The position numbers and the translations under genes were made by a program. Below, piece after piece: positions 1 to 64,000 of a stretch of DNA of 64,000 nt. The first letter of the stretch is position 1. Each line of letters begins with the position of its first letter. The stretch is from Actinoplanes derwentensis (GTDB lineage: Bacteria; Actinomycetota; Actinomycetes; Mycobacteriales; Micromonosporaceae): positions 8,518,001 to 8,582,000 of the forward strand of contig NZ_LT629758.1 of assembly GCF_900104725.1 (NCBI RefSeq). Reading direction: 5' to 3'. The notes beneath the pieces are model-generated. The model did not search any database. It worked only from the letters and a program-made list of their open reading frames with translations, and was not told where the DNA came from.

Positions 1-41
1 CGCATATCATCTGGTCTCATATCAACCCCTCGCGAGACTAC

Positions 42-1796
42 TCACCCATTCAGGAAGGTTAACTCCTCCTCGCAGGTGACGGCACGGCGTGACGGGAAAC
101 CGGCCAGTTCGGCACCCACCAGGAGGACGTCGGTGGACACCCCCGCCTCGGCCAGCCCGTGATGCGCGTAGACGTCCGGCGAGTCGGCCCGGTCCCCCAG
201 ATGGCGCTCGGCCACCGTCGCCGGCACGTCCGCCCAGTCCACCACCGGCTGATGCGCCACGGCCCGATGAAAAACCTCCGGACGCTTGAGTACGGCCATC
301 GCCGCCAGCCACCCGCCGAGGCCCTGCCCCCGTACCGAGACCCGGCTCAGGTCCAGGTCGGGGTGCTTGCCGTGCAACGCGTGCAGGGCATCGGCCTGGT
401 CGGCGAGCACCACGTCGGCCAGTCGCCGGTGCACCGCCTTCTCGAAACTGGGCGACACTCCCGGCGTACCGCGCGAATCGATGCTGACGACGGCGAAGCC
501 GGAGTCGGCCCACCACCGCCGCGAAGCCCACGCCGAAGGGTCCGCCAGAACCTGCTGCCGCCCCGGCCCGTCGCCCATCGTGACCAGCACCGGCAGCCGT
601 GTCCCGACGACATGCCCGGCCGGGTAGAGCACGCCTGCCGGAAGCCGCCGGTCGGTGACCCGCTCCAGGATCGCCTCATTCCCGGAAGGCGGGGGCGAGG
701 CTGGCGCCCGCAGCGTCAACTCCCGTTCGCCGTGCCACACCCGGGTCCCGGCGACGAGCACGTCCCCGCCCACCGTCACCTGATCAGAACCGGTCAGCGT
801 GGCGATCCGCTGGATTTCCGGCCCGCCCCCGCTGAGTGCGGTGCGCACCCGGAACACCTCCCGCACCGCGGGTTCGCCCAGGCTGCCCTCGACGATCAGG
901 TCGGGTGATCCGGCCGGCCCGCCCGCGCGCGGCAGCGTCCCGGTGACCCGCCGCACGTAGAGCCCGGGCGGCGTGAGCAGTGACCCGTCGGCGAAGAGGC
1001 AGCGCGCGTCGAAACCGTCGTGGGCGAGTTCGCCACCGACCAGCACCCGCCCGTCCGGCAGGTGCCGCGGCGTGCCGGGGATCGGTTCCACCCAGCGGGC
1101 GTCGGCGAGTTCGGCGTGCACCTGGGTCTCGCCGGTGCGCGGGTCGATGGAGAGGATCAGCCCGTGCTGCTGCATCCGGCGCAGCACGGTGATCAGCGGG
1201 CCGCCGCCGGACCACCGGACCTGGGCCAGGTGCGGATAGGTCTCCCGGTCCCAGTGCACGTCGACCCAGCCCTCGTCGAGGTCGAGCAGGTGCAGGCTGA
1301 TCGAGCGGGCGCTGCGGACCGCGAGGATCTGCCGGCCGTCCGGGGACCACCACCATCCGCGGGTACGCCCGAACTCGCTCGCCCCGGCCCCCGGGATCCC
1401 CCAGGCGATCGTGTCGCCGTGTTCGCGCCACGCGTTGCCCGGTTCGCCGGCCAGCAGGCGGTCGCCGTCCGGCCCGGCGACCCGCAGGGACGCGGCTTCA
1501 CCGGGATCGGTGAGATAGCCGATCGCCAGGCCCTGCGGGTCGGGCCGCGCGTCGTGGGCCGGCCCGGACGTCGCGACCCGGCCGAGGGTGCCGTCGATCA
1601 GGTCGGCCCGGAACAGTTCGCCGTCGCGGATCAGTGCCACGACCCGGGCGTCCCGGTCGGTGGCGTACGAGTCGACCCCGTCGGCGACCCGGCGCTCCAC
1701 CCCGCCGGCGAGGTCGAGCAGCCAGAGCTCCGACGAGCGGAGGAACACGGCACGGGCGCTGTCGGCGCCGACGGTCACGTCGTTTGGGTACTCCAC
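42..1796 (-). CDS. S9 (DPP4/prolyl-oligopeptidase-like) protein without the catalytic serine
   Basis: The protein has an N-terminal beta-propeller-like half (blade-like segments such as LWLLDL near residue 30) followed by an alpha/beta-hydrolase half, the layout of S9 peptidases that cut short peptides. Family members carry G-x-S-x-G-G at the nucleophile elbow. Here residues 490-495 read GQGLGG, so the serine position (about 492) is glycine. The chain stops about 92 residues later (584 aa; full-length relatives are about 650-700), before the usual catalytic histidine and without an HGxxDD-like segment. It looks like a catalytically dead homologue, perhaps a binding or regulatory protein. The GTG start at 1796 was chosen because family similarity begins there; the open frame runs further upstream but would lie antisense to mshB. 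It is divergent from mshB, with 93 bp between them. Confidence 0.85.
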
Positions 1797-1889
1797 GCTT
1801 CCAGCATCACCGATCAGGGGCGACTCGCGCCGGGCAAACCGCGGGCTGGTGAAGCGAGTTCGTCGGTGGTCGCGCGTACAGTAGCGGCC

Positions 1890-2768
1890 GTGACTGAGAA
1901 GCTCCCCGCCCGCCGCCTGCTGCTGGTTCACGCACACCCCGACGACGAGGTCATCGGCACCGGGGCGACGATGGCGCACTATGTCTCCGACGGCGCCCAC
2001 GTGACCCTGGTCACCTGCACTCTGGGTGAAGAGGGCGAGATCCACGTTCCCGAGCTGGAGCAGCTCGGCGCGGCCCACTCCGACCAGCTCGGCGGCTACC
2101 GCCTGGTCGAGTGGGAGCGGGCGTGCACCGCTCTCGGTGTCTCCGACCACCGGATGCTCGGCGGGGTCGGCCGCTACCGGGACTCCGGCATGATGGGCCT
2201 GCCGACCAACGAGCACCCGCGCGCGTTCTGGGGCGCCGACCTGGACGAGGCCGCCGCCCACCTGGTCGAGATCATCCGGGAGCTCCGTCCGCAGGTGATG
2301 ATCACGTATGACGAGAACGGCTTCTACGGCCACCCCGACCACATCCAGGCGCACCGGGTCGCGATGCGGGCCGCCGAGCTGGCCGGCGCGGACGGCCCGG
2401 AGAAGATCTACTGGACGGCGATGCCGCTGAGCGTGCTCCGCGACGGCATGGAGGCCTTCCGCGAGTCGGGTGACAATCCGTTCGCTGACGTGGAGAAGGT
2501 CGAGGACCTGCCGTTCGGCACCCCCGACGAGGAGATCGCCGCGCGGATGGACGGCACCGACCACTCCGCGAGGAAAACCGCGGCGATGCGCGCACACGCC
2601 ACCCAGATCCCGGACAATTCCTGGCTGTACGGGATCGCCGGCGACTTCGGCAGTGAGTTCATGGGCGTGGAGTACTTCACGCTCGTCAAGGGTGAGCGCG
2701 GGCCGGGTTCGGGGCCGTTCGGCTGGGAGTCCGACCTGTTCAGCGGCTTGGATGTGGCAGGGAGATGA
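1890..2768 (+). CDS. mshB: N-acetyl-1-D-myo-inositol-2-amino-2-deoxy-alpha-D-glucopyranoside deacetylase
   Basis: MshB is the zinc deacetylase of mycothiol biosynthesis; it converts GlcNAc-Ins to GlcN-Ins in the cytoplasm. The zinc motif AHPDDE lies at residues 15-20 and the second histidine region HPDHIQAH near residue 148, as in the LmbE/PIG-L family. The 292-aa length fits MshB (about 290-300). The GTG start at 1890 immediately precedes the conserved N-terminal strand. The stop overlaps the next gene as ATGA, so the two are probably co-transcribed. A glutaredoxin-type mycoredoxin and a DinB/MPI-fold protein elsewhere in the window fit a mycothiol-using organism. The symbol rests on family motifs and on the mshB-membrane protein order known from mycobacteria (Rv1170-Rv1171). 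Confidence 0.93.
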
Positions 2769-3292
2769 CTGATCTGGAGACCGCTCCGGCAGAGGAGGTC
2801 ACGCGGCCGGAGCCCTGGGCCGGCTGGGGGACCGTCATCTCGGTCGCCGGGGTCATCCTGTCGATCATCGCCACGGTGCTCACCGCCTTCCTCGAGCTGG
2901 CGCTGAGTTCGCTGCGGACCGGCGCGTTCGGGGCGGTGCTGAAAGGGGACTCGTGGGTCGAGGGGACCGGTTCGGCCCTGCCGCTGGCGGCCCTGGTGGC
3001 GATCGGGGCGAACCTGGCGATCGGCTGGTTCGCGGTGACCGCGACCGGACGGCGCGGGGCGATCGGCCTGCCGTGGGCGCTGTGGACGCTGATCATGCTG
3101 ATGGCTGCCGGGAGCCGGACCGTCGAGGGCGACTACCTGCTCACGGAGACCAACTGGGTGTCGGTGGTGACGATTCTGGCCGGGAGCCTGACGTTCGCCG
3201 TACACGCTTATAAGTTGATCTTGAGGCCCCCGGCCGATGCTCTGCAGCCTCGGCCGTCAACTGACAGCGGACTCCCAGGCAGCCTCCAGTAA
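2765..3292 (+). CDS. conserved membrane protein of unknown function downstream of mshB
   Basis: A 175-aa protein with four likely membrane segments, at about residues 18-45, 75-98, 103-120 and 127-150, and a short acidic N-terminus. No enzymatic motif is visible. The start codon overlaps the mshB stop (ATGA), so translation is probably coupled. The position after mshB matches Rv1171 in M. tuberculosis, which is also an uncharacterised membrane protein. Whether it takes part in mycothiol metabolism is not shown by the sequence. Confidence 0.85.
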
Positions 3293-3345
3293 TCCCACAC
3301 GCACCATCCGCGAAGATGAGCGGCGGATCGAGCGCCGCCGGTGTT

Positions 3346-3368
3346 GTGGGCGCTACGATCCCGCCCAC
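3346..3368 (+). terminator. short GC-rich hairpin after the mshB operon
   Basis: GTGGGCG (3346-3352) and CGCCCAC (3362-3368) form a perfect 7-bp stem with a 9-nt loop. It sits 54 nt after the stop of the membrane protein and 34 nt before the next start. There is no T-run, which is common for actinobacterial terminators, so its role is uncertain. Confidence 0.35.
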
Positions 3369-3401
3369 GAGATTCACGGCGCCCACTTACTGGAGGACGA
3401 G

Positions 3402-3875
3402 ATGAGGCAGCAGCGCTGGTTCCGGATCGCGGCGCTGGCGGTCGCCCTGTTCGTGATCAACGTGATCGCCCGGCTGGTGATCCGTTTCAGTTCCGACAGT
3501 GCGGACGACAGCGCTTCCGGGTTCGCCTCGATCGCCATGTTCACGGTGATCGCGCTGGTCCTGGCGGTCCTGACGTTCATCCGCTCGCAGCGGGTCAAGC
3601 CAGGCGACTGGCTGCCCGACGTCGGGTTCGGCGCGCTCGCCGGGTTGGCCCTGACCGTCCTGGTGGGACCGTTCGTCAGCGGCGAGAGCCCGTTCGAGGG
3701 CGGTGCCGACAACTTCTTCGCCCAGGTCTGGCTCTTCGCGGCGTGCGGGATCGCGGGCACGCTGATCGGCTACTGGGTGGCCGTGATGCTGGGCCGTGAC
3801 CACCGCTCCCGCGCACTGAAGGCGTTCACCCAGGCCCGGACCGAGCGCCCGCGCCGCGTGGTGGGCCGCCGCTAA
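3402..3875 (+). CDS. small four-helix membrane protein, unknown function
   Basis: A 157-aa hydrophobic protein with likely membrane segments near residues 8-27, 42-60, 72-90 and 105-130 and a basic C-terminal tail (RPRRVVGRR). The ATG at 3402 has a GGAGG ribosome site 5 nt upstream, which decides the start against the longer open frame. The stop codon interlocks with the convergent GNAT gene: the four bases 3872-3875 carry TAA on the plus strand and TAG on the minus strand. I do not recognise the family. Confidence 0.8.
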   Translation: MRQQRWFRIAALAVALFVINVIARLVIRFSSDSADDSASGFASIAMFTVIALVLAVLTFIRSQRVKPGDWLPDVGFGALAGLALTVLVGPFVSGESPFEGGADNFFAQVWLFAACGIAGTLIGYWVAVMLGRDHRSRALKAFTQARTERPRRVVGRR

Positions 3876-4831
3876 GCCGGTGCTTGTCTGGTCAGATAGG
3901 TGTGGTGGGTGCTGAACCCGATCCGGCCGTACAACGTCACGGCCGGCGTGTTCCGCTCCTCCACCTGGAGATAGGCGCGGGTGGCACCGTGCTGTGCCGC
4001 CCACTGCGCCAGCGCCCGCACCACGTGCTGCCCGAGCCCGCGGCGGCGGGCGGCCGGTGCGGTCTGCAGCAGGGACACGCCGAGCCAGCGATCCGGACCG
4101 GTCACCGCACCCCGGGCCACCGCGAGCAGGTCACCGTCCGCGTCGCGGACATGGGCGAAGACCTTCTCCGGTACGCCGTTCAGAACGCTCAGCGCCGCGG
4201 CCGGCAGCGGGCCCTTGTGCTCGGCGACCATCGCGTACCAGTCGTCACCGGGGGAGTCGGCCAGCCCGACCGGCGGCAGATCGGTGCGCGCCGGGGTGGC
4301 CAGCATCGGGGCCAGCACGGCGGTCTGCATCAGCGTCAGCGGCCGGCTGGTCCAGCCCCGCTCGTCGAGCGCCGCGTTGACCGGGGCGGCGAGTGGCATC
4401 GGTGCGTTGATCAGCGGCTGCTGGCCACGCTCGTGGTACCACTTGACGACCGCGTCGATGGCCGCCTCCAGCGGGCGGTCCGGGTCACCGACGGCGAGTG
4501 CCGAGTTGGCCCGGCCGGTCCAGTTGTCCGCGGCCCGCAGAATCCACCCGCCGAGCCGGGCTCGAACCGGGGCGGGCCAGGCCTCGTCGGCGGCGTGCTC
4601 CAGGGCGATCACCGTGGCGGCATGCGGCCGGCGTGCGGCCGGTACCCGTTTGGCGCGGTGGACCTCACGCAGCGGCACCCGTACGGTGCCTTTGGCGGTT
4701 GCGATGGTGAGTTCGGTCTCGGTGAGGTCGACTAGCTCACCGAGGGCGTCCGTGAAGAGCGTGCGGTCCCCGGTTACGCCTACAATTCGCCGTACCACCA
4801 CCCGGTGTCCCACATCCTGCTGTCGGAGCAC
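3872..4831 (-). CDS. GNAT acetyltransferase, CG3035-type N-acetylglutamate synthase family
   Basis: A 319-aa protein. The N-terminal about 70 residues form a small beta-rich domain (RIVGVTGDRTLFTDALGELV region). The C-terminal half, from about residue 190, is a GNAT fold with the acetyl-CoA loop RRRGLGQ near residue 265 and the typical end NTPAVTLYGRIGF. This two-part architecture fits the actinobacterial family related to C. glutamicum cg3035 and M. tuberculosis Rv0428c, reported to have N-acetylglutamate synthase activity; that link is recalled family knowledge and untested here. The GTG at 4831 has a GGGAGG ribosome site. It is divergent from the ferredoxin gene, with 83 bp between. Confidence 0.82.
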   Translation of the reverse strand: MLRQQDVGHRVVVRRIVGVTGDRTLFTDALGELVDLTETELTIATAKGTVRVPLREVHRAKRVPAARRPHAATVIALEHAADEAWPAPVRARLGGWILRAADNWTGRANSALAVGDPDRPLEAAIDAVVKWYHERGQQPLINAPMPLAAPVNAALDERGWTSRPLTLMQTAVLAPMLATPARTDLPPVGLADSPGDDWYAMVAEHKGPLPAAALSVLNGVPEKVFAHVRDADGDLLAVARGAVTGPDRWLGVSLLQTAPAARRRGLGQHVVRALAQWAAQHGATRAYLQVEERNTPAVTLYGRIGFSTHHTYLTRQAPA

Positions 4832-4914
4832 GTAATACCTCCCTAGGCGGGAATACTAGGCTCTGCAATTTGTCGTCGGCGGTTCCCGCGGCGTGGCTTT
4901 GAAGGGAAAGACCC

Positions 4915-5241
4915 GTGACCTACATCATCGCTGAGCCCTGCCTCGATGTACTCGACAAGGCGTGCATCGAGGAGTGCCCGGTCGACTGCATCTACGAGGG
5001 CAACCGGATGCTCTACATCCACCCCGATGAGTGTGTCGACTGCGGGGCCTGTGAGCCGGTCTGCCCGGTGGAGGCGATCTTCTACGAGGACGACGTCCCG
5101 GAGCAGTGGAAGGACTACACCAACGCGAACTACGAGTTCTTCGAGGACCTCGGTTCGCCCGGTGGTGCGTCCAAGGTCGGCAAGATCGACAAGGACGCGA
5201 CGTTCATCATCGCCCAGCCGCCGCGCGGGGACGCACACTGA
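4915..5241 (+). CDS. fdxA: 7Fe ferredoxin (FdxA/FdxC type)
   Basis: A 108-aa soluble electron carrier. The N-terminal half has the cysteine pattern of ferredoxins with one [3Fe-4S] and one [4Fe-4S] cluster: [17 protein letters not shown], then [12 protein letters not shown]. The C-terminal extension of about 50 residues is typical of actinobacterial FdxA/FdxC. The GTG start lies 10 nt after a GAAGGGAAAG ribosome site. It is followed by, and overlaps, the dapC-type aminotransferase, the same pair as Rv1177-Rv1178 in M. tuberculosis (called fdxC there). The partner enzyme cannot be read from the sequence. Confidence 0.95.
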
Positions 5242-6338
5242 GCGCCCTGTCGTCGGCCCTGCCCGACTTCCCCTGGGACCTGCTGGAGCCGGCCAAGGCG
5301 ATCGCCCGGTCACACCCGGACGGCATCGTGGACCTGTCGGTCGGCACCCCCGTCGACCCGGTTCCGGCTGTCGTCCAGCGGGCTCTCGCCGACGCCTCGG
5401 ACTCGCCGGGCTATCCGCTGACCGCCGGCACGCCGCAGTTGCGTGCCGCCATCGCCGGCTGGCTGGCCCGGGAGTGCGGCGCCTCCGGTGAGCTGGGGGT
5501 GCTGCCCACGATCGGCTCGAAGGAGCTGGTCGCCTGGCTGCCCACCCTGCTCGGGGTCAAGCCCGGTGACGTGGTCGTCATCCCGCAGGTCTGCTACCCG
5601 ACCTACGAGGTCGGCGCGAAACTGGCCGGTGCCGAGGTGATCCGGAGCGACTCGCTCACCGCGATCGGCCCGGACCGCCGGGTCAAGCTGATCTGGATCA
5701 ACTCGCCGTCCAACCCGACCGGCAAGGTGCTGCCCGCCGAGCACCTGCGCAAGGTGGTCGACTGGGCCCGCGAGCGCGGCGTCACGGTGGTCAGCGACGA
5801 GTGTTACGTGTCGCTCGGCTGGGACGCCACGCCCGTCTCGGTGCTGTCCGACGAGGTCACCGGCGGCGACTACGCCGGTGTGCTGGCTGTGCACTCGCTC
5901 TCCAAGCGTTCCAACCTGGCCGGTTACCGCGCCGGGTTCGTCGGCGGCGACCCGGCCCTGGTCGGCGAGCTACTGGCGGTGCGCAAACACGCCGGCATGA
6001 TCGTCCCGGCTCCGGTGCAGGCGGCCATGGTCGCGGCGCTGACCGGCGAGGAGCATGTCGCCCAGCAGCGTGCCCGCTACGCCGCCCGCCGCGAGACGCT
6101 GCGGTCCGCGCTGGTCAAGGCCGGTTTCGAGATCAGCCACTCGGAAGCCGGTCTCTACCTGTGGGCGACCCGCGACGAGGACTGCTGGACCACCGTGGAC
6201 CGGCTCGCTCAGCACGGCATCCTCGCCGCGCCGGGCGCGTTCTACGGTCCGGCGGCCGCGAAACACGTGCGGATCGCCATGACCGCGACCGACGAGCGGG
6301 TGGCGGCAGCCGCCGACCGGCTCGCCGCCTTCCACTAA
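5238..6338 (+). CDS. dapC: succinyldiaminopimelate aminotransferase (DapC)
   Basis: A class I/II PLP-dependent aminotransferase of about 366 aa. It matches actinobacterial DapC, which makes N-succinyl-LL-diaminopimelate in lysine and peptidoglycan precursor synthesis. Visible features are [12 protein letters not shown] near residue 155, the PLP-lysine segment [15 protein letters not shown] near residue 225, and an N-terminus ([13 protein letters not shown]) typical of the family. No ATG or GTG lies near that N-terminus. The best-placed start is a CTG at 5238 overlapping the ferredoxin stop (CTGA); a TTG or GTG start is absent there, so the exact start stays uncertain. dapD and dapE lie about 9 kb downstream. 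Confidence 0.88.
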
Positions 6339-6352
6339 GAGGAGTGCCCGCC

Positions 6353-7009
6353 GTGGACAAGACGATCGTGACCGTTCACGGCGACGCGCGCCGCGAGGTG
6401 CCGCCTGAACAGGCGGTCTTCTCGGTGACGGTGACCGCCGCGGACAAGGACAAGACAGCGGTGGTCACCCGCCTCACCCGCCGCGCGGCCGAGGTCAACC
6501 AGACCCTCGACCGTTTCGGTACGGCTGTCGAGCGCCGTGAGACCACCGGCGTCCAGGTCCACCCCGAGTTCAAACGCCGTGGCGAGAAGCCGGTGTCCTA
6601 TTCAGGATCGGTCACCACCACGGTCACCGTCACCGACTTCGACCCGCTCGGTGAACTGCTCGCCCAACTCGCCGCCGGTGACCTGACCTCGGTCTCCGGC
6701 CCGTGGTGGCAGCTCCGGCCGGGCAGCCGGGCGGGAGCCGACGTGCGGCGCGAGGCCGTCGCCGACGCCCTCGACCGGGCCCGTGAGTACGCCGCGGCGG
6801 TCGGCTCCGAGGTGGACCGGATCGTCGAGATCGCCGACGCCGACACCGGTGGCGGGCACCGCCCGATGATGCGGGCCGCCGCGTTCGGCATCGCCGAGTC
6901 CGCGGACGCCGCCGCACCCGCCTTCGACCTCCATCCCCAGGAACAGAGCGTCGAAGCCCGGGTGCTGCTGCGCGTCACGATCACCGAGCCGACAGTCCTG
7001 CATTCCTGA
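6353..7009 (+). CDS. SIMPL-domain (DUF541) protein
   Basis: A 218-aa protein spanning one SIMPL/DUF541 domain: an N-terminal GDARREVPPEQA strand, a central VQVHPEFKRR segment, and a C-terminal ARVLLRVTITEP strand. Family members are oligomeric, often periplasmic or surface proteins of unclear role. No convincing signal peptide is visible here, so a cytoplasmic place is likely. The GTG at 6353 follows an AGAGGAG site about 10 nt upstream. Only 14 nt separate it from dapC, so it is probably the last gene of the ferredoxin-dapC transcript. Confidence 0.87.
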   Translation: MDKTIVTVHGDARREVPPEQAVFSVTVTAADKDKTAVVTRLTRRAAEVNQTLDRFGTAVERRETTGVQVHPEFKRRGEKPVSYSGSVTTTVTVTDFDPLGELLAQLAAGDLTSVSGPWWQLRPGSRAGADVRREAVADALDRAREYAAAVGSEVDRIVEIADADTGGGHRPMMRAAAFGIAESADAAAPAFDLHPQEQSVEARVLLRVTITEPTVLHS

Positions 7010-7032
7010 TTCGACAGGGTTCGCCGGAGTTC

Positions 7033-7058
7033 GACGGGGCCGGTTGACCGGCCCCGTC
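7033..7058. terminator. bidirectional GC hairpin terminator
   Basis: GACGGGGCCGG (7033-7043) and CCGGCCCCGTC (7048-7058) form a perfect 11-bp stem with loop TTGA. It fills the 50-bp gap between two convergent genes, ending one base before the minus-strand stop codon at 7060-7062, so it can end transcripts from both sides. Confidence 0.85.
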
Positions 7059-7059
7059 C

Positions 7060-7656
7060 TCAGGAGTTGACCGCCCGCGCCCGGACCGGCACGGTGAACG
7101 TCGCCCCCTTGCACGACGCCGGACCACTGGCCCGCATCGTCAGAGCCTTGGGCAGGATGAAAGCACCGATGGTGTTCCGCGGCACCTCCCACGACACCGG
7201 GAACTCCTTACGGGTCAGCTCGACCCGTGGATTGGTGCACCCGGCGTCCCGCCGTGCCTCGTCGGCGACGATCCGCCCGCCAGCCGGCAGGATCGAGGTG
7301 ATCCGCACCGGATTCGAATGCTGGTTCGTCACCGTCACGGTCAGGTTGCCCACGTCGCCCGGCGTCAGCGCCCGGCTCGGATCCGAGGTGGCGGTCAGCG
7401 TGATCTCCACATCGGCTGCCGCGGCCACCGGGAGGTTCCGGTCCGGCCCGTTGAAATGCCAGTAGGCCCAGGCCGCCCCCGCGTTGGCGAGCAGTGCGGC
7501 CACCGCCGCCACCGTGAGGATCATGCGGGCCCGCCGGTCGAACCGGCGCCGCGGCCGGGGTTGTCGCAACTCCCACGTCGGTTCCTCGTGGTCGGCGGGA
7601 TCGAGCTCGATGTGCTCGCTTGCGGGAAAGCTGGGTAGGACGTCGCGCCGATTCAC
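7060..7656 (-). CDS. exported SipW/CalY-like two-cysteine protein (cluster member 5)
   Basis: A 198-aa protein with an acidic/proline-rich N-terminal region, a basic patch, one hydrophobic segment (about residues 47-65) ending in GAAWAYW, and a beta-rich exported domain. The Ala-Trp-x-Trp motif after the hydrophobic segment and the later pattern TVTVTNQHSNPVRITS, GC, then SCKGATFTVPV belong to an actinobacterial family of small secreted proteins reminiscent of SipW-processed TasA/CalY proteins. The two cysteines are placed as in its three neighbours and probably form a disulfide. Its N-terminal cytoplasmic extension is longer than in the others. The GTG start at 7656 has a GAGG site upstream. 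A 275-bp gap separates it from the rest of the cluster, so it may have its own promoter. Confidence 0.75.
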   Translation of the reverse strand: MNRRDVLPSFPASEHIELDPADHEEPTWELRQPRPRRRFDRRARMILTVAAVAALLANAGAAWAYWHFNGPDRNLPVAAAADVEITLTATSDPSRALTPGDVGNLTVTVTNQHSNPVRITSILPAGGRIVADEARRDAGCTNPRVELTRKEFPVSWEVPRNTIGAFILPKALTMRASGPASCKGATFTVPVRARAVNS

Positions 7657-7931
7657 GAAATAACCTCGGTAGCGGCAGCCGCGCGGGTCTCGCTCAGTAA
7701 GGGCATGCGGCTCGCTCCTCCTCGAAGGCCGGTGAGAATGATGCCGGGTTCGGCGCTCATACAACGTTCCCCGATAGAGATGTCCGATGTGATCGGTTTT
7801 CCGTACGCCCTTCCAGCGCATAAATCGGACAGGTCTGCCCATACGGATTACCCCAGCGGGGTGACCGAATCGACCATCCGGCCCACCGTCCTCAGCGGAT
7901 CAGCCCCCGCCGCCACCCAGATCGCTGAAGC

Positions 7932-8579
7932 TCAACCGGCGCTCGGCTCCACGGCCGTCACTGTCGGAGAGGGAGCCACCGACGTCGGTACGGCACTCGG
8001 TGTGGGCGTCGCTGACGGACTGGCCACGGGCTCGCTCTCCTCTTTGGAATCACTCCTGGTGTCATCCGGGCCTGTGCTGGGGTCAGCGGTGCCGGTCTCT
8101 TCAGCGCCCTCGGTCTCGACCGCACCCGGCTTCTTCACCGCGAGGCCGGCAGTCGGCTCCTGGGGAACGACCACCGAACGACTGATCGGGCTCGCCGCCC
8201 CCGTCCACCGGTCCCCGGCTGTCGCCCGGACCGTGTAAGCCACCGTGCTCCCGGCTTTCACCGCCGCGTCGGTGCAGTTCAGTACGGTCGCAGACGTCCG
8301 GCAGACTTCGGCCCGGGTCCCCCCGGTGTGCCGGAACACGACGTACCCACGGAGCGCCGCCCCCGAAGGGAACTCGACGGCTTTCCAGCCCACCTCGGGC
8401 ACGTCTCCCCGAAGGACGGCCTTCGGCTTCGTCACCGTGGGCAGGGTGTCCGCGGTCACGGTTGCCAGTCCGGTGGTGCTTCCCACCGACCAGCCGGCCC
8501 ATGCGCTGAGACCGCTGCCGACCGCGATCGCCACCAGCACCCCGGCCGTGACGATCAATGCCGCGCTGCGCCGCTTCAC
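7932..8579 (-). CDS. secreted or anchored protein with FnIII-like domain and Ser/Pro/Thr tail (cluster member 4)
   Basis: A 215-aa protein. A basic start and hydrophobic segment (residues 5-27) end in AWAGW, like the neighbouring cluster members. A domain at about residues 45-135 resembles fibronectin type III (WKAVEFPSGAALRGYVVFRH, then AYTVRATAGDRW, then ISRSVVVP). The last about 75 residues are low complexity, rich in Glu, Ser, Pro and Thr, a likely wall-spanning linker. It lacks the two-cysteine CQ/CK-ATF pattern of its neighbours, although two cysteines flank the FnIII-like core. The GTG start overlaps the previous stop (GTGA), so it is translationally coupled. Confidence 0.75.
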   Translation of the reverse strand: MKRRSAALIVTAGVLVAIAVGSGLSAWAGWSVGSTTGLATVTADTLPTVTKPKAVLRGDVPEVGWKAVEFPSGAALRGYVVFRHTGGTRAEVCRTSATVLNCTDAAVKAGSTVAYTVRATAGDRWTGAASPISRSVVVPQEPTAGLAVKKPGAVETEGAEETGTADPSTGPDDTRSDSKEESEPVASPSATPTPSAVPTSVAPSPTVTAVEPSAG

Positions 8580-9028
8580 CGCTCGACCTTGCTGGCCTTG
8601 GCGGTGAACACCAGGCGGAACGTGGCCTTCTGGCATGCGTCACCGACCGTGTCCGGCATCGTCACCTCGAACTCTCCGGCGGTCGTCCGTTCCCGGGCCG
8701 GCACGACCAGTGGCAGGACGCCCCGGTAGGGGCCGATCACCAGATTGGTCCGGCCCGGCCGGCAGCGGCGACTCGACGTCGATGCCACCCGGGCTTCGAG
8801 GGACCGGATCCGGATCGAGAAGGAGTACGGATTCCGCACGGTGACCCGGGTGCGCTTGACGGCACCCGGATAGAGGCTGTCCATATCGGTCCCGGAGATG
8901 TCGAAGGTGTAGGCGCCCTGGCTGGCGTTCTCCGGTTCTGGATCCTTCGGTTGCTGGCCGGCTGCGGCCCAGAGGCAGACGACGGCGGCCAGTCCGGCGC
9001 CGAGTGGCAGGCGGAGGTCAGTGCGCAT
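8576..9028 (-). CDS. exported two-cysteine beta protein (cluster member 3)
   Basis: A 150-aa protein with an N-terminal signal-like segment (residues 8-24) and a single domain sharing the cluster pattern: SLYPGAVKRTRVTVRNPYSF, a first cysteine in RRCRPG, and a terminal ACQKATFRLVFTAKA. It has no Trp-x-Trp motif after the signal, unlike members 1, 2 and 5. The ATG start lies 11 nt inside the end of the upstream gene, and its stop overlaps the start of the downstream gene, so members 2, 3 and 4 form one coupled unit. Confidence 0.75.
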   Translation of the reverse strand: MRTDLRLPLGAGLAAVVCLWAAAGQQPKDPEPENASQGAYTFDISGTDMDSLYPGAVKRTRVTVRNPYSFSIRIRSLEARVASTSSRRCRPGRTNLVIGPYRGVLPLVVPARERTTAGEFEVTMPDTVGDACQKATFRLVFTAKASKVER

Positions 9029-9509
9029 CGCTGCGACCGATCACCGCGAGGGGAGCCCGGAACGTGGCGTCCTGGCAGGCGGAGTCGGAGTCCTCGGTCA
9101 TCCGGATCGACTCCGGGAGCAGGAACGTGGCCTCGGACCGGGCCGGAACCGCCCAGGAGACGTTGAAGAACTGCTCGGTCAAGGCGACGCCGGACGTGTG
9201 GCAGCCCGCACTGCGGTGCTTCTCGTCGATGGAGATCCGGCCGGATCCGGGGCGCACGGTCGTGACCCGGACCGGGAATCCGTTGTCGTTGGCGACCGTG
9301 ATGAGAAGGCCGGTGATCGCCCCGGGATAGAGGGCCGTGTCGGGCTGTGCGTGACCGGCCGTCCTCAGTTCGACGACTGAACCGGCCGTCGCCGTGGAAT
9401 TGCCGGATCCGGCAAGTCGCCAGGAAGCCCAGGCGATGCTGCCGATGCTCAGGCTGGCGGTGACCAGCCCCGCCGCGATGATCTGGGCTCGCCTCGGAAT
9501 TCCGAGCAC
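9018..9509 (-). CDS. exported SipW/CalY-like two-cysteine protein (cluster member 2)
   Basis: A 163-aa protein: signal/membrane segment at about residues 8-28 ending IAWASW, then a GSGNSTATAG segment and a beta-rich domain with VTVRPGSG, SAGC and ACQDATFRAPLAV. The GTG at 9509 is preferred because AGGAG lies 8 nt upstream. An alternative GTG at 9587 would overlap the stop of member 1 (GTGA) and add 26 residues with no similarity. The pattern of two cysteines about 60 residues apart is shared with members 1, 3 and 5. No catalytic motif is seen. Confidence 0.75.
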   Translation of the reverse strand: MLGIPRRAQIIAAGLVTASLSIGSIAWASWRLAGSGNSTATAGSVVELRTAGHAQPDTALYPGAITGLLITVANDNGFPVRVTTVRPGSGRISIDEKHRSAGCHTSGVALTEQFFNVSWAVPARSEATFLLPESIRMTEDSDSACQDATFRAPLAVIGRSDAH

Positions 9510-9583
9510 GCTGCCGCTCCTGTCTGATTCATGAAGTGGAGTCGGGGCTGGGGCCGGAGGGAGGCAGCCCTCCGGCCCGGGGA

Positions 9584-10129
9584 TCACTCGGCGGCGGTGT
9601 CCGCCGGGTCCTGGACCACCTTCGGCGGGTTGTGAGTCGGCGGCTGGTCCTGCTGGGGCGCCGTCGTGCTCTTGCCGCCGACCGTGGTCTTGAACCCGAA
9701 GTCGGCTTCCTGGCAGGCGTCGTCGGGGTCGGCGATCATGCGGACCGAGTCCTTGTAGTCGAGAACCTTTGTCGACTGCGGCGCTACGTAGAGGTCGGTG
9801 GGAAGCGGAGCGTTGGGAACCGCCTCGACCGTGTTGTTCGGGCAGTTCCTCGTGGTCTTGCTGACGACGGCGAAGCCGGTGAAGTTGATCGAGGTGATCA
9901 GAACGGGGAACTTGTTCTCGTTGGTCACCGTGACCTTCACGTCGCTGCGACTGCCGGGCACGAGCGCGGAGATGCTGGACCCGGAGACCTTCAGCGAGAT
10001 CACCTTGCCTGCCTTGGCGCTGGCCTCGCCGGAACCGCTGATGGTCCAGAACGCCCAGGCCGCGCCCCCGCTGGCCGCCACGACTCCGGCGGTGGCAAGG
10101 GCGGCGACACGCTTCGTGTACTTACGCAT
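9584..10129 (-). CDS. exported SipW/CalY-like two-cysteine protein (cluster member 1)
   Basis: A 181-aa protein, the first of the cluster in transcription order. A basic N-terminus (MRKYTKR) and hydrophobic segment lead to GGAAWAFW, followed by ISGSGEASAKAG, a match to the signal region of SipW-dependent proteins. The mature part has VTVTNENKFPVLITS, a first cysteine in RNCPNN and ACQEADFGF, then a Pro/Gln/Thr-rich C-terminal tail of about 40 residues. The ATG at 10129 has GGAGG 10 nt upstream. No signal peptidase or sortase gene is present in the window. Structural, adhesive or matrix roles are possible but unproven. Confidence 0.78.
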   Translation of the reverse strand: MRKYTKRVAALATAGVVAASGGAAWAFWTISGSGEASAKAGKVISLKVSGSSISALVPGSRSDVKVTVTNENKFPVLITSINFTGFAVVSKTTRNCPNNTVEAVPNAPLPTDLYVAPQSTKVLDYKDSVRMIADPDDACQEADFGFKTTVGGKSTTAPQQDQPPTHNPPKVVQDPADTAAE

Positions 10130-10617
10130 GGGAATGTTCCTCCAGGAACAGGTATACGAGTGCGACACCCGGATGAGCCGGTAGCGACCGAATCGGGGTG
10201 CACGTCGTTAATCGGGTGTGTCCGGGGCCAGCGAGGCCACCCGGCGCTGCGACAAAGATGGCGGAGTCTGTGAACGGCGGCGATCGGCTGACCCGTCGAC
10301 CTGTGGAGGGCGAGACGGTGCGGGAGACGGGCCGTCCCGGCTAATCCGCAGGAGTGATGAGGGCCGATGAGGCGATCATCGATGGCCTCGGCGAAGATCG
10401 ATGAGATGTGGACCGGCCTGGGGTGACGGCGGGTCTGCATCAATCGGGTCGCCGGGCAAGCCCGAGGGAGTCGAAGATCCTGGTGGGGGCGTCGGATTCC
10501 GCTCAAATCAGGGGTGGAACGTGAACTGGCGACACCATTTCCGGGTAACTTGCGGAATTATTTCCGGGTACCGGACCCGAAAGGGGCAGTGCCGTTCCCC
10601 TGAAAGAGGCTTCTGGA
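10130..10617. other. 488-bp intergenic region upstream of the exported-protein cluster
   Basis: No convincing gene is seen. It must hold the promoter of the cluster starting at 10129. It also contains a direct repeat of ATTTCCGGGTA at 10537-10547 and 10560-10570 (23 bp start to start), and a small hairpin, AGAGGC / GCCTCT, overlapping the 3' end of the methyltransferase at 10618. Confidence 0.5.
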
Positions 10618-11367
10618 TTACGCCTCTGTCGGCCGCTCGGCCTGCACAAGGAATCGGTGGGCGCGCACGGTGAATTCGCCCCGGGCCCGGATCACGGCGG
10701 TCAGCCGGGCCAGCTCACGTTCGTACCGCAGCGGGGTGAAGTCTCTGATCTGCCATGGCACTGTCCGCAAATGATGGACGACCGCCGTGATGTCGCGGAA
10801 GGTCAGGAGCGGATGCTCCTCCCGCACGTCGGTGACCCGCAGCCCGGCCGCCTGCAGCGCGCTGACCGCGACCTCGGCGTCCCACCGGCGCGGGTGCGGA
10901 GGTGGGGCGCCGAGCGCGGTGTTGAGTTCGGCCAGGTCGTCGCTGCCGACCTGCTGGGTGAGCAGCGCGCCACCCGGCTTGAGCAGGCGGGCGATGTCAG
11001 CGGCGGGAAGCCGGCCGTGCCGGCTGAGGACGAGGTCGAACTCGTTCTCTTCGGACGGCATCTCGGTCAGCACCGGAACTCCGAAGGGAGCGAGGCGTTC
11101 CCGGGCGGCCGGCGTGTTGCGGGCCCACGTCTCGACCGCGACGGTGTGCGGGGGGAGCGGGGCCAGCTCGGCGAGGAGTTCGCCGCCACCGGTGTCGAGG
11201 TCGAGCACACTGAACGACCGGCTCACCACGACGCGAGCCAGCTCCAGGTACGACCACGACGGCTCGGACGCCACGGCCAGGCCGTCCAGCCAGGCGAATT
11301 CCCACCCGGTCATGGAGGCGCCGGTAGCCGCGGCGTTGAGCTCTTCCCCCTGCCGGTTGCTGCGCAC
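10618..11367 (-). CDS. class I SAM-dependent methyltransferase, substrate unknown
   Basis: A 249-aa protein with a Rossmann-type methyltransferase core: motif I VLDLDTGGGELLAELA near residue 55, an acidic position after the next strand (VAVETWARN), and post-motif segments FDLVLSRHGRL and LLKPGGALLTQQVG. The C-terminal part (FTPLRYERELARL, then FTVRAHRFLVQA) is typical of a common actinobacterial group of uncharacterised methyltransferases. The GTG at 11367 is the farthest upstream start. An ATG 18 codons in (MTGWEFAWLDG) is possible but would cut into the likely first helix. It may be co-transcribed with the MerR fusion gene 94 bp upstream on the same strand. Confidence 0.82.
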   Translation of the reverse strand: MRSNRQGEELNAAATGASMTGWEFAWLDGLAVASEPSWSYLELARVVVSRSFSVLDLDTGGGELLAELAPLPPHTVAVETWARNTPAARERLAPFGVPVLTEMPSEENEFDLVLSRHGRLPAADIARLLKPGGALLTQQVGSDDLAELNTALGAPPPHPRRWDAEVAVSALQAAGLRVTDVREEHPLLTFRDITAVVHHLRTVPWQIRDFTPLRYERELARLTAVIRARGEFTVRAHRFLVQAERPTEA

Positions 11368-11461
11368 CGACCGAACGTAGCGGGCCGGGGTCGTCAGCAG
11401 CGACTCGATCCCACGGCCGTTCCAGGTCCGGTGCCGGACTGTGGCTGAACGGTTACCAGAG

Positions 11462-12487
11462 TCAGTGGCGGACCGGCATGAGTAGCGAGAAATGGGACTC
11501 CACGCCGACCGGCCGGATCATCAGGGGCAGAACGGGCCCGTCGAGTTCCAGCACCAGCTGACCGTCGCCGCCCGCGTCCAGGGCCTGGAGCAGGAACTCC
11601 CGGTTCAGCGCGATGTGCCGCTCGCTGTCGGCGGCCCACTCGTCGGGGCCGACGGCCCGCAACCCGGCGGCCGGATCGAGGCTGAGAACCGACACCGGGA
11701 ACTCCCGCTCGATCGCCGGAGCGGCGGCGATCAACTCCCGCAACTCTTCGGCGCCGACCGTGATCCGCCGCGCCGACGGCCCGGCGCTGATCAGGCGCTG
11801 ATAGTCGGGAAACTCCATGTTGATCGGCTCGTCCTCGACTGTCGTGTCGCCGGCCTGCGCGGTGACCAGGCCGGGGTCCAGATCGATGGTGATCGGCCCG
11901 GACCGGAACGCGCGCAGCCGCTCGGCGAAGGCGAGCGGCAGGAACAGCCGCGCGGCCGTGCCCTCCACGACGGCGGGGGAGGTGGCGACCGCCATCCGGT
12001 AGCGGTCGGTGGCGACGAGCGTGATGACGCCGTCGCCGGTCTCGAAGAGCACTCCGGCCGGAATCGGATCGGCGGCACTCGCCCCTGCGAAGATCACCGC
12101 GGCCAGGGCGGCGGACAGATCGGCGGCGCTCAGCGTGACACGGGTCATCAGTTTCTCCTCCAGATCGAGCAGGGTGTGCAGGCGGAGAAGCTCACGCTTG
12201 GCGTCGGCGAGACCGGACTCCAGGCGGATCAGGTGGGCGTCCAGACGGACCCGTACCGCAACCGGGGTGGGAAGGTCTTTGACCACCGCCGCGATCTCGG
12301 CGACCGGCATCCCCACCCGCCGCAGCCCGGCGATCAGCCGGGCCGCTTTGATCTGCTCGGCGGTGTAGCGGCGGTAACCGGTCGACGGGTCGACGACGGC
12401 TGGGACCAGCACGCCTGCCCCGTCGTAGAACCGCAGCGCACTGACGCTCAGTCCGCTGGCCCGGGCCACCTCGCCGATGCCTCGCAT
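11462..12487 (-). CDS. MerR-type regulator fused to a DnaN (beta-clamp)-like domain
   Basis: A 341-aa two-part protein. Residues 1-70 are a MerR winged helix (IGEVARASGLSVSALRFYD, then GYRRYTAEQ), followed by the usual dimerisation coil to about 112. From about 117 the chain resembles domains 2 and 3 of the replicative sliding clamp: GVLFETGDGVITLVATDRYR, FPDYQRLI, a VSVLSLDP strand, and the terminal FSLLMPVR that closes DnaN proteins. Clamp domain 1 is absent. MerR proteins usually carry a small ligand-binding C-terminus, so a clamp fold in that place is unusual. The ATG at 12487 has GGAG 7 nt upstream. It is transcribed in the same direction as lysE, 47 bp downstream of it. The target promoter is unknown. 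Confidence 0.85.
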   Translation of the reverse strand: MRGIGEVARASGLSVSALRFYDGAGVLVPAVVDPSTGYRRYTAEQIKAARLIAGLRRVGMPVAEIAAVVKDLPTPVAVRVRLDAHLIRLESGLADAKRELLRLHTLLDLEEKLMTRVTLSAADLSAALAAVIFAGASAADPIPAGVLFETGDGVITLVATDRYRMAVATSPAVVEGTAARLFLPLAFAERLRAFRSGPITIDLDPGLVTAQAGDTTVEDEPINMEFPDYQRLISAGPSARRITVGAEELRELIAAAPAIEREFPVSVLSLDPAAGLRAVGPDEWAADSERHIALNREFLLQALDAGGDGQLVLELDGPVLPLMIRPVGVESHFSLLMPVRH

Positions 12488-12534
12488 GTCGTTCTCCACG
12501 TCAACGAATCCTGGTGTCTCGACCTGATCGAGGG

Positions 12535-13134
12535 TCAAGCTTGCACGATCAGAGCCACCCCGAGCACAGTCATCACCACCGCTATCGACGCGTCCAGCAC
12601 CCGCCAGGCGGACGGCCGGGCCAGTAGCGGGGCCAGCCATCGCGCGCCCAGCCCGAGCGAGAAGAACCAGCTCAGGCTTGCGAAAGCCGCGCCCAGACCG
12701 AACGCCCAGCGGTCCTGGTGCTGTTGCGCGACCGAGCCGAGCAGCAGCACCGTGTCGAGATAGACGTGCGGGTTGAGGTACGTCAGCGCGAGGCAGGTGA
12801 GCAGGGTCGCACGCAGTGTGGTGGGAGCCTTGGCGGTGGCTTCCAACGACGACGGCCGCAGTGCTCGGCGGGCCGCCAGGATCGCGTAGCCGAGCAGGAA
12901 CACGGCGCCCGCCCAGCGGATCGCGGTGATCAGGCCGGGGTGCGTGTTGAGGACCGCACCGAACCCGGCGATGCCCGCGGAGATCAGGGCCAGGTCGGAG
13001 AGGGCACAGGTCAACACCACCGGGAGTACGTGTTCCCGGCGCAAGCCTTGACGCAGGACGAACGCGTTCTGGGCACCGATCGCGATGATCAGCACGGCCG
13101 AAGCGACAAATCCGGCTATAGCGGAGGAGAACAT
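12535..13134 (-). CDS. lysE: LysE/ArgO-type basic amino acid exporter
   Basis: A 199-aa membrane protein with about six hydrophobic segments and the LysE-family signature IGAQNAFVLRQGL near residues 19-31, plus TYLNPHVYLDT in the middle. Such proteins export L-lysine and L-arginine when intracellular levels rise. It is divergent from a LysG/ArgP regulator, with 70 bp between, containing a clear inverted repeat. Three diaminopimelate pathway genes lie nearby, which supports a lysine-homeostasis role. The substrate assignment is by family and context. Confidence 0.9.
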   Translation of the reverse strand: MFSSAIAGFVASAVLIIAIGAQNAFVLRQGLRREHVLPVVLTCALSDLALISAGIAGFGAVLNTHPGLITAIRWAGAVFLLGYAILAARRALRPSSLEATAKAPTTLRATLLTCLALTYLNPHVYLDTVLLLGSVAQQHQDRWAFGLGAAFASLSWFFSLGLGARWLAPLLARPSAWRVLDASIAVVMTVLGVALIVQA

Positions 13135-13167
13135 GCCCCGACGCTACGGCTGGTTTCCATGAAGCGA

Positions 13168-13197
13168 AAACTAATCATTCTGACGATGGATTAGTTT
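13168..13197. promoter_or_regulatory. LysG operator, perfect 9-bp inverted repeat
   Basis: AAACTAATC (13168-13176) and GATTAGTTT (13189-13197) are exact inverted copies separated by 12 bp, in the 70-bp gap between lysE and lysG. The AT-rich arms stand out from the GC-rich surroundings. The size and placement fit a LysR-type regulator site controlling the divergent exporter and, since it ends 7 bp before the lysG start, probably lysG itself. Confidence 0.85.
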
Positions 13198-13204
13198 CCC
13201 TAAC

Positions 13205-14020
13205 GTGGATCAGACCCAGTTGGCGACTTTCCAGGCCGTGATCGAGCAGGGTAGCTTCGAGGCGGCCGCTCGAGTGCTGCACGTCACGCCGTCCGCGGTC
13301 AGTCAGCGGATCAAAGCGCTGGAGCAGACCGTCGGCCAGGTGCTGGTGCGCCGCGCCAAACCGTGCACCGCGACGACGGCGGGCGAGGCACTGGTCCGTT
13401 TCGCCAACCAGGTCGACCTGCTGGAGCGGGAGGTCCTGGGCGCTGACACCACCCGTCTCTCGGTGGTCGTCAACGCCGACTCGCTGGACAGCTGGTTTCT
13501 GCCGGTGCTCGCCCAGGTTCCCGGGGTGTTCTTCGAACTGCACACCGATGATCAGGAACACACCACCGACCTGCTCCGGACCGGCACCGTGATGGCCGCG
13601 GTCACCTCCGAACACGTCCCGGTGCAGGGCTGCCGGGTGGAGAGACTGGGGGTGATGCGCTATCTCGCGGTGGCCGCGCCCGACTTCGACGCCACCGATC
13701 TGCACACCGCGCCGGTGCTCGTCTACAACCGCAAGGACCGGCTGCAACACCGGTTCATGACCGCCCGGTACGACCCGCCGGTCCACTACATCCCGGCGAC
13801 CGCGCCGTTCAACCAGGCGATCCGGTTGGGGCTGGGGTGGGGGATGCTCTACGAGAAGGAGGCGGCAGATGACCTTAGGTCAGGAAAAATCGTGCAAATC
13901 AGACAGGGTCATCTTGACGTCCCGCTCTACTGGCAGTGCTGGCGGATCCAGTCGACAGTGCTGGAGACACTGACGGCCGCCGTTCGCACGGCGGCCGCCC
14001 AGGCATTACGAAACAACTAG
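13205..14020 (+). CDS. lysG: LysR-type regulator, LysG/ArgP family
   Basis: A 271-aa protein with an N-terminal winged helix (residues 1-60; FQAVIEQGSFEAAARVLHVT, then PSAVSQRIKALE) and a periplasmic-binding-like effector domain. The family senses lysine or arginine and activates the exporter gene. It is divergent from lysE across a 70-bp gap with the operator. The GTG start has no clear ribosome site and lies only 7 bp from the operator arm, so a leaderless or very short-leader transcript is likely. Its stop TAG interlocks with the dapD stop through the shared bases CTAG at 14017-14020. Confidence 0.9.
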   Translation: MDQTQLATFQAVIEQGSFEAAARVLHVTPSAVSQRIKALEQTVGQVLVRRAKPCTATTAGEALVRFANQVDLLEREVLGADTTRLSVVVNADSLDSWFLPVLAQVPGVFFELHTDDQEHTTDLLRTGTVMAAVTSEHVPVQGCRVERLGVMRYLAVAAPDFDATDLHTAPVLVYNRKDRLQHRFMTARYDPPVHYIPATAPFNQAIRLGLGWGMLYEKEAADDLRSGKIVQIRQGHLDVPLYWQCWRIQSTVLETLTAAVRTAAAQALRNN

Positions 14021-14964
14021 TCGTTGGCGTGCAGCGCGCTGTTCAACTCGATGCCGGTGCCCTTGCGCGGCTTCGCCTCCAGCGCGCCGGACAGCGAGTT
14101 GCGCCAGAACAGGAGATTGTTCACACCGGACAGCTCGATGGCCTTCACCACACGGCCGTCGGGCAGCGCGATCTTCGAAGCGGCGGTGATGTAGACACCC
14201 GCCTCGACCACACAGTCGTCACCGAGCGAGATGCCGACACCCGCGTTCGCGCCGAGCAGGCTGCGCTCGCCGATGCGGACCTTGGCCTTGCCGCCGCCGG
14301 AGAGCGTGCCCATGATCGACGAACCGCCGCCGATGTCGGAGCCGTCGCCGACCACCACACCCTGCACGATCCGGCCCTCGACCATCGAGGTGCCGAGCGT
14401 GCCGGCGTTGAAGTTGACGAATCCCTCCTGCATGACCGTGGTGCCGGAGGCCAGGTAGGCGCCCAGGCGAACCCGGTCGGCGTCGGCGATCCGCACCCCG
14501 GACGGCACCACGTAGTCGGTCATCCGCGGGAACTTGTCCACCCCGAAGACGGTGAGCTGACGGCCCGCGGCGCGCTCCAGGAAGCGCAGCTCGTCGACCC
14601 GCTCCGGCGGCACCGGGCCGGCCGAGGTCCAGGCCACGTTGGCCAGCTTGCCGAAGACGCCGTCCAGGTTGAGCTCGTTCGGCCGGACCAGGCGGTGGGA
14701 CAGCAGGTGCAGGCGCAGGTAGGCCTCGGACGCGTCGGTGATCGGGTCGGCCAGCGACTTGATCACGGTGCGGACCTCGACCGTGCTCAATCCGGGCAGA
14801 AGCTTCGGGCCGGTCAGCCCGGCCGGCAGCACCGGCACGTCAGCCGGCTCCGCACCCAGTCCCAGGTGACCGGAGGGGAACCAGGTGTCCAGCACCTGAC
14901 CCTCGGCGGTGACGGTGGCGAGGCCGATGCCCCAGGCGGGCGAGGTCGAGATCGCGGTTTCCAC
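14017..14964 (-). CDS. dapD: 2,3,4,5-tetrahydropyridine-2,6-dicarboxylate N-succinyltransferase (DapD)
   Basis: A 315-aa left-handed beta-helix acyltransferase of the actinobacterial DapD type. It transfers a succinyl group to tetrahydrodipicolinate in the succinylase branch of lysine/diaminopimelate synthesis. The hexapeptide-repeat core runs from about residue 165 to 270 (TTVMQEGFVNFNAGTLGTSM, then GGSSIMGTLSGGG, then LLGANAGVGISLGDDCVVEAG). The N-terminal AWGIGLATVT matches the family start, so the GTG at 14964 was chosen; no strong ribosome site is visible. It is divergent from dapE, with 67 bp between. Confidence 0.95.
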   Translation of the reverse strand: METAISTSPAWGIGLATVTAEGQVLDTWFPSGHLGLGAEPADVPVLPAGLTGPKLLPGLSTVEVRTVIKSLADPITDASEAYLRLHLLSHRLVRPNELNLDGVFGKLANVAWTSAGPVPPERVDELRFLERAAGRQLTVFGVDKFPRMTDYVVPSGVRIADADRVRLGAYLASGTTVMQEGFVNFNAGTLGTSMVEGRIVQGVVVGDGSDIGGGSSIMGTLSGGGKAKVRIGERSLLGANAGVGISLGDDCVVEAGVYITAASKIALPDGRVVKAIELSGVNNLLFWRNSLSGALEAKPRKGTGIELNSALHAND

Positions 14965-15031
14965 GACCCGAACCCTACCGGAGGCCCGATGACGCCTCAG
15001 GGGTGTCGAGACACCCCGGTATGGTGCGGAC

Positions 15032-16102
15032 ATGGCCAACCCGCTTACCCCGGACGTGCTGCTCGACCCGGTCGTGCTGACCCGCACCCTGGTCGATGTC
15101 GAGTCCGTGTCCCGCGACGAGAAGGTGATCGCCGATCACGTCGAGGACGTCCTCCGCGAGGTCAGCCACCTGAGCGTCCGCCGCCTCGGCAACACGGTGA
15201 TGGCACGCACCAAACTGGGCCGTGACCAGCGGGTGATCCTGGCCGGGCACCTCGACACCGTCCCGATCAGCGGCAACCTGCCGTCCACCGTCGTCGACGA
15301 CCTGATCTTCGGGTGCGGCACCTCCGACATGAAGGGCGGCGTCGCACTCGCCCTGCACCTGGCGGTCACCCTGCCCGACCCGATCTACGACGTCACCTAT
15401 CTCTTCTACGAGGCCGAGGAGATCGCTTCCGAGTTCAACGGCCTCAACCTGGTCGCCACCGAGCACCCCAAATGGCTACGGGGCGACTTTGCGGTGCTGC
15501 TCGAACCGACGTACGGCGCGGTCGAAGCCGGCTGCCAGGGCACCATGCAGGTCGAGATCCGCACCAAGGGCCGCCGGGCGCACACCGCTCGATCGTGGCG
15601 CGGCGTCAACGCCATCCACGCCGCCGGTGAGGTGCTGCGCCGGTTGGAGGGCTACCGCCCACGGACCGTCACCATCGACGGCTGCACCTACCGGGAGGGC
15701 TTGAGTGCGGTCGGCATCTCCGGTGGGGTGGCCGGCAACGTCGTGCCCGACGAGTGCGTCGTCAAGGTCAACCTGCGGTTCGCCCCGGACCGTTCGGAGA
15801 AGCAGGCCCTGGAGCACCTGCACGAGGTCTTCGAGGGTTACGAACTGGTGGTCACCGACTCGGCCCCCGGCGCCCTGCCCGGTCTGAACGCGGCACCGGC
15901 CCGCGAGTTCCTGGCCGCCGTCGGCATCGAACCGTCCGGCAAACTGGGCTGGACCGACGTGTCCCGGTTCGCCGCCCTCGGCATCCCGGCCCTCAACTAC
16001 GGCCCCGGCGACCCGTCGCTGGCGCACGCACCCGACGAGCACGTCGAGATCGGGAAGATCCGGGACGGGGCCGCCACCCTGTACCGATGGCTGGCGCCCT
16101 AG
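15032..16102 (+). CDS. dapE: succinyl-diaminopimelate desuccinylase (DapE)
   Basis: A 356-aa M20-family zinc amidohydrolase that releases succinate from N-succinyl-LL-diaminopimelate. Metal-ligand segments are visible: AGHLDTVP (about residue 71), GCGTSDMKGG (about 94-103), and YEAEEIASEFNG with the catalytic glutamate (about 130). The dimerisation lid follows from about 175 to 290. The ATG at 15032 is followed directly by family-like sequence. Its stop interlocks with the stop of a small minus-strand gene at CTAG 16099-16102. With dapC and dapD the window carries three consecutive steps of the succinylase route. Confidence 0.94.
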   Translation: MANPLTPDVLLDPVVLTRTLVDVESVSRDEKVIADHVEDVLREVSHLSVRRLGNTVMARTKLGRDQRVILAGHLDTVPISGNLPSTVVDDLIFGCGTSDMKGGVALALHLAVTLPDPIYDVTYLFYEAEEIASEFNGLNLVATEHPKWLRGDFAVLLEPTYGAVEAGCQGTMQVEIRTKGRRAHTARSWRGVNAIHAAGEVLRRLEGYRPRTVTIDGCTYREGLSAVGISGGVAGNVVPDECVVKVNLRFAPDRSEKQALEHLHEVFEGYELVVTDSAPGALPGLNAAPAREFLAAVGIEPSGKLGWTDVSRFAALGIPALNYGPGDPSLAHAPDEHVEIGKIRDGAATLYRWLAP

Positions 16103-16269
16103 TAACGAACCGTGACTCTACCCACCGCGCGCTGCGGTGGCGGGATCTCCATCGTCACCTCCAGGTCAACGGCGGGTTCGGCGTCGCGGGCCGCGAAGGC
16201 CGCGCGCCGTTCTTCCAGAACCAGCCGTATCCGGTGCTGCATCCGGAGGCGCTGGTGTCGATTCGTCAC
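16099..16269 (-). CDS. 56-aa small protein convergent to dapE
   Basis: A short frame supported by an AGAAGGAG ribosome site 8 nt before the GTG at 16269 and by strong third-position GC. The product begins MTNRHQRLRMQHRIRLVLEE, has a central Arg/Ala-rich helix-like stretch and ends in VGRVTVRY. Its TAG stop shares CTAG with the dapE stop. No motif is recognisable. It is divergent from the first LOG gene across 130 bp. The role is unknown; it could be a small cytoplasmic helical protein. Confidence 0.6.
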   Translation of the reverse strand: MTNRHQRLRMQHRIRLVLEERRAAFAARDAEPAVDLEVTMEIPPPQRAVGRVTVRY

Positions 16270-16399
16270 GATGGTCGCTCCTTCTTGGGGAGCCGATGTG
16301 TTGCTTCAATCTGGCAAAAAGGTCTACTGCTCGCAATCCTCTTACCGAAACGGACCCGGTTATTCACCGGGTACCGGGCATCCGCACTACCTTTGTGGC

Positions 16400-17158
<759 letters not shown>

Positions 17159-17159
17159 C

Positions 17160-17762
17160 ATGGCCGCGATCTGCGTCTTCTGCGCCTCCTCCACCACCCT
17201 CGAACAGCGCTGGCTCGACCTCGCCGCACAAACCGGCCGGCACCTGGCCGAACGCGGCCACACCCTGGTCTCCGGCGGCGGCCGGGTCGGCATGATGGGC
17301 ACCGTCACCGAAGGCGCCCGAGCCGCCGGCGGCCACACCCTCGGCATCATCCCGCAGTACCTGGTCGACCTGGAGGTAGCCGACGAGGCCTCCGACGAAC
17401 TGATCGTCACCGGCGACATGGCCGACCGCAAAAACGTGATGATCGACCGCTCGGACGCCTTCATCACCCTCCCCGGCGGCCTCGGCACCCTCGACGAACT
17501 GTTCGAGGTCTGGACCACGGCCACCCTCGACGTCCACCGCAAACCACTGATCCTTCTCGATCCCGACGGCTTCTACGACGGCCTGCTGCACTGGCTCGGC
17601 ACCCTCACCGACCAGAAGTTCGTCCGCCCCGCCGCGATGGACCTGTTGCTGGTGGCCCGCACCGTCCCGGAAGCCGTGGACCTGATCGAGAAGACCCTGG
17701 CCGCGGGGCCGCGTCCCCCTTCCGGCGCGGCGTCGGGAACGGCAAGCCCAGCAGAGCAATAG
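17160..17762 (+). CDS. LOG-family (TIGR00730) nucleotide phosphoribohydrolase, copy 2
   Basis: A 200-aa protein made of little more than the LOG domain: AAICVFCASS at the N-terminus, SGGGRVGMMGTVTEGA (about residue 38), and PGGLGTLDELFEV (about 105). It starts 1 nt after the stop of copy 1 and is probably translated with it. The two share the fold but differ in length and in the G-rich loop (GGGPGV versus GGGRVG), so they are likely old paralogues with different substrates. The C-terminal 20 residues are a Pro/Ala/Ser tail. Confidence 0.88.
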   Translation: MAAICVFCASSTTLEQRWLDLAAQTGRHLAERGHTLVSGGGRVGMMGTVTEGARAAGGHTLGIIPQYLVDLEVADEASDELIVTGDMADRKNVMIDRSDAFITLPGGLGTLDELFEVWTTATLDVHRKPLILLDPDGFYDGLLHWLGTLTDQKFVRPAAMDLLLVARTVPEAVDLIEKTLAAGPRPPSGAASGTASPAEQ

Positions 17763-18006
17763 CCTCTGGTACGGACGTCACCTCCCTCGCCGAACCACAC
17801 CTCCCGTGGCATCACGCGAGACAGGCGAAACTCCAGGCCGCCCCACGACCGCCGGGCCGAATGCGCCACTCCAGGCCACCCACCAACCCCCACCACGCCG
17901 ACCGGTCACCCATTTGCGGTGCCAGCCGGCGACCGTGGTCGGTCACCCGCCGCCTCACCGGCTTCGCCCTTCGCGTCCCGGTCGCCGTCCGCGTTCTTCC
18001 CCGGGT

Positions 18007-18041
18007 GGTCACTCGTGGTGCGATCCGCACCACAAGTGACC
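18007..18041. terminator. long hairpin in the 366-bp gap between the LOG genes and adnA
   Basis: The arms 18007-18022 and 18026-18041 pair in 15 of 16 positions around an ATC loop; the only mismatch is C18014 against A18034. No T-run follows, so it is either an actinobacterial intrinsic terminator for the LOG operon or a structured element in the adnA leader, whose start lies 88 nt downstream. The rest of the gap 17763-18128 shows no gene. Confidence 0.65.
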
Positions 18042-18128
18042 GCGCAGCGGGCTGCTCGGGTGTGAATCCGGGACCGAGGCGGCCGCTGGCCGGAAACAAC
18101 GTCATACCGGCGTGCTCTCATTGATGCC

Positions 18129-21100
18129 GTGAGCACGCCGGTCCCTCCTCCTCCGGTGCGCCGGCCGGCGAACTACCGCCTGGTCCGCCGCCCCCGCCCG
18201 GTCCTGCCCGAACTACCGGCCGACCCGGTCCAGCGCCGCGTCATCGGCCACACCGCGGGCCCGCTGCTGGTGCTCGGCGGTCCCGGCACCGGCAAGACCT
18301 CGATGCTTGTCGAGTCGGTCGCCGCCCGCATCACCGAGGGCGTCGACCCGGAGCGCGTCCTGGTCCTCACCTTCGGCCGCCGCAGTGCTGCCGCACTCCG
18401 CGACCGCATCGAGGCCAGGATCGCCGGAGACCCCGGCCGAATCGTCCACGAGCCCCTGGTGCGGACCTTCCACGCCTACGCGTTCGGCCTTCTCCGCCGG
18501 GCCGCCGCCGAGCGCGGCGAGCCGTCCCCGCGCCTGCTCACCGGCCCCGAGCAGGACCTGATCATCCGAGAGCTGCTGTCCGCCGTCGGCGACCCCGAGG
18601 CCCCCGACACGATCGGCTGGCCCGACGCACTCCGCCCCGCACTGCCCACCCGGGCGTTCGCCCAGCAACTGCGCGACCTGATGCAGCGCGCCGCCGAGCG
18701 CGGCGTCGGCCCGGTCGAACTGGCCCGCCTCGGCGAGCGCCTGGGCCGCGACGACTGGCCGGCCGCAGCCCGTTTCCTCCGGGAGTACGTCGCGGTCCTG
18801 ACCCTCCGCGACGTCACCACCCGAGGTTCGACCGCCTACGACCCCGCCGAGCTGGTCCGAGCCGCCTCCGGCCTGCTGGCCGACGACCCGATCCTGCTGG
18901 AGTCCGAGCGCCGCCGCCTGGACCACGTCTACGTCGACGAGCTGGCCGAGACCGACCCAGCCCAGATCGAACTCCTGACCCTGGTCATCGGCGGCGGCAA
19001 GCCTCTGGTGGCTTTCGCCGACCCCGACTCCTCCATCTACGGCTTCCGAGGCGCCGACCCCACCGCCGTGACCACGTTCCCGACAACGTTCCGCACCCCG
19101 TCCGGTGCCCCCGCCCCAACCGTCGTCCTGCACACCAACTACCGAGCGGCCCCACCCCTTCTGACCGCCACCACCCGAGTGGCCCGCCGCATGCGAGGCC
19201 CCATCACCCACCGATCCATGCACCCACCCAAGCCACCCACCCCGCCCGCCCCCGGCTTGCCCGCCCCCGGCTCACCCGCCTCGGGACCACCCACTCCCGG
19301 TTCGTCCGTCCCTGGCTCACCTGAGCTGCCTGGCATCGATGCACCTGCGTCCGAGATGCCTGGAGCGCCCTCCACCGCTGCTCTCCGACCGTCAGGCGAG
19401 CCCGTGGCCGCGGTCGATGGTTCGGCTGATGATGATCGACAGGCGCTGGCAGGTATCGGGCGAGCCTTGCCTGCGGCTTCTGAAACGGCAGTCCCAGCGG
19501 TGGTCAGTGATTTCGCGATGGCCGCCGAGCCAGTCGATCGTGAAGGCCGTGCGGCGACTGTTGGTGAGGCGTCGGCCGCGAGTAGGGCACCGGCCGTGAG
19601 TGAGACGTCAGCCGAGGGCGAGGCGCTGGGCGGAGATCAGACGTCGGCCGGAGATCAGGCGCCGGCCGTGGGTGAAGTGACGGCCATGAGTGGGGTGACG
19701 GCTGGCGGTGAGGCCGATGGGGCGCCGGGGCGGACCGAGTTCGGGCTGGTGCCGGATGCGGTGGTGCGGACGTTCCGGTCGACGGCTGCGGAGGCCGCCT
19801 ACATCGCGCATGTGCTGCGTGAAGCACACCTGCTGTATGGGGTGCCCTGGTCCCGGATGGCGGTTCTGATGCGGTCCGCCTCGTTGCAGCAGCCTTCGGT
19901 GTTGCGGGCTCTGGCCGCGACCGGGGTGCCGACCGTGATCCATTCCGAGGATCTGCCGTTGCACCTGCAACCGGCGGTGGCGCCGTTCCTGCTGTTGTTG
20001 CGGTGTGCGGTCGACCCGGCGGTGCTGACCGAGGAATCGGCGGTGGCCCTGCTGCATTCACCGCTCGGTGGTGCCGACCCGCTGGCCGAACGGCGACTTC
20101 GGCAGGGGCTGCGGGCGCTCGCGGTCTCGGCCGGTGACCGGCGGTCGTCCGGTGATCTGCTGGTCGACGCGGTTCGGGACCCGGTCGGCCTGGACCTGGT
20201 CGAACGCCGGTGGGCCCGGCCCGCCCAGATGATCGCGCGGTTGATCACGGTGGCCCGGGAGGCGGCCGCGCTGCCGGGTGCCTCCGCCGAGCAGGTGCTG
20301 TGGACGGTCTGGCAGGAGAGCGGACTGCACGACCGCTGGTTCGCGATGAGTACCGGCAATGTCCCGATGCCGGACCAGCGTGACTCCGGCCGAGCCCGGG
20401 AGTGGCGTTCCGAGGCCGCCGACCGCGACCTGGATGCCATGGTGGTGCTGTTCGACGCGGCGGCCCGGTTCACCGACCGGCTTCCGGGCGCGGGTGTCGG
20501 GGTGTTCCTCGATCATGTCCTGGGCCAGGAGTTGCCCGCCGACTCGATAGCTCCGAGCGCCGACCGTGGCGAGGCGGTCCGCCTGCTCACCGCCCACGCG
20601 GCGAAGGGCTTGGAATGGGACGTCGTCATCCTGGCCGGAGTCCAGGAGGGACTCTGGCCCGACCTGCGCCTTCGCGGCAGTCTCCTCGGTTCGGAACGCC
20701 TGGTCGACGTCCTGGCGGGCCGCCCCGCCTCCGGTCCGGAGGCGGTCATCGCGGAGACTTCGGCCCTGCTGGACGAGGAGCGCCGTCTCTTCTACGTGGC
20801 GGTGACCCGAGCCCGCCACCGCCTGGTAGCGACCGCCGTCTCCTCATCCGGCGTCGGCGGCCAACTGGGCGAGGAACAGCCCAGCCGCTTCCTGACCGAA
20901 CTGGCCACCCCGATCCGCCGCCCCGGCGACGGCCCCGGCGGTCTCCCCCCTGGTTCTGACCCGTGGGACACCGGCCCACCCGACCCGAACCGCCCACCAC
21001 CCGCCGGCCCGTCCACCCCGAACCACCCTGACGGCGGCGGATCCACTGACCCGAACCACCCTGCTCACGACGTCCCGAAGCATTCACGTGCTGACGGCCC

Positions 21101-22256
21101 CGGAGCCGCGCCGAACACGGACTTCCGTGAGTCCGGCGTGTCCGGTGTCCTTCCCGATCCGATCCGTCCGACAGCCGGAGAGGCACCCGTCGGCAGCGAT
21201 GCCGAACCCGAGCCGGACGAGGCCGGCCGGCCGGATGCATCCGACTCGGACGGCTCTGAAGGGGCGCTTCCGGTGGGCCGTCCACCGCGGGCTCTGACGT
21301 TGGCGTCGCTGGTGGCTGAGCTGCGTACCGTCGTGATCGGAAGTGTGGAGACGCCGGGCCGGCGGCGGGCCGCGGCGGCTGAGTTGGCGCGGCTGGCCGC
21401 GGCGGGGGTGCCGGGGGCGCATCCGGACGAGTGGTGGGGTCTGCGGCCGCTCTCCGACGACCGGCCGCTGATCGACGAGGGCCGGCCGGTCAAGGTGACG
21501 CCGTCGTCGATGGAGAGTGCGTTGCGCTGCAGTCTGCGCTGGTTGTTGGAGCGGCACGGTGGCGCGGCTCCGGCCGGTCCGGCGCAGGGGATCGGCAACC
21601 TGGTGCATGCGGCGGCGATGTTGGCGGAGGACGCGAACGCGGACCGGGAGAAGCTGGTGGAGTACGTGTCGGCCCGGTTCGATTCGATCGAGTTGGCCGC
21701 GCAGTGGCTGGCCGGCCCGGAGCAGGAGCGTGCCCAGGCCATGGTGGACAAGTTGTTGCGCTGGCTGGCGGTGAATCCGCGGCGGCTGCTGGCGATCGAG
21801 CACGAGTTCACGGTGATGCTGGAGGACGAGCGGAATCCGATTCAGTTGACCGGCCGGGTGGATCGGCTGGAGGTGGATGAGGAGGGCCGGCTCGTCGTCA
21901 TCGACTTGAAGACGGGTAAGACGACAGCTGTCTCGGCCGCTGATGTGGCGGAGAACGCGCAGCTCGGTGGCTATCAGGCGGCGGTCGACGCGGGCGCGTT
22001 CGACGATTGGGGCCGGGAGACCGGCGGTGCGGCGCTGGTGCAGTTGGGGCCGGGGAAGGACGCTCGGGAGCAGATGCAGTTGCCGTTGACGGAGGCGACC
22101 GATCCGCAGTGGGCGGACGGGATGGTGCGCCGGACGGCGGCCGCGATGGCGGCGTCCACGTTCTCCGCGGTGGCGAACAGCCGTTGCCGGGTGTGCCCGG
22201 TCCGGACTAGTTGCCCGATCTCCGGCAAGGGCCGGCAGGTGGTGGAACCGTCATGA
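18129..22256 (+). CDS. adnA: AdnA helicase-nuclease subunit with two proline-rich insertions
   Basis: AdnA pairs with AdnB in the mycobacterial-type end-resection machine. An N-terminal UvrD-like motor has Walker A GGPGTGKT (about residues 49-56), DELAE in motif II (about 269) and GLEWDVV in the second RecA-like half (about 835). The C-terminal nuclease has GRVDRLE and VIDLKTGKT (about 1243-1265), and an iron-sulfur set built from a cysteine near 1134 plus CRVCPVRTSC near 1353. At 1375 aa it is far longer than mycobacterial AdnA (about 1050). The excess sits in two low-complexity inserts, about residues 362-534 (Pro/Gly/Ser then Ala/Glu/Gly-rich) and 930-1050 (Pro/Asp/Gly-rich). Codon choice shifts from mostly C-ending before the first insert to more G/T-ending after it. 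The GTG start is by similarity; the stop overlaps adnB (ATGA). Confidence 0.92.
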   Translation: MSTPVPPPPVRRPANYRLVRRPRPVLPELPADPVQRRVIGHTAGPLLVLGGPGTGKTSMLVESVAARITEGVDPERVLVLTFGRRSAAALRDRIEARIAGDPGRIVHEPLVRTFHAYAFGLLRRAAAERGEPSPRLLTGPEQDLIIRELLSAVGDPEAPDTIGWPDALRPALPTRAFAQQLRDLMQRAAERGVGPVELARLGERLGRDDWPAAARFLREYVAVLTLRDVTTRGSTAYDPAELVRAASGLLADDPILLESERRRLDHVYVDELAETDPAQIELLTLVIGGGKPLVAFADPDSSIYGFRGADPTAVTTFPTTFRTPSGAPAPTVVLHTNYRAAPPLLTATTRVARRMRGPITHRSMHPPKPPTPPAPGLPAPGSPASGPPTPGSSVPGSPELPGIDAPASEMPGAPSTAALRPSGEPVAAVDGSADDDRQALAGIGRALPAASETAVPAVVSDFAMAAEPVDREGRAATVGEASAASRAPAVSETSAEGEALGGDQTSAGDQAPAVGEVTAMSGVTAGGEADGAPGRTEFGLVPDAVVRTFRSTAAEAAYIAHVLREAHLLYGVPWSRMAVLMRSASLQQPSVLRALAATGVPTVIHSEDLPLHLQPAVAPFLLLLRCAVDPAVLTEESAVALLHSPLGGADPLAERRLRQGLRALAVSAGDRRSSGDLLVDAVRDPVGLDLVERRWARPAQMIARLITVAREAAALPGASAEQVLWTVWQESGLHDRWFAMSTGNVPMPDQRDSGRAREWRSEAADRDLDAMVVLFDAAARFTDRLPGAGVGVFLDHVLGQELPADSIAPSADRGEAVRLLTAHAAKGLEWDVVILAGVQEGLWPDLRLRGSLLGSERLVDVLAGRPASGPEAVIAETSALLDEERRLFYVAVTRARHRLVATAVSSSGVGGQLGEEQPSRFLTELATPIRRPGDGPGGLPPGSDPWDTGPPDPNRPPPAGPSTPNHPDGGGSTDPNHPAHDVPKHSRADGPGAAPNTDFRESGVSGVLPDPIRPTAGEAPVGSDAEPEPDEAGRPDASDSDGSEGALPVGRPPRALTLASLVAELRTVVIGSVETPGRRRAAAAELARLAAAGVPGAHPDEWWGLRPLSDDRPLIDEGRPVKVTPSSMESALRCSLRWLLERHGGAAPAGPAQGIGNLVHAAAMLAEDANADREKLVEYVSARFDSIELAAQWLAGPEQERAQAMVDKLLRWLAVNPRRLLAIEHEFTVMLEDERNPIQLTGRVDRLEVDEEGRLVVIDLKTGKTTAVSAADVAENAQLGGYQAAVDAGAFDDWGRETGGAALVQLGPGKDAREQMQLPLTEATDPQWADGMVRRTAAAMAASTFSAVANSRCRVCPVRTSCPISGKGRQVVEPS

Positions 22257-25200
22257 CGACAACTGCCAGGTCCGGTCCCAGGTTCACGCCACGCGAGCTG
22301 GCCCGTCTTCTGCGGTTGCCGGAGCCGACCGCTGAGCAGGAGGCGATCATCGCGGCGCCGGTGCAGCCGCTGCTGGTGGTGGCGGGTGCCGGTTCGGGCA
22401 AGACGGAGACGATGGCGTCGCGGGTGGTGTGGCTGGTCGCGAACGGGTACGCCCATCCCGGCGAGATCCTCGGCCTGACGTTCACCCGGAAGGCCGCCGG
22501 CGAGTTGTCGCACCGGGTCCGGACCCGGTTGAGTCAGCTGGCCTCCCGGTTGGGCCGGGACGACGCGCTGGCGGGTGAGGCGACGGTGTCGACCTATCAC
22601 GCTTACGCCGCCCGGGTCGTCACCGAGCACGGACTGCGGGCGGGGTTCGAGCCGTCGGCGCGACTGTTGACCGAGGCGGCCCGCTGGCAGATCGTGGATT
22701 CGCTGGTCCGGACGTACACCGGCGAGATGACCGGTCTGAATCGCGCGCCGGGCACGGTCACCGACGATGTGCTGGCGCTCTCCGGTGAACTGGCGGAGCA
22801 TCTGGTCGGCGCGGACCAGTTGGCGGCTTGGACCGGCCGGTTCTTCGCGGACGTGCAGGAGTTTCCGGGCCGCGTCTACAAGGACGTCACCGAGGTGCTG
22901 CGCCGGCAGCAGGGTCGGCTCACCCTGCTGCCTCTGGTCCGGCTCTATGAGAAGCGCAAACTCGATCTGGAGGCGATGGATTTCGGCGACCAGATGGCCC
23001 GTGCGGCGTTGGTGGCGCGGGATCATCCGCAGGTCGGTGCGATCGAGCGTGGCCGGTTCCGGATCGTGCTGCTCGACGAATATCAGGACACCAGCCACGC
23101 CCAGGTGACGATGTTGAACAACCTGTTCGGCGGCGGCCATCCGGTGACCGCGGTGGGTGACCCGTGCCAGTCGATCTACGGCTGGCGGGGTGCGTCGGCG
23201 GCTACCCTGGAACGGTTCCCCGAGGAGTTCCGGGACAGCGAAGGGCATCCGGCGTGGGTACGGACGTTGAGCCGGAGCTGGCGCAACCGCCCGGAGATCC
23301 TGCGGGTGGCGAACACGATCTCGGCCCCGTTGCGGGCCCGCGCCCAGGTGATCGAGTTGGAGGCGTCGTCGCGACCGGCCGCCGCGGTGGGCGGGCGGAC
23401 GGTGACGTGTGCGTTGCTCCCGACGTACGCCGAAGAGGCCGGCTGGATCGCCGACACCATGCTGACCGCCTGGCGTCTGGTCGCCGGGATGCCGTCGGCG
23501 CAGCCGGGCGAGATTCCGCTGGAGAACCGTCCGACCAGCGCGGTCCTGGTCCGGGTACGCAGTCAGATCCCGGCGATCGAGGAGGCGCTGCGGGCTCGGG
23601 GCCTGCCGGTCGAGGTGGTCGGTCTGGGTGGTCTGCTGGACACCCCGGAAGTGCGGGACGTGATCTGTACGTTGCGGGTGCTCGCCGATCCGACCGACGG
23701 GGCGTCGTTGTTGCGGCTGCTGACCGGGGCCCGCTGGCGGATCGGCCCGCGTGATCTGGTGGCCCTGCACCGGCGGGCGCGGCAGATCGCGGCGGCGCGA
23801 GTGGCCCGGCCGGCTGACGAACCGGAGGCGGTGACCACGGACCGGCTGGACGACGCGACCCTGGTCGAGGCGATGGCCGACCTGGGTCCGCCCGGTCTGT
23901 ACTCACCGGACGGTCATCCTCGTCTGCTGGCGTTCGGCCGGGAGCTGGCCGCCCTGCGCCGCCGCCTGGACCAGCAGTTGCCGGACCTGCTCGCCGACAT
24001 CGAACGGACCATCGGACTGGACGTCGAGGTGGCGGTACGTGGCTGGGCGGCCGGTGACGCCGGCCTGGCCCGGGGCCATCTGGACGCGCTCGGTGAGGCC
24101 GCGACCCGGTACATCACCGAGAACGAGACCGGCACGGTCGCCGGGTTCCTGGCCTTCCTGGCCGCTGCCGAAGAGGAGGAGCGCGGACTGGAACCGGGCC
24201 AGGTCGACGTGGTCGAGGGTGCCGTGCAGATCCTGACCGCGCACGCCGCGAAGGGCCTGGAATGGGACGTCGTCTCGGCCGCCGGACTGTGCCGGGGAGT
24301 CTGGCCGGGGCAGGCCCGGTCCTCCGACCATTTCCTCGGCGGGATCGGGGTTCTGCCGTTCCCGTTGCGGGGCGACGCGGACGGGCTGCCGGTGCTGGAC
24401 CTGTCGGACGCGATGGAGCAGAAGGACGTGGCGGGGGCGGTGGCCGCTTTCACCCGTTCCTGGCGGGAGCACGACGAGCGGGAGGAACGGCGGCTGGCCT
24501 ATGTCGCGGTGACCCGCCCGCGACGGCTGCTGCTCTGTTCCGGCTACTGGTGGGGGGACGGGGTGAAACGTCCGCGCGGCCCGTCGGTCTTCCTCGACGA
24601 GATCCGGGCGGTGTGCGCGGACGGTGCCGGGGTGGTCGCCGCCTGGACCCCGGAACCGGCGCCGGGCGACACGAATCCGAGCGATCAGGTGGTGGCGACC
24701 GCCGAGTGGCCGTCCGATCCGCTGGGTCTGCGCCGCCCGGCGATGGCGGCGGCTGCCGACCTGATCCGCCGCATGATCGAGAACCCGGACGTGTCCGCGG
24801 CGGAGGCCTTCGCCGATCTCGCGGCGTCCGATCCGGAGGTGGCGGCCCGCGCGGGCTTGGCCGCCGACCTGGTCGGCCTGGCCGATCCCGACGAGCCCGA
24901 GGTGGATCGCGTGGATCGCGTGGTGAGTTCGGGTGCGGATCGAACCCCACCTCACCATGCGACAAATCCGGCGGAGCTGGAGGCGAGGGCGGAGTTGCTG
25001 GCTGAGGTTGAGGCGGCGGATCGGGTTGCCGCGGCTGAGGATCCGGATATCGCTCGCTGGCGGCGGGAGGCGAAGCTGCTGTTGGCCGAGCGGGCGGAAC
25101 GGTCCCGGCGGGACGGGCCGATCGAAGTGGTGGTGCCCGGGCACCTGTCGGTGTCGCAGCTCGTGGTGTTGCGGCGGGACCCGCAGGCGCTGGCCCGGTC

Positions 25201-25735
25201 GTTGCGTCGCCCGTTGCCGCAGCGTCCGGCACCGCAGGCTCGCCGTGGTACGGCCTTTCACGCCTGGCTGGAGCAGCGGTTCGGTGCGGTCCGGTTGATC
25301 GATGTCGACGAGCTTCCGGGTGCGGCCGATGACGACGCGGCCGAGGACGAGGAGCTGTCGGCACTTCAGGAGGCATTCCTGACCGGGGAGTGGGCGGATC
25401 GGGCCCCGGTGGAGGTGGAGGTCCCGTTCGCGACGACGGTGGCCGGCGTGGTGGTCCGGGGGCGGATGGACGCGGTCTACGCCGATCCGGACGGCCGGTT
25501 CGACGTGATCGACTGGAAGACCGGCCGCCGGCCGACGGGTGCGGAGGCGGAGGCGGCTGCGGTGCAGTTGTCGGCGTACCGGATCGCCTGGGCCTCGCTG
25601 GCCGGAGTGCCGGTGCGCAAGGTCCGGGCCGGTTTCCACTACGTGCGGGAACAGGTCACGGTCCGTCCGGCGGACCTGATGGACGCGGCCGGGCTGGCGG
25701 CACTGATCGAGGAGATCCCCGCGGAGTCCCGATGA
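22253..25735 (+). CDS. adnB: AdnB helicase-nuclease subunit
   Basis: A 1160-aa partner of AdnA. The N-terminal UvrD-like motor has Walker A AGAGSGKT (about residues 43-50), LLDEYQDT (about 271-278), GDPCQSIYGWRGA and AKGLEWDVVSAAG (about 666). The C-terminal PD-(D/E)XK nuclease has GRMDAVY and VIDWKTGRR (about 1069-1092) and a QxxxY-like QLSAYRIAW. In the known heterodimer AdnB is the lead motor and both subunits cut DNA during double-strand-break processing. The ATG overlaps the adnA stop, so expression is coupled. A charged, alanine-rich linker at about residues 845-950 separates motor and nuclease. Confidence 0.94.
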   Translation: MTTTARSGPRFTPRELARLLRLPEPTAEQEAIIAAPVQPLLVVAGAGSGKTETMASRVVWLVANGYAHPGEILGLTFTRKAAGELSHRVRTRLSQLASRLGRDDALAGEATVSTYHAYAARVVTEHGLRAGFEPSARLLTEAARWQIVDSLVRTYTGEMTGLNRAPGTVTDDVLALSGELAEHLVGADQLAAWTGRFFADVQEFPGRVYKDVTEVLRRQQGRLTLLPLVRLYEKRKLDLEAMDFGDQMARAALVARDHPQVGAIERGRFRIVLLDEYQDTSHAQVTMLNNLFGGGHPVTAVGDPCQSIYGWRGASAATLERFPEEFRDSEGHPAWVRTLSRSWRNRPEILRVANTISAPLRARAQVIELEASSRPAAAVGGRTVTCALLPTYAEEAGWIADTMLTAWRLVAGMPSAQPGEIPLENRPTSAVLVRVRSQIPAIEEALRARGLPVEVVGLGGLLDTPEVRDVICTLRVLADPTDGASLLRLLTGARWRIGPRDLVALHRRARQIAAARVARPADEPEAVTTDRLDDATLVEAMADLGPPGLYSPDGHPRLLAFGRELAALRRRLDQQLPDLLADIERTIGLDVEVAVRGWAAGDAGLARGHLDALGEAATRYITENETGTVAGFLAFLAAAEEEERGLEPGQVDVVEGAVQILTAHAAKGLEWDVVSAAGLCRGVWPGQARSSDHFLGGIGVLPFPLRGDADGLPVLDLSDAMEQKDVAGAVAAFTRSWREHDEREERRLAYVAVTRPRRLLLCSGYWWGDGVKRPRGPSVFLDEIRAVCADGAGVVAAWTPEPAPGDTNPSDQVVATAEWPSDPLGLRRPAMAAAADLIRRMIENPDVSAAEAFADLAASDPEVAARAGLAADLVGLADPDEPEVDRVDRVVSSGADRTPPHHATNPAELEARAELLAEVEAADRVAAAEDPDIARWRREAKLLLAERAERSRRDGPIEVVVPGHLSVSQLVVLRRDPQALARSLRRPLPQRPAPQARRGTAFHAWLEQRFGAVRLIDVDELPGAADDDAAEDEELSALQEAFLTGEWADRAPVEVEVPFATTVAGVVVRGRMDAVYADPDGRFDVIDWKTGRRPTGAEAEAAAVQLSAYRIAWASLAGVPVRKVRAGFHYVREQVTVRPADLMDAAGLAALIEEIPAESR

Positions 25736-25813
25736 CCCGAGCAGCCGAGACCGTGCCATAGACCCTCGCACCTGAGAAGGCGGCACCCGGGGCTGTCGCT
25801 GCGGGGGACAGGG

Positions 25814-26218
25814 TTAGGCCACTGCGCCGAGGAGGTGGAGGAGGGCCGCGGCGTAAGCCTCGTCGGCGTCCGGGGCGGTGAACACGTGTTCGTGATCGAG
25901 CAGCTCCGTCCGTACCGAATAGGTGTCTTTGGTTTTGTGCATCGACCGGAACGTGCCGCCCAGTAGTGCCCGCAACTGGTCTTCGCGGGGCAGCCACAGG
26001 GCCTCGTCGAGGTCCACATCGTCGAGGGCCCATTCAGTGGTTCCGTTGAAGCCGATGATTAGCCCCTCCGGGCGATCGTGCACCTGGATCGTCATGTCGC
26101 TGAGTACGAAGGACTCGTCGTCCAGGTCCCGATCCGGGATGGCGAAACGGTCTCCGACCTGTGGTTTCCAGGCTAATCCGGCGGCTTTGAGCTGCTGCGC
26201 CACGTGCTGTCCGAGCAC
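25814..26218 (-). CDS. conserved small actinobacterial protein of unknown function
   Basis: A 134-aa soluble protein without signal or membrane segment. It has a well-ordered mix of acidic strands (GDRFAIPDRDLDDESFVLSD) and a WLPREDQLRALLG helix, which suggests a compact alpha/beta domain. The GTG start has a textbook AAGGAGG site 9 nt upstream. It is convergent with adnB across a 78-bp gap and divergent from the cold-shock gene. From memory, similar proteins are sometimes labelled CpaE-like, which nothing in this sequence supports. Confidence 0.85.
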   Translation of the reverse strand: MLGQHVAQQLKAAGLAWKPQVGDRFAIPDRDLDDESFVLSDMTIQVHDRPEGLIIGFNGTTEWALDDVDLDEALWLPREDQLRALLGGTFRSMHKTKDTYSVRTELLDHEHVFTAPDADEAYAAALLHLLGAVA

Positions 26219-26280
26219 TTCCGGGCCTCCTTTCGCGTGCTAGGCTTTCCGCGTTGTCAGTTTGGTTCCCAAGTACTCAG

Positions 26281-26313
26281 GAGCGCCTGTGGGGAAGTCT
26301 GCCCCAGGCGCTC
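26281..26313 (+). promoter_or_regulatory. stable hairpin in the cold-shock gene leader
   Basis: GAGCGCCTGTGGGG (26281-26294) and CCCCAGGCGCTC (26302-26313) pair over 12 bp with a 2-nt bulge around a 7-nt loop, followed by TTTGTC. It lies about 130 nt upstream of the csp start. It could act as a leaky intrinsic terminator/attenuator or as part of a temperature-sensitive leader, like those of other cold-shock mRNAs. It could instead mark the 5' boundary of the transcript, as no promoter was proven. Confidence 0.55.
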
Positions 26314-26441
26314 TTTGTCGTAACCCGGGCTTGTCCGGTGCGGGCGATCAGTACGACAGCACGAGACCCACAGAACGCGGGTCTTACTACCTCGTTCCCG
26401 TCCATAGTGGTCGGGGGCGATCGATCGTCGAGGAGACGAGC

Positions 26442-26645
26442 ATGGTTACCGGTGTTGTGAAGTGGTTCAACGCTGACAAGGGCTTCGGTTTCATCACCCC
26501 GGACGACGGCGGCGCCGACGTCTTCGCCCACTTCTCCGCGATCCAGATGTCCGGCTACCGGGCTCTGGAGGAGAACCAGCGTGTCGAGTTCGAGGTGACC
26601 CAGGGCCAGAAGGGCCCGCAGGCCGCGAACATCCAGGTCATCTGA
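26442..26645 (+). CDS. cold-shock domain protein (CspA family)
   Basis: A 67-aa single OB-fold RNA/DNA chaperone with both RNP motifs intact: KGFGFITP (RNP1) and VFAHFSAI (RNP2). It begins [18 protein letters not shown], the usual start of the family. The ATG at 26442 follows a GAGGAG site. The long untranslated leader contains a strong hairpin, and three further hairpins follow the stop. The family melts mRNA secondary structure; whether this copy is cold-induced or constitutive cannot be told. Confidence 0.96.
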
Positions 26646-26660
26646 TTCGCGTCTGATCTT

Positions 26661-26778
26661 CGGCCGTCGCGCACGGCCGGCAGCGTGTGAGAGCTCGGCG
26701 CCGCTCCCGTTGAGGGTGCGGCGCCGCAGCAGTTCCCGGAACACGAAAGCCCCCGAGACGCGAGAGCGCCGGGGGCTT
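26661..26778 (+). terminator. three consecutive hairpins after the cold-shock gene
   Basis: Three perfect stems follow the csp stop: CGGCCGT/ACGGCCG (26661-26679, 5-nt loop), GGCGCCGC/GCGGCGCC (26697-26725, 13-nt loop), and AAGCCCCCG/CGGGGGCTT (26747-26778, 14-nt loop). None has a long T-run. Since plsC converges from the other side, the set probably ends transcription from both directions. Confidence 0.75.
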
Positions 26779-26780
26779 CG

Positions 26781-26851
26781 GCGACCGGTGGTCAGACCGC
26801 GAAGGCGATCGGTGGTCAGACCGCGGGAGTGATCGGTGACGGTCAGACCGC
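26781..26851. repeat. three short tandem units at the plsC 3' end
   Basis: GCGACCGGTGGTCAGACCGC (26781-26800) recurs with one change at 26805-26824 and more loosely at 26830-26851, with a period of about 24-25 bp. The last unit overlaps the final codons of plsC. Confidence 0.65.
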
Positions 26852-27562
26852 ACTGGCGGAGTTGGGCGGCAGCGGCGCCGAGCCACCGAGGTGTGCGGGC
26901 AGCCACCAGGTGTCGTCGGGCCCGGCGGGCTTGTCCGGGTATTCCTGCTGGACCTCGTCGAGCAGAACGGTCAGCCGTTGTTTCAATGTCGCGGTGAGCG
27001 CCTCGGGTGTGGCGCCGGCGGCCACCGGGATCGGCTCGCCGATCTTGATGATGACCGGGATGTGCCGCTTGGTCAGCTCCTTCTTGCGGCCCTTGGTCCA
27101 GAGCCGGTGCGGGCCCCAGACCGCCATCGGGATCAGCGGCACCCCGGCTTCGACAGCCATCCGGGCGGCACCTGATTTCAGCGCCTTGATGGTGAAGGAC
27201 TCGCTGATCGTCGCCTCCGGGAAGACCCCGACGATCTCACCGGAACGCAGCGCGTCGATGGCGTGGTTGAAGGCGGCGGCGCCGGCTTTGCGGTCGACCG
27301 GGATGTGCCGCATGCCGCGCATCAGCGGACCACTGATCTTGTGGTCGAAGACCTGCTTCTTCGCCATGAAACGCACCAGCCGTTTGGCGGGCTGGGCACC
27401 GAAACCGCAGTAGATGAAGTCGAGGTAACTCGAGTGGTTGCTGGCCAGCACCGCCCCGCCGCTTGAGGGGATGTGCTCGGCGCCTTCGACGACGATGCCG
27501 TTGTCGAGCACGCGGAACATCGTCTTGGCCAAGGCGACGACCGGGGGATACACCAGTTCCAT
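26843..27562 (-). CDS. plsC: 1-acyl-sn-glycerol-3-phosphate acyltransferase (PlsC family)
   Basis: A 239-aa membrane-associated acyltransferase making phosphatidic acid. The catalytic HX4D motif reads NHSSYLD (His43, Asp48), followed by a basic stretch and a second substrate motif FPEA (near residue 115) where most members have FPEG. The C-terminal tail (WWLPAHLGGSAP) is typical of actinobacterial copies. The ATG at 27562 begins with a hydrophobic helix. The gene is convergent with csp and divergent from the next membrane protein. Lipid specificity cannot be inferred. Confidence 0.9.
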   Translation of the reverse strand: MELVYPPVVALAKTMFRVLDNGIVVEGAEHIPSSGGAVLASNHSSYLDFIYCGFGAQPAKRLVRFMAKKQVFDHKISGPLMRGMRHIPVDRKAGAAAFNHAIDALRSGEIVGVFPEATISESFTIKALKSGAARMAVEAGVPLIPMAVWGPHRLWTKGRKKELTKRHIPVIIKIGEPIPVAAGATPEALTATLKQRLTVLLDEVQQEYPDKPAGPDDTWWLPAHLGGSAPLPPNSASAV

Positions 27563-27670
27563 GGCAGCACGGTAACCGAAGTTCCTGGGAACCGGGCAGG
27601 CCGTGAGGGGTGGGTCGCCCGGAGACGGGCACGACAGCGGTGACGGCGCTCGTGGTGTTCACTAGGTGGC

Positions 27671-28549
27671 ATGTCCGCACCGAACCCGTACCCCTCGTCC
27701 TGGCAGCGGCCGGGCGGGAACTGGTCGTCGGGAACGGTCACGTCGTACGGCGTACCCCAGCAATCGCCGCAACCACCCGTTGTTCCGGAACCGCCCTCGC
27801 CGGACCGGCCACCGCATCGCCGGCGGCAGTTGATGATCTTCGGTGGGGTGGCCGGTGCGATCGTCGCGATCGGGCTGACCGTGCTGCTGGTCGTGATCCT
27901 CGGTGGGGACGGCGATCCGTTCGGCGAGCGGGCGGCGGGCCCGGCCGATCTGCGGCCTCCGCTGGCACAGGCCTGCCCGGCACCGAGCGTCGCACCCGGC
28001 AGTACGGCGCCGAGCACGCAGGCACCGGTCTCCGGGGCACGGACGGTGGACGAGGCCGCCGGTATCTCCTACAAGGAGTACAGCGCACCCTGGACACCCT
28101 GGACCGAGACGTGGAACGCGGGCACGCTCCAGGTGCCCTACCGGGTCGGCCAGCATTTCGTCACCGAGGTCTACGCCGGTGGCAGCTACCACGCGTCGAT
28201 CCTGTCCGCGGCGGTCCCGGCGGCTGACAACGACGCCTTCACCCTGGACCTGGAGTGTGTCGGTCAGCAGGTGTCGGCGGACGTACGCGCCGAGTACTAC
28301 CCGCAGCCGAACCGGCTGGAGCCGATCCGGGACGAGCTGACCACGCTGGGCGGCCGGCCGGCCTGGGTGAGCGAGTTCCGGCTGCACTTCCGGGAACCAG
28401 GGCTGACCGCCACCTCGGAATATTCCGCAGTGGCGGTCATCGACGTCGGAAAACCCACAGCGGCGGTGTTGTACGTCTCCGTCCCGAGCACCCACCGCCA
28501 GTTCGACTACGTGGTGAACGAGGTCCTGAAGTCGGTCCGCCCGATCTGA
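27671..28549 (+). CDS. single-pass membrane protein with extracytoplasmic domain, unknown function
   Basis: A 292-aa protein: a proline-rich cytoplasmic N-terminus (about 50 residues; PSSWQRPGGNW, then PPVVPEPPSPDRPP), one membrane helix at about residues 55-78, a short Pro/Ser/Thr linker, and an exported domain of about 190 residues ending in STHRQFDYVVNEVLKSV. The layout resembles many actinobacterial envelope proteins with a DUF-type domain. It ends one base before the stop codon of the convergent ABC permease, so no terminator fits between them. I do not recognise the exported domain. Confidence 0.82.
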   Translation: MSAPNPYPSSWQRPGGNWSSGTVTSYGVPQQSPQPPVVPEPPSPDRPPHRRRQLMIFGGVAGAIVAIGLTVLLVVILGGDGDPFGERAAGPADLRPPLAQACPAPSVAPGSTAPSTQAPVSGARTVDEAAGISYKEYSAPWTPWTETWNAGTLQVPYRVGQHFVTEVYAGGSYHASILSAAVPAADNDAFTLDLECVGQQVSADVRAEYYPQPNRLEPIRDELTTLGGRPAWVSEFRLHFREPGLTATSEYSAVAVIDVGKPTAAVLYVSVPSTHRQFDYVVNEVLKSVRPI

Positions 28550-28550
28550 T

Positions 28551-29492
28551 CTAACTGCCGGTCAGGCCCCAGCGCTTGCGCAGGGCGCGGTCGGCGGTGT
28601 TGAAGAACTGGTCGACCAGGATGCCGATGACCAGCACCACGATGATGTAGGCGAGCACCGACACCGCGTCGTTCAGGTCCCGGGCGGTCTGCATCCGGAC
28701 GCCGATCGACACCGTGCCCGGCACGATGACCAGCAGCTCACCGGCCATCAGACTGCGCCAGGAGAAGGCCCAGCCCTGCTTCAGCCCGGAGACGAAGGAC
28801 GGCAGCGACGCCGGCAGAATCAGGTGCCGGTACTTCGCGAGGCCTTTCATGCCCATCACCTGGCCGACCCGCAGCCAGGTGCGCGGCACGTAGTCGATGC
28901 CACTGATCAGGCCGTTCGCCACCGACGGCGCGGCACCGATGACTACCACGAAGAGGATCGCCTCCTCGCCGAGCTGGAAGAGCAGGATGGCCAGCGGGAA
29001 CCACATGATCGACGGCATGGTCTGCAGGCCGGTGATCAGCGAGCCGATCGCGGCGCGCAGTGGGGTGAACCGGGAGACCGCCGCACCGATCAGCGTGCCG
29101 ATCGCCACGGCCAGCGCGAAACCGGTGATGGCCCGGGTCATGGTCAGGCGTACGCCGTCCCAGAATTTCGGCTCGGTGACCAGCTCGCCCAGTTCGGTGA
29201 AGACGTCGAGCGGTGCCGGGAAGACGTAGGCCGGCCGCCATTCGGACAGGTAGACGAGCTGCCAGATCCCGATGACGATCGCGATGGCGAGCAGTTTCGG
29301 CCAGGTGGCGCTCCAGGCGCGCCTGCCGAAAGCGCCCTTGTCCTTCTTGGGACCGAGCTCGAGGGCGTCGAGGCCGCTGATCCGGTCGGCGGCGTCGAGG
29401 TCCGGGTCCTTCGGTTTCTCCGGCATCGGGAAGGCGTCCGGCTGGAGGGCGCCTTCCAGGCCGGCCCGCGCGCTGGGGAATTCAGTGGGCAT
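28551..29492 (-). CDS. ABC transporter permease, SsuC/TauC type
   Basis: A 313-aa inner-membrane permease. A charged N-terminal tail of about 60 residues is followed by six hydrophobic segments and the coupling loop around GMKGLAKYRHLILPASLPSFVSGLKQG (EAA-type loop, about residues 220-245). This is the BPD-transporter family that moves sulfonates, taurine or nitrate. It starts inside the end of the ATPase gene (11-nt overlap) and is the last gene of the Rrf2-led operon. The substrate is inferred from the binding protein. Confidence 0.9.
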   Translation of the reverse strand: MPTEFPSARAGLEGALQPDAFPMPEKPKDPDLDAADRISGLDALELGPKKDKGAFGRRAWSATWPKLLAIAIVIGIWQLVYLSEWRPAYVFPAPLDVFTELGELVTEPKFWDGVRLTMTRAITGFALAVAIGTLIGAAVSRFTPLRAAIGSLITGLQTMPSIMWFPLAILLFQLGEEAILFVVVIGAAPSVANGLISGIDYVPRTWLRVGQVMGMKGLAKYRHLILPASLPSFVSGLKQGWAFSWRSLMAGELLVIVPGTVSIGVRMQTARDLNDAVSVLAYIIVVLVIGILVDQFFNTADRALRKRWGLTGS

Positions 29493-30228
29493 GGCGGGCG
29501 ACCTCCGCGCGGAGCCGGTCGGTGATCTCGGCGGCCTGGCCGGAGACCTCGGGGGAGTCGATGCGCCGGGGGCGCGGGTGATCGATCTTGAAGTCCTCGA
29601 TGACCCGGCCGGGGCGGCTGCTCAGCAGGACCACCCGGTCGCCGAGGCGGACCGCTTCGCGGACGTTGTGGGTGACGAAGAGAACAGTCAGTTCCTGCTC
29701 GCGCCAGATCCGCTCCAGCTCGTCGTGCAGGATGTCGCGGGTCATCGCGTCGAGCGCACCGAACGGCTCGTCCATCAGCAGCACGTCGGCGTTCTGGGCC
29801 AGACCCCGGGCCAGTGCGACCCGCTGCCGCATGCCACCGGACAGCTCGTGCGGTCGCTTGTCGCCGAAACCGGTCAGCCTGACGATCTCCAGCAGTTCCA
29901 GGGCCCGTTTCCTGCGCTCGGCGCGGCCCACACCCTGAAGTTTCAGCGGCAGCTCGACGTTGCCGGCCACCGAGAGCCAGGGGAAGAGAGCGGCCTCCTG
30001 GAACATCAGCGCGACGTGCCGCCCGCCGATGTCCAGAGTGCCGCTGGTGATCTTGTCGAGGCCGGCGACCAGGGAGAGCAGTGTGCTCTTGCCGCAGCCG
30101 GAGGCGCCCAGGAGACAGACGAACTCCCCTTTGCCGACCTCCAGCGAGACGTGGTCGAGGGCGAGCAGAGCATTGCTCCCCGAACCGTACTGCTTGGTGA
30201 CGTCATCGATCCGGACAACCGTACTCAT
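29482..30228 (-). CDS. ABC transporter ATP-binding protein, SsuB/TauB type
   Basis: A 248-aa ATPase with Walker A GASGCGKSTLL (about residues 39-49), signature LSGGMRQRVALAR (about 137), Walker B VLLMDEPFGALD (about 157) and the switch histidine in VTHNVREA. FGALD and the short length are typical of the nitrate/sulfonate/taurine ATPase group. The ATG at 30228 has GGAGG 5 nt upstream. It is transcribed between the binding protein and the permease genes. Confidence 0.93.
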   Translation of the reverse strand: MSTVVRIDDVTKQYGSGSNALLALDHVSLEVGKGEFVCLLGASGCGKSTLLSLVAGLDKITSGTLDIGGRHVALMFQEAALFPWLSVAGNVELPLKLQGVGRAERRKRALELLEIVRLTGFGDKRPHELSGGMRQRVALARGLAQNADVLLMDEPFGALDAMTRDILHDELERIWREQELTVLFVTHNVREAVRLGDRVVLLSSRPGRVIEDFKIDHPRPRRIDSPEVSGQAAEITDRLRAEVARHAH

Positions 30229-30255
30229 GCTCGCCTCCGTCCTTCGCTGTTGGAT

Positions 30256-31326
30256 TTAAGCCGCGCCGTCGCTGACCTCGGGCTGGCCGGCAGCCTTCAG
30301 CAGCTCGTTCAGCGGGCCCAGGTCGTAGATGCCCTTGAGGTCCACCGGGTCGAGCAGGCCGACACTCTCGGCGTTCTTCGCGCTGGTGAAGAGCGAGGAC
30401 GCGATCGGGTCGTAGGTGAACTTCAGGTTCGCGAACGCGGCGGTGAGGATCTCGTCCTTCAGCGGCTTGCTGGTGAGGGTCTCGATCTGGGCGTTCGCGG
30501 CCTTCTGCGCGTCGGCGTTGTTGTCCTTGATGTAGGACACCGCGGCGATGTGGCCTTCGAGCAGCTTCTTGACGGTGCCCGGGTACTCCTTGAGGAACTT
30601 CTGGCTGACGATCAGGTGGGTGGTGACGAACTCCTGGTTCGGCCACAGCGTCTTCTCGTCGACCAGCGCCTTGGCCTTCGACTCGAGAATCAGCTTGCTG
30701 TAGTTCGGCTCCGGCACCCAGGCGCCGTCGATGGTGCCCTGCGCGAAGGCCTGCACGGCGGTCGCGTTGTCCTGCGGCAGGACCGAGACGTCGCCGCCGC
30801 CACTGGTGTCGACGTTCAGGCCGTTCGACTTCAGCCAGGCGCGCAGTGCGACGTCCTGGGTGTTGCCCAGCTGCGGGGTGGCGATCTTCTTGCCATTGAG
30901 GTCCGCCGCGGAGTTGATGCCCTCCCGGACGACCAGGCCGGCGCCGCCCGAGGTGCTGCCCGCGATGATCTTCAGCGCCTCGCCCTTGGACTTGGACCAG
31001 CCGTTGATCGCCGGGTTCGGGCCGATGTAGGTGGCGTCGATCGCGCCGGAGAGCAGTGCCTCGATCGCCGCCGGGCCGGCGTTGAAGGTGGTCGCCTCGA
31101 GCTTGGTGGTGCCCAGCTTCTCGGCGAAGAGGCCCTTGTTCACACCGACCAGCGCGGGGGCGTGAGTGATGTTGGGGAAGTATCCCAGCTTGATGGTGGA
31201 CGCCTCGCCGGAACCGGAGCCCGCGGCGGCGGTCGTCTCGTCGTCGGAACCGCAGGCGGCCAGGGCGGTAGTGGCCACCACGGCGGCCGAGGCAAGGGCG
31301 AGCGCACGGAGGGTGCGGGAGCTCAT
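30256..31326 (-). CDS. lipoprotein substrate-binding protein, SsuA-like (sulfonate/nitrate type)
   Basis: A 356-aa protein with a lipobox signal peptide ending ALAAC (cysteine near residue 25), so it is anchored outside the membrane. The mature part begins IKLGYFPNITHAPALVG and contains LLSGAIDATYIGPNPAING and TPQLGNTQDVALRAWL, hallmarks of aliphatic-sulfonate/nitrate binding proteins. The ATG at 31326 has AGGAG 5 nt upstream; a GTG six bases earlier would overlap that site. Its start lies 13 nt after the Rrf2 stop. Sulfonates are the best guess; taurine, nitrate or thiamine precursors remain possible. Confidence 0.88.
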   Translation of the reverse strand: MSSRTLRALALASAAVVATTALAACGSDDETTAAAGSGSGEASTIKLGYFPNITHAPALVGVNKGLFAEKLGTTKLEATTFNAGPAAIEALLSGAIDATYIGPNPAINGWSKSKGEALKIIAGSTSGGAGLVVREGINSAADLNGKKIATPQLGNTQDVALRAWLKSNGLNVDTSGGGDVSVLPQDNATAVQAFAQGTIDGAWVPEPNYSKLILESKAKALVDEKTLWPNQEFVTTHLIVSQKFLKEYPGTVKKLLEGHIAAVSYIKDNNADAQKAANAQIETLTSKPLKDEILTAAFANLKFTYDPIASSLFTSAKNAESVGLLDPVDLKGIYDLGPLNELLKAAGQPEVSDGAA

Positions 31327-31339
31327 GCTCACTCCTAGA

Positions 31340-31753
31340 TCAATTTCTTCTAATGGAGGTTCTGGAGAGTTCGGCCAGGGTTCGGTGGTCGACTACACCC
31401 TCGATGGCCGCCTCGACGGCGATCCACACGTCGTGCAGCGCCGTCGCTGCACCGTGATAGATCGCCGTGGACGTGGGCAGCCCGCGGACGGTGGTGAGGG
31501 CGCCCCCGACAGCACGGACGACGTCGCCGACGGTGATCTCCTCAGCCGAACGGGCCAGGGCGTACCCACCGTCCACACCGCGATGGCTGTGCAGCAGCCC
31601 GGCGCGGCGCAGATCGAGCAGGATCCCCTGCAGAAAGCTCAGCGGGATCTCCTGGGCGGCCGCCAGCCCGGCGGCTTTGACCAGACGAGGATGCTCCGCG
31701 GTGACCGCGAGCATCGCGCGGACGGCGTAGTCCGTGCGAGCCGAGACATACAC
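31340..31753 (-). CDS. Rrf2-family regulator without cluster cysteines
   Basis: A 137-aa protein with the Rrf2 winged helix (MYVSARTDYAVRAMLAVTAE, then RRAGLLHSHRGVDGGYALA). Iron-sulfur Rrf2 proteins such as IscR and NsrR have three conserved cysteines in the second half. This protein has no cysteine at all, like the CymR-type sulfur regulators. It is the first gene of the operon with the sulfonate-type ABC transporter, which suggests it senses sulfur status through a ligand or partner protein and represses its own operon. The 243-bp divergent gap upstream (31754-31996) should hold its operator; I could not fix one. Confidence 0.85.
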   Translation of the reverse strand: MYVSARTDYAVRAMLAVTAEHPRLVKAAGLAAAQEIPLSFLQGILLDLRRAGLLHSHRGVDGGYALARSAEEITVGDVVRAVGGALTTVRGLPTSTAIYHGAATALHDVWIAVEAAIEGVVDHRTLAELSRTSIRRN

Positions 31754-31996
31754 GTCGCACCGCCCCTTCCCCGGATACTTCGCTTTACCTATCTGTTGGA
31801 TGGGAATACTGGATCATATGGGTTTGGTGCGTCAACCCCGGTTCGCGATATGGAATCCGGCATCGGGTCGTCTTTCGGGATGTTTCGAACAGCGGATCAA
31901 CCGTTGGAGTGACGGGGATGACACTCGCGCCGGATATCGATGTTTTTACTCGGCGTCGTCGCTCGACTACGCAGATCAGTCGGCTAGATTCGTATC

Positions 31997-33304
31997 GTGG
32001 CGCCCAAAATCAAGATCCCCGCGACGAAATACCCGGTCGAGCGGCTGACTCTCGGCAATGGTCTGCGCGTGGTCCTGTCCCCGGATCGCAGCGCCCCGGT
32101 CGTCGGAGTGGCCGTCGTCTACGACGTCGGCATCCGCAGCGAACCAGAAGGCCGGACCGGCTTCGCTCATCTCTTCGAGCACCTGATGTTCCAGGGCTCG
32201 GAGAACCTCGAGAAACTCGCGCACTTCCGCCATGTGCAGGGCGCCGGAGGCAGCTTCAACGGTTCCACCCACCTGGACTACACCGACTACTTCGAGGTCC
32301 TGCCCACCGGTGGCCTCGAACGCGCGCTGTTCCTCGAGGCCGACCGCATGCGCGGCCCACGTCTGACCGAGGAGAACCTGCGCAACCAGATCGACGTGGT
32401 CAAGGAGGAGATCCGGGTCAACGTGCTGAACCGGCCGTACGGCGGGTTCCCGTGGCTCAAGCTGCCGCCGGTGCTGTTCGAGACGTTCGCCAACGCACAC
32501 GACGGCTACGGCTCCTTCACCGACCTGGAGAGCGCCACCGTCCGGGACGCGCAGGAGTTCTTCGACCGCTACTACGCCTGCGGCAACGCCGTCCTCTCGG
32601 TCACCGGTGACTTCGAGGTGGCCGAGGCGATCACGATGATCGAGCGCCACTTCGGCGATGTCCCGGCCCGTCCCGCCCCGGAGTTGCCCGACTTCGACGA
32701 GCCGGGCCCGACCGCCGAGCGCCGGGAGTCGTACACGGACCGCATCGCCCCGCTGCCCGCGGTGGCCGCGGCCTGGCGCGTCCCGGACCCGATCGGCTCC
32801 TTCGACGCCTACCTGCCGTTCGCCGTCCTGGCCGAGGTGCTCACCGACGGCGACGCCTCCCGGCTGGTGGAACGCCTGGTCCAGCGGGACCGTTCGGCCA
32901 CCAACCTGGGCGGCTACCTCGGTTTCATGGGTGACGAGTACCAGGTGCGCAACCCGACGGCACTGCTGCTCCAGGCCCACCTGCCGCCCGGCGGCGACGT
33001 GGACAAGGTGCTCCGCACCGTCGACGAGGAACTCGACCGGCTGGCAACCGGCGGCCTCAAGCCCGGTGAACTGGACCGCACCCAGGCCCGAATGGCGACC
33101 AACCTGCTGCACGAGACCGACGGGGTGCTCGGCCGGGCCCAGCCGATGGCCGTCCTCGAGCTTCAGCGTGGCCGTCCCGGCCTGCTCAACGACCTGCCGA
33201 GACTGATCAGTGAGGTCACCGCGGAGCAGGTCGCCACCGCCGCGGCCAGCCTGCGGCCCGAGAACCGTGCCAGTGTCGAAGTGATCCCGGGAGCCAGCGC
33301 ATGA
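31997..33304 (+). CDS. M16 zinc metallopeptidase, catalytic subunit
   Basis: A 435-aa M16B peptidase. The inverted zinc motif reads HLFEH (residues 58-62) in GFAHLFEHLMFQGS, with the downstream glutamate in VVKEEIRVNV about 75 residues later. Such proteins degrade peptides and act in pairs with an inactive homologue, as in mitochondrial processing peptidase. The GTG at 31997 is followed at once by family-like sequence. It overlaps the second M16 gene (ATGA), so the two should be made in equal amounts. No signal peptide is visible, so it is cytoplasmic. Confidence 0.92.
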   Translation: MAPKIKIPATKYPVERLTLGNGLRVVLSPDRSAPVVGVAVVYDVGIRSEPEGRTGFAHLFEHLMFQGSENLEKLAHFRHVQGAGGSFNGSTHLDYTDYFEVLPTGGLERALFLEADRMRGPRLTEENLRNQIDVVKEEIRVNVLNRPYGGFPWLKLPPVLFETFANAHDGYGSFTDLESATVRDAQEFFDRYYACGNAVLSVTGDFEVAEAITMIERHFGDVPARPAPELPDFDEPGPTAERRESYTDRIAPLPAVAAAWRVPDPIGSFDAYLPFAVLAEVLTDGDASRLVERLVQRDRSATNLGGYLGFMGDEYQVRNPTALLLQAHLPPGGDVDKVLRTVDEELDRLATGGLKPGELDRTQARMATNLLHETDGVLGRAQPMAVLELQRGRPGLLNDLPRLISEVTAEQVATAAASLRPENRASVEVIPGASA

Positions 33305-34620
33305 CGAGTAAGACCCTGCCGGACCTGGTGCCGGACGCCGAGCTGAACCTGCCGCGCGAGCGCGAGCGCACCCTCTCCAACGGCCTCACCGTGATCGCGA
33401 TCCGCCGGTCCGCGGTGCCGCTGGTCGAGGTGCGGCTGCGGATCCCGTTCGGACGGGCCCCGCTCGCCCCGGCCACCCTGCTGTCCCACGCGCTCTTCAC
33501 CGGCACCAGCGGCCTGTCGAGCATCGACATCGCCGCCGAACTGCAGGCCGTCGGTGGCAGCCTGGCCGCCGGGGTCGACCCGGACCGTCTGCTGATCACC
33601 GGCAACGCGCTCGCCGACGGCTTGGACCGGACGCTCGAACTGCTCGCCTCGGTGCTCACCGACGCGACCTTCCCGGCCGACGAGGTGTCGGTCGAGCGGG
33701 ACCGCCTGACCGACCACATCCAGGTCGCCCTGAGTCAGCCGTCCCACCTGGCCCGGGTGGCCCTGCTCAAGCGGATGTACGGCACCCACCCGTACGCCGT
33801 GCAGACCCCCGCACCCGACCAGGTCCGCGGCGTCGAGCAGGAGGCGCTGCGCGAGCTGCACGCCGCCCGGATCCGGCCCGCCGGCGCGGTCTTGGTGCTG
33901 GTCGGCGACATCGACCCGGACCAGGCCATCGACACCGCGGAGAAGGTGCTCGGCGGCTGGACCGGTAGCGCCCCGGACGGCAGTATCCCGCCCACCCCGG
34001 TGCTGGAGACCGGCCCGCTGCTGCTGGTCGACCGGCCCGGTTCGGTCCAGTCGTCGCTGCGGCTCGCGCTGCCCGCGCTGGTCCGCACCGATCCCGACTA
34101 CGCCGCGTTCAGTCTGGCGAACCTGGTCTTCGGCGGCTACTTCTCGTCCCGCTGGACGGAGAACATCCGCGAGGACAAGGGGTACACGTACGGTTCGTAC
34201 TCGTCGGTCGACCACTACGTCGCCGGTTCCGCCCTGGTCGCCGCCACCGAGGTGGCCACCGAGGTGACCGGCCCGTCGCTGCTGGAGACGCAGTACGAAC
34301 TGGGCCGCATCGCGAGCCTCCCGCCCGGTGCGGAGGAACTGGAGCAGGCCCGCCGGTACGCCCTCGGCACCCTCCGGCTCGGCATGTCCACCCAAAGCGG
34401 GTTGGCCGGTCTGGCCAGCATGTACGCCGGTTTCGGCCTCCGCCTCGAGTTCCTCCGGGACCACTCGGCCGCTCTCGCCGCGGCCACCCGCGAGGAGGTC
34501 GCCGCGGCGGCCGCGAAATATCTGGCCCCGTCTCGCGCGGTGACCGTGGTCCTCGGCGACGCCGAGAAGATCGAGGCACAGCTCTCCGCCCTGACCGTCG
34601 TGGAGCGCAGCGCAGCGTGA
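33301..34620 (+). CDS. M16 peptidase homologue, non-catalytic subunit
   Basis: A 439-aa M16 protein. At the place of the zinc motif it reads LLSHALFTGT, with no HxxEH, so it should not bind zinc. It keeps the C-terminal substrate-recognition signature (RWTENIREDKGYTYGSYSS, the R/Y region), as in the regulatory subunit of two-subunit M16 enzymes. The ATG overlaps the stop of the active subunit, and its own stop overlaps the nudC start (GTGA). The three genes are thus one coupled unit. Confidence 0.9.
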   Translation: MTSKTLPDLVPDAELNLPRERERTLSNGLTVIAIRRSAVPLVEVRLRIPFGRAPLAPATLLSHALFTGTSGLSSIDIAAELQAVGGSLAAGVDPDRLLITGNALADGLDRTLELLASVLTDATFPADEVSVERDRLTDHIQVALSQPSHLARVALLKRMYGTHPYAVQTPAPDQVRGVEQEALRELHAARIRPAGAVLVLVGDIDPDQAIDTAEKVLGGWTGSAPDGSIPPTPVLETGPLLLVDRPGSVQSSLRLALPALVRTDPDYAAFSLANLVFGGYFSSRWTENIREDKGYTYGSYSSVDHYVAGSALVAATEVATEVTGPSLLETQYELGRIASLPPGAEELEQARRYALGTLRLGMSTQSGLAGLASMYAGFGLRLEFLRDHSAALAAATREEVAAAAAKYLAPSRAVTVVLGDAEKIEAQLSALTVVERSAA

Positions 34621-35549
34621 CTAGTTCCGACCAGCCGAGCGCCCCACCGCTCGCCCGCACCACCCTCGACCGCGCGGCCGAACACCGCAAGGACGAGTTC
34701 TGGCTCGCCGCCGCCTGGGATCGCGGTCAGGTCCTGATCGTGGACCTGGCCAAGGGCGGGCGGGCCCTGATCGCCGATCGCCCGGACGGCGGTGCCGCAC
34801 TCGTCCTGGTGGCGCCGCCGCAGGCACCGGACGGTGATCGCTGGTTCCTCGGCGTCGACCCGGCCGGCACCCCGATCTGGGCCGTCGACGCCCCGCTCGA
34901 CGGCGGGCGGGCGCTGCGGGAGGTCGGGCACCTGCTCGACGCCCGCGACACCGGCGTGCTGACCACTGCGGTGGCCTTGGGCAACTGGCACCGGTCGCAT
35001 CGGTTCTCACCACGGACCGGGAAACCGACGCGGCCGGTGGAGGCGGGCTGGGCGCGGGTCGACGAGGACGGCGCCATGATGTGGCCCCGGACCGACCCGG
35101 CGATGATCATTCTGGTGCACGACGGGGTCTCCGGTCCGGGCGGGCGCTGCCTGCTCGGGCACAACGCCGCCTGGCCGGCCAGCCCCGACGGCAGCCGTCG
35201 GTTCTCCTGCCTGGCCGGGTTCGTCGAGGCCGGTGAATCGGCCGAGGCCGCGGTCGCCCGGGAGGTCCACGAGGAGGTCGGTGTCCACCTCTCCGAGGTC
35301 CGCTACGAGGGCAGTCAGGCATGGCCGTACCCGGGATCTCTGATGTTGGGTTTCTTCGGTGTCGCCGACCCGGAGCAGCCGCTGCGCCTGGAACCGGAGG
35401 AGATCGACGAGGCGCACTGGTTCTCCCGGGAGACCGTCGCGAAGATGATCGCCGGTGACGATCCGAGGACCCTGCCGATGGGTTCCTCGATCGCCTCGTA
35501 CCTGATCCAGAAGTGGCTCCTGGAAGATCAAGAAAGTTTTTCCGATTAG
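34617..35549 (+). CDS. nudC: NudC-type NAD(+)/NADH pyrophosphatase lacking zinc-ribbon cysteines
   Basis: A 310-aa Nudix hydrolase that splits NADH or NAD-capped RNA 5' ends. The Nudix box runs from GFVEAGESAEAA to REVHEEVG (about residues 201-222), and the NudC-specific SQAWPYPGSLM follows about 16 residues later. Upstream, the usual four-cysteine zinc ribbon is degenerate: HRFSPRTGKPT stands where family members read HRFCxxCGxxT, and the second pair is also absent. GTG start overlapping the M16 stop. NudC lies in the same order relative to adnB and uvrD2 in M. tuberculosis (Rv3199c). Confidence 0.9.
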   Translation: MTSSDQPSAPPLARTTLDRAAEHRKDEFWLAAAWDRGQVLIVDLAKGGRALIADRPDGGAALVLVAPPQAPDGDRWFLGVDPAGTPIWAVDAPLDGGRALREVGHLLDARDTGVLTTAVALGNWHRSHRFSPRTGKPTRPVEAGWARVDEDGAMMWPRTDPAMIILVHDGVSGPGGRCLLGHNAAWPASPDGSRRFSCLAGFVEAGESAEAAVAREVHEEVGVHLSEVRYEGSQAWPYPGSLMLGFFGVADPEQPLRLEPEEIDEAHWFSRETVAKMIAGDDPRTLPMGSSIASYLIQKWLLEDQESFSD

Positions 35550-35606
35550 GGAGCAACCGATTCGGGGGTCCGTCGCGTCTTCACTTCAAAGACGAGAGGG
35601 GACCTG

Positions 35607-36488
35607 ATGACTCAGGTGGAGGCGCCGGCGTGGACGCCCATGTCCGCGGACGAGCGGGAGGCGTTCGACCGCGACGGTTACATCGTCGTGCCGTCGGTGC
35701 TGAGTGAGAGCGAGATCGAGGTCGGCCGGACCGCGATTCTCGGGGCGTACGAGAAGGGCAAGCGAGACGGGACGCTCGGGCCTACGGGGGCTCTGCACCA
35801 ACTCTCCCCCATCGCTGGGGTTCCTGAGCTGGCGTTCCTGCTGGATCACCCGAAGGCGTTCAAGTACATCTGGTCACTTCTCGGGTGGAACATCCACGTC
35901 TACCACTCCCACATCGACGTGCACCCGAAGATCAACGAGAAGCCGAAGGACTGGTGGCACTGGCACCAGGACGGCGGCCGGCAGAACCGGGAGATCGAGA
36001 CCGACCCGCGGCCGATGCTCTCCGTCAAGCTGGCGTACTGGTTCTCCGACGTGAGCGAGACCGGGCGCGGTAACTTCACCGTTCTCCCGGGCAGCCACAA
36101 GTCCAACTGGCTGCCCGGCCCGCCGAGTCGTGGCGTCCCGTGGCCGCAGCCGGAGGGCGCGACCCAGATCACCGCGAACCCCGGTGACCTGGTGGTCTTC
36201 GACCGCCGTATCTGGCACGCGCGGTCGGACAACTTCTCCGACATCACTCGGGTCGGCGCCTTCTTCGGCTACACCCCGCGCTGGATCAACATCCGCGACG
36301 AGGTCGCCGACCTGCCGACCCGTCCCGAGTGGGCGGGCCTGAACGACGTGCAGAAGCAGCTGCTCGGCGCGTTCGGCAACGGTGACGGCGACCACCAGTG
36401 GGGTCACTTCCCTGAGAAGGTGCCGCTCTACGGCGCGCTCAAGGAGCGGGGCCTGCTCGACTCGAGCATCCCGGCGCTGATTCCGTAA
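35607..36488 (+). CDS. phytanoyl-CoA dioxygenase (PhyH) family Fe(II)/2-oxoglutarate oxygenase
   Basis: A 293-aa non-heme iron oxygenase. The facial triad is His120 and Asp122 in HWHQDGG and His204 in WHARSDN; a downstream arginine in the DITRVG segment may bind 2-oxoglutarate. The N-terminal FDRDGYIVVPSVL is the usual family opening. PhyH proteins hydroxylate diverse small molecules (phytanoyl-CoA, ectoine, natural products). No ectoine genes are near, so the substrate is unknown. The ATG at 35607 has GAGAGGGG upstream. A strong terminator follows. Confidence 0.88.
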   Translation: MTQVEAPAWTPMSADEREAFDRDGYIVVPSVLSESEIEVGRTAILGAYEKGKRDGTLGPTGALHQLSPIAGVPELAFLLDHPKAFKYIWSLLGWNIHVYHSHIDVHPKINEKPKDWWHWHQDGGRQNREIETDPRPMLSVKLAYWFSDVSETGRGNFTVLPGSHKSNWLPGPPSRGVPWPQPEGATQITANPGDLVVFDRRIWHARSDNFSDITRVGAFFGYTPRWINIRDEVADLPTRPEWAGLNDVQKQLLGAFGNGDGDHQWGHFPEKVPLYGALKERGLLDSSIPALIP

Positions 36489-36497
36489 GGACTCATG

Positions 36498-36528
36498 AAA
36501 AAGGCCGGCCCGATGGGTCGGCCTTTTT
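36498..36528. terminator. bidirectional rho-independent terminator
   Basis: AAAAAGGCCG (36498-36507) and CGGCCTTTTT (36519-36528) pair perfectly. The inner GCCC/GGGT extends the stem to 14 bp with a 3-nt loop. The T-run on each strand lets it end both the PhyH gene and the convergent mycoredoxin gene. Confidence 0.93.
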
Positions 36529-36535
36529 CACATGA

Positions 36536-36778
36536 TCAGGCCGCGATGGCGGCGAGGTGCTGCTTGACCTGGACGATCGACGGGTTCGTCAGCGCCGAGC
36601 CGTCCTCGAACTTCAGAGTCGGCACGGTCTGATTACCGCCGTTGACGCTGCGCACGAACTCGGCCGAGACCTCGTCCTGCTCGATGTCGACCACGTCATA
36701 GGCGATGCCCTCGCGGTCGAGCTGCGACTTGAGCCGGTGGCAGTACCCACACCAGGACGTCGAGTACATGGTCAGCAT
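36536..36778 (-). CDS. mrx1: mycoredoxin-type glutaredoxin
   Basis: An 80-aa thioredoxin-fold protein with the redox motif WCGYC (Cys10, Cys13), the cis-proline segment QTVPTLKF and the C-terminal helix. Mycoredoxin-1 reduces mycothiol mixed disulfides. CGYC and the position next to uvrD2 match Rv3198A in M. tuberculosis. The ATG at 36778 has AAGGAG upstream. Together with mshB it supports an active mycothiol system. It shares an 83-bp divergent region with uvrD2. Confidence 0.92.
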   Translation of the reverse strand: MLTMYSTSWCGYCHRLKSQLDREGIAYDVVDIEQDEVSAEFVRSVNGGNQTVPTLKFEDGSALTNPSIVQVKQHLAAIAA

Positions 36779-36861
36779 CGGTCAGAACTCCTTCGATACA
36801 GGTCACACGGTGGTGCGGCTGACAAGCACAACACCCCACGAGGGTGTCATGATTCCCTACC

Positions 36862-39018
36862 GTGCGGACTGAAGGGGTACTGGCCGGACTGGATCCGGAC
36901 CAGCGGACGGCGGTCACCGCTCCGGCCGGCCCGGTCTGCATCCTGGCCGGTGCGGGGACGGGCAAGACGCGGGCGGTCACACACCGGATCGCGTACCGGA
37001 CGCTGTCCGGCGAGATCAGCCCCCGGCACGTGCTCGCGGTGACCTTCACCGCACGAGCCGCCGCCGAGATGCGGGCCCGGCTCACCGGGCTCGGCACCGG
37101 CGCGGTGCAGGCCCGCACGTTCCACGCCGCAGCCCTGCGGCAGGTGCGCTACTTCGCGCCGCGACTGCTCGAAGGCCGGCAGATGCCGGAACTGATGGAG
37201 AGCAAGATCCGGGTGGTCGGCCTGGCGGCGGCCCGAGCCGGGGTCCGCGCCGACCGCGCGGCTGCCCGGGACCTCGCCGGTGAGATCGAGTGGGCCAAAT
37301 CGTCCCTGGTCGAGCCGGGGGAGTACGTGGTGGCCGCGGCCAAGGCGCTGCGTGAACCGCCGTACGAACCGGCCCGGGTCGCCGAGGTGTTCGCCGCCTA
37401 CGAGTCACTCAAACGCCGGCAGGGCGTGATCGACTTCGAGGATCTGCTGCGTGCCGCGGTCTGGGGCATCGAGGAGCACCCCGACGTCGCCGACCAGATC
37501 CGCGCCCAGTACCGGCACTTCGTCGTCGACGAGTACCAGGACGTCAACCCGCTCCAGCAGCGGCTCCTGGACGCCTGGCTGGGTGGCCGCGACGACATCA
37601 CCGTGGTCGGCGACGCGAGCCAGACGATCTACTCGTTCACCGGTGCCACTTCGTCGTACCTGATCGATTTCCCGCGCCAGCGGCGTGGCGCGGTGGTGGT
37701 CCGCCTGGTCCGGGACTACCGCTCGACGCCGCAGGTGGTCGGGCTCGCCAACGCGGTCATCCAGCAGGCCCGCGGCACCGAGGCCAAGCTGCGCCTGGAG
37801 CTGATCGGCCAGCGGAAACCCGGGCCCGAGCCGGAACTCAAGATCTTCCCGGACGAGCAGGGCGAGGCGGCGGCGGTGGCCCGCCGGTGCCGGGAGCTGA
37901 TCGCGACCGGCACACCGGCCAACGAGATCGCGGTGCTCTTCCGGACCAACGCGCAGTCCGAGTCGTATGAGAAGGCACTCGCCGAGGCCGAGGTCCCCTA
38001 TCTGGTCCGAGGGGCGGAGAGATTCTTCGAGCGATCTGAGGTACGCGGGGCGATGGTCGCGCTCCGGGCCGCCGTCCGCTCCATCCCCGGCGAGACTCCA
38101 CTGGTCGAGGCGGTCGTGGAAGCCCTGGCCGCGCGCAGCTGGAACCGGGACCAGCCCCCACCCGGTGGAGCCGCCCGCGAGCAGTGGGAGGCACTCGCCG
38201 CTCTGGTCACGCTAGCCGAGGAATACGCCGCCGTCCCCGAGATCCTGCCGATCGGCGAAGCCGGCCACGTCCAGCGGGAGATCACCCTCGCCGCCTTCAA
38301 CGACGAGTTGGCCCGTCGTGCCGAGCAGCAGCACGCGCCGACGGTGGCCGGAGTCACCCTGGCGTCGCTGCACTCGGCCAAGGGCCTGGAATGGGACGCG
38401 GTCTTCCTGGTCGGTCTCGCCGACGGCACGCTCCCGACGACCTACGCCAAGACGGCCGAGCAGTTGGAGGAGGAACGCCGCCTGCTCTATGTCGGAGTGA
38501 CAAGAGCACGTCAACTGCTCTGGCTTTCGTACGGGCAATCCCGCTCCTCGGGAGGCCGCACCCGCCGGCCGTGCCGTTTTCTGCCACAGCTCCAGCGCAC
38601 CACCGGTTCCTCCGCGGCGGCCACCTCCGAAACACCTGCCGCCGACCGAAGTCGGAAACCCGACCGCCGGCGCCCGCAGGTGTCGTCCTGCCGGATCTGC
38701 GGTGCCACCCTGCTCGCCGGAACCGATCGCAAACTGGGCCGCTGCGCCACCTGCCCGTCGGACCTCGACGAGGACCTGCACGAGCGTCTCCAGGTGTGGC
38801 GGGCCAGCACCGCGGCGGGCCTCAAAGTTCCTGCATACGTCGTCTTCACCGACGCGAGCCTGGTGGCCATGGCCGAGCGCCGCCCGAGTGACCCCGCGCA
38901 ACTGCTCGCGATCGCCGGGATCGGCCCCCGCAAGCTGGGTCAGTACGGCGACGCGGTCTTCGCTCTGGTGGCCGGAGCTGACCCTGCCGACCTGGACCAG
39001 AAAAACTTTGAAAACTAG
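36862..39018 (+). CDS. uvrD2: UvrD2-type SF1 helicase with tetracysteine and HRDC domain
   Basis: A 718-aa UvrD/PcrA-like 3'-5' DNA helicase. Walker A AGAGTGKT lies at about residues 30-37, VVDEYQDV at about 219, GDASQTIYSFTGA after it, and AKGLEWDAVFLVG at about 508. The C-terminus has two CxxC pairs (CRIC near 611 and CATC near 631) and an HRDC domain (about 640-710), the layout of mycobacterial UvrD2 (Rv3198c), in which the tetracysteine is needed for unwinding. The GTG start precedes LDPDQRTAVTAP. whiB7 lies downstream in the same order as in mycobacteria. Confidence 0.93.
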   Translation: MRTEGVLAGLDPDQRTAVTAPAGPVCILAGAGTGKTRAVTHRIAYRTLSGEISPRHVLAVTFTARAAAEMRARLTGLGTGAVQARTFHAAALRQVRYFAPRLLEGRQMPELMESKIRVVGLAAARAGVRADRAAARDLAGEIEWAKSSLVEPGEYVVAAAKALREPPYEPARVAEVFAAYESLKRRQGVIDFEDLLRAAVWGIEEHPDVADQIRAQYRHFVVDEYQDVNPLQQRLLDAWLGGRDDITVVGDASQTIYSFTGATSSYLIDFPRQRRGAVVVRLVRDYRSTPQVVGLANAVIQQARGTEAKLRLELIGQRKPGPEPELKIFPDEQGEAAAVARRCRELIATGTPANEIAVLFRTNAQSESYEKALAEAEVPYLVRGAERFFERSEVRGAMVALRAAVRSIPGETPLVEAVVEALAARSWNRDQPPPGGAAREQWEALAALVTLAEEYAAVPEILPIGEAGHVQREITLAAFNDELARRAEQQHAPTVAGVTLASLHSAKGLEWDAVFLVGLADGTLPTTYAKTAEQLEEERRLLYVGVTRARQLLWLSYGQSRSSGGRTRRPCRFLPQLQRTTGSSAAATSETPAADRSRKPDRRRPQVSSCRICGATLLAGTDRKLGRCATCPSDLDEDLHERLQVWRASTAAGLKVPAYVVFTDASLVAMAERRPSDPAQLLAIAGIGPRKLGQYGDAVFALVAGADPADLDQKNFEN

Positions 39019-39022
39019 TCCG

Positions 39023-39061
39023 TTAATTCGTTTGCCCTCCCCTGTAGGGCAGGCATAGCCT
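39023..39061 (+). promoter_or_regulatory. putative whiB7 promoter with upstream AT-rich element
   Basis: TTGCCC (39032-39037) and TAGCCT (39056-39061), 18 bp apart, are plausible -35 and -10 boxes. TTAATT at 39023-39028 lies exactly 3 bp before the -35 box. WhiB7 is known to need an AT-rich element 3 bp upstream of the -35 box, bound by its AT-hook, so this arrangement fits autoactivation. The boxes are weak matches and no start site is known. Confidence 0.5.
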
Positions 39062-39134
39062 CAGAACACACCTGGCGAGCAGTAAGTTCGCGGGGGAAAA
39101 CTACGAGTGCAAGGTTACGGAGGAGGTGGCAGAG

Positions 39135-39416
39135 ATGGAGATCAACGTGATGACAACGCGACCGTCGATGTTGCTGACTTCTGCCTGGCCTCTGTCTGCC
39201 TCGCTACCCGCAGCCGCCGCACCCGTGGCGCTGCTGGTTGCTGAGCGGGCGCCGGTTTCCCAGGAGCACCAGGTCCAGGCCGAGCTGGGCAAAGCGGTCC
39301 TGATGGCGATCGATGAAAACAAGGGCACCACTGGGTTCAAGAGCAACGCCTCCATCGCGAGCAAGCGCTACACGGATGGTGGTCGCGGAACCCCGCCTCG
39401 AGGAAGACCGGTCTGA
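39135..39416 (+). CDS. upstream ORF (93 codons) in the whiB7 leader
   Basis: An open frame with a strong GGAGGAGG site before the ATG at 39135. The product starts MEINVMTTRPSMLLTSAWPL, is alanine-rich in the middle and basic and glycine/proline-rich at the end. Its first third uses codons that are rare in this genome (CGA, ACT, TCT, CCT, CTA). The stop codon lies in a small hairpin just before the leader terminator, so translation of this frame can decide which RNA structure forms. It is better read as a regulatory leader ORF than as an enzyme. It could still encode a small functional protein; no family is recognised. Confidence 0.6.
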   Translation: MEINVMTTRPSMLLTSAWPLSASLPAAAAPVALLVAERAPVSQEHQVQAELGKAVLMAIDENKGTTGFKSNASIASKRYTDGGRGTPPRGRPV

Positions 39417-39485
39417 CAAACAGACCTACCGGCTCACCTCGAGGCCGCGGAACCCGTAAAGGGATCCGCGGCCTCAAATGTTTTT
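39395..39485 (+). promoter_or_regulatory. whiB7 transcription attenuator (antiterminator and terminator)
   Basis: Terminator: 39441-39455 pairs with 39461-39475 in 14 of 15 positions around GTAAA, and TTTTT follows at 39481. Competing structure: GCCTCGAGG (39395-39403) is the exact complement of CCTCGAGGC (39437-39445), which is part of the terminator's left arm; GGTCTG/CAGACC (39410-39426) nests between them. The upstream ORF stops at 39414-39416 inside this nested hairpin. A ribosome finishing the ORF would block the antiterminator, and a stalled one would let it form. Confidence 0.75.
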
Positions 39486-39559
39486 CCGGCTAATCCGCCG
39501 GTGTAAACCCGAAATTGCGATCCAGAAGATCGAGAAGAAGAGAGAGGTGACCGGGCTTT

Positions 39560-39922
39560 ATGAGTCTGGCGCTGGCCCCGATCGACATGACCGTCGACAT
39601 CGAGGCAAACCTGCCCTGTCGGAAGTTCGACCCGGACCTTTGGTTCTCCGACTCCCCGGCCCAGCTGGAGCTGGCCAAGTCGCTCTGCGGGGACTGCCCG
39701 CTGCGCGCCGAGTGCCTGGCCGGTGCGGTCGACCGCGCGGAGCCCTGGGGTGTCTGGGGAGGCGAGATCTTCGAGCGCGGCGCTGTGGTTCCGCGTAAGC
39801 GGCCCCGTGGCCGGCCGCGTAAGGCCGACGTCGCCCGCGACGCCGAACTGGCCGTCGAAGTCGAGGAGCGGCTCGCCGCGAACGGCGTCGACACCCGCAA
39901 CTCGGTCCGTCTGGCGGCCTGA
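39560..39922 (+). CDS. whiB7: WhiB7 iron-sulfur regulator of intrinsic antibiotic resistance
   Basis: A 120-aa Wbl protein. Cluster cysteines are at 20, 43, 46 and 52 (C-x22-C-x2-C-x5-C), the turn motif EPWGVWGGE at 61-69, and the AT-hook RGRPRK at 83-88, which separates WhiB7 from other Wbl proteins. It binds the housekeeping sigma factor and switches on resistance genes upon ribosome stress. The ATG at 39560 has AGAGAGGTGA upstream. It is preceded by an attenuator-type leader and placed after uvrD2 as in M. tuberculosis (Rv3197A). Confidence 0.96.
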   Translation: MSLALAPIDMTVDIEANLPCRKFDPDLWFSDSPAQLELAKSLCGDCPLRAECLAGAVDRAEPWGVWGGEIFERGAVVPRKRPRGRPRKADVARDAELAVEVEERLAANGVDTRNSVRLAA

Positions 39923-39923
39923 G

Positions 39924-40142
39924 ATGCAAACCCTCCCCGTAGCCCAGATCGAAGTAAGAAAGCCGAGCATCGAAATGACCCCGAACGGAGCCCCCAAGGT
40001 GAGACTCATCCAAGAGGCGTTGTCCAGAGCCCGAATGCGTCGGCCTCAGAGTGACCGTGCACCTGAGGCTTTCCGCTCCGCCCGCCGTATCAGCATGGAC
40101 GCCCGCAACCGGACGTCCCGTGACCTCGGCGCCGGGCTCTAA
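39924..40142 (+). CDS. 72-aa basic protein directly downstream of whiB7
   Basis: A small frame whose ATG lies 1 nt after the whiB7 stop, so it is probably co-translated. The product begins MQTLPVAQIEVRKPSIEMTP, then has a helix-like RLIQEALSRARMRR and an arginine-rich end; about one residue in six is Arg. No DNA-binding motif is definite. The gene is followed by a strong terminator, so the whiB7 transcript would be leader ORF, whiB7, this gene. It may be a small partner or nucleic-acid-binding protein; the function is unknown. Confidence 0.6.
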   Translation: MQTLPVAQIEVRKPSIEMTPNGAPKVRLIQEALSRARMRRPQSDRAPEAFRSARRISMDARNRTSRDLGAGL

Positions 40143-40168
40143 CCCCCGACCCCTACTCCCGACCCCAT

Positions 40169-40213
40169 GAAGAACGGCCCGTCCACGGTGGACGGGCCGT
40201 TCTTCAGTTTTTC
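40169..40213 (+). terminator. rho-independent terminator of the whiB7 transcript
   Basis: The arms 40169-40184 and 40190-40206 form a 16-bp stem with one bulged T and loop ACGGT, followed by AGTTTTT. It lies 27 nt after the stop of the 72-aa gene and 90 bp before the convergent ABC1 kinase stop. Confidence 0.93.
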
Positions 40214-40302
40214 GGGTACGTCGAAGACGCCGGACGGGTCCAGCATGGTGATGCTGAGATCGTCCGGCGTCAATCAGTGTTCTAAAAGAGGGAGGGCGAC
40301 GG

Positions 40303-41649
40303 TCAGGGGACCGGGGCGAAGCCCGGGAGCCATTTCTCCAGGATCTCACGGTAGGCGGCTTCGGCCTCCAGCTGGGACAGGACTCCGATCGAGCCCAGCG
40401 TCACCCGGTGGATCAGCAGGTAGGACGGGGGGAGGTTGAGTTTGCGGCTCAGTTGGTAGCCGGGGCCTCGGGGGTTGGCCAGGCGGGTGGCCTCGCCGCG
40501 GATCCAGTCGCGGGTGAAGCGGAACCGGTCCGCGGCCACCGGCTCGATCATCGGCAGCAGGAATTCCAGCAGGGCGTCGGGGTCGAGATCGTCGGTGGCT
40601 TTGACGAAACCCTCCTCGCGCAGGCCGTCGACGACCGCTGCGGCTTCGCCGGCCAGGGCCAGCCGGACCAGGCGGCCGATCGGTTCGGGGTGGCCGTCGG
40701 GCAGGCGGGCGACCGCGCCGAAGTCGATCACGCCGAGCCGGCCGTCGGGGAGGATCCGGAAGTTGCCGGGGTGCGGGTCGGCGTGCAGCAGTCCGGCCCG
40801 GGACGGCGCGGAGAAGTGCAGGATCGCCATCAGACGGCCGGCCTCGTCGCGTTCCTCCCGGGTGCCGTCGCTGATCACCTTGGCCAGTGGTGTGCCATCG
40901 ACCCATTCGGTGACCAGGATCTGTGGGGCGGAGGCGACGACCCTAGGGACGAAGATCTCCGGATCGTCCTGGTACGCGGCGGCGAAGGTCCGCTGGGTCT
41001 CCGCCTCCATCTCGTAGTCGAGTTCTTCGACGACCCGGTCCCGAAGCTCGGCGATCAGCGGTTTGACGTCGATGCCGGGCTGAATGATCTTGAACATGCC
41101 GGCCAGCCGGGACAGTTGTTTCAAGTCGGAGACCAGTGCCTCACCGGCACCCGGGTACTGCACCTTGACGGCCACCGGTAGCAGTTTCGGCTTGGCGTTA
41201 CGGCGAGCCGGTGGCAGTTTCCACACGGCTCGATGCACCTGCCCGATGCTGGCCGCGGCGGCGGGACTGTCGTCGAACTCGGCGAACCGGTCACGCCAGT
41301 CCGGGCCGAGTTGCTCGGCCAGCGCCTTGTGTACGTTCGCCACCGGCATCGGCGGCGCGGCCTCCTGGAGTTTCGTCAGGGCCTGCCGGTAGGGACCGGC
41401 CATCTCCTCAGGCATGGCGGCCTCGAAGACCGACAGCGCCTGACCGAATTTCATCGCCCCGCCCTTGAGCTGGCCGAGCACGCTGAACAGTTGCTCGGCG
41501 GTGCGCTGCTGGATGTCGGCGGAGATGACGTCGGAGGCGATCCCGACAGCGCGTTTGCCGAGGCCCAGCGCAGCACGCCCGGCAAAACCAAGCGGAAGCG
41601 CGGCGAGCTTTGCCGTCCGGGAAGCGGCACGGCGCGGTATGTCCGTCAC
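40303..41649 (-). CDS. ABC1/UbiB (ADCK)-family atypical kinase
   Basis: A 448-aa protein of the UbiB/COQ8 family. Signature elements are the N-terminal KxGQ motif in GGAMKFGQALS (about residue 65), the alanine-rich nucleotide loop SPAAAASIGQVH (about 127-138), the lysine in PVAVKVQYPG, and the catalytic and metal segments LLHADPHPGNF and GVIDFGAVARL. Members support quinone or other lipid metabolism and have unusual ATPase/kinase activity. It corresponds in position to Rv3197, next to whiB7. The GTG start is at 41649. It lies 39 bp from the E1-like gene on the same strand, so the two may be co-transcribed. Confidence 0.9.
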   Translation of the reverse strand: MTDIPRRAASRTAKLAALPLGFAGRAALGLGKRAVGIASDVISADIQQRTAEQLFSVLGQLKGGAMKFGQALSVFEAAMPEEMAGPYRQALTKLQEAAPPMPVANVHKALAEQLGPDWRDRFAEFDDSPAAAASIGQVHRAVWKLPPARRNAKPKLLPVAVKVQYPGAGEALVSDLKQLSRLAGMFKIIQPGIDVKPLIAELRDRVVEELDYEMEAETQRTFAAAYQDDPEIFVPRVVASAPQILVTEWVDGTPLAKVISDGTREERDEAGRLMAILHFSAPSRAGLLHADPHPGNFRILPDGRLGVIDFGAVARLPDGHPEPIGRLVRLALAGEAAAVVDGLREEGFVKATDDLDPDALLEFLLPMIEPVAADRFRFTRDWIRGEATRLANPRGPGYQLSRKLNLPPSYLLIHRVTLGSIGVLSQLEAEAAYREILEKWLPGFAPVP

Positions 41650-41688
41650 CAGATCATTGTGACCGACATCCGGCCGGCACTCGGCCCG

Positions 41689-42786
41689 TCACGAGGTGGT
41701 TTGGTAGTTATGCGGTGAAGGTCCGGTGAAGGTTGGCCCGTGTCGACGCCTTCGGCAAGCGCAGTCCGGATGCGCCGGCCAGGTCCGCCGCCGGAACCGG
41801 CCGGGCGCGGAGATCTCCACCGCGGCCCCCAGGGTCTCCGGGGTGGTGCCGTCCAGAAACGCCAGGGCCTGGGCCGTGGCGTAGGCGGTGGCGGCGAGCA
41901 GGGTGGTGACCGCTCCGGGCTCGGCAGCGTCGGTCATCAGCCCCACCGCGCCCGCCCAGCCCTCGTCTCGCGCCCTGCGATGCAGATCCAGGCAGTTCAG
42001 GCAGGGTGCGCCGGTCGCGGGCACCAGAGGGCCGACCACGGCCACCCCGTCCCGGAGAACGGCGGCGAGATGGGGCTGCCGGCGCGAGGCGTGCCCGGCG
42101 GCGACGAGGGCGGGCGGCTCGTCGTGAGTGAGCTGAATCACCAGGGATGCCGGGCTCTGGCGCACCGGGTGGACCGCGGTGCCGGGGGCCACCCGCAGGA
42201 CGGCCGCCTCCACGGCGGTCCGCCGGGGTGACCCGACGTCGCCGGGGCCGAACGGCGAGCCGGTGATCTCCGCGGCTCCGACAGCGCCGGACAGGTCGGG
42301 ATGCACGTGGCCGACGCCGGCCTCGGCCAGGGCCACCGCGATCGGGGCGCCGAGCCGGCCGCGGCCGGTCACCACCACCCGGGCCGACCGGCGGCGCCGT
42401 AGGACGTGGGCGGGCGACGGGTCCGCGGGGCCGGCCGAGCCCAGGGCCAGAGCGGCCGCCTCGCAGGTGAGCCGTTGCCGGGTGTCGGCCGGCATGGCGG
42501 GTGGGAGCAGGGCGGCCGCGGGCATCACCAGCCCGGCCCGGCGCAGCAGGTCGATCAGGGCGAGCGCCTCGTCGGGCGGGATGCCTCGCTGGGCGGCGCG
42601 GGTCAGGATCAGTCGCTCGGGGCTGCGCCCGTCGAGCAGGTCGAGGACTCCGGCCGCTCGGGGGTCGGGCAGCTGGAGGAGCACAGCGTGCCCGGGGCCG
42701 AGCCCCAGTTGTAACTCCCCGGGGTCGCGCCAGACGCGGGCCAGCCCGGGGATCAGGGTGGGCCTGGGTAGTGGTGTCCGGTTCAT
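41689..42786 (-). CDS. E1-like (ThiF/MoeB-fold) protein, cyclodehydratase-type leader-binding homologue
   Basis: A 365-aa protein. The N-terminal about 120 residues form a RiPP-recognition-like/winged part (LLDLLRRAGLVMPA). A ThiF-like Rossmann core follows with VVVTGRGRLGAPIAVALAEAG (about 137-157). The structural-zinc pairs are PCLNCLDLH and HPDCACRRR near the end. Related proteins bind leader peptides for azol(in)e-forming RiPP enzymes, but no YcaO, precursor or oxidase gene is near, and the usual ATP-site arginine/lysine set is not obvious. It corresponds in position to Rv3196. The ATG at 42786 fits the start of similarity; a GTG at 42834 inside a DnaA box is an alternative. No ribosome site is clear for either. 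Confidence 0.78.
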   Translation of the reverse strand: MNRTPLPRPTLIPGLARVWRDPGELQLGLGPGHAVLLQLPDPRAAGVLDLLDGRSPERLILTRAAQRGIPPDEALALIDLLRRAGLVMPAAALLPPAMPADTRQRLTCEAAALALGSAGPADPSPAHVLRRRRSARVVVTGRGRLGAPIAVALAEAGVGHVHPDLSGAVGAAEITGSPFGPGDVGSPRRTAVEAAVLRVAPGTAVHPVRQSPASLVIQLTHDEPPALVAAGHASRRQPHLAAVLRDGVAVVGPLVPATGAPCLNCLDLHRRARDEGWAGAVGLMTDAAEPGAVTTLLAATAYATAQALAFLDGTTPETLGAAVEISAPGRFRRRTWPAHPDCACRRRRHGPTFTGPSPHNYQTTS

Positions 42787-42826
42787 GTTCGACAGGGTGT
42801 CACCGCGAAGGTGCGCAGCGATGATG

Positions 42827-42888
42827 TTATCCACAGGCCGAACTCGCCCTGCCGTGCGTTGTCCACAGCTTTGGGCGAGTTATCCACA
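42827..42888 (+). promoter_or_regulatory. cluster of three DnaA boxes
   Basis: TTATCCACA at 42827-42835, TTGTCCACA at 42859-42867 and TTATCCACA at 42880-42888 are perfect DnaA boxes, all in the same direction, spaced 32 and 21 bp start to start, close to three and two helical turns. They lie in the 205-bp gap upstream of the E1-like gene. They could make that promoter DnaA-controlled or titrate DnaA; there is no sign of a replication origin (no dnaA or dnaN, no AT-rich unwinding region). Confidence 0.85.
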
Positions 42889-42991
42889 GGCCCGGAGTGA
42901 CCCCAGTTGACTCAACGTGTCTGAGTGGGCACGGTTACGGCTTGAGCCTCCGGGGAGAGCGGGCCGATGACCCACCCTCCCCGGGACGTGG

Positions 42992-43153
42992 TCACGCCTT
43001 GGCCTTGCCCAGGATTCGGTTCATCGTCGTCCCGCAGACCGGGCACTTGCCCTTGGCCATGTTCATGCCGGTCTTGGAAACGGCGACCTCGCCCTGAAAG
43101 TCGCGTTTCTCCTTGCACTTGACGCAATAGCCGTTGTATGTGGTGTCGGCCAC
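42992..43153 (-). CDS. 53-aa zinc-ribbon protein (DUF5679)
   Basis: A very small protein with two CxxC pairs, YCVKCKEKR near residue 9 and KCPVCGTTMNRILGK near residue 37, a minimal zinc ribbon of the DUF5679 type. A GTG start with AGGAGG 4 nt upstream sets the N-terminus at 43153. Such ribbons often bind nucleic acid or protein; the role is unknown. It is transcribed toward the DnaA-box region and the E1-like gene. Confidence 0.88.
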   Translation of the reverse strand: MADTTYNGYCVKCKEKRDFQGEVAVSKTGMNMAKGKCPVCGTTMNRILGKAKA

Positions 43154-43602
43154 GGTTCCTCCTCGTCGTTTTCGTCGGCCGCCCGTGCCCACTGCCAAAG
43201 TCGTCGGCGGCGAGCGCGGACCTGCCACGCGGATGTGGCCACCCGTCCGGGGCGGTCACTTACCCAGGTCAGGCCGGTTCCATGTCAGCGCAGCGTCGGC
43301 GGTGTCGCCAACGACGTGAGTGTGCCGGTCCGAAGTTCCCTTTATGGCCAGTTTTGCCGGGACACGCCGACGATTCCCATCGTAAAGGCATAAAACGGAC
43401 ATTCGAGGTGGCTGACGAGTTGAGTCGATGATGGTCTAGGTTGACGGATGTCGCCGATGTTGCCGCTGAGGAAATTTTTTCGGGTATATGTGGGCGAAGC
43501 GCTCATATTCCGCGACCGTCATTGTCCGTACTCTTGCGGTAACCGGGGTCCGGCGGATTAGCGTCTCAACGTGAACCCGAATCTGGGCCGCGCGAGCCGG
43601 TA
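43154..43602. other. 449-bp divergent intergenic region
   Basis: No supported gene. It must hold promoters for the zinc-ribbon gene (minus) and the metallopeptidase gene (plus). An AT-rich patch (AAATTTTTTCGGGTATAT, about 43468-43486) stands out as the likely promoter area for the plus strand, but no -35/-10 pair could be fixed. Confidence 0.45.
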
Positions 43603-44133
43603 ATGGCCCGCGCGCGCAAGCCTGTCGTGGAAGTGCGGCGCAGCCAGCGCCGGCGACGGACGGTGTCCGCCTATCGCGACGGCGAACGAGTCGTGGTGCT
43701 CATCCCGGACCGCTTCTCCCGTGCGGAGGAGACGGAGTGGGTGGAGCGCATGCTCGCCCGCCTGGAAGCTCGCGAGGAACGGCTGCGGTGCACCGACGCC
43801 GAGTTGCTGGCCCGTGCCCGGCGCCTGACGACCCGGTACCTGGCCGACCACGCCGACGCGGTGGCTCCGGCGAGTGTGCGATGGGTCACCAACCAGAACG
43901 GCCGCTGGGGGTCCTGCACCCCCGACGACGCGACGATCCGGATCTCCCACCGGATCCAGGAGATGCCCGACTGGGTGATCGACTACGTACTCCTGCACGA
44001 ACTCGCCCACCTGGTGGTTCCGAGCCACAACAACCGCTTCTGGGACCTGGTGAACCGGTTCCCCAAGGCCGAGCGGGCCCGGGGCTACCTGGAGGGCGTC
44101 TCCGCGTCCGGCAGCCTGGTGATGGCCGAATAA
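43603..44133 (+). CDS. YgjP/M48-like metallopeptidase-fold protein (DUF45)
   Basis: A 176-aa protein with HELAH at residues 132-136 and a third histidine in VPSHNNRFW, the zinc site of the YgjP/WLM-type proteins. Before it lies NQNGRWGSCTP, the conserved segment of DUF45. E. coli YgjP has been reported as a UTP pyrophosphatase despite the protease-like site, so the true reaction is open. It is a soluble protein with a basic N-terminus. No clear ribosome site precedes the ATG at 43603, so the transcript may be leaderless. Confidence 0.87.
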   Translation: MARARKPVVEVRRSQRRRRTVSAYRDGERVVVLIPDRFSRAEETEWVERMLARLEAREERLRCTDAELLARARRLTTRYLADHADAVAPASVRWVTNQNGRWGSCTPDDATIRISHRIQEMPDWVIDYVLLHELAHLVVPSHNNRFWDLVNRFPKAERARGYLEGVSASGSLVMAE

Positions 44134-44234
44134 GATCATGCCCGTGCACCCGGTCCGCGCAACCGGTCACCGACGGTCCGGCGCCTCCGGCGGGGGCGGC
44201 GGTACGCGGGGAGTGCGCTGAGTAGGGTGGCGTC

Positions 44235-44831
44235 GTGACCCGGCGTGTAGTGGTGGTGATGCTGGTCCCGGTGCCCTGGAGTCCGCCCGGGGTCGACCTG
44301 CGGGCCTGGCGCGCCGCCATGGCCGAGGACGTGGTCGATCTGCTCGCCAAACTGGCCACGGCGGAGGCCGCGATCGCGGCGACCGCGGACGACCTGGCGC
44401 TCGCCGAGGAGATCGCCTGGCCGGGCACCCGGATCTACCAGGTGCCCACTCCGACGGTGCTGCCGGTGCTGGCAGCGGCCGCGAAGGATGGTTTCGACGA
44501 GGCGGCCGTGATCGCTGGTGACGCGCCGGACGTACCGGGCATGACGCTCGGAAAGCTCTTGCGTCCTTTGGACGGCAAAGCGGTGGCCGTGGCCCCGGCT
44601 GGACCGCCCGGTGGGCTCTTCGGGGTGGCCGCTCGGCTGCCCGCGCCGGACTGGCTGGCCGATCACGACCTGGACAGCGCTTCAGCGGCACTGCTGCGCA
44701 GGACGGCGCCGTCACCGGGTGAGGTCACCTCGACCCCGCAGTGGCGACGGCTGCGCGGCCCGGCCGACCTGGCAGGGCTGGACATCGCCTTGGAGGGCTG
44801 GGACAACACCCGGACCCTCCTGGGCGGTTAG
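44235..44831 (+). CDS. putative nucleotidyl/glycosyltransferase-fold protein (DUF2064-like)
   Basis: A 198-aa protein. Strand-like segments VVVVMLVPVPW, AVIAGDAPDVPGMTLGKLL and AVAVAPAGPPGGLFGVAARLP resemble the GT-A-like fold of DUF2064/MobA-type proteins, with DAPD in the metal-binding position. The match is weak and by eye. The GTG start is at 44235. It is convergent with the zinc-dependent protease gene, with repeats and hairpins between. Confidence 0.65.
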   Translation: MTRRVVVVMLVPVPWSPPGVDLRAWRAAMAEDVVDLLAKLATAEAAIAATADDLALAEEIAWPGTRIYQVPTPTVLPVLAAAAKDGFDEAAVIAGDAPDVPGMTLGKLLRPLDGKAVAVAPAGPPGGLFGVAARLPAPDWLADHDLDSASAALLRRTAPSPGEVTSTPQWRRLRGPADLAGLDIALEGWDNTRTLLGG

Positions 44832-44958
44832 GTCCGGCTCGTGAGAGAGGGCGAGGCGCGAGCGGTTAGGTCCCCCTCGCGGATCGCGAGGGGAGCGAGG
44901 CGCGGCGAGCGGTTGAGTCCCGGCTCGCGGATCGCTGAGGAAGCGAGGCGCGAGCCGG
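44826..44958. repeat. three imperfect repeats with strong hairpins between convergent genes
   Basis: Units start with GGTTAGGTCC or GGTTGAGTCC at 44826, 44864 and 44911 and end in GCGAGGCGCGAGC-like sequence (38, 47 and 48 bp). The second holds a perfect 9-bp stem CCCCTCGCG/CGCGAGGGG with loop GAT (44873-44893). The third holds a 10-bp stem CCGGCTCGCG/CGCGAGCCGG (44920-44958) with an inner TCGCT/AGCGA stem. The first unit begins inside the last codons of the plus-strand gene. They probably act as a two-way terminator. Confidence 0.8.
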
Positions 44959-44968
44959 AACCCTGGCT

Positions 44969-46204
44969 TTAGTCCTCCTTGGGACCCTCGCCCAGGTTGT
45001 CCAGCTCGCTGATGTCCCAGTCGGAACGCCCGCGGGCGAAGGCAGCCGGATCGGCGAAGTCCTCGTCGGTCGGGAGCAGGTCGGGGTGGTCCCAGAGAGC
45101 GTCGCGACCGGCGACGCCACGCTGCTCGGTGACCGCGGTCCACAGCACTCCGGCCTCGCGCAGCCGCCGCGGCCGCAACTCCAGCCCGACCAGGGCGGCG
45201 AACGTCTGCTCGGCGGGCCCGCCCGCGGCCCGGCGACGGCGGAACGCCTCACCGAGCGCGGCGACCGACGGCAGCCGGTCCCCAGCGGCGTCGTCCACCA
45301 CGTGACCCACCCAGCCCTCGACCAGCGCGAGCGCCGTCTCCAACCGGGCCAGGCCGGCTTTCTGCTGCGGGGTGTCCTCCGGCGTGAAGATGCCCTCCAG
45401 CGCCATGGCCTGCATCGACTCCGGATCGGTCGGGTCGACGCGGCTCATCGCCTCCTCGATCGCCTCCCGGTTCACGGTGATGCCGTTGGCGTAGGCCTCG
45501 ACGGCGCTCAGCACGTGCGCCCGGAGCCACGGGACGTGCCCGAACAACCGCTGATGGGCGGCCTCGCGCAGAGCCACGTACAGCCGGACCTGGTCCTCGG
45601 GGAGTTCCAGGCCGGAGCCGTAGGCCTTGATGTTGGACGGGACCAGCGCGGCGGTGCCGGCCGGGCCGAGCGGAAGGCCGATGTCACCGGCCGAGAGCAC
45701 CTCGGCGGCGAGCTGGCCGAAGGCCTGGCCGAGCTGACCGCCGAACAGCGCGCCACCGAGCGTGGCGACCATCGACTGCATCGGGCCCAGCTGAGCGCGG
45801 GCCTCCTCGGGAACCAGGTCGCCCATCGCGCCGACCATCCGGCCGGCGATCGGCTCGCACAGCTTCTTCCACACGTCCAGCGTGTTGTAGATCCACTCGT
45901 TGCGGTTCCACGCGACGGACTTGCGGATGCCGCTCGGAAGCGAGCACACGGGATCGAGCCAGAGGTCGGCGAGGCTCAGAGCCTCCTCGACCTGGTGGCG
46001 CTCAAGGATGTTCACCGCGGGGTCACCGGTCGCCGACAACTGGCTCGCGGCCACCTGCCGGGCCAGGTCCCAGTTGACCGGGCCACTGCCGGGTGTGGCG
46101 AACATCTGCTGCAGCTGAGCCATGAACTGCTGCATCTGCTGCGGGTCGGAGGGGTCGGGCGGCTGAGCGCCCGGCAGGGAGAAGCCGAACGGGATATCAG
46201 GCAC
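44969..46204 (-). CDS. zinc-dependent metalloprotease-like protein (DUF2342 family)
   Basis: A 411-aa soluble protein. A Pro/Gln-rich start (PQQMQQFMAQLQQMF) is followed by a helical domain with REAAHQRLFGHVPWL (about residue 215), the histidine-containing core by which this actinobacterial family is called a zinc-dependent metalloprotease. The family is also labelled F420-biosynthesis-associated in some collections, a naming convention and not a proven role. It corresponds in order and divergent orientation to Rv3195, facing the PDZ protease gene (Rv3194c). The GTG start is at 46204. The C-terminus is acidic (LDNLGEGPKED). Confidence 0.88.
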   Translation of the reverse strand: MPDIPFGFSLPGAQPPDPSDPQQMQQFMAQLQQMFATPGSGPVNWDLARQVAASQLSATGDPAVNILERHQVEEALSLADLWLDPVCSLPSGIRKSVAWNRNEWIYNTLDVWKKLCEPIAGRMVGAMGDLVPEEARAQLGPMQSMVATLGGALFGGQLGQAFGQLAAEVLSAGDIGLPLGPAGTAALVPSNIKAYGSGLELPEDQVRLYVALREAAHQRLFGHVPWLRAHVLSAVEAYANGITVNREAIEEAMSRVDPTDPESMQAMALEGIFTPEDTPQQKAGLARLETALALVEGWVGHVVDDAAGDRLPSVAALGEAFRRRRAAGGPAEQTFAALVGLELRPRRLREAGVLWTAVTEQRGVAGRDALWDHPDLLPTDEDFADPAAFARGRSDWDISELDNLGEGPKED

Positions 46205-46293
46205 GTCCCCACGGTACGCGCGAAAAGCCCGTAGCGGACGGAGGGAGGTATCAGCTCAGAGAGAACTCAGACAGGGTGGGTACTCTCACGCGC

Positions 46294-47322
46294 ATGAGAC
46301 GTCGCGGAGTCACTGTCATCCTCGGCGCCCTGATCACCGCCCTGCTGGCTGCCGGTGTCATGGTCGCACCGATGCCCTACGTGGTGCTCAAGCCCGGTCC
46401 CACCGTCGATACCCTCGGGTCCTCCAACGGGACCGAGGTCATCAAGGTGACCAAGGGCGAGACCTCGTCATCCGCCGGCCAGCTGCGCCTCACCACGGTG
46501 AACGTGCAGTCACAGGTGGAGTTGGTGTGGGCGATCCGTGGCTGGCTGAGCGACTCCGACGCGGTGGTGCCGCGCGAGCTGATCTACCCGCCGGACCAGA
46601 GCGAGAAGCAGGTCCAGGCGCAGAACGCGCAGGAGTGGAAGGAATCGCAGACCAGCGCCGAGACGGTCGCCCTGCGCGAGCTGGGCTATCCGGTGCAGGT
46701 TTACGTGCGTAACGTCACGGCGGGCGGCGCGGCTGACGGTTCGCTGAAAGCGGACGACGTCATCACCGCAGTCGACGGGACCGCGATCACCAAGGCGGGC
46801 CAGGTCACCGAGCTGGTCCGGGCCAAACCCGCCGGGACCGAGCTGACCATCTCGTACGACCGGGCCGGCACCGCGGGCACCACGCGGATCGCCGCCAAGG
46901 CCGACCCGAAGGACGGCACGCCCCGGATCGGCATCGAGATCGACACCAAGCAGCCCCACCCGTTCGACATCAACATCGACCTCGACAAGATCGGCGGGCC
47001 GAGCGCCGGCCTGATGTTCAGCCTGGGGATCATCGACAAGTTGCGGCCGGCCGACCTGACCGGCGGCAAGGTGATCGCGGGCACCGGCACCATCGACGAC
47101 GACGGCAACGTCGGCCCGATCGGCGGCATTCCGCAGAAGCTGAACGGTGCCAAGCGGGACGGCGCCACGCTCTTCCTGGTTCCCAAGGACAACTGCGCGG
47201 AGGCGCTGCGCAATCCCGTCCCCGGCCTGACCATGGCCGAGGTGGCCACGGTGGACGACGCGCTCACCGCACTCGAGACCTACGTCGCCGGCGGCGCACC
47301 CCAGCCGTGCACGGCGTCGTGA
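46294..47322 (+). CDS. PDZ-domain Lon-like serine protease (YlbL type)
   Basis: A 342-aa protein with an N-terminal membrane anchor (residues 6-24), an extracytoplasmic PDZ domain (about 130-205) and a C-terminal Lon-type protease domain. The catalytic dyad is visible: Ser237 in GGPSAGLMF and Lys282 in IPQKLNGAK, with the expected spacing of about 45. The ATG at 46294 is preferred over a GTG 18 bp upstream because it gives the standard short basic N-terminus. It corresponds to Rv3194c, and UPF0182 follows as in mycobacteria. Envelope proteolysis is likely; the substrate is unknown. Confidence 0.91.
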   Translation: MRRRGVTVILGALITALLAAGVMVAPMPYVVLKPGPTVDTLGSSNGTEVIKVTKGETSSSAGQLRLTTVNVQSQVELVWAIRGWLSDSDAVVPRELIYPPDQSEKQVQAQNAQEWKESQTSAETVALRELGYPVQVYVRNVTAGGAADGSLKADDVITAVDGTAITKAGQVTELVRAKPAGTELTISYDRAGTAGTTRIAAKADPKDGTPRIGIEIDTKQPHPFDINIDLDKIGGPSAGLMFSLGIIDKLRPADLTGGKVIAGTGTIDDDGNVGPIGGIPQKLNGAKRDGATLFLVPKDNCAEALRNPVPGLTMAEVATVDDALTALETYVAGGAPQPCTAS

Positions 47323-47426
47323 TGCCCACGCCGGTAGTGACGAGACAGTTCTGCCGCGTATAGCAGTCGGATGCGACACCCTGAGGTGAAACACCGGCCA
47401 GACGAAGTGTGGAGCCAACGTTGGTC

Positions 47427-50405
47427 ATGCGTAACAGTCCTCTACCGAGGATGAGCCGGCGCGGTCGCGTCACCGTCGGCGTCCTGGTCGGGGTCTTCAT
47501 ACTATTCACGCTCCTCGGGTGGGGTATCGACGCCTACACCGACTACCTGTGGTTCGACGAGGTCAAGAAGACGAATGTCTTCTCCGGCGTGCTGCTCACC
47601 CAGCTCGTCCTGTTCCTGGTCGTCGGTGCGGCGATGACGCTTGTCGTCGCCGGCAACCTCTACCTGGCTTACCGTCTGCGGCCGCTGCTGCGCCCGCACT
47701 CGGCCGAGCAGGCCACCCTGGAGCGTTACCGAATGATCCTGGCGCCCCGCCTGGGCACCTGGATCACCGTGACCGGTCTGGTCATCGGCTTCTTCGCGGG
47801 TCTCTCCGCGATGGGCCGGTGGAGCGACTGGATGCTGTTCCGTAACGGTGGGGACTTCGGGACCAAGGATCCCGAGTTCAACATCGACCACTCCTTCTAC
47901 GTCTTCGACTACCCGATCTACCGGTACCTGCTCGGCCTCGGTTTCACCGCGATCGTGCTGTCGGTCCTCGGGTCGCTCGCGGTGCACTACATCTTCGGCG
48001 GTGTGCGCCTGCAGGGTGTCGGCGACCGGATGACCACCGCGGCCAGGGCTCACCTGACCTCGCTGGTGGCAGTCTTCGTGCTGCTCAAGGCGGTCGCTTA
48101 CATCCTGGACCGGCAGGCGCTGCTGCTGGAACAGCACGTGTCCCCGGGGCTCTACGGCGCCGGTTACACCGACGTCAACGCGCTGCTGCCGGCCAAGGAG
48201 ATCCTGGCGTACATCTCGGTGGTCGTCGCCATCGCGATCATCGTCTTCTCCAACGCCGTCATGCGGAACCTGGTCTGGCCCGGCGTCTCGCTGGCCCTGC
48301 TGGCGATCTCGGCCGTCGCGATCGGCGGCATCTACCCGCTGGCCGTGCAGAACTTCCAGGTGAAGCCGAGCCTCGCCGACAAGGAACGGCCATACATCCT
48401 CCGATCGATCGATGCGACCCGGGACGCCTTCGGCCTGGAGAACACCGAGGTCTCGAAGTACCAGGCCAAGAACGAACGGCCGGTCGCGTCGCTGCCGACC
48501 GACGCCAGCGCGCAGAACGTGCGGATCATCGACCCGCAGCTCGTCTCGCAGGCGTTCACCCAGTCGCAGCAGTCCCGCGGCTTCTACGACTTCGGTGAGA
48601 AACTCGACGTCGACCGCTACACGATCGACGGCAAGACCCAGGACTACGTGGTCGGCGCGCGAGAGATCGACGACGACAAGCTGACCGCCCAGCAGCGCAA
48701 CTGGATCAACCGGCACACCGTCTACACCCACGGCTACGGCCTGGTGGCGGCGCCGGCCAACAAGGTCTGCGGGACCGGCCTGCCGTACTTCGCCTCCGGC
48801 CTCATCGGCAGCGACAACTCCAACGCCGGTGCCTGCATCACCCCGACCGCGGCCCTCGAAGCCGAGCAGCCGCGGATCTACTACGGCGAGCAGTCCACCG
48901 AGTACGCGATCGTCGGTCAGGCCGAAGAGAGCAAGAACGTCGAGTTCGACCGCCCGCAGGACGCCAGCAGCAACAGCGGCGAGGTGCTCTACACGTACTC
49001 CGGTGCTGGTGGTGTCGAGATCGGGTCGTTCTTCCGGCGTCTCGTCTTCGCGATCCACAACACCGAGAGCAACTTCCTGCTCTCCGACGCGGTCAACAAC
49101 AGCTCCAAGGTGATGTACACCCGTGAGCCGCGCGAGCGGGTCGCCAAGGTCGCGCCGTTCCTCACCATCGACGGCGACCCGTACCCGGCTGTCGTCAACG
49201 GCCGGATCACCTGGATCCTCGACGGTTACACGACGGCGAAGACCTACCCGTACGCCCAGAAGATCAACCTGGCCACCGAGACACGCGACGAACTGACCGG
49301 CACGGGCTCCTTCGCCCTGGCCCGTGACGACGTCAACTACATGCGCAACTCGGTCAAGGCGACGGTCGACGCGTACGACGGGACCGTCACGCTCTACGAA
49401 TTCGACGACCAGGACCCGGTCCTCAAGGCGTGGAACAAGGCGTTCGGTGGCGACCTCATCGTCCCGAAGGACCAGATCCCGACCGCGCTCGCCGACCACT
49501 TCCGCTACCCGGCCGACCTGTTCAAGGTGCAGCGCAACCTGCTCACCAAGTTCCACGTCACCGACCCGCGGACGTTCTTCTCCGGCGACGACTTCTGGCA
49601 GGTCCCGAACGCGCCCGACTCGCCGTCGGACGGGTACCAGCCGCCGTACTACCTCAACGTCAAGCTGCCCGAGCAGGACGAGACCCGCTTCCAGCTCACC
49701 GCCGGCGTGACACCACTCAACCGGGAGAACATGGCGGCCCTGATCTCCGCCTCCTACGTCAGCGGGCAACCACGGCTCGAGATCCTCGAACTACCCGACG
49801 ACACGGTCGTGCCCGGTCCCGTCCAGGTACACCAGCGGATGGTCAACAACTACGGCGTCTCCCAACAGTTGGCCCTGCTGACCCGTGGCGGCCAGGCCAC
49901 CGTGCTCTACGGCAACCTGATCTCACTGCCGCTGGCCGACGACATCCTGTACGTCGAGCCCGTCTACGTACGGAGCAGCCAGGCCGGTGCCGCACCACTG
50001 CTGCAGAAGGTCCTGATGTCGTACGGCGACGGCGGCACGTACGTCGTCCTCGAGGACAACCTGGAGGAAGGCCTCAAGGCCCTCGCCGAACTCGGTAAGA
50101 CCGGTGCACCCACCACCCCCACCACTCCGGGGACCGAGACACCCGGCACCACCACACCCACCACTCCGCCGAGCAACGCGCCGCCCGGCGACGTCAGCGC
50201 CGAACTCGCCTCCGCGGCGGCCGCCATGGACAAGGCCATCGCCGACCTGCGGGCCGCCAAGCAGTCCGGCGACCTCGTCAAGGAGGGCCAGGCCCTGACC
50301 GCGCTGGGTGAAGCCATCAAGCGCTTCCAGACCGCCCAGCAGGCCGCCGGGGCGACCCCGGCTGCCTCCACTCCCGCCAGCCCGACACCCACTCCGAGCG
50401 GGTGA
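47427..50405 (+). CDS. UPF0182 large multi-pass membrane protein
   Basis: A 992-aa protein with about seven hydrophobic segments in residues 15-320, then a long extracytoplasmic part (FDRPQDASSN, YYLNVKLPEQDETRFQLT) and a Pro/Thr-rich stretch (about 890-925) before a helical Ala/Lys C-terminus ending in PTPTPSG. The family is conserved next to the PDZ/Lon protease (Rv3193c-Rv3194c) and has no known function. The ATG at 47427 gives MRNSPLPRMSRRGR; a GTG at 47409 or a TTG at 47421 with a better-placed GGAG are alternatives. A perfect hairpin follows the stop. Confidence 0.9.
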   Translation: MRNSPLPRMSRRGRVTVGVLVGVFILFTLLGWGIDAYTDYLWFDEVKKTNVFSGVLLTQLVLFLVVGAAMTLVVAGNLYLAYRLRPLLRPHSAEQATLERYRMILAPRLGTWITVTGLVIGFFAGLSAMGRWSDWMLFRNGGDFGTKDPEFNIDHSFYVFDYPIYRYLLGLGFTAIVLSVLGSLAVHYIFGGVRLQGVGDRMTTAARAHLTSLVAVFVLLKAVAYILDRQALLLEQHVSPGLYGAGYTDVNALLPAKEILAYISVVVAIAIIVFSNAVMRNLVWPGVSLALLAISAVAIGGIYPLAVQNFQVKPSLADKERPYILRSIDATRDAFGLENTEVSKYQAKNERPVASLPTDASAQNVRIIDPQLVSQAFTQSQQSRGFYDFGEKLDVDRYTIDGKTQDYVVGAREIDDDKLTAQQRNWINRHTVYTHGYGLVAAPANKVCGTGLPYFASGLIGSDNSNAGACITPTAALEAEQPRIYYGEQSTEYAIVGQAEESKNVEFDRPQDASSNSGEVLYTYSGAGGVEIGSFFRRLVFAIHNTESNFLLSDAVNNSSKVMYTREPRERVAKVAPFLTIDGDPYPAVVNGRITWILDGYTTAKTYPYAQKINLATETRDELTGTGSFALARDDVNYMRNSVKATVDAYDGTVTLYEFDDQDPVLKAWNKAFGGDLIVPKDQIPTALADHFRYPADLFKVQRNLLTKFHVTDPRTFFSGDDFWQVPNAPDSPSDGYQPPYYLNVKLPEQDETRFQLTAGVTPLNRENMAALISASYVSGQPRLEILELPDDTVVPGPVQVHQRMVNNYGVSQQLALLTRGGQATVLYGNLISLPLADDILYVEPVYVRSSQAGAAPLLQKVLMSYGDGGTYVVLEDNLEEGLKALAELGKTGAPTTPTTPGTETPGTTTPTTPPSNAPPGDVSAELASAAAAMDKAIADLRAAKQSGDLVKEGQALTALGEAIKRFQTAQQAAGATPAASTPASPTPTPSG

Positions 50406-50412
50406 TGCGCGT

Positions 50413-50441
50413 CTCCGGGGACCGTTTTGCGGTCCCCGGAG
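50413..50441 (+). terminator. hairpin terminator after UPF0182
   Basis: CTCCGGGGACCG (50413-50424) and CGGTCCCCGGAG (50430-50441) form a perfect 12-bp stem with loop TTTTG, 8 nt after the stop. No T-run follows. Its right arm overlaps the likely -35 area of the tRNA promoter. Confidence 0.85.
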
Positions 50442-50445
50442 CCCG

Positions 50446-50543
50446 TGCGCTAGGCTTTACCCATACCGACGCGGGGTGGAGCAGCTCGGTAGCTCGCTGG
50501 GCTCATAACCCAGAGGTCGCAGGTTCAAATCCTGTCCCCGCTA
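50446..50543. repeat. 98-bp inverted repeat, left copy (tRNA-fMet plus promoter)
   Basis: These 98 bp, the tRNA plus 24 bp of upstream promoter sequence, recur on the minus strand at 55295-55392 with one difference (TAGGCT here, TAAGCT there). The copies enclose 4751 bp. Confidence 0.95.
50470..50543 (+). tRNA. initiator tRNA-fMet (CAU), copy 1
   Basis: A 74-nt cloverleaf with D-arm GAGC/GCTC, anticodon arm CTGGG-CTCATAA-CCCAG and T-arm GCAGG-TTCAAAT-CCTGT. Three G-C pairs at the end of the anticodon stem and the unpaired first base (C1 opposite U72) mark an initiator tRNA. CCA is not encoded. TAGGCT at 50451-50456 with TTGCGG 18 bp upstream is the likely promoter. An identical copy lies inverted at 55295-55368. 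Confidence 0.97.
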
Positions 50544-50551
50544 CAAATGAG

Positions 50552-50585
50552 AACGCGGTTCGCCTCAACGGCGGACCGCGTTTTT
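50552..50585 (+). terminator. rho-independent terminator of tRNA-fMet copy 1
   Basis: AACGCGGTTCGCC (50552-50564) pairs with GGCGGACCGCGTT (50570-50582) through 13 bp including one G-T pair; the loop is TCAAC and five T residues run through the end of the stem (50581-50585). Confidence 0.93.
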
Positions 50586-50686
50586 CGTTTGCATCGACTC
50601 GGCGGCGCAGGCCGGTTCGAGGCCCGGCCGGTGCGCGCCAGTCGTGGCACCGGCTGTCGATGGTCCCCGGCTATCGTCGGCGGGTC

Positions 50687-51211
50687 ATGGTGGCCAGACA
50701 GGGTGGGGTGCGGTTCGTGGATGCTGGCGAGGAGATCGGGTCGGCGCGGCAGGCGGCCGATGACGCCCTGGTGGTGACGTTCGGCCGGCTGCTGGGCGTG
50801 GCGAACCGGCTTGAACATCTGGTGGGCCGGGCACTCGAGCAGGAGTGCGGGATAAGCCACCTGATGTACGAGGTGCTGCTCATTCTGGGGCGGGCCGACG
50901 CTCCGGGGCTGGCGATGTCGGCCATCGGCCGGGCGCAGGTGCTGACCACTGGTGGGGTGACCCGGCTGATCGACCGGATGGAGGCGGCGGATCTGGTGCA
51001 GCGGGCCGACGACCCGGGCGATCGCCGCGGGCGGCTGGTCCGGTTGACGCCGCGGGGTGAGGAGACCGTCGTCCGTGCCACTCGGTTGCACCGGGAGAAC
51101 CTGCAGCGACTCCTCGCGAGCCAGCTTCCCGCCGAGCGCTGGGACGCCTTCACCGAGGACCTGCGGATGCTGAGCCGTGGCGTGGGCGAGCAGGTGCCGC
51201 GCTTGCGGTGA
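50687..51211 (+). CDS. MarR-family transcriptional regulator
   Basis: A 174-aa winged-helix protein. The recognition region is RAQVLTTGGVTRLIDRMEAADLV (about residues 84-106), followed by the beta-wing DPGDRRGRLVRLTPRGEE. The ATG at 50687 gives a 20-residue lead; GTG codons at 50708 and 50717 are equally possible and no ribosome site decides. An inverted repeat between this gene and the MBL gene is its likely operator, so it probably represses the downstream pair in response to a small aromatic or toxic compound. Confidence 0.85.
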   Translation: MVARQGGVRFVDAGEEIGSARQAADDALVVTFGRLLGVANRLEHLVGRALEQECGISHLMYEVLLILGRADAPGLAMSAIGRAQVLTTGGVTRLIDRMEAADLVQRADDPGDRRGRLVRLTPRGEETVVRATRLHRENLQRLLASQLPAERWDAFTEDLRMLSRGVGEQVPRLR

Positions 51212-51239
51212 GTGGCAGGCGGCACATACCTTCACATAT

Positions 51240-51270
51240 ACCTGACGCGTCAGTTACTGTTTCGTCAGGT
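51240..51270. promoter_or_regulatory. putative MarR operator upstream of the MBL gene
   Basis: ACCTGACG (51240-51247) and CGTCAGGT (51263-51270) are exact inverted copies 15 bp apart, and TGACGCGTCA (51243-51252) is itself a perfect 10-bp palindrome. They lie in the 99-bp gap between the regulator and the MBL gene, where the promoter must be. Confidence 0.7.
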
Positions 51271-51310
51271 AAGTTGCTGAAGAGTGCCGTTCACACCGAG
51301 GAGACATCCC

Positions 51311-52117
51311 ATGAGCACGCTCGACTTCCAGGTCTTCGATCTCGACTTCCCCGTCGGCAGCAAGAACAAGACCGCCACCCTGGTCACCGGTGAGACCGAC
51401 GCCCTGCTGGTCGACGCCGGTTTCACCCGCGCCGACGGGCACCGCCTGGCCGCGGCGATTCTCGACTCCGGCAAACGGCTCACCACGATCGTGATCAGCC
51501 ACGGTGATCCGGACTTCTATTTCGGCGCCGAGGTGGTCGCCGACGCTTTCCCGGACGCGACGATCGTGGCGACGGTGCCGGTCATTGCACACATCCAGCG
51601 GTCGTACGAGAAGAAGTTGACGGCCTGGGCAGCGGCCGGAGTGAACCTGCCCACCCGCCTCGTGGAGATCGTGCCGTTGACCGGTGACCTCGTTCTGGAG
51701 GGCAACCGGTTCGAACTCAAGGGTGGTGCGGCCGACCTCCCGGACCGCCACTACCTGTGGCAGCCTGAGCACCGCGCCGTCCTCGGTGGAGTCCTGGTGT
51801 TCCAGCAGGAGCACGTCTGGACCGCCGACACCGCCCGTCCCGAGCAGCGCACGGCCTGGATCGCAGCGCTCGACGAGATCGCCGCCCTCCAGCCTGAGCT
51901 GGTCGTACCCGGACACCGGTTGCCAGGCACCGCCGCGGACCTGAGCGCCGTCACCGGCACCCGTGACTACCTGGTCGCCTTCGAGGAGGAACTGGCCAAG
52001 GCCGCCGACGGCCCGGCTCTCATCGAGGCGCTGACTAGCCGTTACCCGAAACACGGCATGCTGATCGCCGCCCAGATCGGCGCCAAGGTCGCCAAGGGCG
52101 AGATGAGCTGGGGCTGA
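51311..52117 (+). CDS. metallo-beta-lactamase-fold hydrolase with altered metal motif
   Basis: A 268-aa MBL-fold protein. The usual HxHxDH reads HGDPDF (residues 64-69), so the second and last histidines are replaced by aspartate and phenylalanine; a later histidine is kept in VVPGHRLPG. A subgroup of MBL proteins carries this HGDPD variant, so it may bind one metal or act on a different substrate class. The ATG at 51311 follows GAGGAGA. It is followed after 2 nt by the SnoaL gene and lies under the likely MarR operator. Confidence 0.88.
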   Translation: MSTLDFQVFDLDFPVGSKNKTATLVTGETDALLVDAGFTRADGHRLAAAILDSGKRLTTIVISHGDPDFYFGAEVVADAFPDATIVATVPVIAHIQRSYEKKLTAWAAAGVNLPTRLVEIVPLTGDLVLEGNRFELKGGAADLPDRHYLWQPEHRAVLGGVLVFQQEHVWTADTARPEQRTAWIAALDEIAALQPELVVPGHRLPGTAADLSAVTGTRDYLVAFEEELAKAADGPALIEALTSRYPKHGMLIAAQIGAKVAKGEMSWG

Positions 52118-52119
52118 TC

Positions 52120-52518
52120 ATGACCGACTTCACCACCTCGACCGCGCCCGCCGACGTGGTCCGCCGTCAGTACCTCGCCTCGGCGAACCGTGATCTGGAG
52201 GCCCTGCGGGCCACGCTGGCCCCGGACGTCGAGTGGACCGAGATGGCCGGATTTCCCCTGGCCGGCACCTACCGCACACCCGACGGTGTGATGGAGAGGC
52301 TCGGCGCTGACTGGGCGGACTGGACAGCCCATGATGACGTCTACGTCGCCGACGGCGAGAACGTCGTCGTCCTGGCCCGGTACACCGCCGTCAACAAGGC
52401 GACCGGCCGGCCGATCGACGTCCGCGTCGCCCACCACTTCATCGTCCGCGCGGGACAGATCGTTCGTTTTGAACAGTTCGTCGACACGGCGAAGGTTCGC
52501 GACGCCATGCTCGCCTGA
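52120..52518 (+). CDS. SnoaL-like (NTF2-fold) protein
   Basis: A 132-aa protein with a SnoaL/DUF4440-type opening (VVRRQYLASANRDLEALRATLAPDVEW) and the strand HHFIVRAGQIVRFEQFVDT. The fold is used by cyclases, isomerases and detoxifying enzymes. The start is 2 nt after the MBL stop, so the two are co-expressed. The substrate is unknown; the pair under a MarR regulator suggests breakdown of a xenobiotic or a quorum-type signal. Confidence 0.87.
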   Translation: MTDFTTSTAPADVVRRQYLASANRDLEALRATLAPDVEWTEMAGFPLAGTYRTPDGVMERLGADWADWTAHDDVYVADGENVVVLARYTAVNKATGRPIDVRVAHHFIVRAGQIVRFEQFVDTAKVRDAMLA

Positions 52519-52545
52519 CCGGCGACGGCAGCGATCCGGCAAGGC

Positions 52546-52584
52546 GCTGTGGTGATCGGCCCGAGCCGATCACCACAGCCTTTT
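52546..52584. terminator. bidirectional terminator
   Basis: GCTGTGGTGATCGGC (52546-52560) and GCCGATCACCACAGC (52565-52579) form a perfect 15-bp stem with loop CCGA, followed by CTTTT on the plus strand. The minus-strand gene ends at 52584, so its transcript meets the same hairpin. Confidence 0.93.
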
Positions 52585-53369
52585 CAGAACCCGGGGAAGA
52601 CGGCTCGCAGTTCGTCGAGTGAGATGTTTCCGGTCACGCCTACGCCGGCAGGCGTGTGCTGTGGGGCCAGCCGGCCGTAGAGCAGTCGCGCGGCCGCCTC
52701 CAGCGGTCCGTCGAACGTCGCGGTCGACGGTAGGGCCTCGGTGGTGAGCAGCGCCTTGTCGTCCAGGACGATGCGGTACGGGGTGTCGCTGATCTCGATG
52801 ACAGCGTGCTCGTGGGCTTCGGCGGGTTTGCCGATGAAGCCGAGCAGGAAACCGAGACTGTCGCTGAGGTGTTCGGCCAACAGCACGGCGGCCGAATCGG
52901 TGAGGCCCGCCGACGGGTCGACACCTACCCGGACATCCCAGACATGCGGGGCGACCTCGCTCAGCCGCAGGGCGGCGAACGAGGAGAACGGCAGCGGGTC
53001 GGGCAGGAAGCTGCGGACCTTGATCTCGTCGTGTCGCTCTTCCGGCACCGCTTCGAAGGCCGTGACCAGTGCGGTGTCGGACTTCACCCAGCCGGCGGCC
53101 TGATCCTGCGGGCTCAGCGCGTTCCACCGGTCCCAGACACTCTGATTGAAGTCCGGACCGGGTGCCTCGGCCTCACCCAGGGCGGCACGGAAGCCGGCGA
53201 GCGTGATCTCCGCTCCGCTGCCCAGGTGCGACAGTACGTCGGCAATGGTCCACTCGGCGGCACCGGACGGGCCGGTGAGCTGCTCGGCGGAGAGTCCGGA
53301 GACCACGCCCGCGAGGGTGTCGTGCTCGCTGCGCAGGGCCGCGATCGTGCGACTGGCAAGGGTCGTCAT
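52584..53369 (-). CDS. maleylpyruvate-isomerase/DinB-fold protein (TIGR03083-like)
   Basis: A 261-aa protein. The N-terminal four-helix DinB-like domain has the family opening HDTLAGVVSGLSAEQL and a metal-ligand histidine in WTIADVLSHLGSGAEI (about residue 48). The C-terminal domain (about 180-261) resembles the small MDMPI C-terminal domain. Related proteins are mycothiol-dependent isomerases or transferases, and the organism clearly makes mycothiol. No aromatic-ring-cleavage genes are adjacent, so the reaction is unknown. ATG at 53369. Confidence 0.82.
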   Translation of the reverse strand: MTTLASRTIAALRSEHDTLAGVVSGLSAEQLTGPSGAAEWTIADVLSHLGSGAEITLAGFRAALGEAEAPGPDFNQSVWDRWNALSPQDQAAGWVKSDTALVTAFEAVPEERHDEIKVRSFLPDPLPFSSFAALRLSEVAPHVWDVRVGVDPSAGLTDSAAVLLAEHLSDSLGFLLGFIGKPAEAHEHAVIEISDTPYRIVLDDKALLTTEALPSTATFDGPLEAAARLLYGRLAPQHTPAGVGVTGNISLDELRAVFPGF

Positions 53370-53442
53370 ATTCGATGAGCCTACCGACGCCCCAGCCGCT
53401 TCACGTGGCAGGCGAGCGGGTTGCCGAGCACCACGAGCCGAG

Positions 53443-53842
53443 TCAGAACAGCCCGGCATCCACCAGCCGCGCGCCGGGCAGGGCGCCCAACAGACGTAAC
53501 GCCAGAGGTCTGTCCTGCTCGCGTGCTTGGGCGAGGACGCGCTCGTCGTCCTCGAGATCGGCAAGAAACCTGAAGTGGGTTCGCAGCGCCTCGGACAATT
53601 CTCCGGCCGTGGGGACGGGAACGGCGAGAGCGCCGATGTCCTCCTCGTCGAATTCGCCGGCACTGCGGTCGCGGAGCCACCGTTCCGGAATGAAGGCGGG
53701 ACCTTCGTGGCCGGGCGCCGTGCAAGTGCCGGAGCAGCAGATCCTGGGCGATGTCGACGATTGCGGCATCGCGGCCTTGAGCGCCGGCTCCGTGCGGGGT
53801 ATGCCGTGCGATATGGCCGAGGGTGAGCGCGATGCCACTCAT
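53443..53842 (-). pseudogene. abiEii: decayed AbiEii nucleotidyltransferase toxin (core deleted, frameshifted)
   Basis: The first 40 codons from the ATG at 53842 (MSGIALTLGHIARHTPHGAG, then DIAQDLLLRHLH) match the start of AbiEii toxins. The reading then continues in another frame with the family C-terminus: FDEEDIGALAVPVP, then THFRFLADLEDDE, ending LVDAGLF at 53443. The catalytic middle part (GGTALRK...DxD region and the RDLYDL helix, roughly 130-150 residues) is missing. The start overlaps the abiEi stop (TGATG), as in intact AbiE operons. The remnant cannot make an active toxin. Confidence 0.75.
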
Positions 53843-54636
53843 CAGGTCGCCGCCAAGGCTCGTGGGTCGAACGGGAGGATCGTGTCGGCGACCTGCCAAG
53901 CGTTGTCGTGGTGGAGCAGTGGCCCGCGCGCGCCGAACCATGTCTTGCCGCGTAGCGGGCCCAGGCCGTGGATCGCGGTGGCCAGGTCGGGACGTAGTCC
54001 TTGAATTAGATAACCGAGGCGGGCGATGGTGGCCGTCGGACGTCCGGCTAGTTCAAGCGAGAGCCGATCCCAGGAGGTCTCCGCGGCAAGGTTCGGAAGC
54101 CATTCGAGAGCGCTTGCCCAGGACCGCACCGCACGAGGGCTCGTCGCCATGTGGGTGAGGACGCTTTCCCGGGTGAGCACCGGCACCCCGCGCAGTTCCT
54201 GAGGATCAAGGTAGGGAGCGAACACCGAGGCGGTGGTGGTGGCGGGTAACTGCTTGGCGAGGTCGGCAGTTGCGGCGGCGATCTCGATGCGGTTCGGGAC
54301 CCGGTCGGCCGCCCCGTGTGCCCAGGCCGCGGTCTGCAGCGTCAGCGCACAACGAGCGCTGGGTCTCTGGGCGAGAAACGCCCTCAGAGGCATGACGGGC
54401 TCATTGCGGGAGTACGGGCCTGCCACGGCAGCGGGAGCGAACTCCCAGACCCCACGTTGCCCCGTGGCCAGTAGCCATCCACGCTCCCGGAGTCGTGCGG
54501 CGACGACTCGGACAGGCGAACGCACCCCATGGCGCTCAGCAAGCTCCGAGAGCTGGCCACTGGTGACGAGCACCGGTTGCTCCAGCTCGAGATCTTCAAG
54601 AATGCCCCCGAGCGACGGAGGTATCGTCCGTGTCAT
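53842..54636 (-). CDS. abiEi: AbiEi-type antitoxin/regulator, now without an intact toxin
   Basis: A 264-aa protein with an N-terminal winged helix (VTSGQLSELAERHGVRSPVR, then LRERGWLLATGQRGVWEFAP) followed by the AbiEi alpha/beta domain (LQTAAWAHGAADRVPNRIEI, then ELRGVPVLTRESVLTHMA). In type IV systems AbiEi represses its operon by binding inverted repeats and blocks the AbiEii nucleotidyltransferase. The ATG at 54636 is just downstream of a 13-bp palindrome. The same frame stays open upstream into an NTF2-like remnant. The toxin gene behind it is decayed, so this is an orphan regulator. Confidence 0.82.
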   Translation of the reverse strand: MTRTIPPSLGGILEDLELEQPVLVTSGQLSELAERHGVRSPVRVVAARLRERGWLLATGQRGVWEFAPAAVAGPYSRNEPVMPLRAFLAQRPSARCALTLQTAAWAHGAADRVPNRIEIAAATADLAKQLPATTTASVFAPYLDPQELRGVPVLTRESVLTHMATSPRAVRSWASALEWLPNLAAETSWDRLSLELAGRPTATIARLGYLIQGLRPDLATAIHGLGPLRGKTWFGARGPLLHHDNAWQVADTILPFDPRALAAT

Positions 54637-54648
54637 GAGCGATGTCCT

Positions 54649-54661
54649 TGAATCAGATTCA
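54649..54661. promoter_or_regulatory. palindrome upstream of abiEi, likely operator
   Basis: TGAATCAGATTCA is a perfect 6+1+6 palindrome lying 12 bp before the abiEi start. AbiEi proteins autoregulate through inverted repeats near their start, so this is a likely binding site. Confidence 0.6.
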
Positions 54662-54663
54662 GG

Positions 54664-54978
54664 TACTTGGCTACCGCTTCTGACACTAGCGTGCTCCGGT
54701 GTCTCGGCCCGCCCGGTGGCGGTGACACCGATGGCGTTGTCCGTGTACGTGACGTTCCTGGTGAAGAGCCGGGCCGGCCGGTGGGGGTCGGAACCGTTCC
54801 AGGCGGCCGCCCACGCGGAAGCCACGGCCGGCGCCTGCTGATGGGCGTCGCTGCTCGTGTGCTTGGCGACCGTCGTTCCGGCCACCGAGGCGGTGCCCGC
54901 GTAGGTGCCGTCCCCCAGCGTGGCGGTCAAGACGACACCGGCGACGGCGATCCGGCGGGAAATGCGAGGAACGGAGAT
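54664..54978 (-). pseudogene. truncated exported NTF2/SnoaL-like protein with lost start codon
   Basis: On the minus strand an AAGGAG ribosome site is followed 9 nt later by ATC (54978-54976) where a start codon should be. The frame then reads SVPRISRRIAVAGVVLTAT (a signal peptide) and a domain start ASAWAAAWNGSDPHR, then LFTRNVTYTDNAIG, typical of SnoaL-like proteins. After about 100 codons the similarity ends and the frame runs without a stop into abiEi. No ATG or GTG start fits. The 316 bp between this remnant and the inverted tRNA (54979-55294) hold only the tRNA terminator. Confidence 0.6.
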
Positions 54979-55247
54979 GGCTGACTCTCCTTGTACTGCG
55001 ATGTCGGGCTGCGCAGCATCGGTCCGTTTGACTCGATCAGCATTCTCGGCCCGTAGCGTTCTTCGCGTAGGCAGAAACCACCTATTCGCGGCACCGAGGC
55101 GGAGTCATGCCGATACGCCCGGCAACCGCCGACAACACCTAGGCGACCGCGAGGCAGACCCTGACCGTGAGGAGCGCCCGCGAGAGAGCAGCGATTCGCG
55201 CCCACCGGGACGTGGGGTCCGGGGCTCGGCCCCGGTAGAAATGCGAA

Positions 55248-55286
55248 GAGGGCCCCGGTTCGCGCATTCCGCGAACAAGGACCCTC
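55248..55286 (-). terminator. terminator of tRNA-fMet copy 2
   Basis: The arms 55270-55286 and 55248-55264 form a 17-bp stem on the minus-strand RNA, with three G-T pairs and a 5-nt loop. The same arms would have three mismatches if read on the plus strand, so the element is built for the minus-strand tRNA. Confidence 0.8.
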
Positions 55287-55294
55287 TGCACTCG

Positions 55295-55368
55295 TAGCGG
55301 GGACAGGATTTGAACCTGCGACCTCTGGGTTATGAGCCCAGCGAGCTACCGAGCTGCTCCACCCCGCG
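55295..55368 (-). tRNA. initiator tRNA-fMet (CAU), copy 2
   Basis: Identical over all 74 nt to copy 1 at 50470-50543, in the opposite direction. Its likely -10 box is TAAGCT (minus strand, 55387-55382), one base different from copy 1. The 3' flank differs completely from copy 1, so the duplication ends exactly at the tRNA end. Confidence 0.97.
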
Positions 55369-55392
55369 TCGGTATGGGTAAAGCTTAGCGCA
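55295..55392. repeat. 98-bp inverted repeat, right copy (tRNA-fMet plus promoter)
   Basis: Inverted match to 50446-50543 with a single difference, in the promoter -10 box. Confidence 0.95.
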
Positions 55393-55457
55393 AGGTTCCC
55401 GGCCTTCGCACAGGGGGTCGAATTCGTGGATAACCGCAGGTCCGGTCCGGGATGAAC

Positions 55458-55489
55458 GAAGGCCCCGGCGAGTCACCGTCGGGGCCTTC
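55458..55489 (-). terminator. hairpin after the lamin-tail gene
   Basis: GAAGGCCCCG (55458-55467) and CGGGGCCTTC (55480-55489) pair perfectly around a 12-nt loop, 5 nt past the minus-strand stop. The tail is only weakly T-rich. Confidence 0.8.
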
Positions 55490-55494
55490 GCCAG

Positions 55495-56757
55495 TCAGCA
55501 GGTGGTGTAGCCCTTGCCGGGCTTGGTCCACTTGCAGGTGTCGATCTGCTTGTTCTTGTCGGTGCTCAGGTAAGCGGTGTCGCCGCTGTTGTTCCACACG
55601 TGGATGGCCTTGCCCCAGTAGCGGGTGGCCGTGGTGTTGGTGCCCTTGCCGGTGCGGACGGCGACGCTCTTACCGGCGGTGAGGGTGTAGTTCGTGGTGA
55701 ACCGGTAGAGGTTGCCGGCGGCGTCCTTGACGGTCCAGCTCTTCAGGTTGATGGACTTCTTCGTCTTGTTGGTCAGCCGGAAGTACTCACCGTTGATGCT
55801 CTTGTTGGTCTTCTTGTCCACGCCGGGAGCGTTGTACTGGATCCGGGTGAACTGGACCGAACCCACCGCGGGAGTGGCGGGCGTGGGGGTCGTGGGCTTC
55901 GAGGGGGACGGCGAGGCGGTGGGGCCCTGCGAAGGCGAGCTGGACGGGCTGGTCGGCGTGGTCGGCGTGGTCGAGTTGTCCGGGTCGGTGATCGTCGGGT
56001 TGAAGACCGGGTTGGAACCGCTCGGCGCGGGGGTCGCCCCGGTGCTCCCGCCGGTGACCGTCACCTGCCGATTCACCGAGTAGCTGGAGATGAGCAGGTT
56101 GTCGGGGTCGGCGATGCCGGTGTCCGGGTTACCGACCAGGGTCCGGTACGTGGGTGTGCCGGTGGGCTGGTTGGCCACCACGGCACTGAAGCCGGTGGCG
56201 CTGCTGTAACCGCCGGCGATCTCGGTCCATCCGCTGGCGGTGTAGCGCTGGAACGACACGGGAAGGCCGGGCTGGCCGGGGTTGACACCGACCGTGAGGG
56301 TGACCGAACCGTTGCTGGCGGGAACGGCGGTGAACACCTGCTGGACCCGGACGGCCACGTAACGGCGGTTCGAGTAGTCGGTGCCGACGCCGACCATCAG
56401 GATGTGACCCGAGTCCATCGGCCGGCTGATGGACCAGCGGCCGGAGCTGTTGGCGACCGCGGTGACCGGGCCCTCGTTGTTCTTGTAGTCCTTGGCCGGA
56501 GTCAGGGCGAGCTGCTGCTTGGAATATCCGGAGGCCCAGTTGTACGCGTCCTCGTAGAGCTGGACCGTCGCGCCGGGATCCGCGGTGCCGGTGAAGACCG
56601 CCGGGTCGGCTTCGTTGTAACCATTCGCCACCGGAGCCTTGTCGAACGTCGGCGTGGTGGCCGCCGACGCGGTATTCGCTAGCGCGACGCTGGCTCCGGC
56701 AAGGAGAACGCCGACAGCGGCACTCACGCCGAATATGGTTTTCGGTCGTCGTTGCAT
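55495..56757 (-). CDS. secreted lamin-tail-domain (LTD) protein
   Basis: A 420-aa exported protein. A signal peptide (MQRRPKTIFGV start, cleavage after about residue 34, near ANTASA-AT) is followed by an N-terminal region with an Ig-like domain at about 38-120 (GYNEADPAVFTGTADPGATV) and a second beta domain to about 235. A Pro/Ser/Thr linker follows (about 240-300), then a C-terminal LTD (about 305-420) with GEYFRLTNKTKKSINLKSW and NSGDTAYLS. LTDs are common at the end of actinobacterial surface proteins and may bind protein or DNA. The ATG at 56757 has GGAGG upstream. The last residues hold paired cysteines (DTCKW, then YTTC). Confidence 0.87.
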   Translation of the reverse strand: MQRRPKTIFGVSAAVGVLLAGASVALANTASAATTPTFDKAPVANGYNEADPAVFTGTADPGATVQLYEDAYNWASGYSKQQLALTPAKDYKNNEGPVTAVANSSGRWSISRPMDSGHILMVGVGTDYSNRRYVAVRVQQVFTAVPASNGSVTLTVGVNPGQPGLPVSFQRYTASGWTEIAGGYSSATGFSAVVANQPTGTPTYRTLVGNPDTGIADPDNLLISSYSVNRQVTVTGGSTGATPAPSGSNPVFNPTITDPDNSTTPTTPTSPSSSPSQGPTASPSPSKPTTPTPATPAVGSVQFTRIQYNAPGVDKKTNKSINGEYFRLTNKTKKSINLKSWTVKDAAGNLYRFTTNYTLTAGKSVAVRTGKGTNTTATRYWGKAIHVWNNSGDTAYLSTDKNKQIDTCKWTKPGKGYTTC

Positions 56758-57061
56758 GTGGTTCAGATCCTCCGTAGTGAGGCAGCACACGGAGCGCCCG
56801 CCCCGGCATTGACGTCGACGCTATCGAGAATCGACGAGCAAGGTCATCGTCTTCCCGTCTGGGCACCCTAACCCGCAGGTGCCACCCCATGTGGTCTCTC
56901 TCGGTGGGCCGTGAGAAAAATTGCACGGGATGGTGTCGGTAAAGTTACCAACGGCATCTGCCGGGCAGGTATCGGCGATTTCGGTCACCAGTCCGATTTC
57001 GGGGAAAAGCGAAACCGGCAGCGTGTCATACCGAACCGGGCTGTTATACGAAAGCGGATAA
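56758..57061. other. 304-bp divergent intergenic region
   Basis: No gene is seen. It holds the promoters of the lamin-tail gene (minus) and the pentapeptide gene (plus). A small palindrome GGTAAAGTTACC lies at about 56939-56950, and TTATACG at about 57043-57049, roughly 13 bp before the plus-strand start, could be a -10 box. Confidence 0.45.
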
Positions 57062-57817
57062 ATGACCGAACTGGCTGCCGATTGTGCTCGGTGTGCTGCT
57101 CTCTGTTGTGTGGCACCCGCTTTCGCGAAGTCGTCCGATTTCGCCGTCGACAAACCGGCCGGACGGCCCTGCCGGAACCTGGGCGACGATTTCCGCTGCA
57201 CCGTTCACGAGGAACTGGTACCGCTGGGATTCCCCGGCTGTGTGGTCTTCGACTGTTTCGGTGCGGGGCAGCGGATCACTCAGGAGACGTTCGGGGGCCG
57301 GGACTGGCGGTCCGCTCCGGAGCTGTCCGGTGACATGTTCGCGGTGCTTCCGGTGGTGCGGCAGTTGCACGAGCTGATGTGGTACCTGACCGAGGCGCTG
57401 AAGCTGGACGAGACGCGCCGGCTGCATCCGAAGTTGCGGGCCGTCCTGGACGAGACCGACGCACTGGCCGCGAGCCCGCCGGGGGAACTCCGGGGTCTGG
57501 ATGTCGATGCGTACCGGATGACGGTCGTGCCTCTGCTGCGCCGTGCGAGCGAATCGGCCCGCAGCCGGCACCGCGGCCCGGACCACAGCGGGGCGCGGTT
57601 GATCGGCCGCCGGATGCGCGGTGCCGATCTGCGCGGGGCGAGCTTCCGGGGTGCGCTGCTGATCGGCGCGGACCTGGGCGAGGCGGATCTGCGCCGGGCC
57701 GATTTCACCGGGGCGGACATGCGGGGTACGGATCTGCGGGGCGCGAATCTGAACGGGGTTCTGTTCCTGACTCCGTCACAGTTGCGGGCCGCCGTGACCG
57801 ACGGCGATCAGCCCTAG
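57062..57817 (+). CDS. cysteine-rich domain fused to pentapeptide repeats
   Basis: A 251-aa protein. The N-terminal about 65 residues carry seven cysteines (CARCAALCC, then GRPCRNLGDDFRCTVHEE, then FPGCVVFDC), like the YkgJ-type CxCGxC metal-binding domains. A helical middle follows. Residues about 174-233 are pentapeptide repeats of the A(D/N)LxG type (GADLRGASFRGALLIGADLG, then FTGADMRGTDLRGANLNG), which fold as a right-handed beta helix. Its last codon is 9 nt from terC, so the two are co-transcribed. A metal-sensing or DNA-mimic role is possible; neither is shown. Confidence 0.86.
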   Translation: MTELAADCARCAALCCVAPAFAKSSDFAVDKPAGRPCRNLGDDFRCTVHEELVPLGFPGCVVFDCFGAGQRITQETFGGRDWRSAPELSGDMFAVLPVVRQLHELMWYLTEALKLDETRRLHPKLRAVLDETDALAASPPGELRGLDVDAYRMTVVPLLRRASESARSRHRGPDHSGARLIGRRMRGADLRGASFRGALLIGADLGEADLRRADFTGADMRGTDLRGANLNGVLFLTPSQLRAAVTDGDQP

Positions 57818-57826
57818 GATGTACCG

Positions 57827-59041
57827 ATGCAGCCCGTGTCCGGTCTGGTGTGGCTACTGACCATCCTGGCGATCATCTCCCTTCTGCTGTTCGACTTCTA
57901 CTTCCATGTCCGGCGGGCGCACATCCCGACGCTGCGCGAGGCGGCGCTGTGGTCGACGATCTACATCGCGATCGCGATCCTCTTCGGCGCCGGTGTGTGG
58001 GCCTTCGGTGGGTCCACGATGGGCGCCGAGTACTTCGCGGGTTACGTCACCGAGAAGGCCCTCTCGGTCGACAACCTGTTCGTCTTCCTGCTGTTGATGA
58101 GCAGTTTCAAGGTGCCGCGCGCCGACCAGCAGAAGGTGCTGCTCGTCGGCATCGTCTTCTCGCTGCTGGCCCGGACCGGGTTCATCCTGGTCGGTGCCGC
58201 TCTGATCAACCGGTTCGCCTGGGTGTTCTACCTGTTCGGGCTGATCCTGCTGGTGACCGCGGGCAACCTGTTGAAGGGCAAGGCCGAAGAGGACGACGAC
58301 ACGTCGGACAACTTCGTGGTCCGGCTGGCCCGCCGGTTCCTGCGCACCTCGGACACCTATGACGGGGACAAGCTCTTCACCCACCAGGACGGCAAGCGGG
58401 TGCTGACCCCGATGCTGCTGGTGATGGTCGCGATCGGGGGCACCGACATCCTGTTCGCGCTCGACTCGATCCCGGCGATCTACGGGCTCACGCAGAACGT
58501 GTTCCTGGTCTTCACCGCGACCGCGTTCTCGCTGCTCGGGCTCCGGCAGCTGTACTTCCTGATCGACGGCCTGCTGGACCGGCTGGTGTTCCTCTCCTAC
58601 GGGCTGGCCGCGATCCTGGCGCTGATCGGCGTGAAGCTGATCCTGCACGCCCTGCACGAGAACAACGTGCCGTTCATCAACGACGGCGAGCACATCAACG
58701 TCACCGAGATCCCGACCGTGGCGTCACTCGGCTTCATCGTCGGCGTGCTGATCATCACGGTGATCGCCTCGCTGCTCAGCCCGAAGGGCCGCGCCACGAC
58801 GGCGATGGCCGCCGCTCGCCGGCACGCCAACGAGTTCCTCGACGTCGAGATCGATCCGGCCTACTGCGACGAGATCTACCACCGGCTTCAGATCGAGGAG
58901 AAGAACATCGCCGAGCTGCCGGAGAAATACAAGCGGCGGGTACGTCAGCAGGCCGAGCTGATGGAACTGCTGGACCGCGCGCACCGGTTGCATGACGAGC
59001 GGGTCGCCGCCGGGCACTGTTTCGTGCCCGCGACGACCTGA
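57827..59041 (+). CDS. TerC/Alx-family membrane protein
   Basis: A 404-aa protein with about nine membrane helices and the acidic in-membrane motifs of TerC: TEKALSVDNLFVFLLLMSSF (about residue 76-95) and GGTDILFALDSIPAIYGLT (about 204-222). Members export Mn or other divalent metals or mediate tellurite resistance. The C-terminal cytoplasmic tail of about 75 residues is longer than in many homologues and ends in a histidine/cysteine segment (AGHCFVPATT). It is probably co-transcribed with the cysteine-rich pentapeptide gene, which suggests a metal link. Confidence 0.92.
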   Translation: MQPVSGLVWLLTILAIISLLLFDFYFHVRRAHIPTLREAALWSTIYIAIAILFGAGVWAFGGSTMGAEYFAGYVTEKALSVDNLFVFLLLMSSFKVPRADQQKVLLVGIVFSLLARTGFILVGAALINRFAWVFYLFGLILLVTAGNLLKGKAEEDDDTSDNFVVRLARRFLRTSDTYDGDKLFTHQDGKRVLTPMLLVMVAIGGTDILFALDSIPAIYGLTQNVFLVFTATAFSLLGLRQLYFLIDGLLDRLVFLSYGLAAILALIGVKLILHALHENNVPFINDGEHINVTEIPTVASLGFIVGVLIITVIASLLSPKGRATTAMAAARRHANEFLDVEIDPAYCDEIYHRLQIEEKNIAELPEKYKRRVRQQAELMELLDRAHRLHDERVAAGHCFVPATT

Positions 59042-59050
59042 AGGTCTGAT

Positions 59051-59872
59051 CTAGCGGTCGAGGAACTGGGAGAGGTTGGCACCCCGTCCGGTGTCGGGCT
59101 CCTGGGAGACCAGGTTCGCGACCCGGGCGGCCAGCGTCGCCGCACGCGACGCCAGGTCCGGCTCGTCGTGCAGGGCCTGCTCGGCACGCAGAGCCTGCTC
59201 GGCACGGAGCGCGTCGGCCTCCACCCCTGGCCGGTCGGTGTAGGCGCGGGAGCTGGACACCGGAGCGGCGGACTCGTCGTAGGCCGGTTCGTCGAAGGCC
59301 GGGCCGGGCACCGGCACCGCGCCGAGCAGCGACACGGTCTGGCCCTGGCCACCCTGGTAGTTGCTGAACTCCGGGCCGATCACCAGCCGGGACAGCATCC
59401 GGGCCTGCGGCGCGGGCACCCCGATGAGGTCGGCGTTCTCCACCCGGAACCGGGCGATCGCCTGCCGCAGCGTGTTGGCCAGGCGGTCGGCGTCGCTGAC
59501 CTTGCTCAGGTTGCCCCCGGCGACGACGAGTGCCGGAAAGCTGCCGTCCGGCCCGTTGCACACGAGCTGGATCTGGGTGACCGTGGCGTTGCGCCCGGTC
59601 TCCCGGTTCCCGGGTTGCACCCGCAGATGCTGTGGCCAGAGCCAGAACAGCTCGCCACTACTCTGCGTCTCCCCACTGTCGTACGTGTAGCGGACACGAC
59701 GGTCCGTGACGACGACGTCGGTCTCCTCCGGCAGGGTCCAGCGCGGCAGCGAGGACGCCTCGTCGAACGCGTACTCGGCCACGGCGCAGCGGCCCTGCCA
59801 GAGGACTCGCTCACCGCCGTCGAGCGGTCCGAGGTCCGTGCCCGCGGGGGACAGGAAGTGCTGGTGGAACAT
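59051..59872 (-). CDS. conserved soluble protein with PH/GRAM-like N-terminus, unknown function
   Basis: A 273-aa protein. The first about 90 residues (GERVLWQGRCAVAEYAF, then DVVVTDRRVRYTYDSG) look like bacterial PH-type domains; a second similar half to about 175 follows. The last 100 residues are disordered and charged, with an Ala/Glu repeat (ALRAEQALRAEQALHDEP) and the end NLSQFLDR. The ATG at 59872 has GGGAAGG upstream. It ends 9 bp from the convergent terC stop. The family is common in actinobacteria without a known role. Confidence 0.8.
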   Translation of the reverse strand: MFHQHFLSPAGTDLGPLDGGERVLWQGRCAVAEYAFDEASSLPRWTLPEETDVVVTDRRVRYTYDSGETQSSGELFWLWPQHLRVQPGNRETGRNATVTQIQLVCNGPDGSFPALVVAGGNLSKVSDADRLANTLRQAIARFRVENADLIGVPAPQARMLSRLVIGPEFSNYQGGQGQTVSLLGAVPVPGPAFDEPAYDESAAPVSSSRAYTDRPGVEADALRAEQALRAEQALHDEPDLASRAATLAARVANLVSQEPDTGRGANLSQFLDR

Positions 59873-60031
59873 GGATGCCTTCCCCGTGCTCGCCACGAAC
59901 GGAAACTCGCGGCCGCCTTGATTACAACCTGCTACCGGGCGTGTCGCTAGTGACCGGGCGTGGATCACACCTCGACTCGGGAAAACGACACAGGACGGTA
60001 ACCAAGGTTGCACCTTCGGCCGACTCAGTAG

Positions 60032-60883
60032 TTACTTTCGGTTACTGAAGAGACCGTCGGGTGGTAGTGGAGAGGGTACCGCCGCGGCGTCCGGCACGGG
60101 GGCCACCCCACCGGTGAAGCGATCCAGGTCCGTCTCCACCCGGCCCGGGAACCAGTCGCCGGCGGCTCGCCGGGATAGCTCGGCCACGGGCGGCGGAATC
60201 CGGCCGGCCACCACCACCAGATTGCCGAACCGGCGCCCGCGCAGCACTCCCGCGTCGGCCACCAGACAGGCCTCCGGCAGCGCCGCCCGGATCGTGGCGA
60301 CCTGGGCGCGGGCGTACCGCAGCGGCGGGCCGTCGGCCACGTTCGCGATCAGCCAGCCTTGCGGGGCCAGCACCCGGGCCACGTGCTGGGCGAACTCGGC
60401 CGAGGCCAGGTGGGCGGGGGTGCGGGAGCCGGCGAAGACGTCCAGGATCACCACGTCGTACCCGGCGTCGCGCATTCCCTCGACCGCCTCCCGCGCGTCG
60501 GCGACCCGGACCCGGATGCCGGACCGGTCGGGCAGCGGCAGTTCCCGGCGGACCAGCTCGACCAGCGGACCGTCGATCTCGACCACCCGCTGCGCCGAGC
60601 CGGGGCGGGTGGCCGCGACGTACCGCGGCAGCGTGAGAGCGCCTCCGCCGAGATGCAGCACCCGCAGCGGGCGGCCAGCCGGAGCCGCCAGATCGATCGC
60701 CGCGGCCATCCGCCGGACGTACTCGAACTCCAGGTGGGTGGGGTCGGCCAGATCGACGTGTGACTGTGGGGCGCCGTCCAGCAGCAGCGTCCACGCGGTG
60801 TCCCGATCGGGATCGGGCACCAGTTCGGCCGTCCCGGAGGCGACCGTCTCCACCGTCCGTCGTGCCGACCTGCGCTGCGCCAT
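60032..60883 (-). CDS. spermidine-synthase-like methyltransferase-fold protein
   Basis: A 283-aa protein with the polyamine-aminopropyltransferase fold: VLHLGGGALTLPRYVA (SAM-binding loop, about residue 73), an acidic strand end VVEIDGPLV, and the segment DVVILDVFAG (about 143) in place of the active-site aspartate loop. An N-terminal strand DGAPQSHVDL matches SpeE-type proteins, but the small N-terminal tetramerisation domain is reduced, so true spermidine synthesis is uncertain. Actinobacterial copies are usually annotated as spermidine synthase-like. ATG at 60883. Divergent from the DUF1800 gene. Confidence 0.83.
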   Translation of the reverse strand: MAQRRSARRTVETVASGTAELVPDPDRDTAWTLLLDGAPQSHVDLADPTHLEFEYVRRMAAAIDLAAPAGRPLRVLHLGGGALTLPRYVAATRPGSAQRVVEIDGPLVELVRRELPLPDRSGIRVRVADAREAVEGMRDAGYDVVILDVFAGSRTPAHLASAEFAQHVARVLAPQGWLIANVADGPPLRYARAQVATIRAALPEACLVADAGVLRGRRFGNLVVVAGRIPPPVAELSRRAAGDWFPGRVETDLDRFTGGVAPVPDAAAVPSPLPPDGLFSNRK

Positions 60884-60965
60884 CCGGCCAGTATCCCGGT
60901 AGCGATCCGGTTGCCTCGGGCCGGGAACCCACAAGTCACAGCCGAAACAGCCGACGTTTGCCGCC

Positions 60966-62498
60966 GTGAAGACGATGACGCGCCGGACCGTGGTGGGTGG
61001 GATCGCCGCCGTGGGTGCGGCTGCCGCCCTGACCACCGGGACGCCCGCCGCCGCCGCGGAACCGTCGGCGGCGACGTTCCTGCCCGCCGACCCGCTGCTG
61101 CACCTGCTGCGCCGGGCCACCTTCGGGCCGAGCCCGTCGTCGATCGCGGAGATCCGGAAGCTGGGGGCCAAGGCCTGGCTGGAGCGTCAGCTCAAGCCGT
61201 CGTCGATCAGTGACAAGGTGGCCGACGGTCTGGTCGCCCGGCTGCCCCTGGCCCGGTTGTCGACCGCCCAGGTCCGGGCCCGGGTGTCCGCCGGGTCGCT
61301 CAAGCGGTACTCGTGGGATCCGATGTGGCAGCTCGGGTTCGCGGCGGTGGCCCGATCGATCTGGAGCGAGCGGCAGCTGTTCGAGGTGATGGCCGACTTC
61401 TGGAGCAATCACCTCAACGTGACCTGCCCGCAGGGTGACGTCTGGGACAGCCGGATCGACTACGACACCACGATTCGCCGGTACGCCCTGGGAAAGTTCT
61501 CCGATCTGCTGAAGGCGTCGGCCCGGCACCCGGCGATGCTCACCTACCTGGACAACCGGTTCTCCAGCAAGGCCGCCCCGAACGAGAACTACGGCCGTGA
61601 GCTGCTGGAACTGCACACGGTCGGGCTGGCGTACACCGAAGCCGACGTGAAGAACGCCGCGGTGTTGCTCACCGGGCTGACCGTCGACGACAAGACCGGC
61701 AATTTCCGGTACGACGGGACGCGGCACGCCACCGGTGCGGTCCGGGTGCTCTCCTTCCAGCACGCCAACCCGACCGCGGCCGGTGGTGAGGCGGCCGCCG
61801 TGGCGCTGCTCGACTACCTGGCCCTGCACCCGCTCACGGCCCGCCGGATCGTCACCAAGCTGTGTGTGCGGTTCGTCTCCGACACCCCACCGGCTTCGCT
61901 GATCACCGCCCTGATGAAGGTCTACCTGGACAACGGGTCGGCGATCGTGCCGGTGCTGCGGGCACTGTTCACCTCCGCCGAGTTCGCCGCGTCGGTCGGG
62001 GCCAAGGCCCGGACCCCGCTGGAGGATCTGGCAGCGACCGTCCGGACCCTCGGCTACGGCCCGGCCGCCAGCGGCGTCAAGTTCCTGGAGAGCCTCTACT
62101 GGATGGCCCGGGACGCCGGGCAGGCGCCGCTGGGCTGGGCGCCACCGAACGGCTATCCGGACGTCGCGGAGGCCTGGGGATCACCGTCCGGGCTGCTGGT
62201 CCGGTGGAACTTCCACCTCTCCATCGCGGCCGGCTGGTGGCCGGACACGCTCGTCAAACCGGCGAACCTGGCCACCGGGATGGTCGGGGCGCTGCCGGCC
62301 ACCTACGGCGCGCTGATCGAGCGGACCGCCACCCGGCTGACCGGGATCGCTCCTACCGCGAAGCAGATCGACGCGCTTGCCGATTTCTACGGCAAGACCC
62401 CTGCGTCACCGTTGAAAGCCGGCGATCCGGCGGCCGGCTGGATGTACCCGTACCTGATGGGGATGCTCTTGAACTCCCCGTCCTTCGCCTTGAGGTGA
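60966..62498 (+). CDS. DUF1800 protein with twin-arginine signal
   Basis: A 510-aa exported protein. The N-terminus has a Tat-like signal (TRRTVVGGIAAVGAAAALTT, cleavage near AAAAE). The mature part begins LLRRATFGPSPSSIAEI and contains DFWSNHLNV (about residue 142) and NENYGRELLELHTVG (about 204), the signatures of DUF1800. The family is nearly always paired with DUF1501, as here. The GTG at 60966 was chosen; an ATG 9 bp later gives the same signal. Function unknown; an exported cofactor- or folded-state-dependent protein is implied by the Tat signal. Confidence 0.9.
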   Translation: MKTMTRRTVVGGIAAVGAAAALTTGTPAAAAEPSAATFLPADPLLHLLRRATFGPSPSSIAEIRKLGAKAWLERQLKPSSISDKVADGLVARLPLARLSTAQVRARVSAGSLKRYSWDPMWQLGFAAVARSIWSERQLFEVMADFWSNHLNVTCPQGDVWDSRIDYDTTIRRYALGKFSDLLKASARHPAMLTYLDNRFSSKAAPNENYGRELLELHTVGLAYTEADVKNAAVLLTGLTVDDKTGNFRYDGTRHATGAVRVLSFQHANPTAAGGEAAAVALLDYLALHPLTARRIVTKLCVRFVSDTPPASLITALMKVYLDNGSAIVPVLRALFTSAEFAASVGAKARTPLEDLAATVRTLGYGPAASGVKFLESLYWMARDAGQAPLGWAPPNGYPDVAEAWGSPSGLLVRWNFHLSIAAGWWPDTLVKPANLATGMVGALPATYGALIERTATRLTGIAPTAKQIDALADFYGKTPASPLKAGDPAAGWMYPYLMGMLLNSPSFALR

Positions 62499-62500
62499 AC

Positions 62501-63742
62501 ATGACTCCGGTTTGTGGATGTGAGGAGAACCAGCAGGCCGCGGTCTCCCGCCGGCGGCTGCTGGCGGCGGGCGCGGCCGGGCTGGCCGGTGCGTCGCTGG
62601 ACACGAGTCTTGCGTTCGCGGCCGCCCCGGGGTACTCCGGCGACGTGCTCGTGCTGCTGTCGCTACGGGGCGGATTCGACGGGCTCTCCGCCGTGGTTCC
62701 GGCCGGTGATGCGGGCTATTACACGGCACGGCCGTCGATCGGCGTACCGCAACCGCAGTTGATCGGGGGTGACGGTTTTTTCGGGTTGAACCCGGCGCTG
62801 TCGCCGCTGCTGCCGCTGTGGACCGGCGGGCAGCTCGCCGCGATCCAGGCGGTCGGGCAACCGGCCCCGAACCGGTCGCACTTCTCGGCCATGGAGGATC
62901 TGGAACGGGCCGCGCCGGGTACGTCGATCCGGACCGGCTGGCTGAACCGGATGGTCGGGCTGCACGGTGAGCCTGAGGTGTTCCAGGCGGTCGCGATGGG
63001 CACCGCGATGCCCGCACGGGTGATCGGTGGCCTCAGCGTCACCTCGATCGACAGGACGGTGCTCACCGGCGAGCAGCCGGGCCGGTCGATCGCGGCGACG
63101 ATGAACAGGCTGTACGAGTCGGCTCCAGCGGCCCTGAAACGACCGGCCGGGCAGCTCACCGGGGCGCTGGAGTACGCCGCCGAACTGCGCGCCGCGGGCT
63201 ATCAGCCGGCCAACGGCGCGGTCTATCCCACCACCGAGCTGGGTGCGGCCCTGCGCGACGTGGCCCGGCTGATCAAGTCCCGGGCCGGGTTGCGCGCCGT
63301 GACGGTGGACTCCGGCGACTGGGACATGCACGAGAACCTCGGCGCCGCGGTCGCCGGGCGGCGGATGTTCGACCAGCTCAAGGCACTCGCCACCGGGCTC
63401 GCCGCGTTCGCCGCCGACCTGGGGGAGGACACGCTGCGCCGGGTCACCCTGATCACCGTCAGCGAGTTCGGCCGCCGGGTGGCGCAGAACGGGTCGGGTG
63501 GTCTGGATCACGGCTATGGCAACGCGATGTTCGTGCTGGGTGGCAACGTCAAGGGCGGCAAGGTGTACGGGCGCTGGCCCGGCCTGGCCGACGCCCAGCT
63601 GCGCGATGGGGATCTGGCGGTCACCACCGATTACCGCGCGGTGATCGGGGAGATCCTGCGGGCCCGCTGCGGGGTGTCCGCCACGGCGTCGGTGTTCCCG
63701 GGAGTGGACCCGGCCACTCTGGGGATCGTCACCGCTCGCTGA
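62501..63742 (+). CDS. DUF1501 protein with twin-arginine signal
   Basis: A 413-aa exported protein. The twin-arginine signal reads SRRRLLAAGAAGLAGA. DUF1501 features follow: VLVLLSLRGGFDGLSAVVP, PNRSHFSAMEDLE (about residue 127) and a C-terminal DMHENLG, then TVSEFGRRVAQNGSGGLDHG, which resembles the alkaline-phosphatase/sulfatase fold with conserved His and Asp residues. It starts 2 nt after the DUF1800 stop, so the pair is co-translated. The N-terminal CGCEENQ before the signal is unusual. A hydrolytic or metal-binding role is plausible but unproven. Confidence 0.9.
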   Translation: MTPVCGCEENQQAAVSRRRLLAAGAAGLAGASLDTSLAFAAAPGYSGDVLVLLSLRGGFDGLSAVVPAGDAGYYTARPSIGVPQPQLIGGDGFFGLNPALSPLLPLWTGGQLAAIQAVGQPAPNRSHFSAMEDLERAAPGTSIRTGWLNRMVGLHGEPEVFQAVAMGTAMPARVIGGLSVTSIDRTVLTGEQPGRSIAATMNRLYESAPAALKRPAGQLTGALEYAAELRAAGYQPANGAVYPTTELGAALRDVARLIKSRAGLRAVTVDSGDWDMHENLGAAVAGRRMFDQLKALATGLAAFAADLGEDTLRRVTLITVSEFGRRVAQNGSGGLDHGYGNAMFVLGGNVKGGKVYGRWPGLADAQLRDGDLAVTTDYRAVIGEILRARCGVSATASVFPGVDPATLGIVTAR

Positions 63743-63803
63743 AACCGGCGATATTCCGCAAAACGCCTATACACCCTGAACCGGGGCGTTACACACTTGA
63801 GGC

Positions 63804-64000
63804 ATGTCGAGCAACCTGCTTGCCGAACTCATCGACGCGCGGCGACGGCCACCCGTGCCGGTCCTCCCGGCCGCGCGTCCGCCACTGCTGATCCGCCGGC
63901 ACCTGTCCGACGAGGGCGCGCCGTTCTGGCGGTGGGACTGCACCGGCTGCGGCGAGTACGGCGGCGGGCGGCACCACGAGGACGCGGTGACCCGGGCGCT
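63804..64000 (+). CDS. partial gene at the right edge, unknown function
   Basis: An open frame from the ATG at 63804 (TTGAGG upstream) to the window end, 65 codons so far. The product begins MSSNLLAELIDARRRPPVPV and contains WDCTGCGEYGG, a single CxxC that could start a zinc ribbon. It is cut off by the window. A TATAC motif about 35 bp upstream may be its promoter. Confidence 0.6.
   Translation, partial: MSSNLLAELIDARRRPPVPVLPAARPPLLIRRHLSDEGAPFWRWDCTGCGEYGGGRHHEDAVTRA

Follow-up and report, generated by a model that had tools for sequence, protein, structure and literature searches.

BmrR, TipA, EcmrR and BrlR, drug sensors of the MerR family, are built from a MerR head, a coiled coil and a large C-terminal domain, and each has an operator dyad within a 19-bp promoter spacer. 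Griselimycin and mycoplanecin occupy the partner pocket of DnaN, the β sliding clamp. In the available part of PMC10817943, GriR and MypR are described as self-resistance copies of DnaN, encoded by second DnaN genes within the griselimycin and mycoplanecin biosynthetic clusters (mypR is there a DnaN copy, not a regulator), and mycoplanecin is described as contacting DnaN Arg365 and moving Met362. The protein described here is encoded in a 64,000-nucleotide stretch of the Actinoplanes derwentensis genome, referred to as the window. Like the four regulators, it has a MerR head, a helix at the coiled-coil position, a large C-terminal domain and a 19-bp-spacer dyad operator; this C-terminal domain is folded like DnaN domains 2 and 3 and has the partner pocket of the clamp.

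Architecture, distribution and neighbourhood

The fusion gene (11462..12487, minus strand) encodes 341 residues followed by a stop codon. A GGAG at 12494..12497 on the minus strand, read from the sequence and similar in the upstream regions compared with it, is its likely ribosome-binding site. The head, residues 4-70 (12278..12478, minus strand; Pfam MerR_1, 1.9e-14), is a MerR winged helix-turn-helix whose helices and wing are present in the structure model, and it scores above the Pfam cut-offs of both MerR_1 (53.9 bits, cut-off 21.6) and MerR (45.9 bits, cut-off 28.2). A long helix in the secondary structure of the monomer model, residues 75-106 (12170..12265, minus strand), lies where MerR proteins have their dimerisation coiled coil and, by analogy with the family, would have the same role. 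Residues 112-341 (11465..12154, minus strand) comprise clamp domains 2 and 3 only, instead of the three domains of DnaN, and the score of the fusion against the DnaN equivalog model TIGR00663, 57.1 bits, is below the curated cut-off of 137.65 bits. The original prediction of a MerR head joined to clamp domains 2 and 3, with domain 1 absent, is confirmed by the profile matches and the structure model, in which the C-terminal part agrees with DnaN domains 2 and 3. The genome also has a separate full-length dnaN at its replication origin. A third DnaN-like protein of the same genome, outside the window near 7.70 Mb (G000:C1; L086 6185-9124, minus strand), is a 979-residue frame with the clamp toward the N-terminus and a long C-terminal extension; the adjoining short hypothetical genes look mobile-element-like.

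The search for similar fusions that had been proposed with the original prediction was successful. One scan of named genomes returned 45 loci, comprising 41 full-length fusions (44-87% identity), all from Micromonosporaceae, and four ordinary DnaN. Among 296 genomes sampled evenly from the class, 26 have a fusion that covers no fewer than 315 of the 345 model positions, and one more has a partial match. Subfamily 2, with 26-30% identity, is found in Streptomyces and relatives. This conservation across relatives rules out a frameshift or a chimeric assembly as the origin of the fusion. In one locus (L027; G417:C12:335878-337011) the alignment is interrupted between residues 206 and 208 by an insertion, which lies in one open frame of 386 residues; the gene is not broken. 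In the tree of the clamp part, 45 fusions form one group against 41 DnaN and that of E. coli (support 0.955), and in the tree of the MerR head they form one group against 15 other MerR heads only (support 0.985). The agreement of the two trees fits a putative single fusion event. Family members are named either 'MerR family transcriptional regulator' or 'DNA polymerase III subunit beta family protein' in the databases, and a search of open PMC text found no paper on a MerR-clamp fusion.

Upstream of the fusion, on the same strand, is a LysE-type exporter gene (12535..13134, minus strand; Pfam LysE, 1.8e-38), and beyond it a LysR-type regulator (13205..14020, plus strand; Pfam HTH_1, 2.2e-17), which from its position beside lysE is presumably ArgP-like. 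A methyltransferase-like gene (10618..11367, minus strand; Pfam Methyltransf_23, 1.3e-6) lies downstream. A tblastn match to lysE occurs in 23 of the 41 fusion loci and is absent from those of Micromonospora and Asanoa. Since the flanking genes change in Micromonospora, where a seryl-tRNA synthetase-like gene (named from sequence) is present in 12 of 18 loci, the neighbours, lysE included, are probably neither targets of the fusion nor functionally linked to it. Assigning a function by neighbourhood was rejected, the lysE/LysR/methyltransferase synteny being limited to Actinoplanes and close relatives. No griselimycin- or mycoplanecin-type cluster surrounds the gene in the window. Downstream of the locus, three adjacent short proteins of 150, 189 and 194 residues with hydrophobic N-termini (8576-10168, minus strand) are 28-55% identical to the best matches in relatives, while most of the genes beyond lysE exceed 65%.

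The clamp pocket and the ring interface

The 18 pocket residues given in the available part of PMC11139829 were compared in 44 subfamily-1 and 11 subfamily-2 fusions and 41 DnaN of the actinobacterial type. In subfamily 1, identity to DnaN is 0.63 in the pocket and 0.21 in the other clamp columns, and in the DnaN-conserved columns only it is 0.79 (12 columns) against 0.34 in the rest; neither difference was reached in any of 20000 permutations. In subfamily 2, subsite I is kept (0.61) and subsite II is lost (0.24 against 0.23, p 0.41). Compared with the DnaN of the same genome, the window protein has an identical residue at 11 of 18 pocket sites and at 47 of 227 positions overall. The equivalents of DnaN Arg365 and Met362 are present (R340 and M337), and two pocket positions are changed, with D140 for R152 and P143 for L155. 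By sequence, the pocket for clamp-interaction peptides is thus retained, which supports the original suggestion that the fusion could bind such peptides.

The unusual ring of MerR-clamp dimers, also suggested originally, finds no support: domain 1 is missing, and the domain-3 interface residues Ile272, Leu273 and Glu304, as named in the available part of PMC11139829, are not kept. Position 272 is Leu in 39 of 41 DnaN and a mixture of Val, Ala, Thr, Glu and Pro in the 44 fusions, and Glu304 is found in all 41 DnaN and replaced by a gap in 37 of 44 fusions, the alignment being gappy there. Because domain 1 is absent and these residues are lost, a canonical clamp-ring contact appears unlikely. 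The positions that, apart from Gln149, we take to face the DNA vary among actinobacterial DnaN themselves, and no conclusion was drawn from them for the fusion. Since the pocket is kept and the domain-3 ring residues are lost, the surviving piece of the clamp appears to be its partner-binding site and not the ring. This combination, as read from the alignments, is new in this report.

Promoter, operator and predicted targets

In MerR regulators the operator dyad lies inside a promoter spacer of 19-20 bp, according to the available part of PMC9909328, and the fusion family has the same arrangement. The promoter-operator of the window gene (12508..12538, minus strand), recognised by comparison of upstream regions and genome search, is TTGACC-19 bp-CAGGAT with the dyad CTCGATCAGGTCGAG at 12518..12532 (minus strand), and its -35 element and the end of lysE overlap. 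The 46 subfamily-1 upstream regions all have TTGAC, a 19-bp spacing to a -10-like element and the dyad CTCGACC-N-GGTCGAG between them, and in 44 of them the operator ends 16-20 nt upstream of the start codon used. In five subfamily-2 upstream regions a related TTGACCTTC... element was recognised by eye. Since a long-spacer operator of the MerR type precedes its own gene, this classic MerR arrangement points to autoregulation of the fusion.

Further sites were sought with the operator pattern and a reversed-pattern control, with mismatch limits set for each genome group. The window genome has three sites with up to three mismatches (control 1). The two without mismatches are those of the fusion gene and a yunG gene (PF24585, 3.5e-40), while a site with two mismatches lies beside another MerR gene; this operator relative (TTGCACCTCAAGTGGGTTGAG...) overlaps the frame start of a MerR-type regulator of 343 residues (L085 7934-8965, minus strand). 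In 60 relatives, 50 Actinoplanes sites with at most one mismatch were found in 33 genomes (control 0), at 32 fusion genes, eight TPR-like, seven yunG and two MFS genes and one unclear gene. In 101 Streptomyces there are 23 sites with at most two mismatches in 23 genomes (control 0), all at the fusion gene. The 61 Micromonospora have 129 sites with at most one mismatch in 59 genomes (control 0), all classified: 58 at the fusion (two assigned through the 296-genome class scan), 35 between dnaA and dnaN, 18 at MFS exporters of two kinds (6 and 12), 16 at TPR-like genes, one at yunG and one at another MerR gene.

The presence of the site varies with the identity of the genes, and operator sharing is here confounded with kinship. 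In 36 Actinoplanes, all 12 yunG genes of at least 65% identity have it (11 genomes; the fusion was seen in ten and is inferred in G410), and none of three divergent ones (below 50%) does, two of whose genomes lack the fusion and one has it. TPR-like genes have it in 11 of 11 cases at 58% identity or more and in 2 of 19 below 50%. Three of eight Actinoplanes genomes tested for the fusion lack it at E<=1e-25 (G403, G419 and G424), and a search of these three, a small number, gave no operator site at one mismatch or fewer. In YunG (G000:C1:3360849-3361283 and relatives, PF24585), Cys, His and Asp are invariant in 19 aligned members, and the fold weakly resembles papain/transglutaminase-like enzymes. 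The whole word 'MerR' has no match in PMC10421592, and a literature search for YunG with MerR gave nothing relevant. As far as the open PMC text searched goes, the operator and its promoter, the set of predicted targets and the site at oriC have not been described before.

The oriC site is found in 35 of 61 Micromonospora genomes, at the edge of oriC, after dnaA and facing dnaN, the start of which is 689-715 nt downstream. The dnaA stop codon precedes it by 50-377 nt in the 33 of the first 34 genomes where this is measurable, and by 110 nt or less in 26 of these 33; in eight of nine regions read closely, the start of the site is followed after 61-71 nt by the first base of a perfect DnaA box, TTGTCCACA. 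Per column, conservation is 1.50 bits inside the site, 0.27-0.43 in the sequence before it and 0.74-0.77 in the sequence after; because the search pattern partly forces this, it is not counted as proof. All 35 genomes also carry an operator-bearing fusion gene; three of the 61 lack such a gene, and at one mismatch or fewer none of these three has the site at oriC. A search from the dnaN side, covering 50 of 84 genomes of the family, found the site upstream in four of five Micromonospora, one of them shared with the first set, and in none of 45 genomes from other Micromonosporaceae genera, that of the window included. The dnaA-dnaN region of the window genome has no operator site (best score 2.4), and dnaN was rejected as a target there. 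Unexpectedly, the originally proposed link to replication finds support at the Micromonospora origins, but none in the genome for which it was proposed.

Possible function and comparison with known systems

What computation shows is the clamp fold with its kept pocket, an operator in front of the fusion gene and the further genes that have this operator. Our best explanation, which we hold tentatively and at somewhat less than an even chance, is an autoregulated activator of the MerR type whose ligand domain, captured clamp domains 2 and 3, mimics the drug target and senses ligands of the clamp pocket. The idle dimer would hold the 19-bp-spacer promoter shut, as in BmrR or TipA, and a molecule that fits the partner pocket would bind the clamp domain and switch it to activation. 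By raising its own level, the fusion may also serve as a decoy that soaks up the ligand, as TipA and AlbA do with theirs. Its other targets would depend on the genus and include efflux pumps, the small cysteine-enzyme-like YunG and transcription through oriC toward dnaN, which would supply more of the real drug target. The likeliest ligands would be pocket-binding peptide antibiotics of the griselimycin/mycoplanecin type from neighbouring actinomycetes. Since mycobacterial griselimycin resistance depends on an amplified dnaN/ori region (reviewed in PMC5694481, available part), it would make sense to respond with inducible transcription of dnaN, and a fusion that raises itself, exporters and dnaN would answer clamp-pocket drugs. 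Counting against this explanation are the restriction of the Streptomyces operator to the fusion, the window-genome dnaN without a site, the D140 and P143 changes, the loss of subsite II in subfamily 2, the position of the gene outside any griselimycin- or mycoplanecin-type cluster, the description of mypR as a DnaN copy and the three non-fusion site regions, out of 87, in which another MerR head is a possible user of the sites. More doubtful is the proposal that in Micromonospora the occupancy of the captured pocket, by clamp partners or by antibiotics, sets transcription from oriC into dnaN. If true, this would be a new feedback from replication to transcription and the first sensor made by copying the replication target of an antibiotic.

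The kept pocket would also suit a sensor of endogenous partners, in which polymerases, the clamp loader and repair proteins fill the clamp domain and an excess of partners over clamps turns on transcription from oriC to dnaN, a feedback on clamp supply and the origin. The oriC-edge operator of 35 of 61 Micromonospora, its distance to dnaN and the adjacent DnaA box in eight of nine regions favour such a sensor, but this site was seen in one genus only (four of five against 0 of 45 genomes), the sites at MFS exporters and yunG do not match replication control, and we regard such a sensor as rather unlikely. A generic module for binding ligands or proteins, unrelated to clamp partners and with a pocket conserved mostly along with the fold, would account for the altered subsite II of subfamily 2 and for an identity of only about 21% beyond the pocket; it is quite improbable, since the subfamily-1 pocket stands far above the rest even among DnaN-conserved columns.

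The sites away from the fusion may instead belong to other MerR regulators with similar recognition, the fusion controlling only itself. The self sites of Streptomyces, a similar site at another MerR gene (L367), an MFS site with another MerR close by (L147) and the two-mismatch site of the window genome agree with this. However, few non-fusion regions have a MerR head, the three fusion-less Actinoplanes, two of them with a site-less divergent yunG, have no site, and in Micromonospora the oriC site always accompanies an operator-bearing fusion, so that we consider other users of the sites unlikely.

If the sensor of clamp-pocket ligands is right, a sliding clamp has been turned into a gene-regulatory sensor, which would provide a ready reporter for the discovery of clamp-targeting antibiotics and, for actinomycetes, a testable connection of clamp ligands with the supply of dnaN and with transcription at the origin. 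Should the ligand be a different one, a large annotated family still gains an operator, a promoter and predicted targets; the database entries are the same proteins under names only, with function, operator and targets absent. Like BmrR, TipA, EcmrR and BrlR, the fusion is predicted to be autoregulated and has exporters among its predicted targets in some genera, but its ligand domain is a sliding clamp and not a GyrI-like, TipAS-like or other known MerR effector domain. It differs from DnaN in the missing domain 1, the lost interface residues and a TIGR00663 score below the cut-off. Like GriR and MypR, it is clamp-derived and plausibly tied to clamp-targeting antibiotics, whereas it is a putative DNA-binding regulator and here lies outside the biosynthetic clusters in which they are found.
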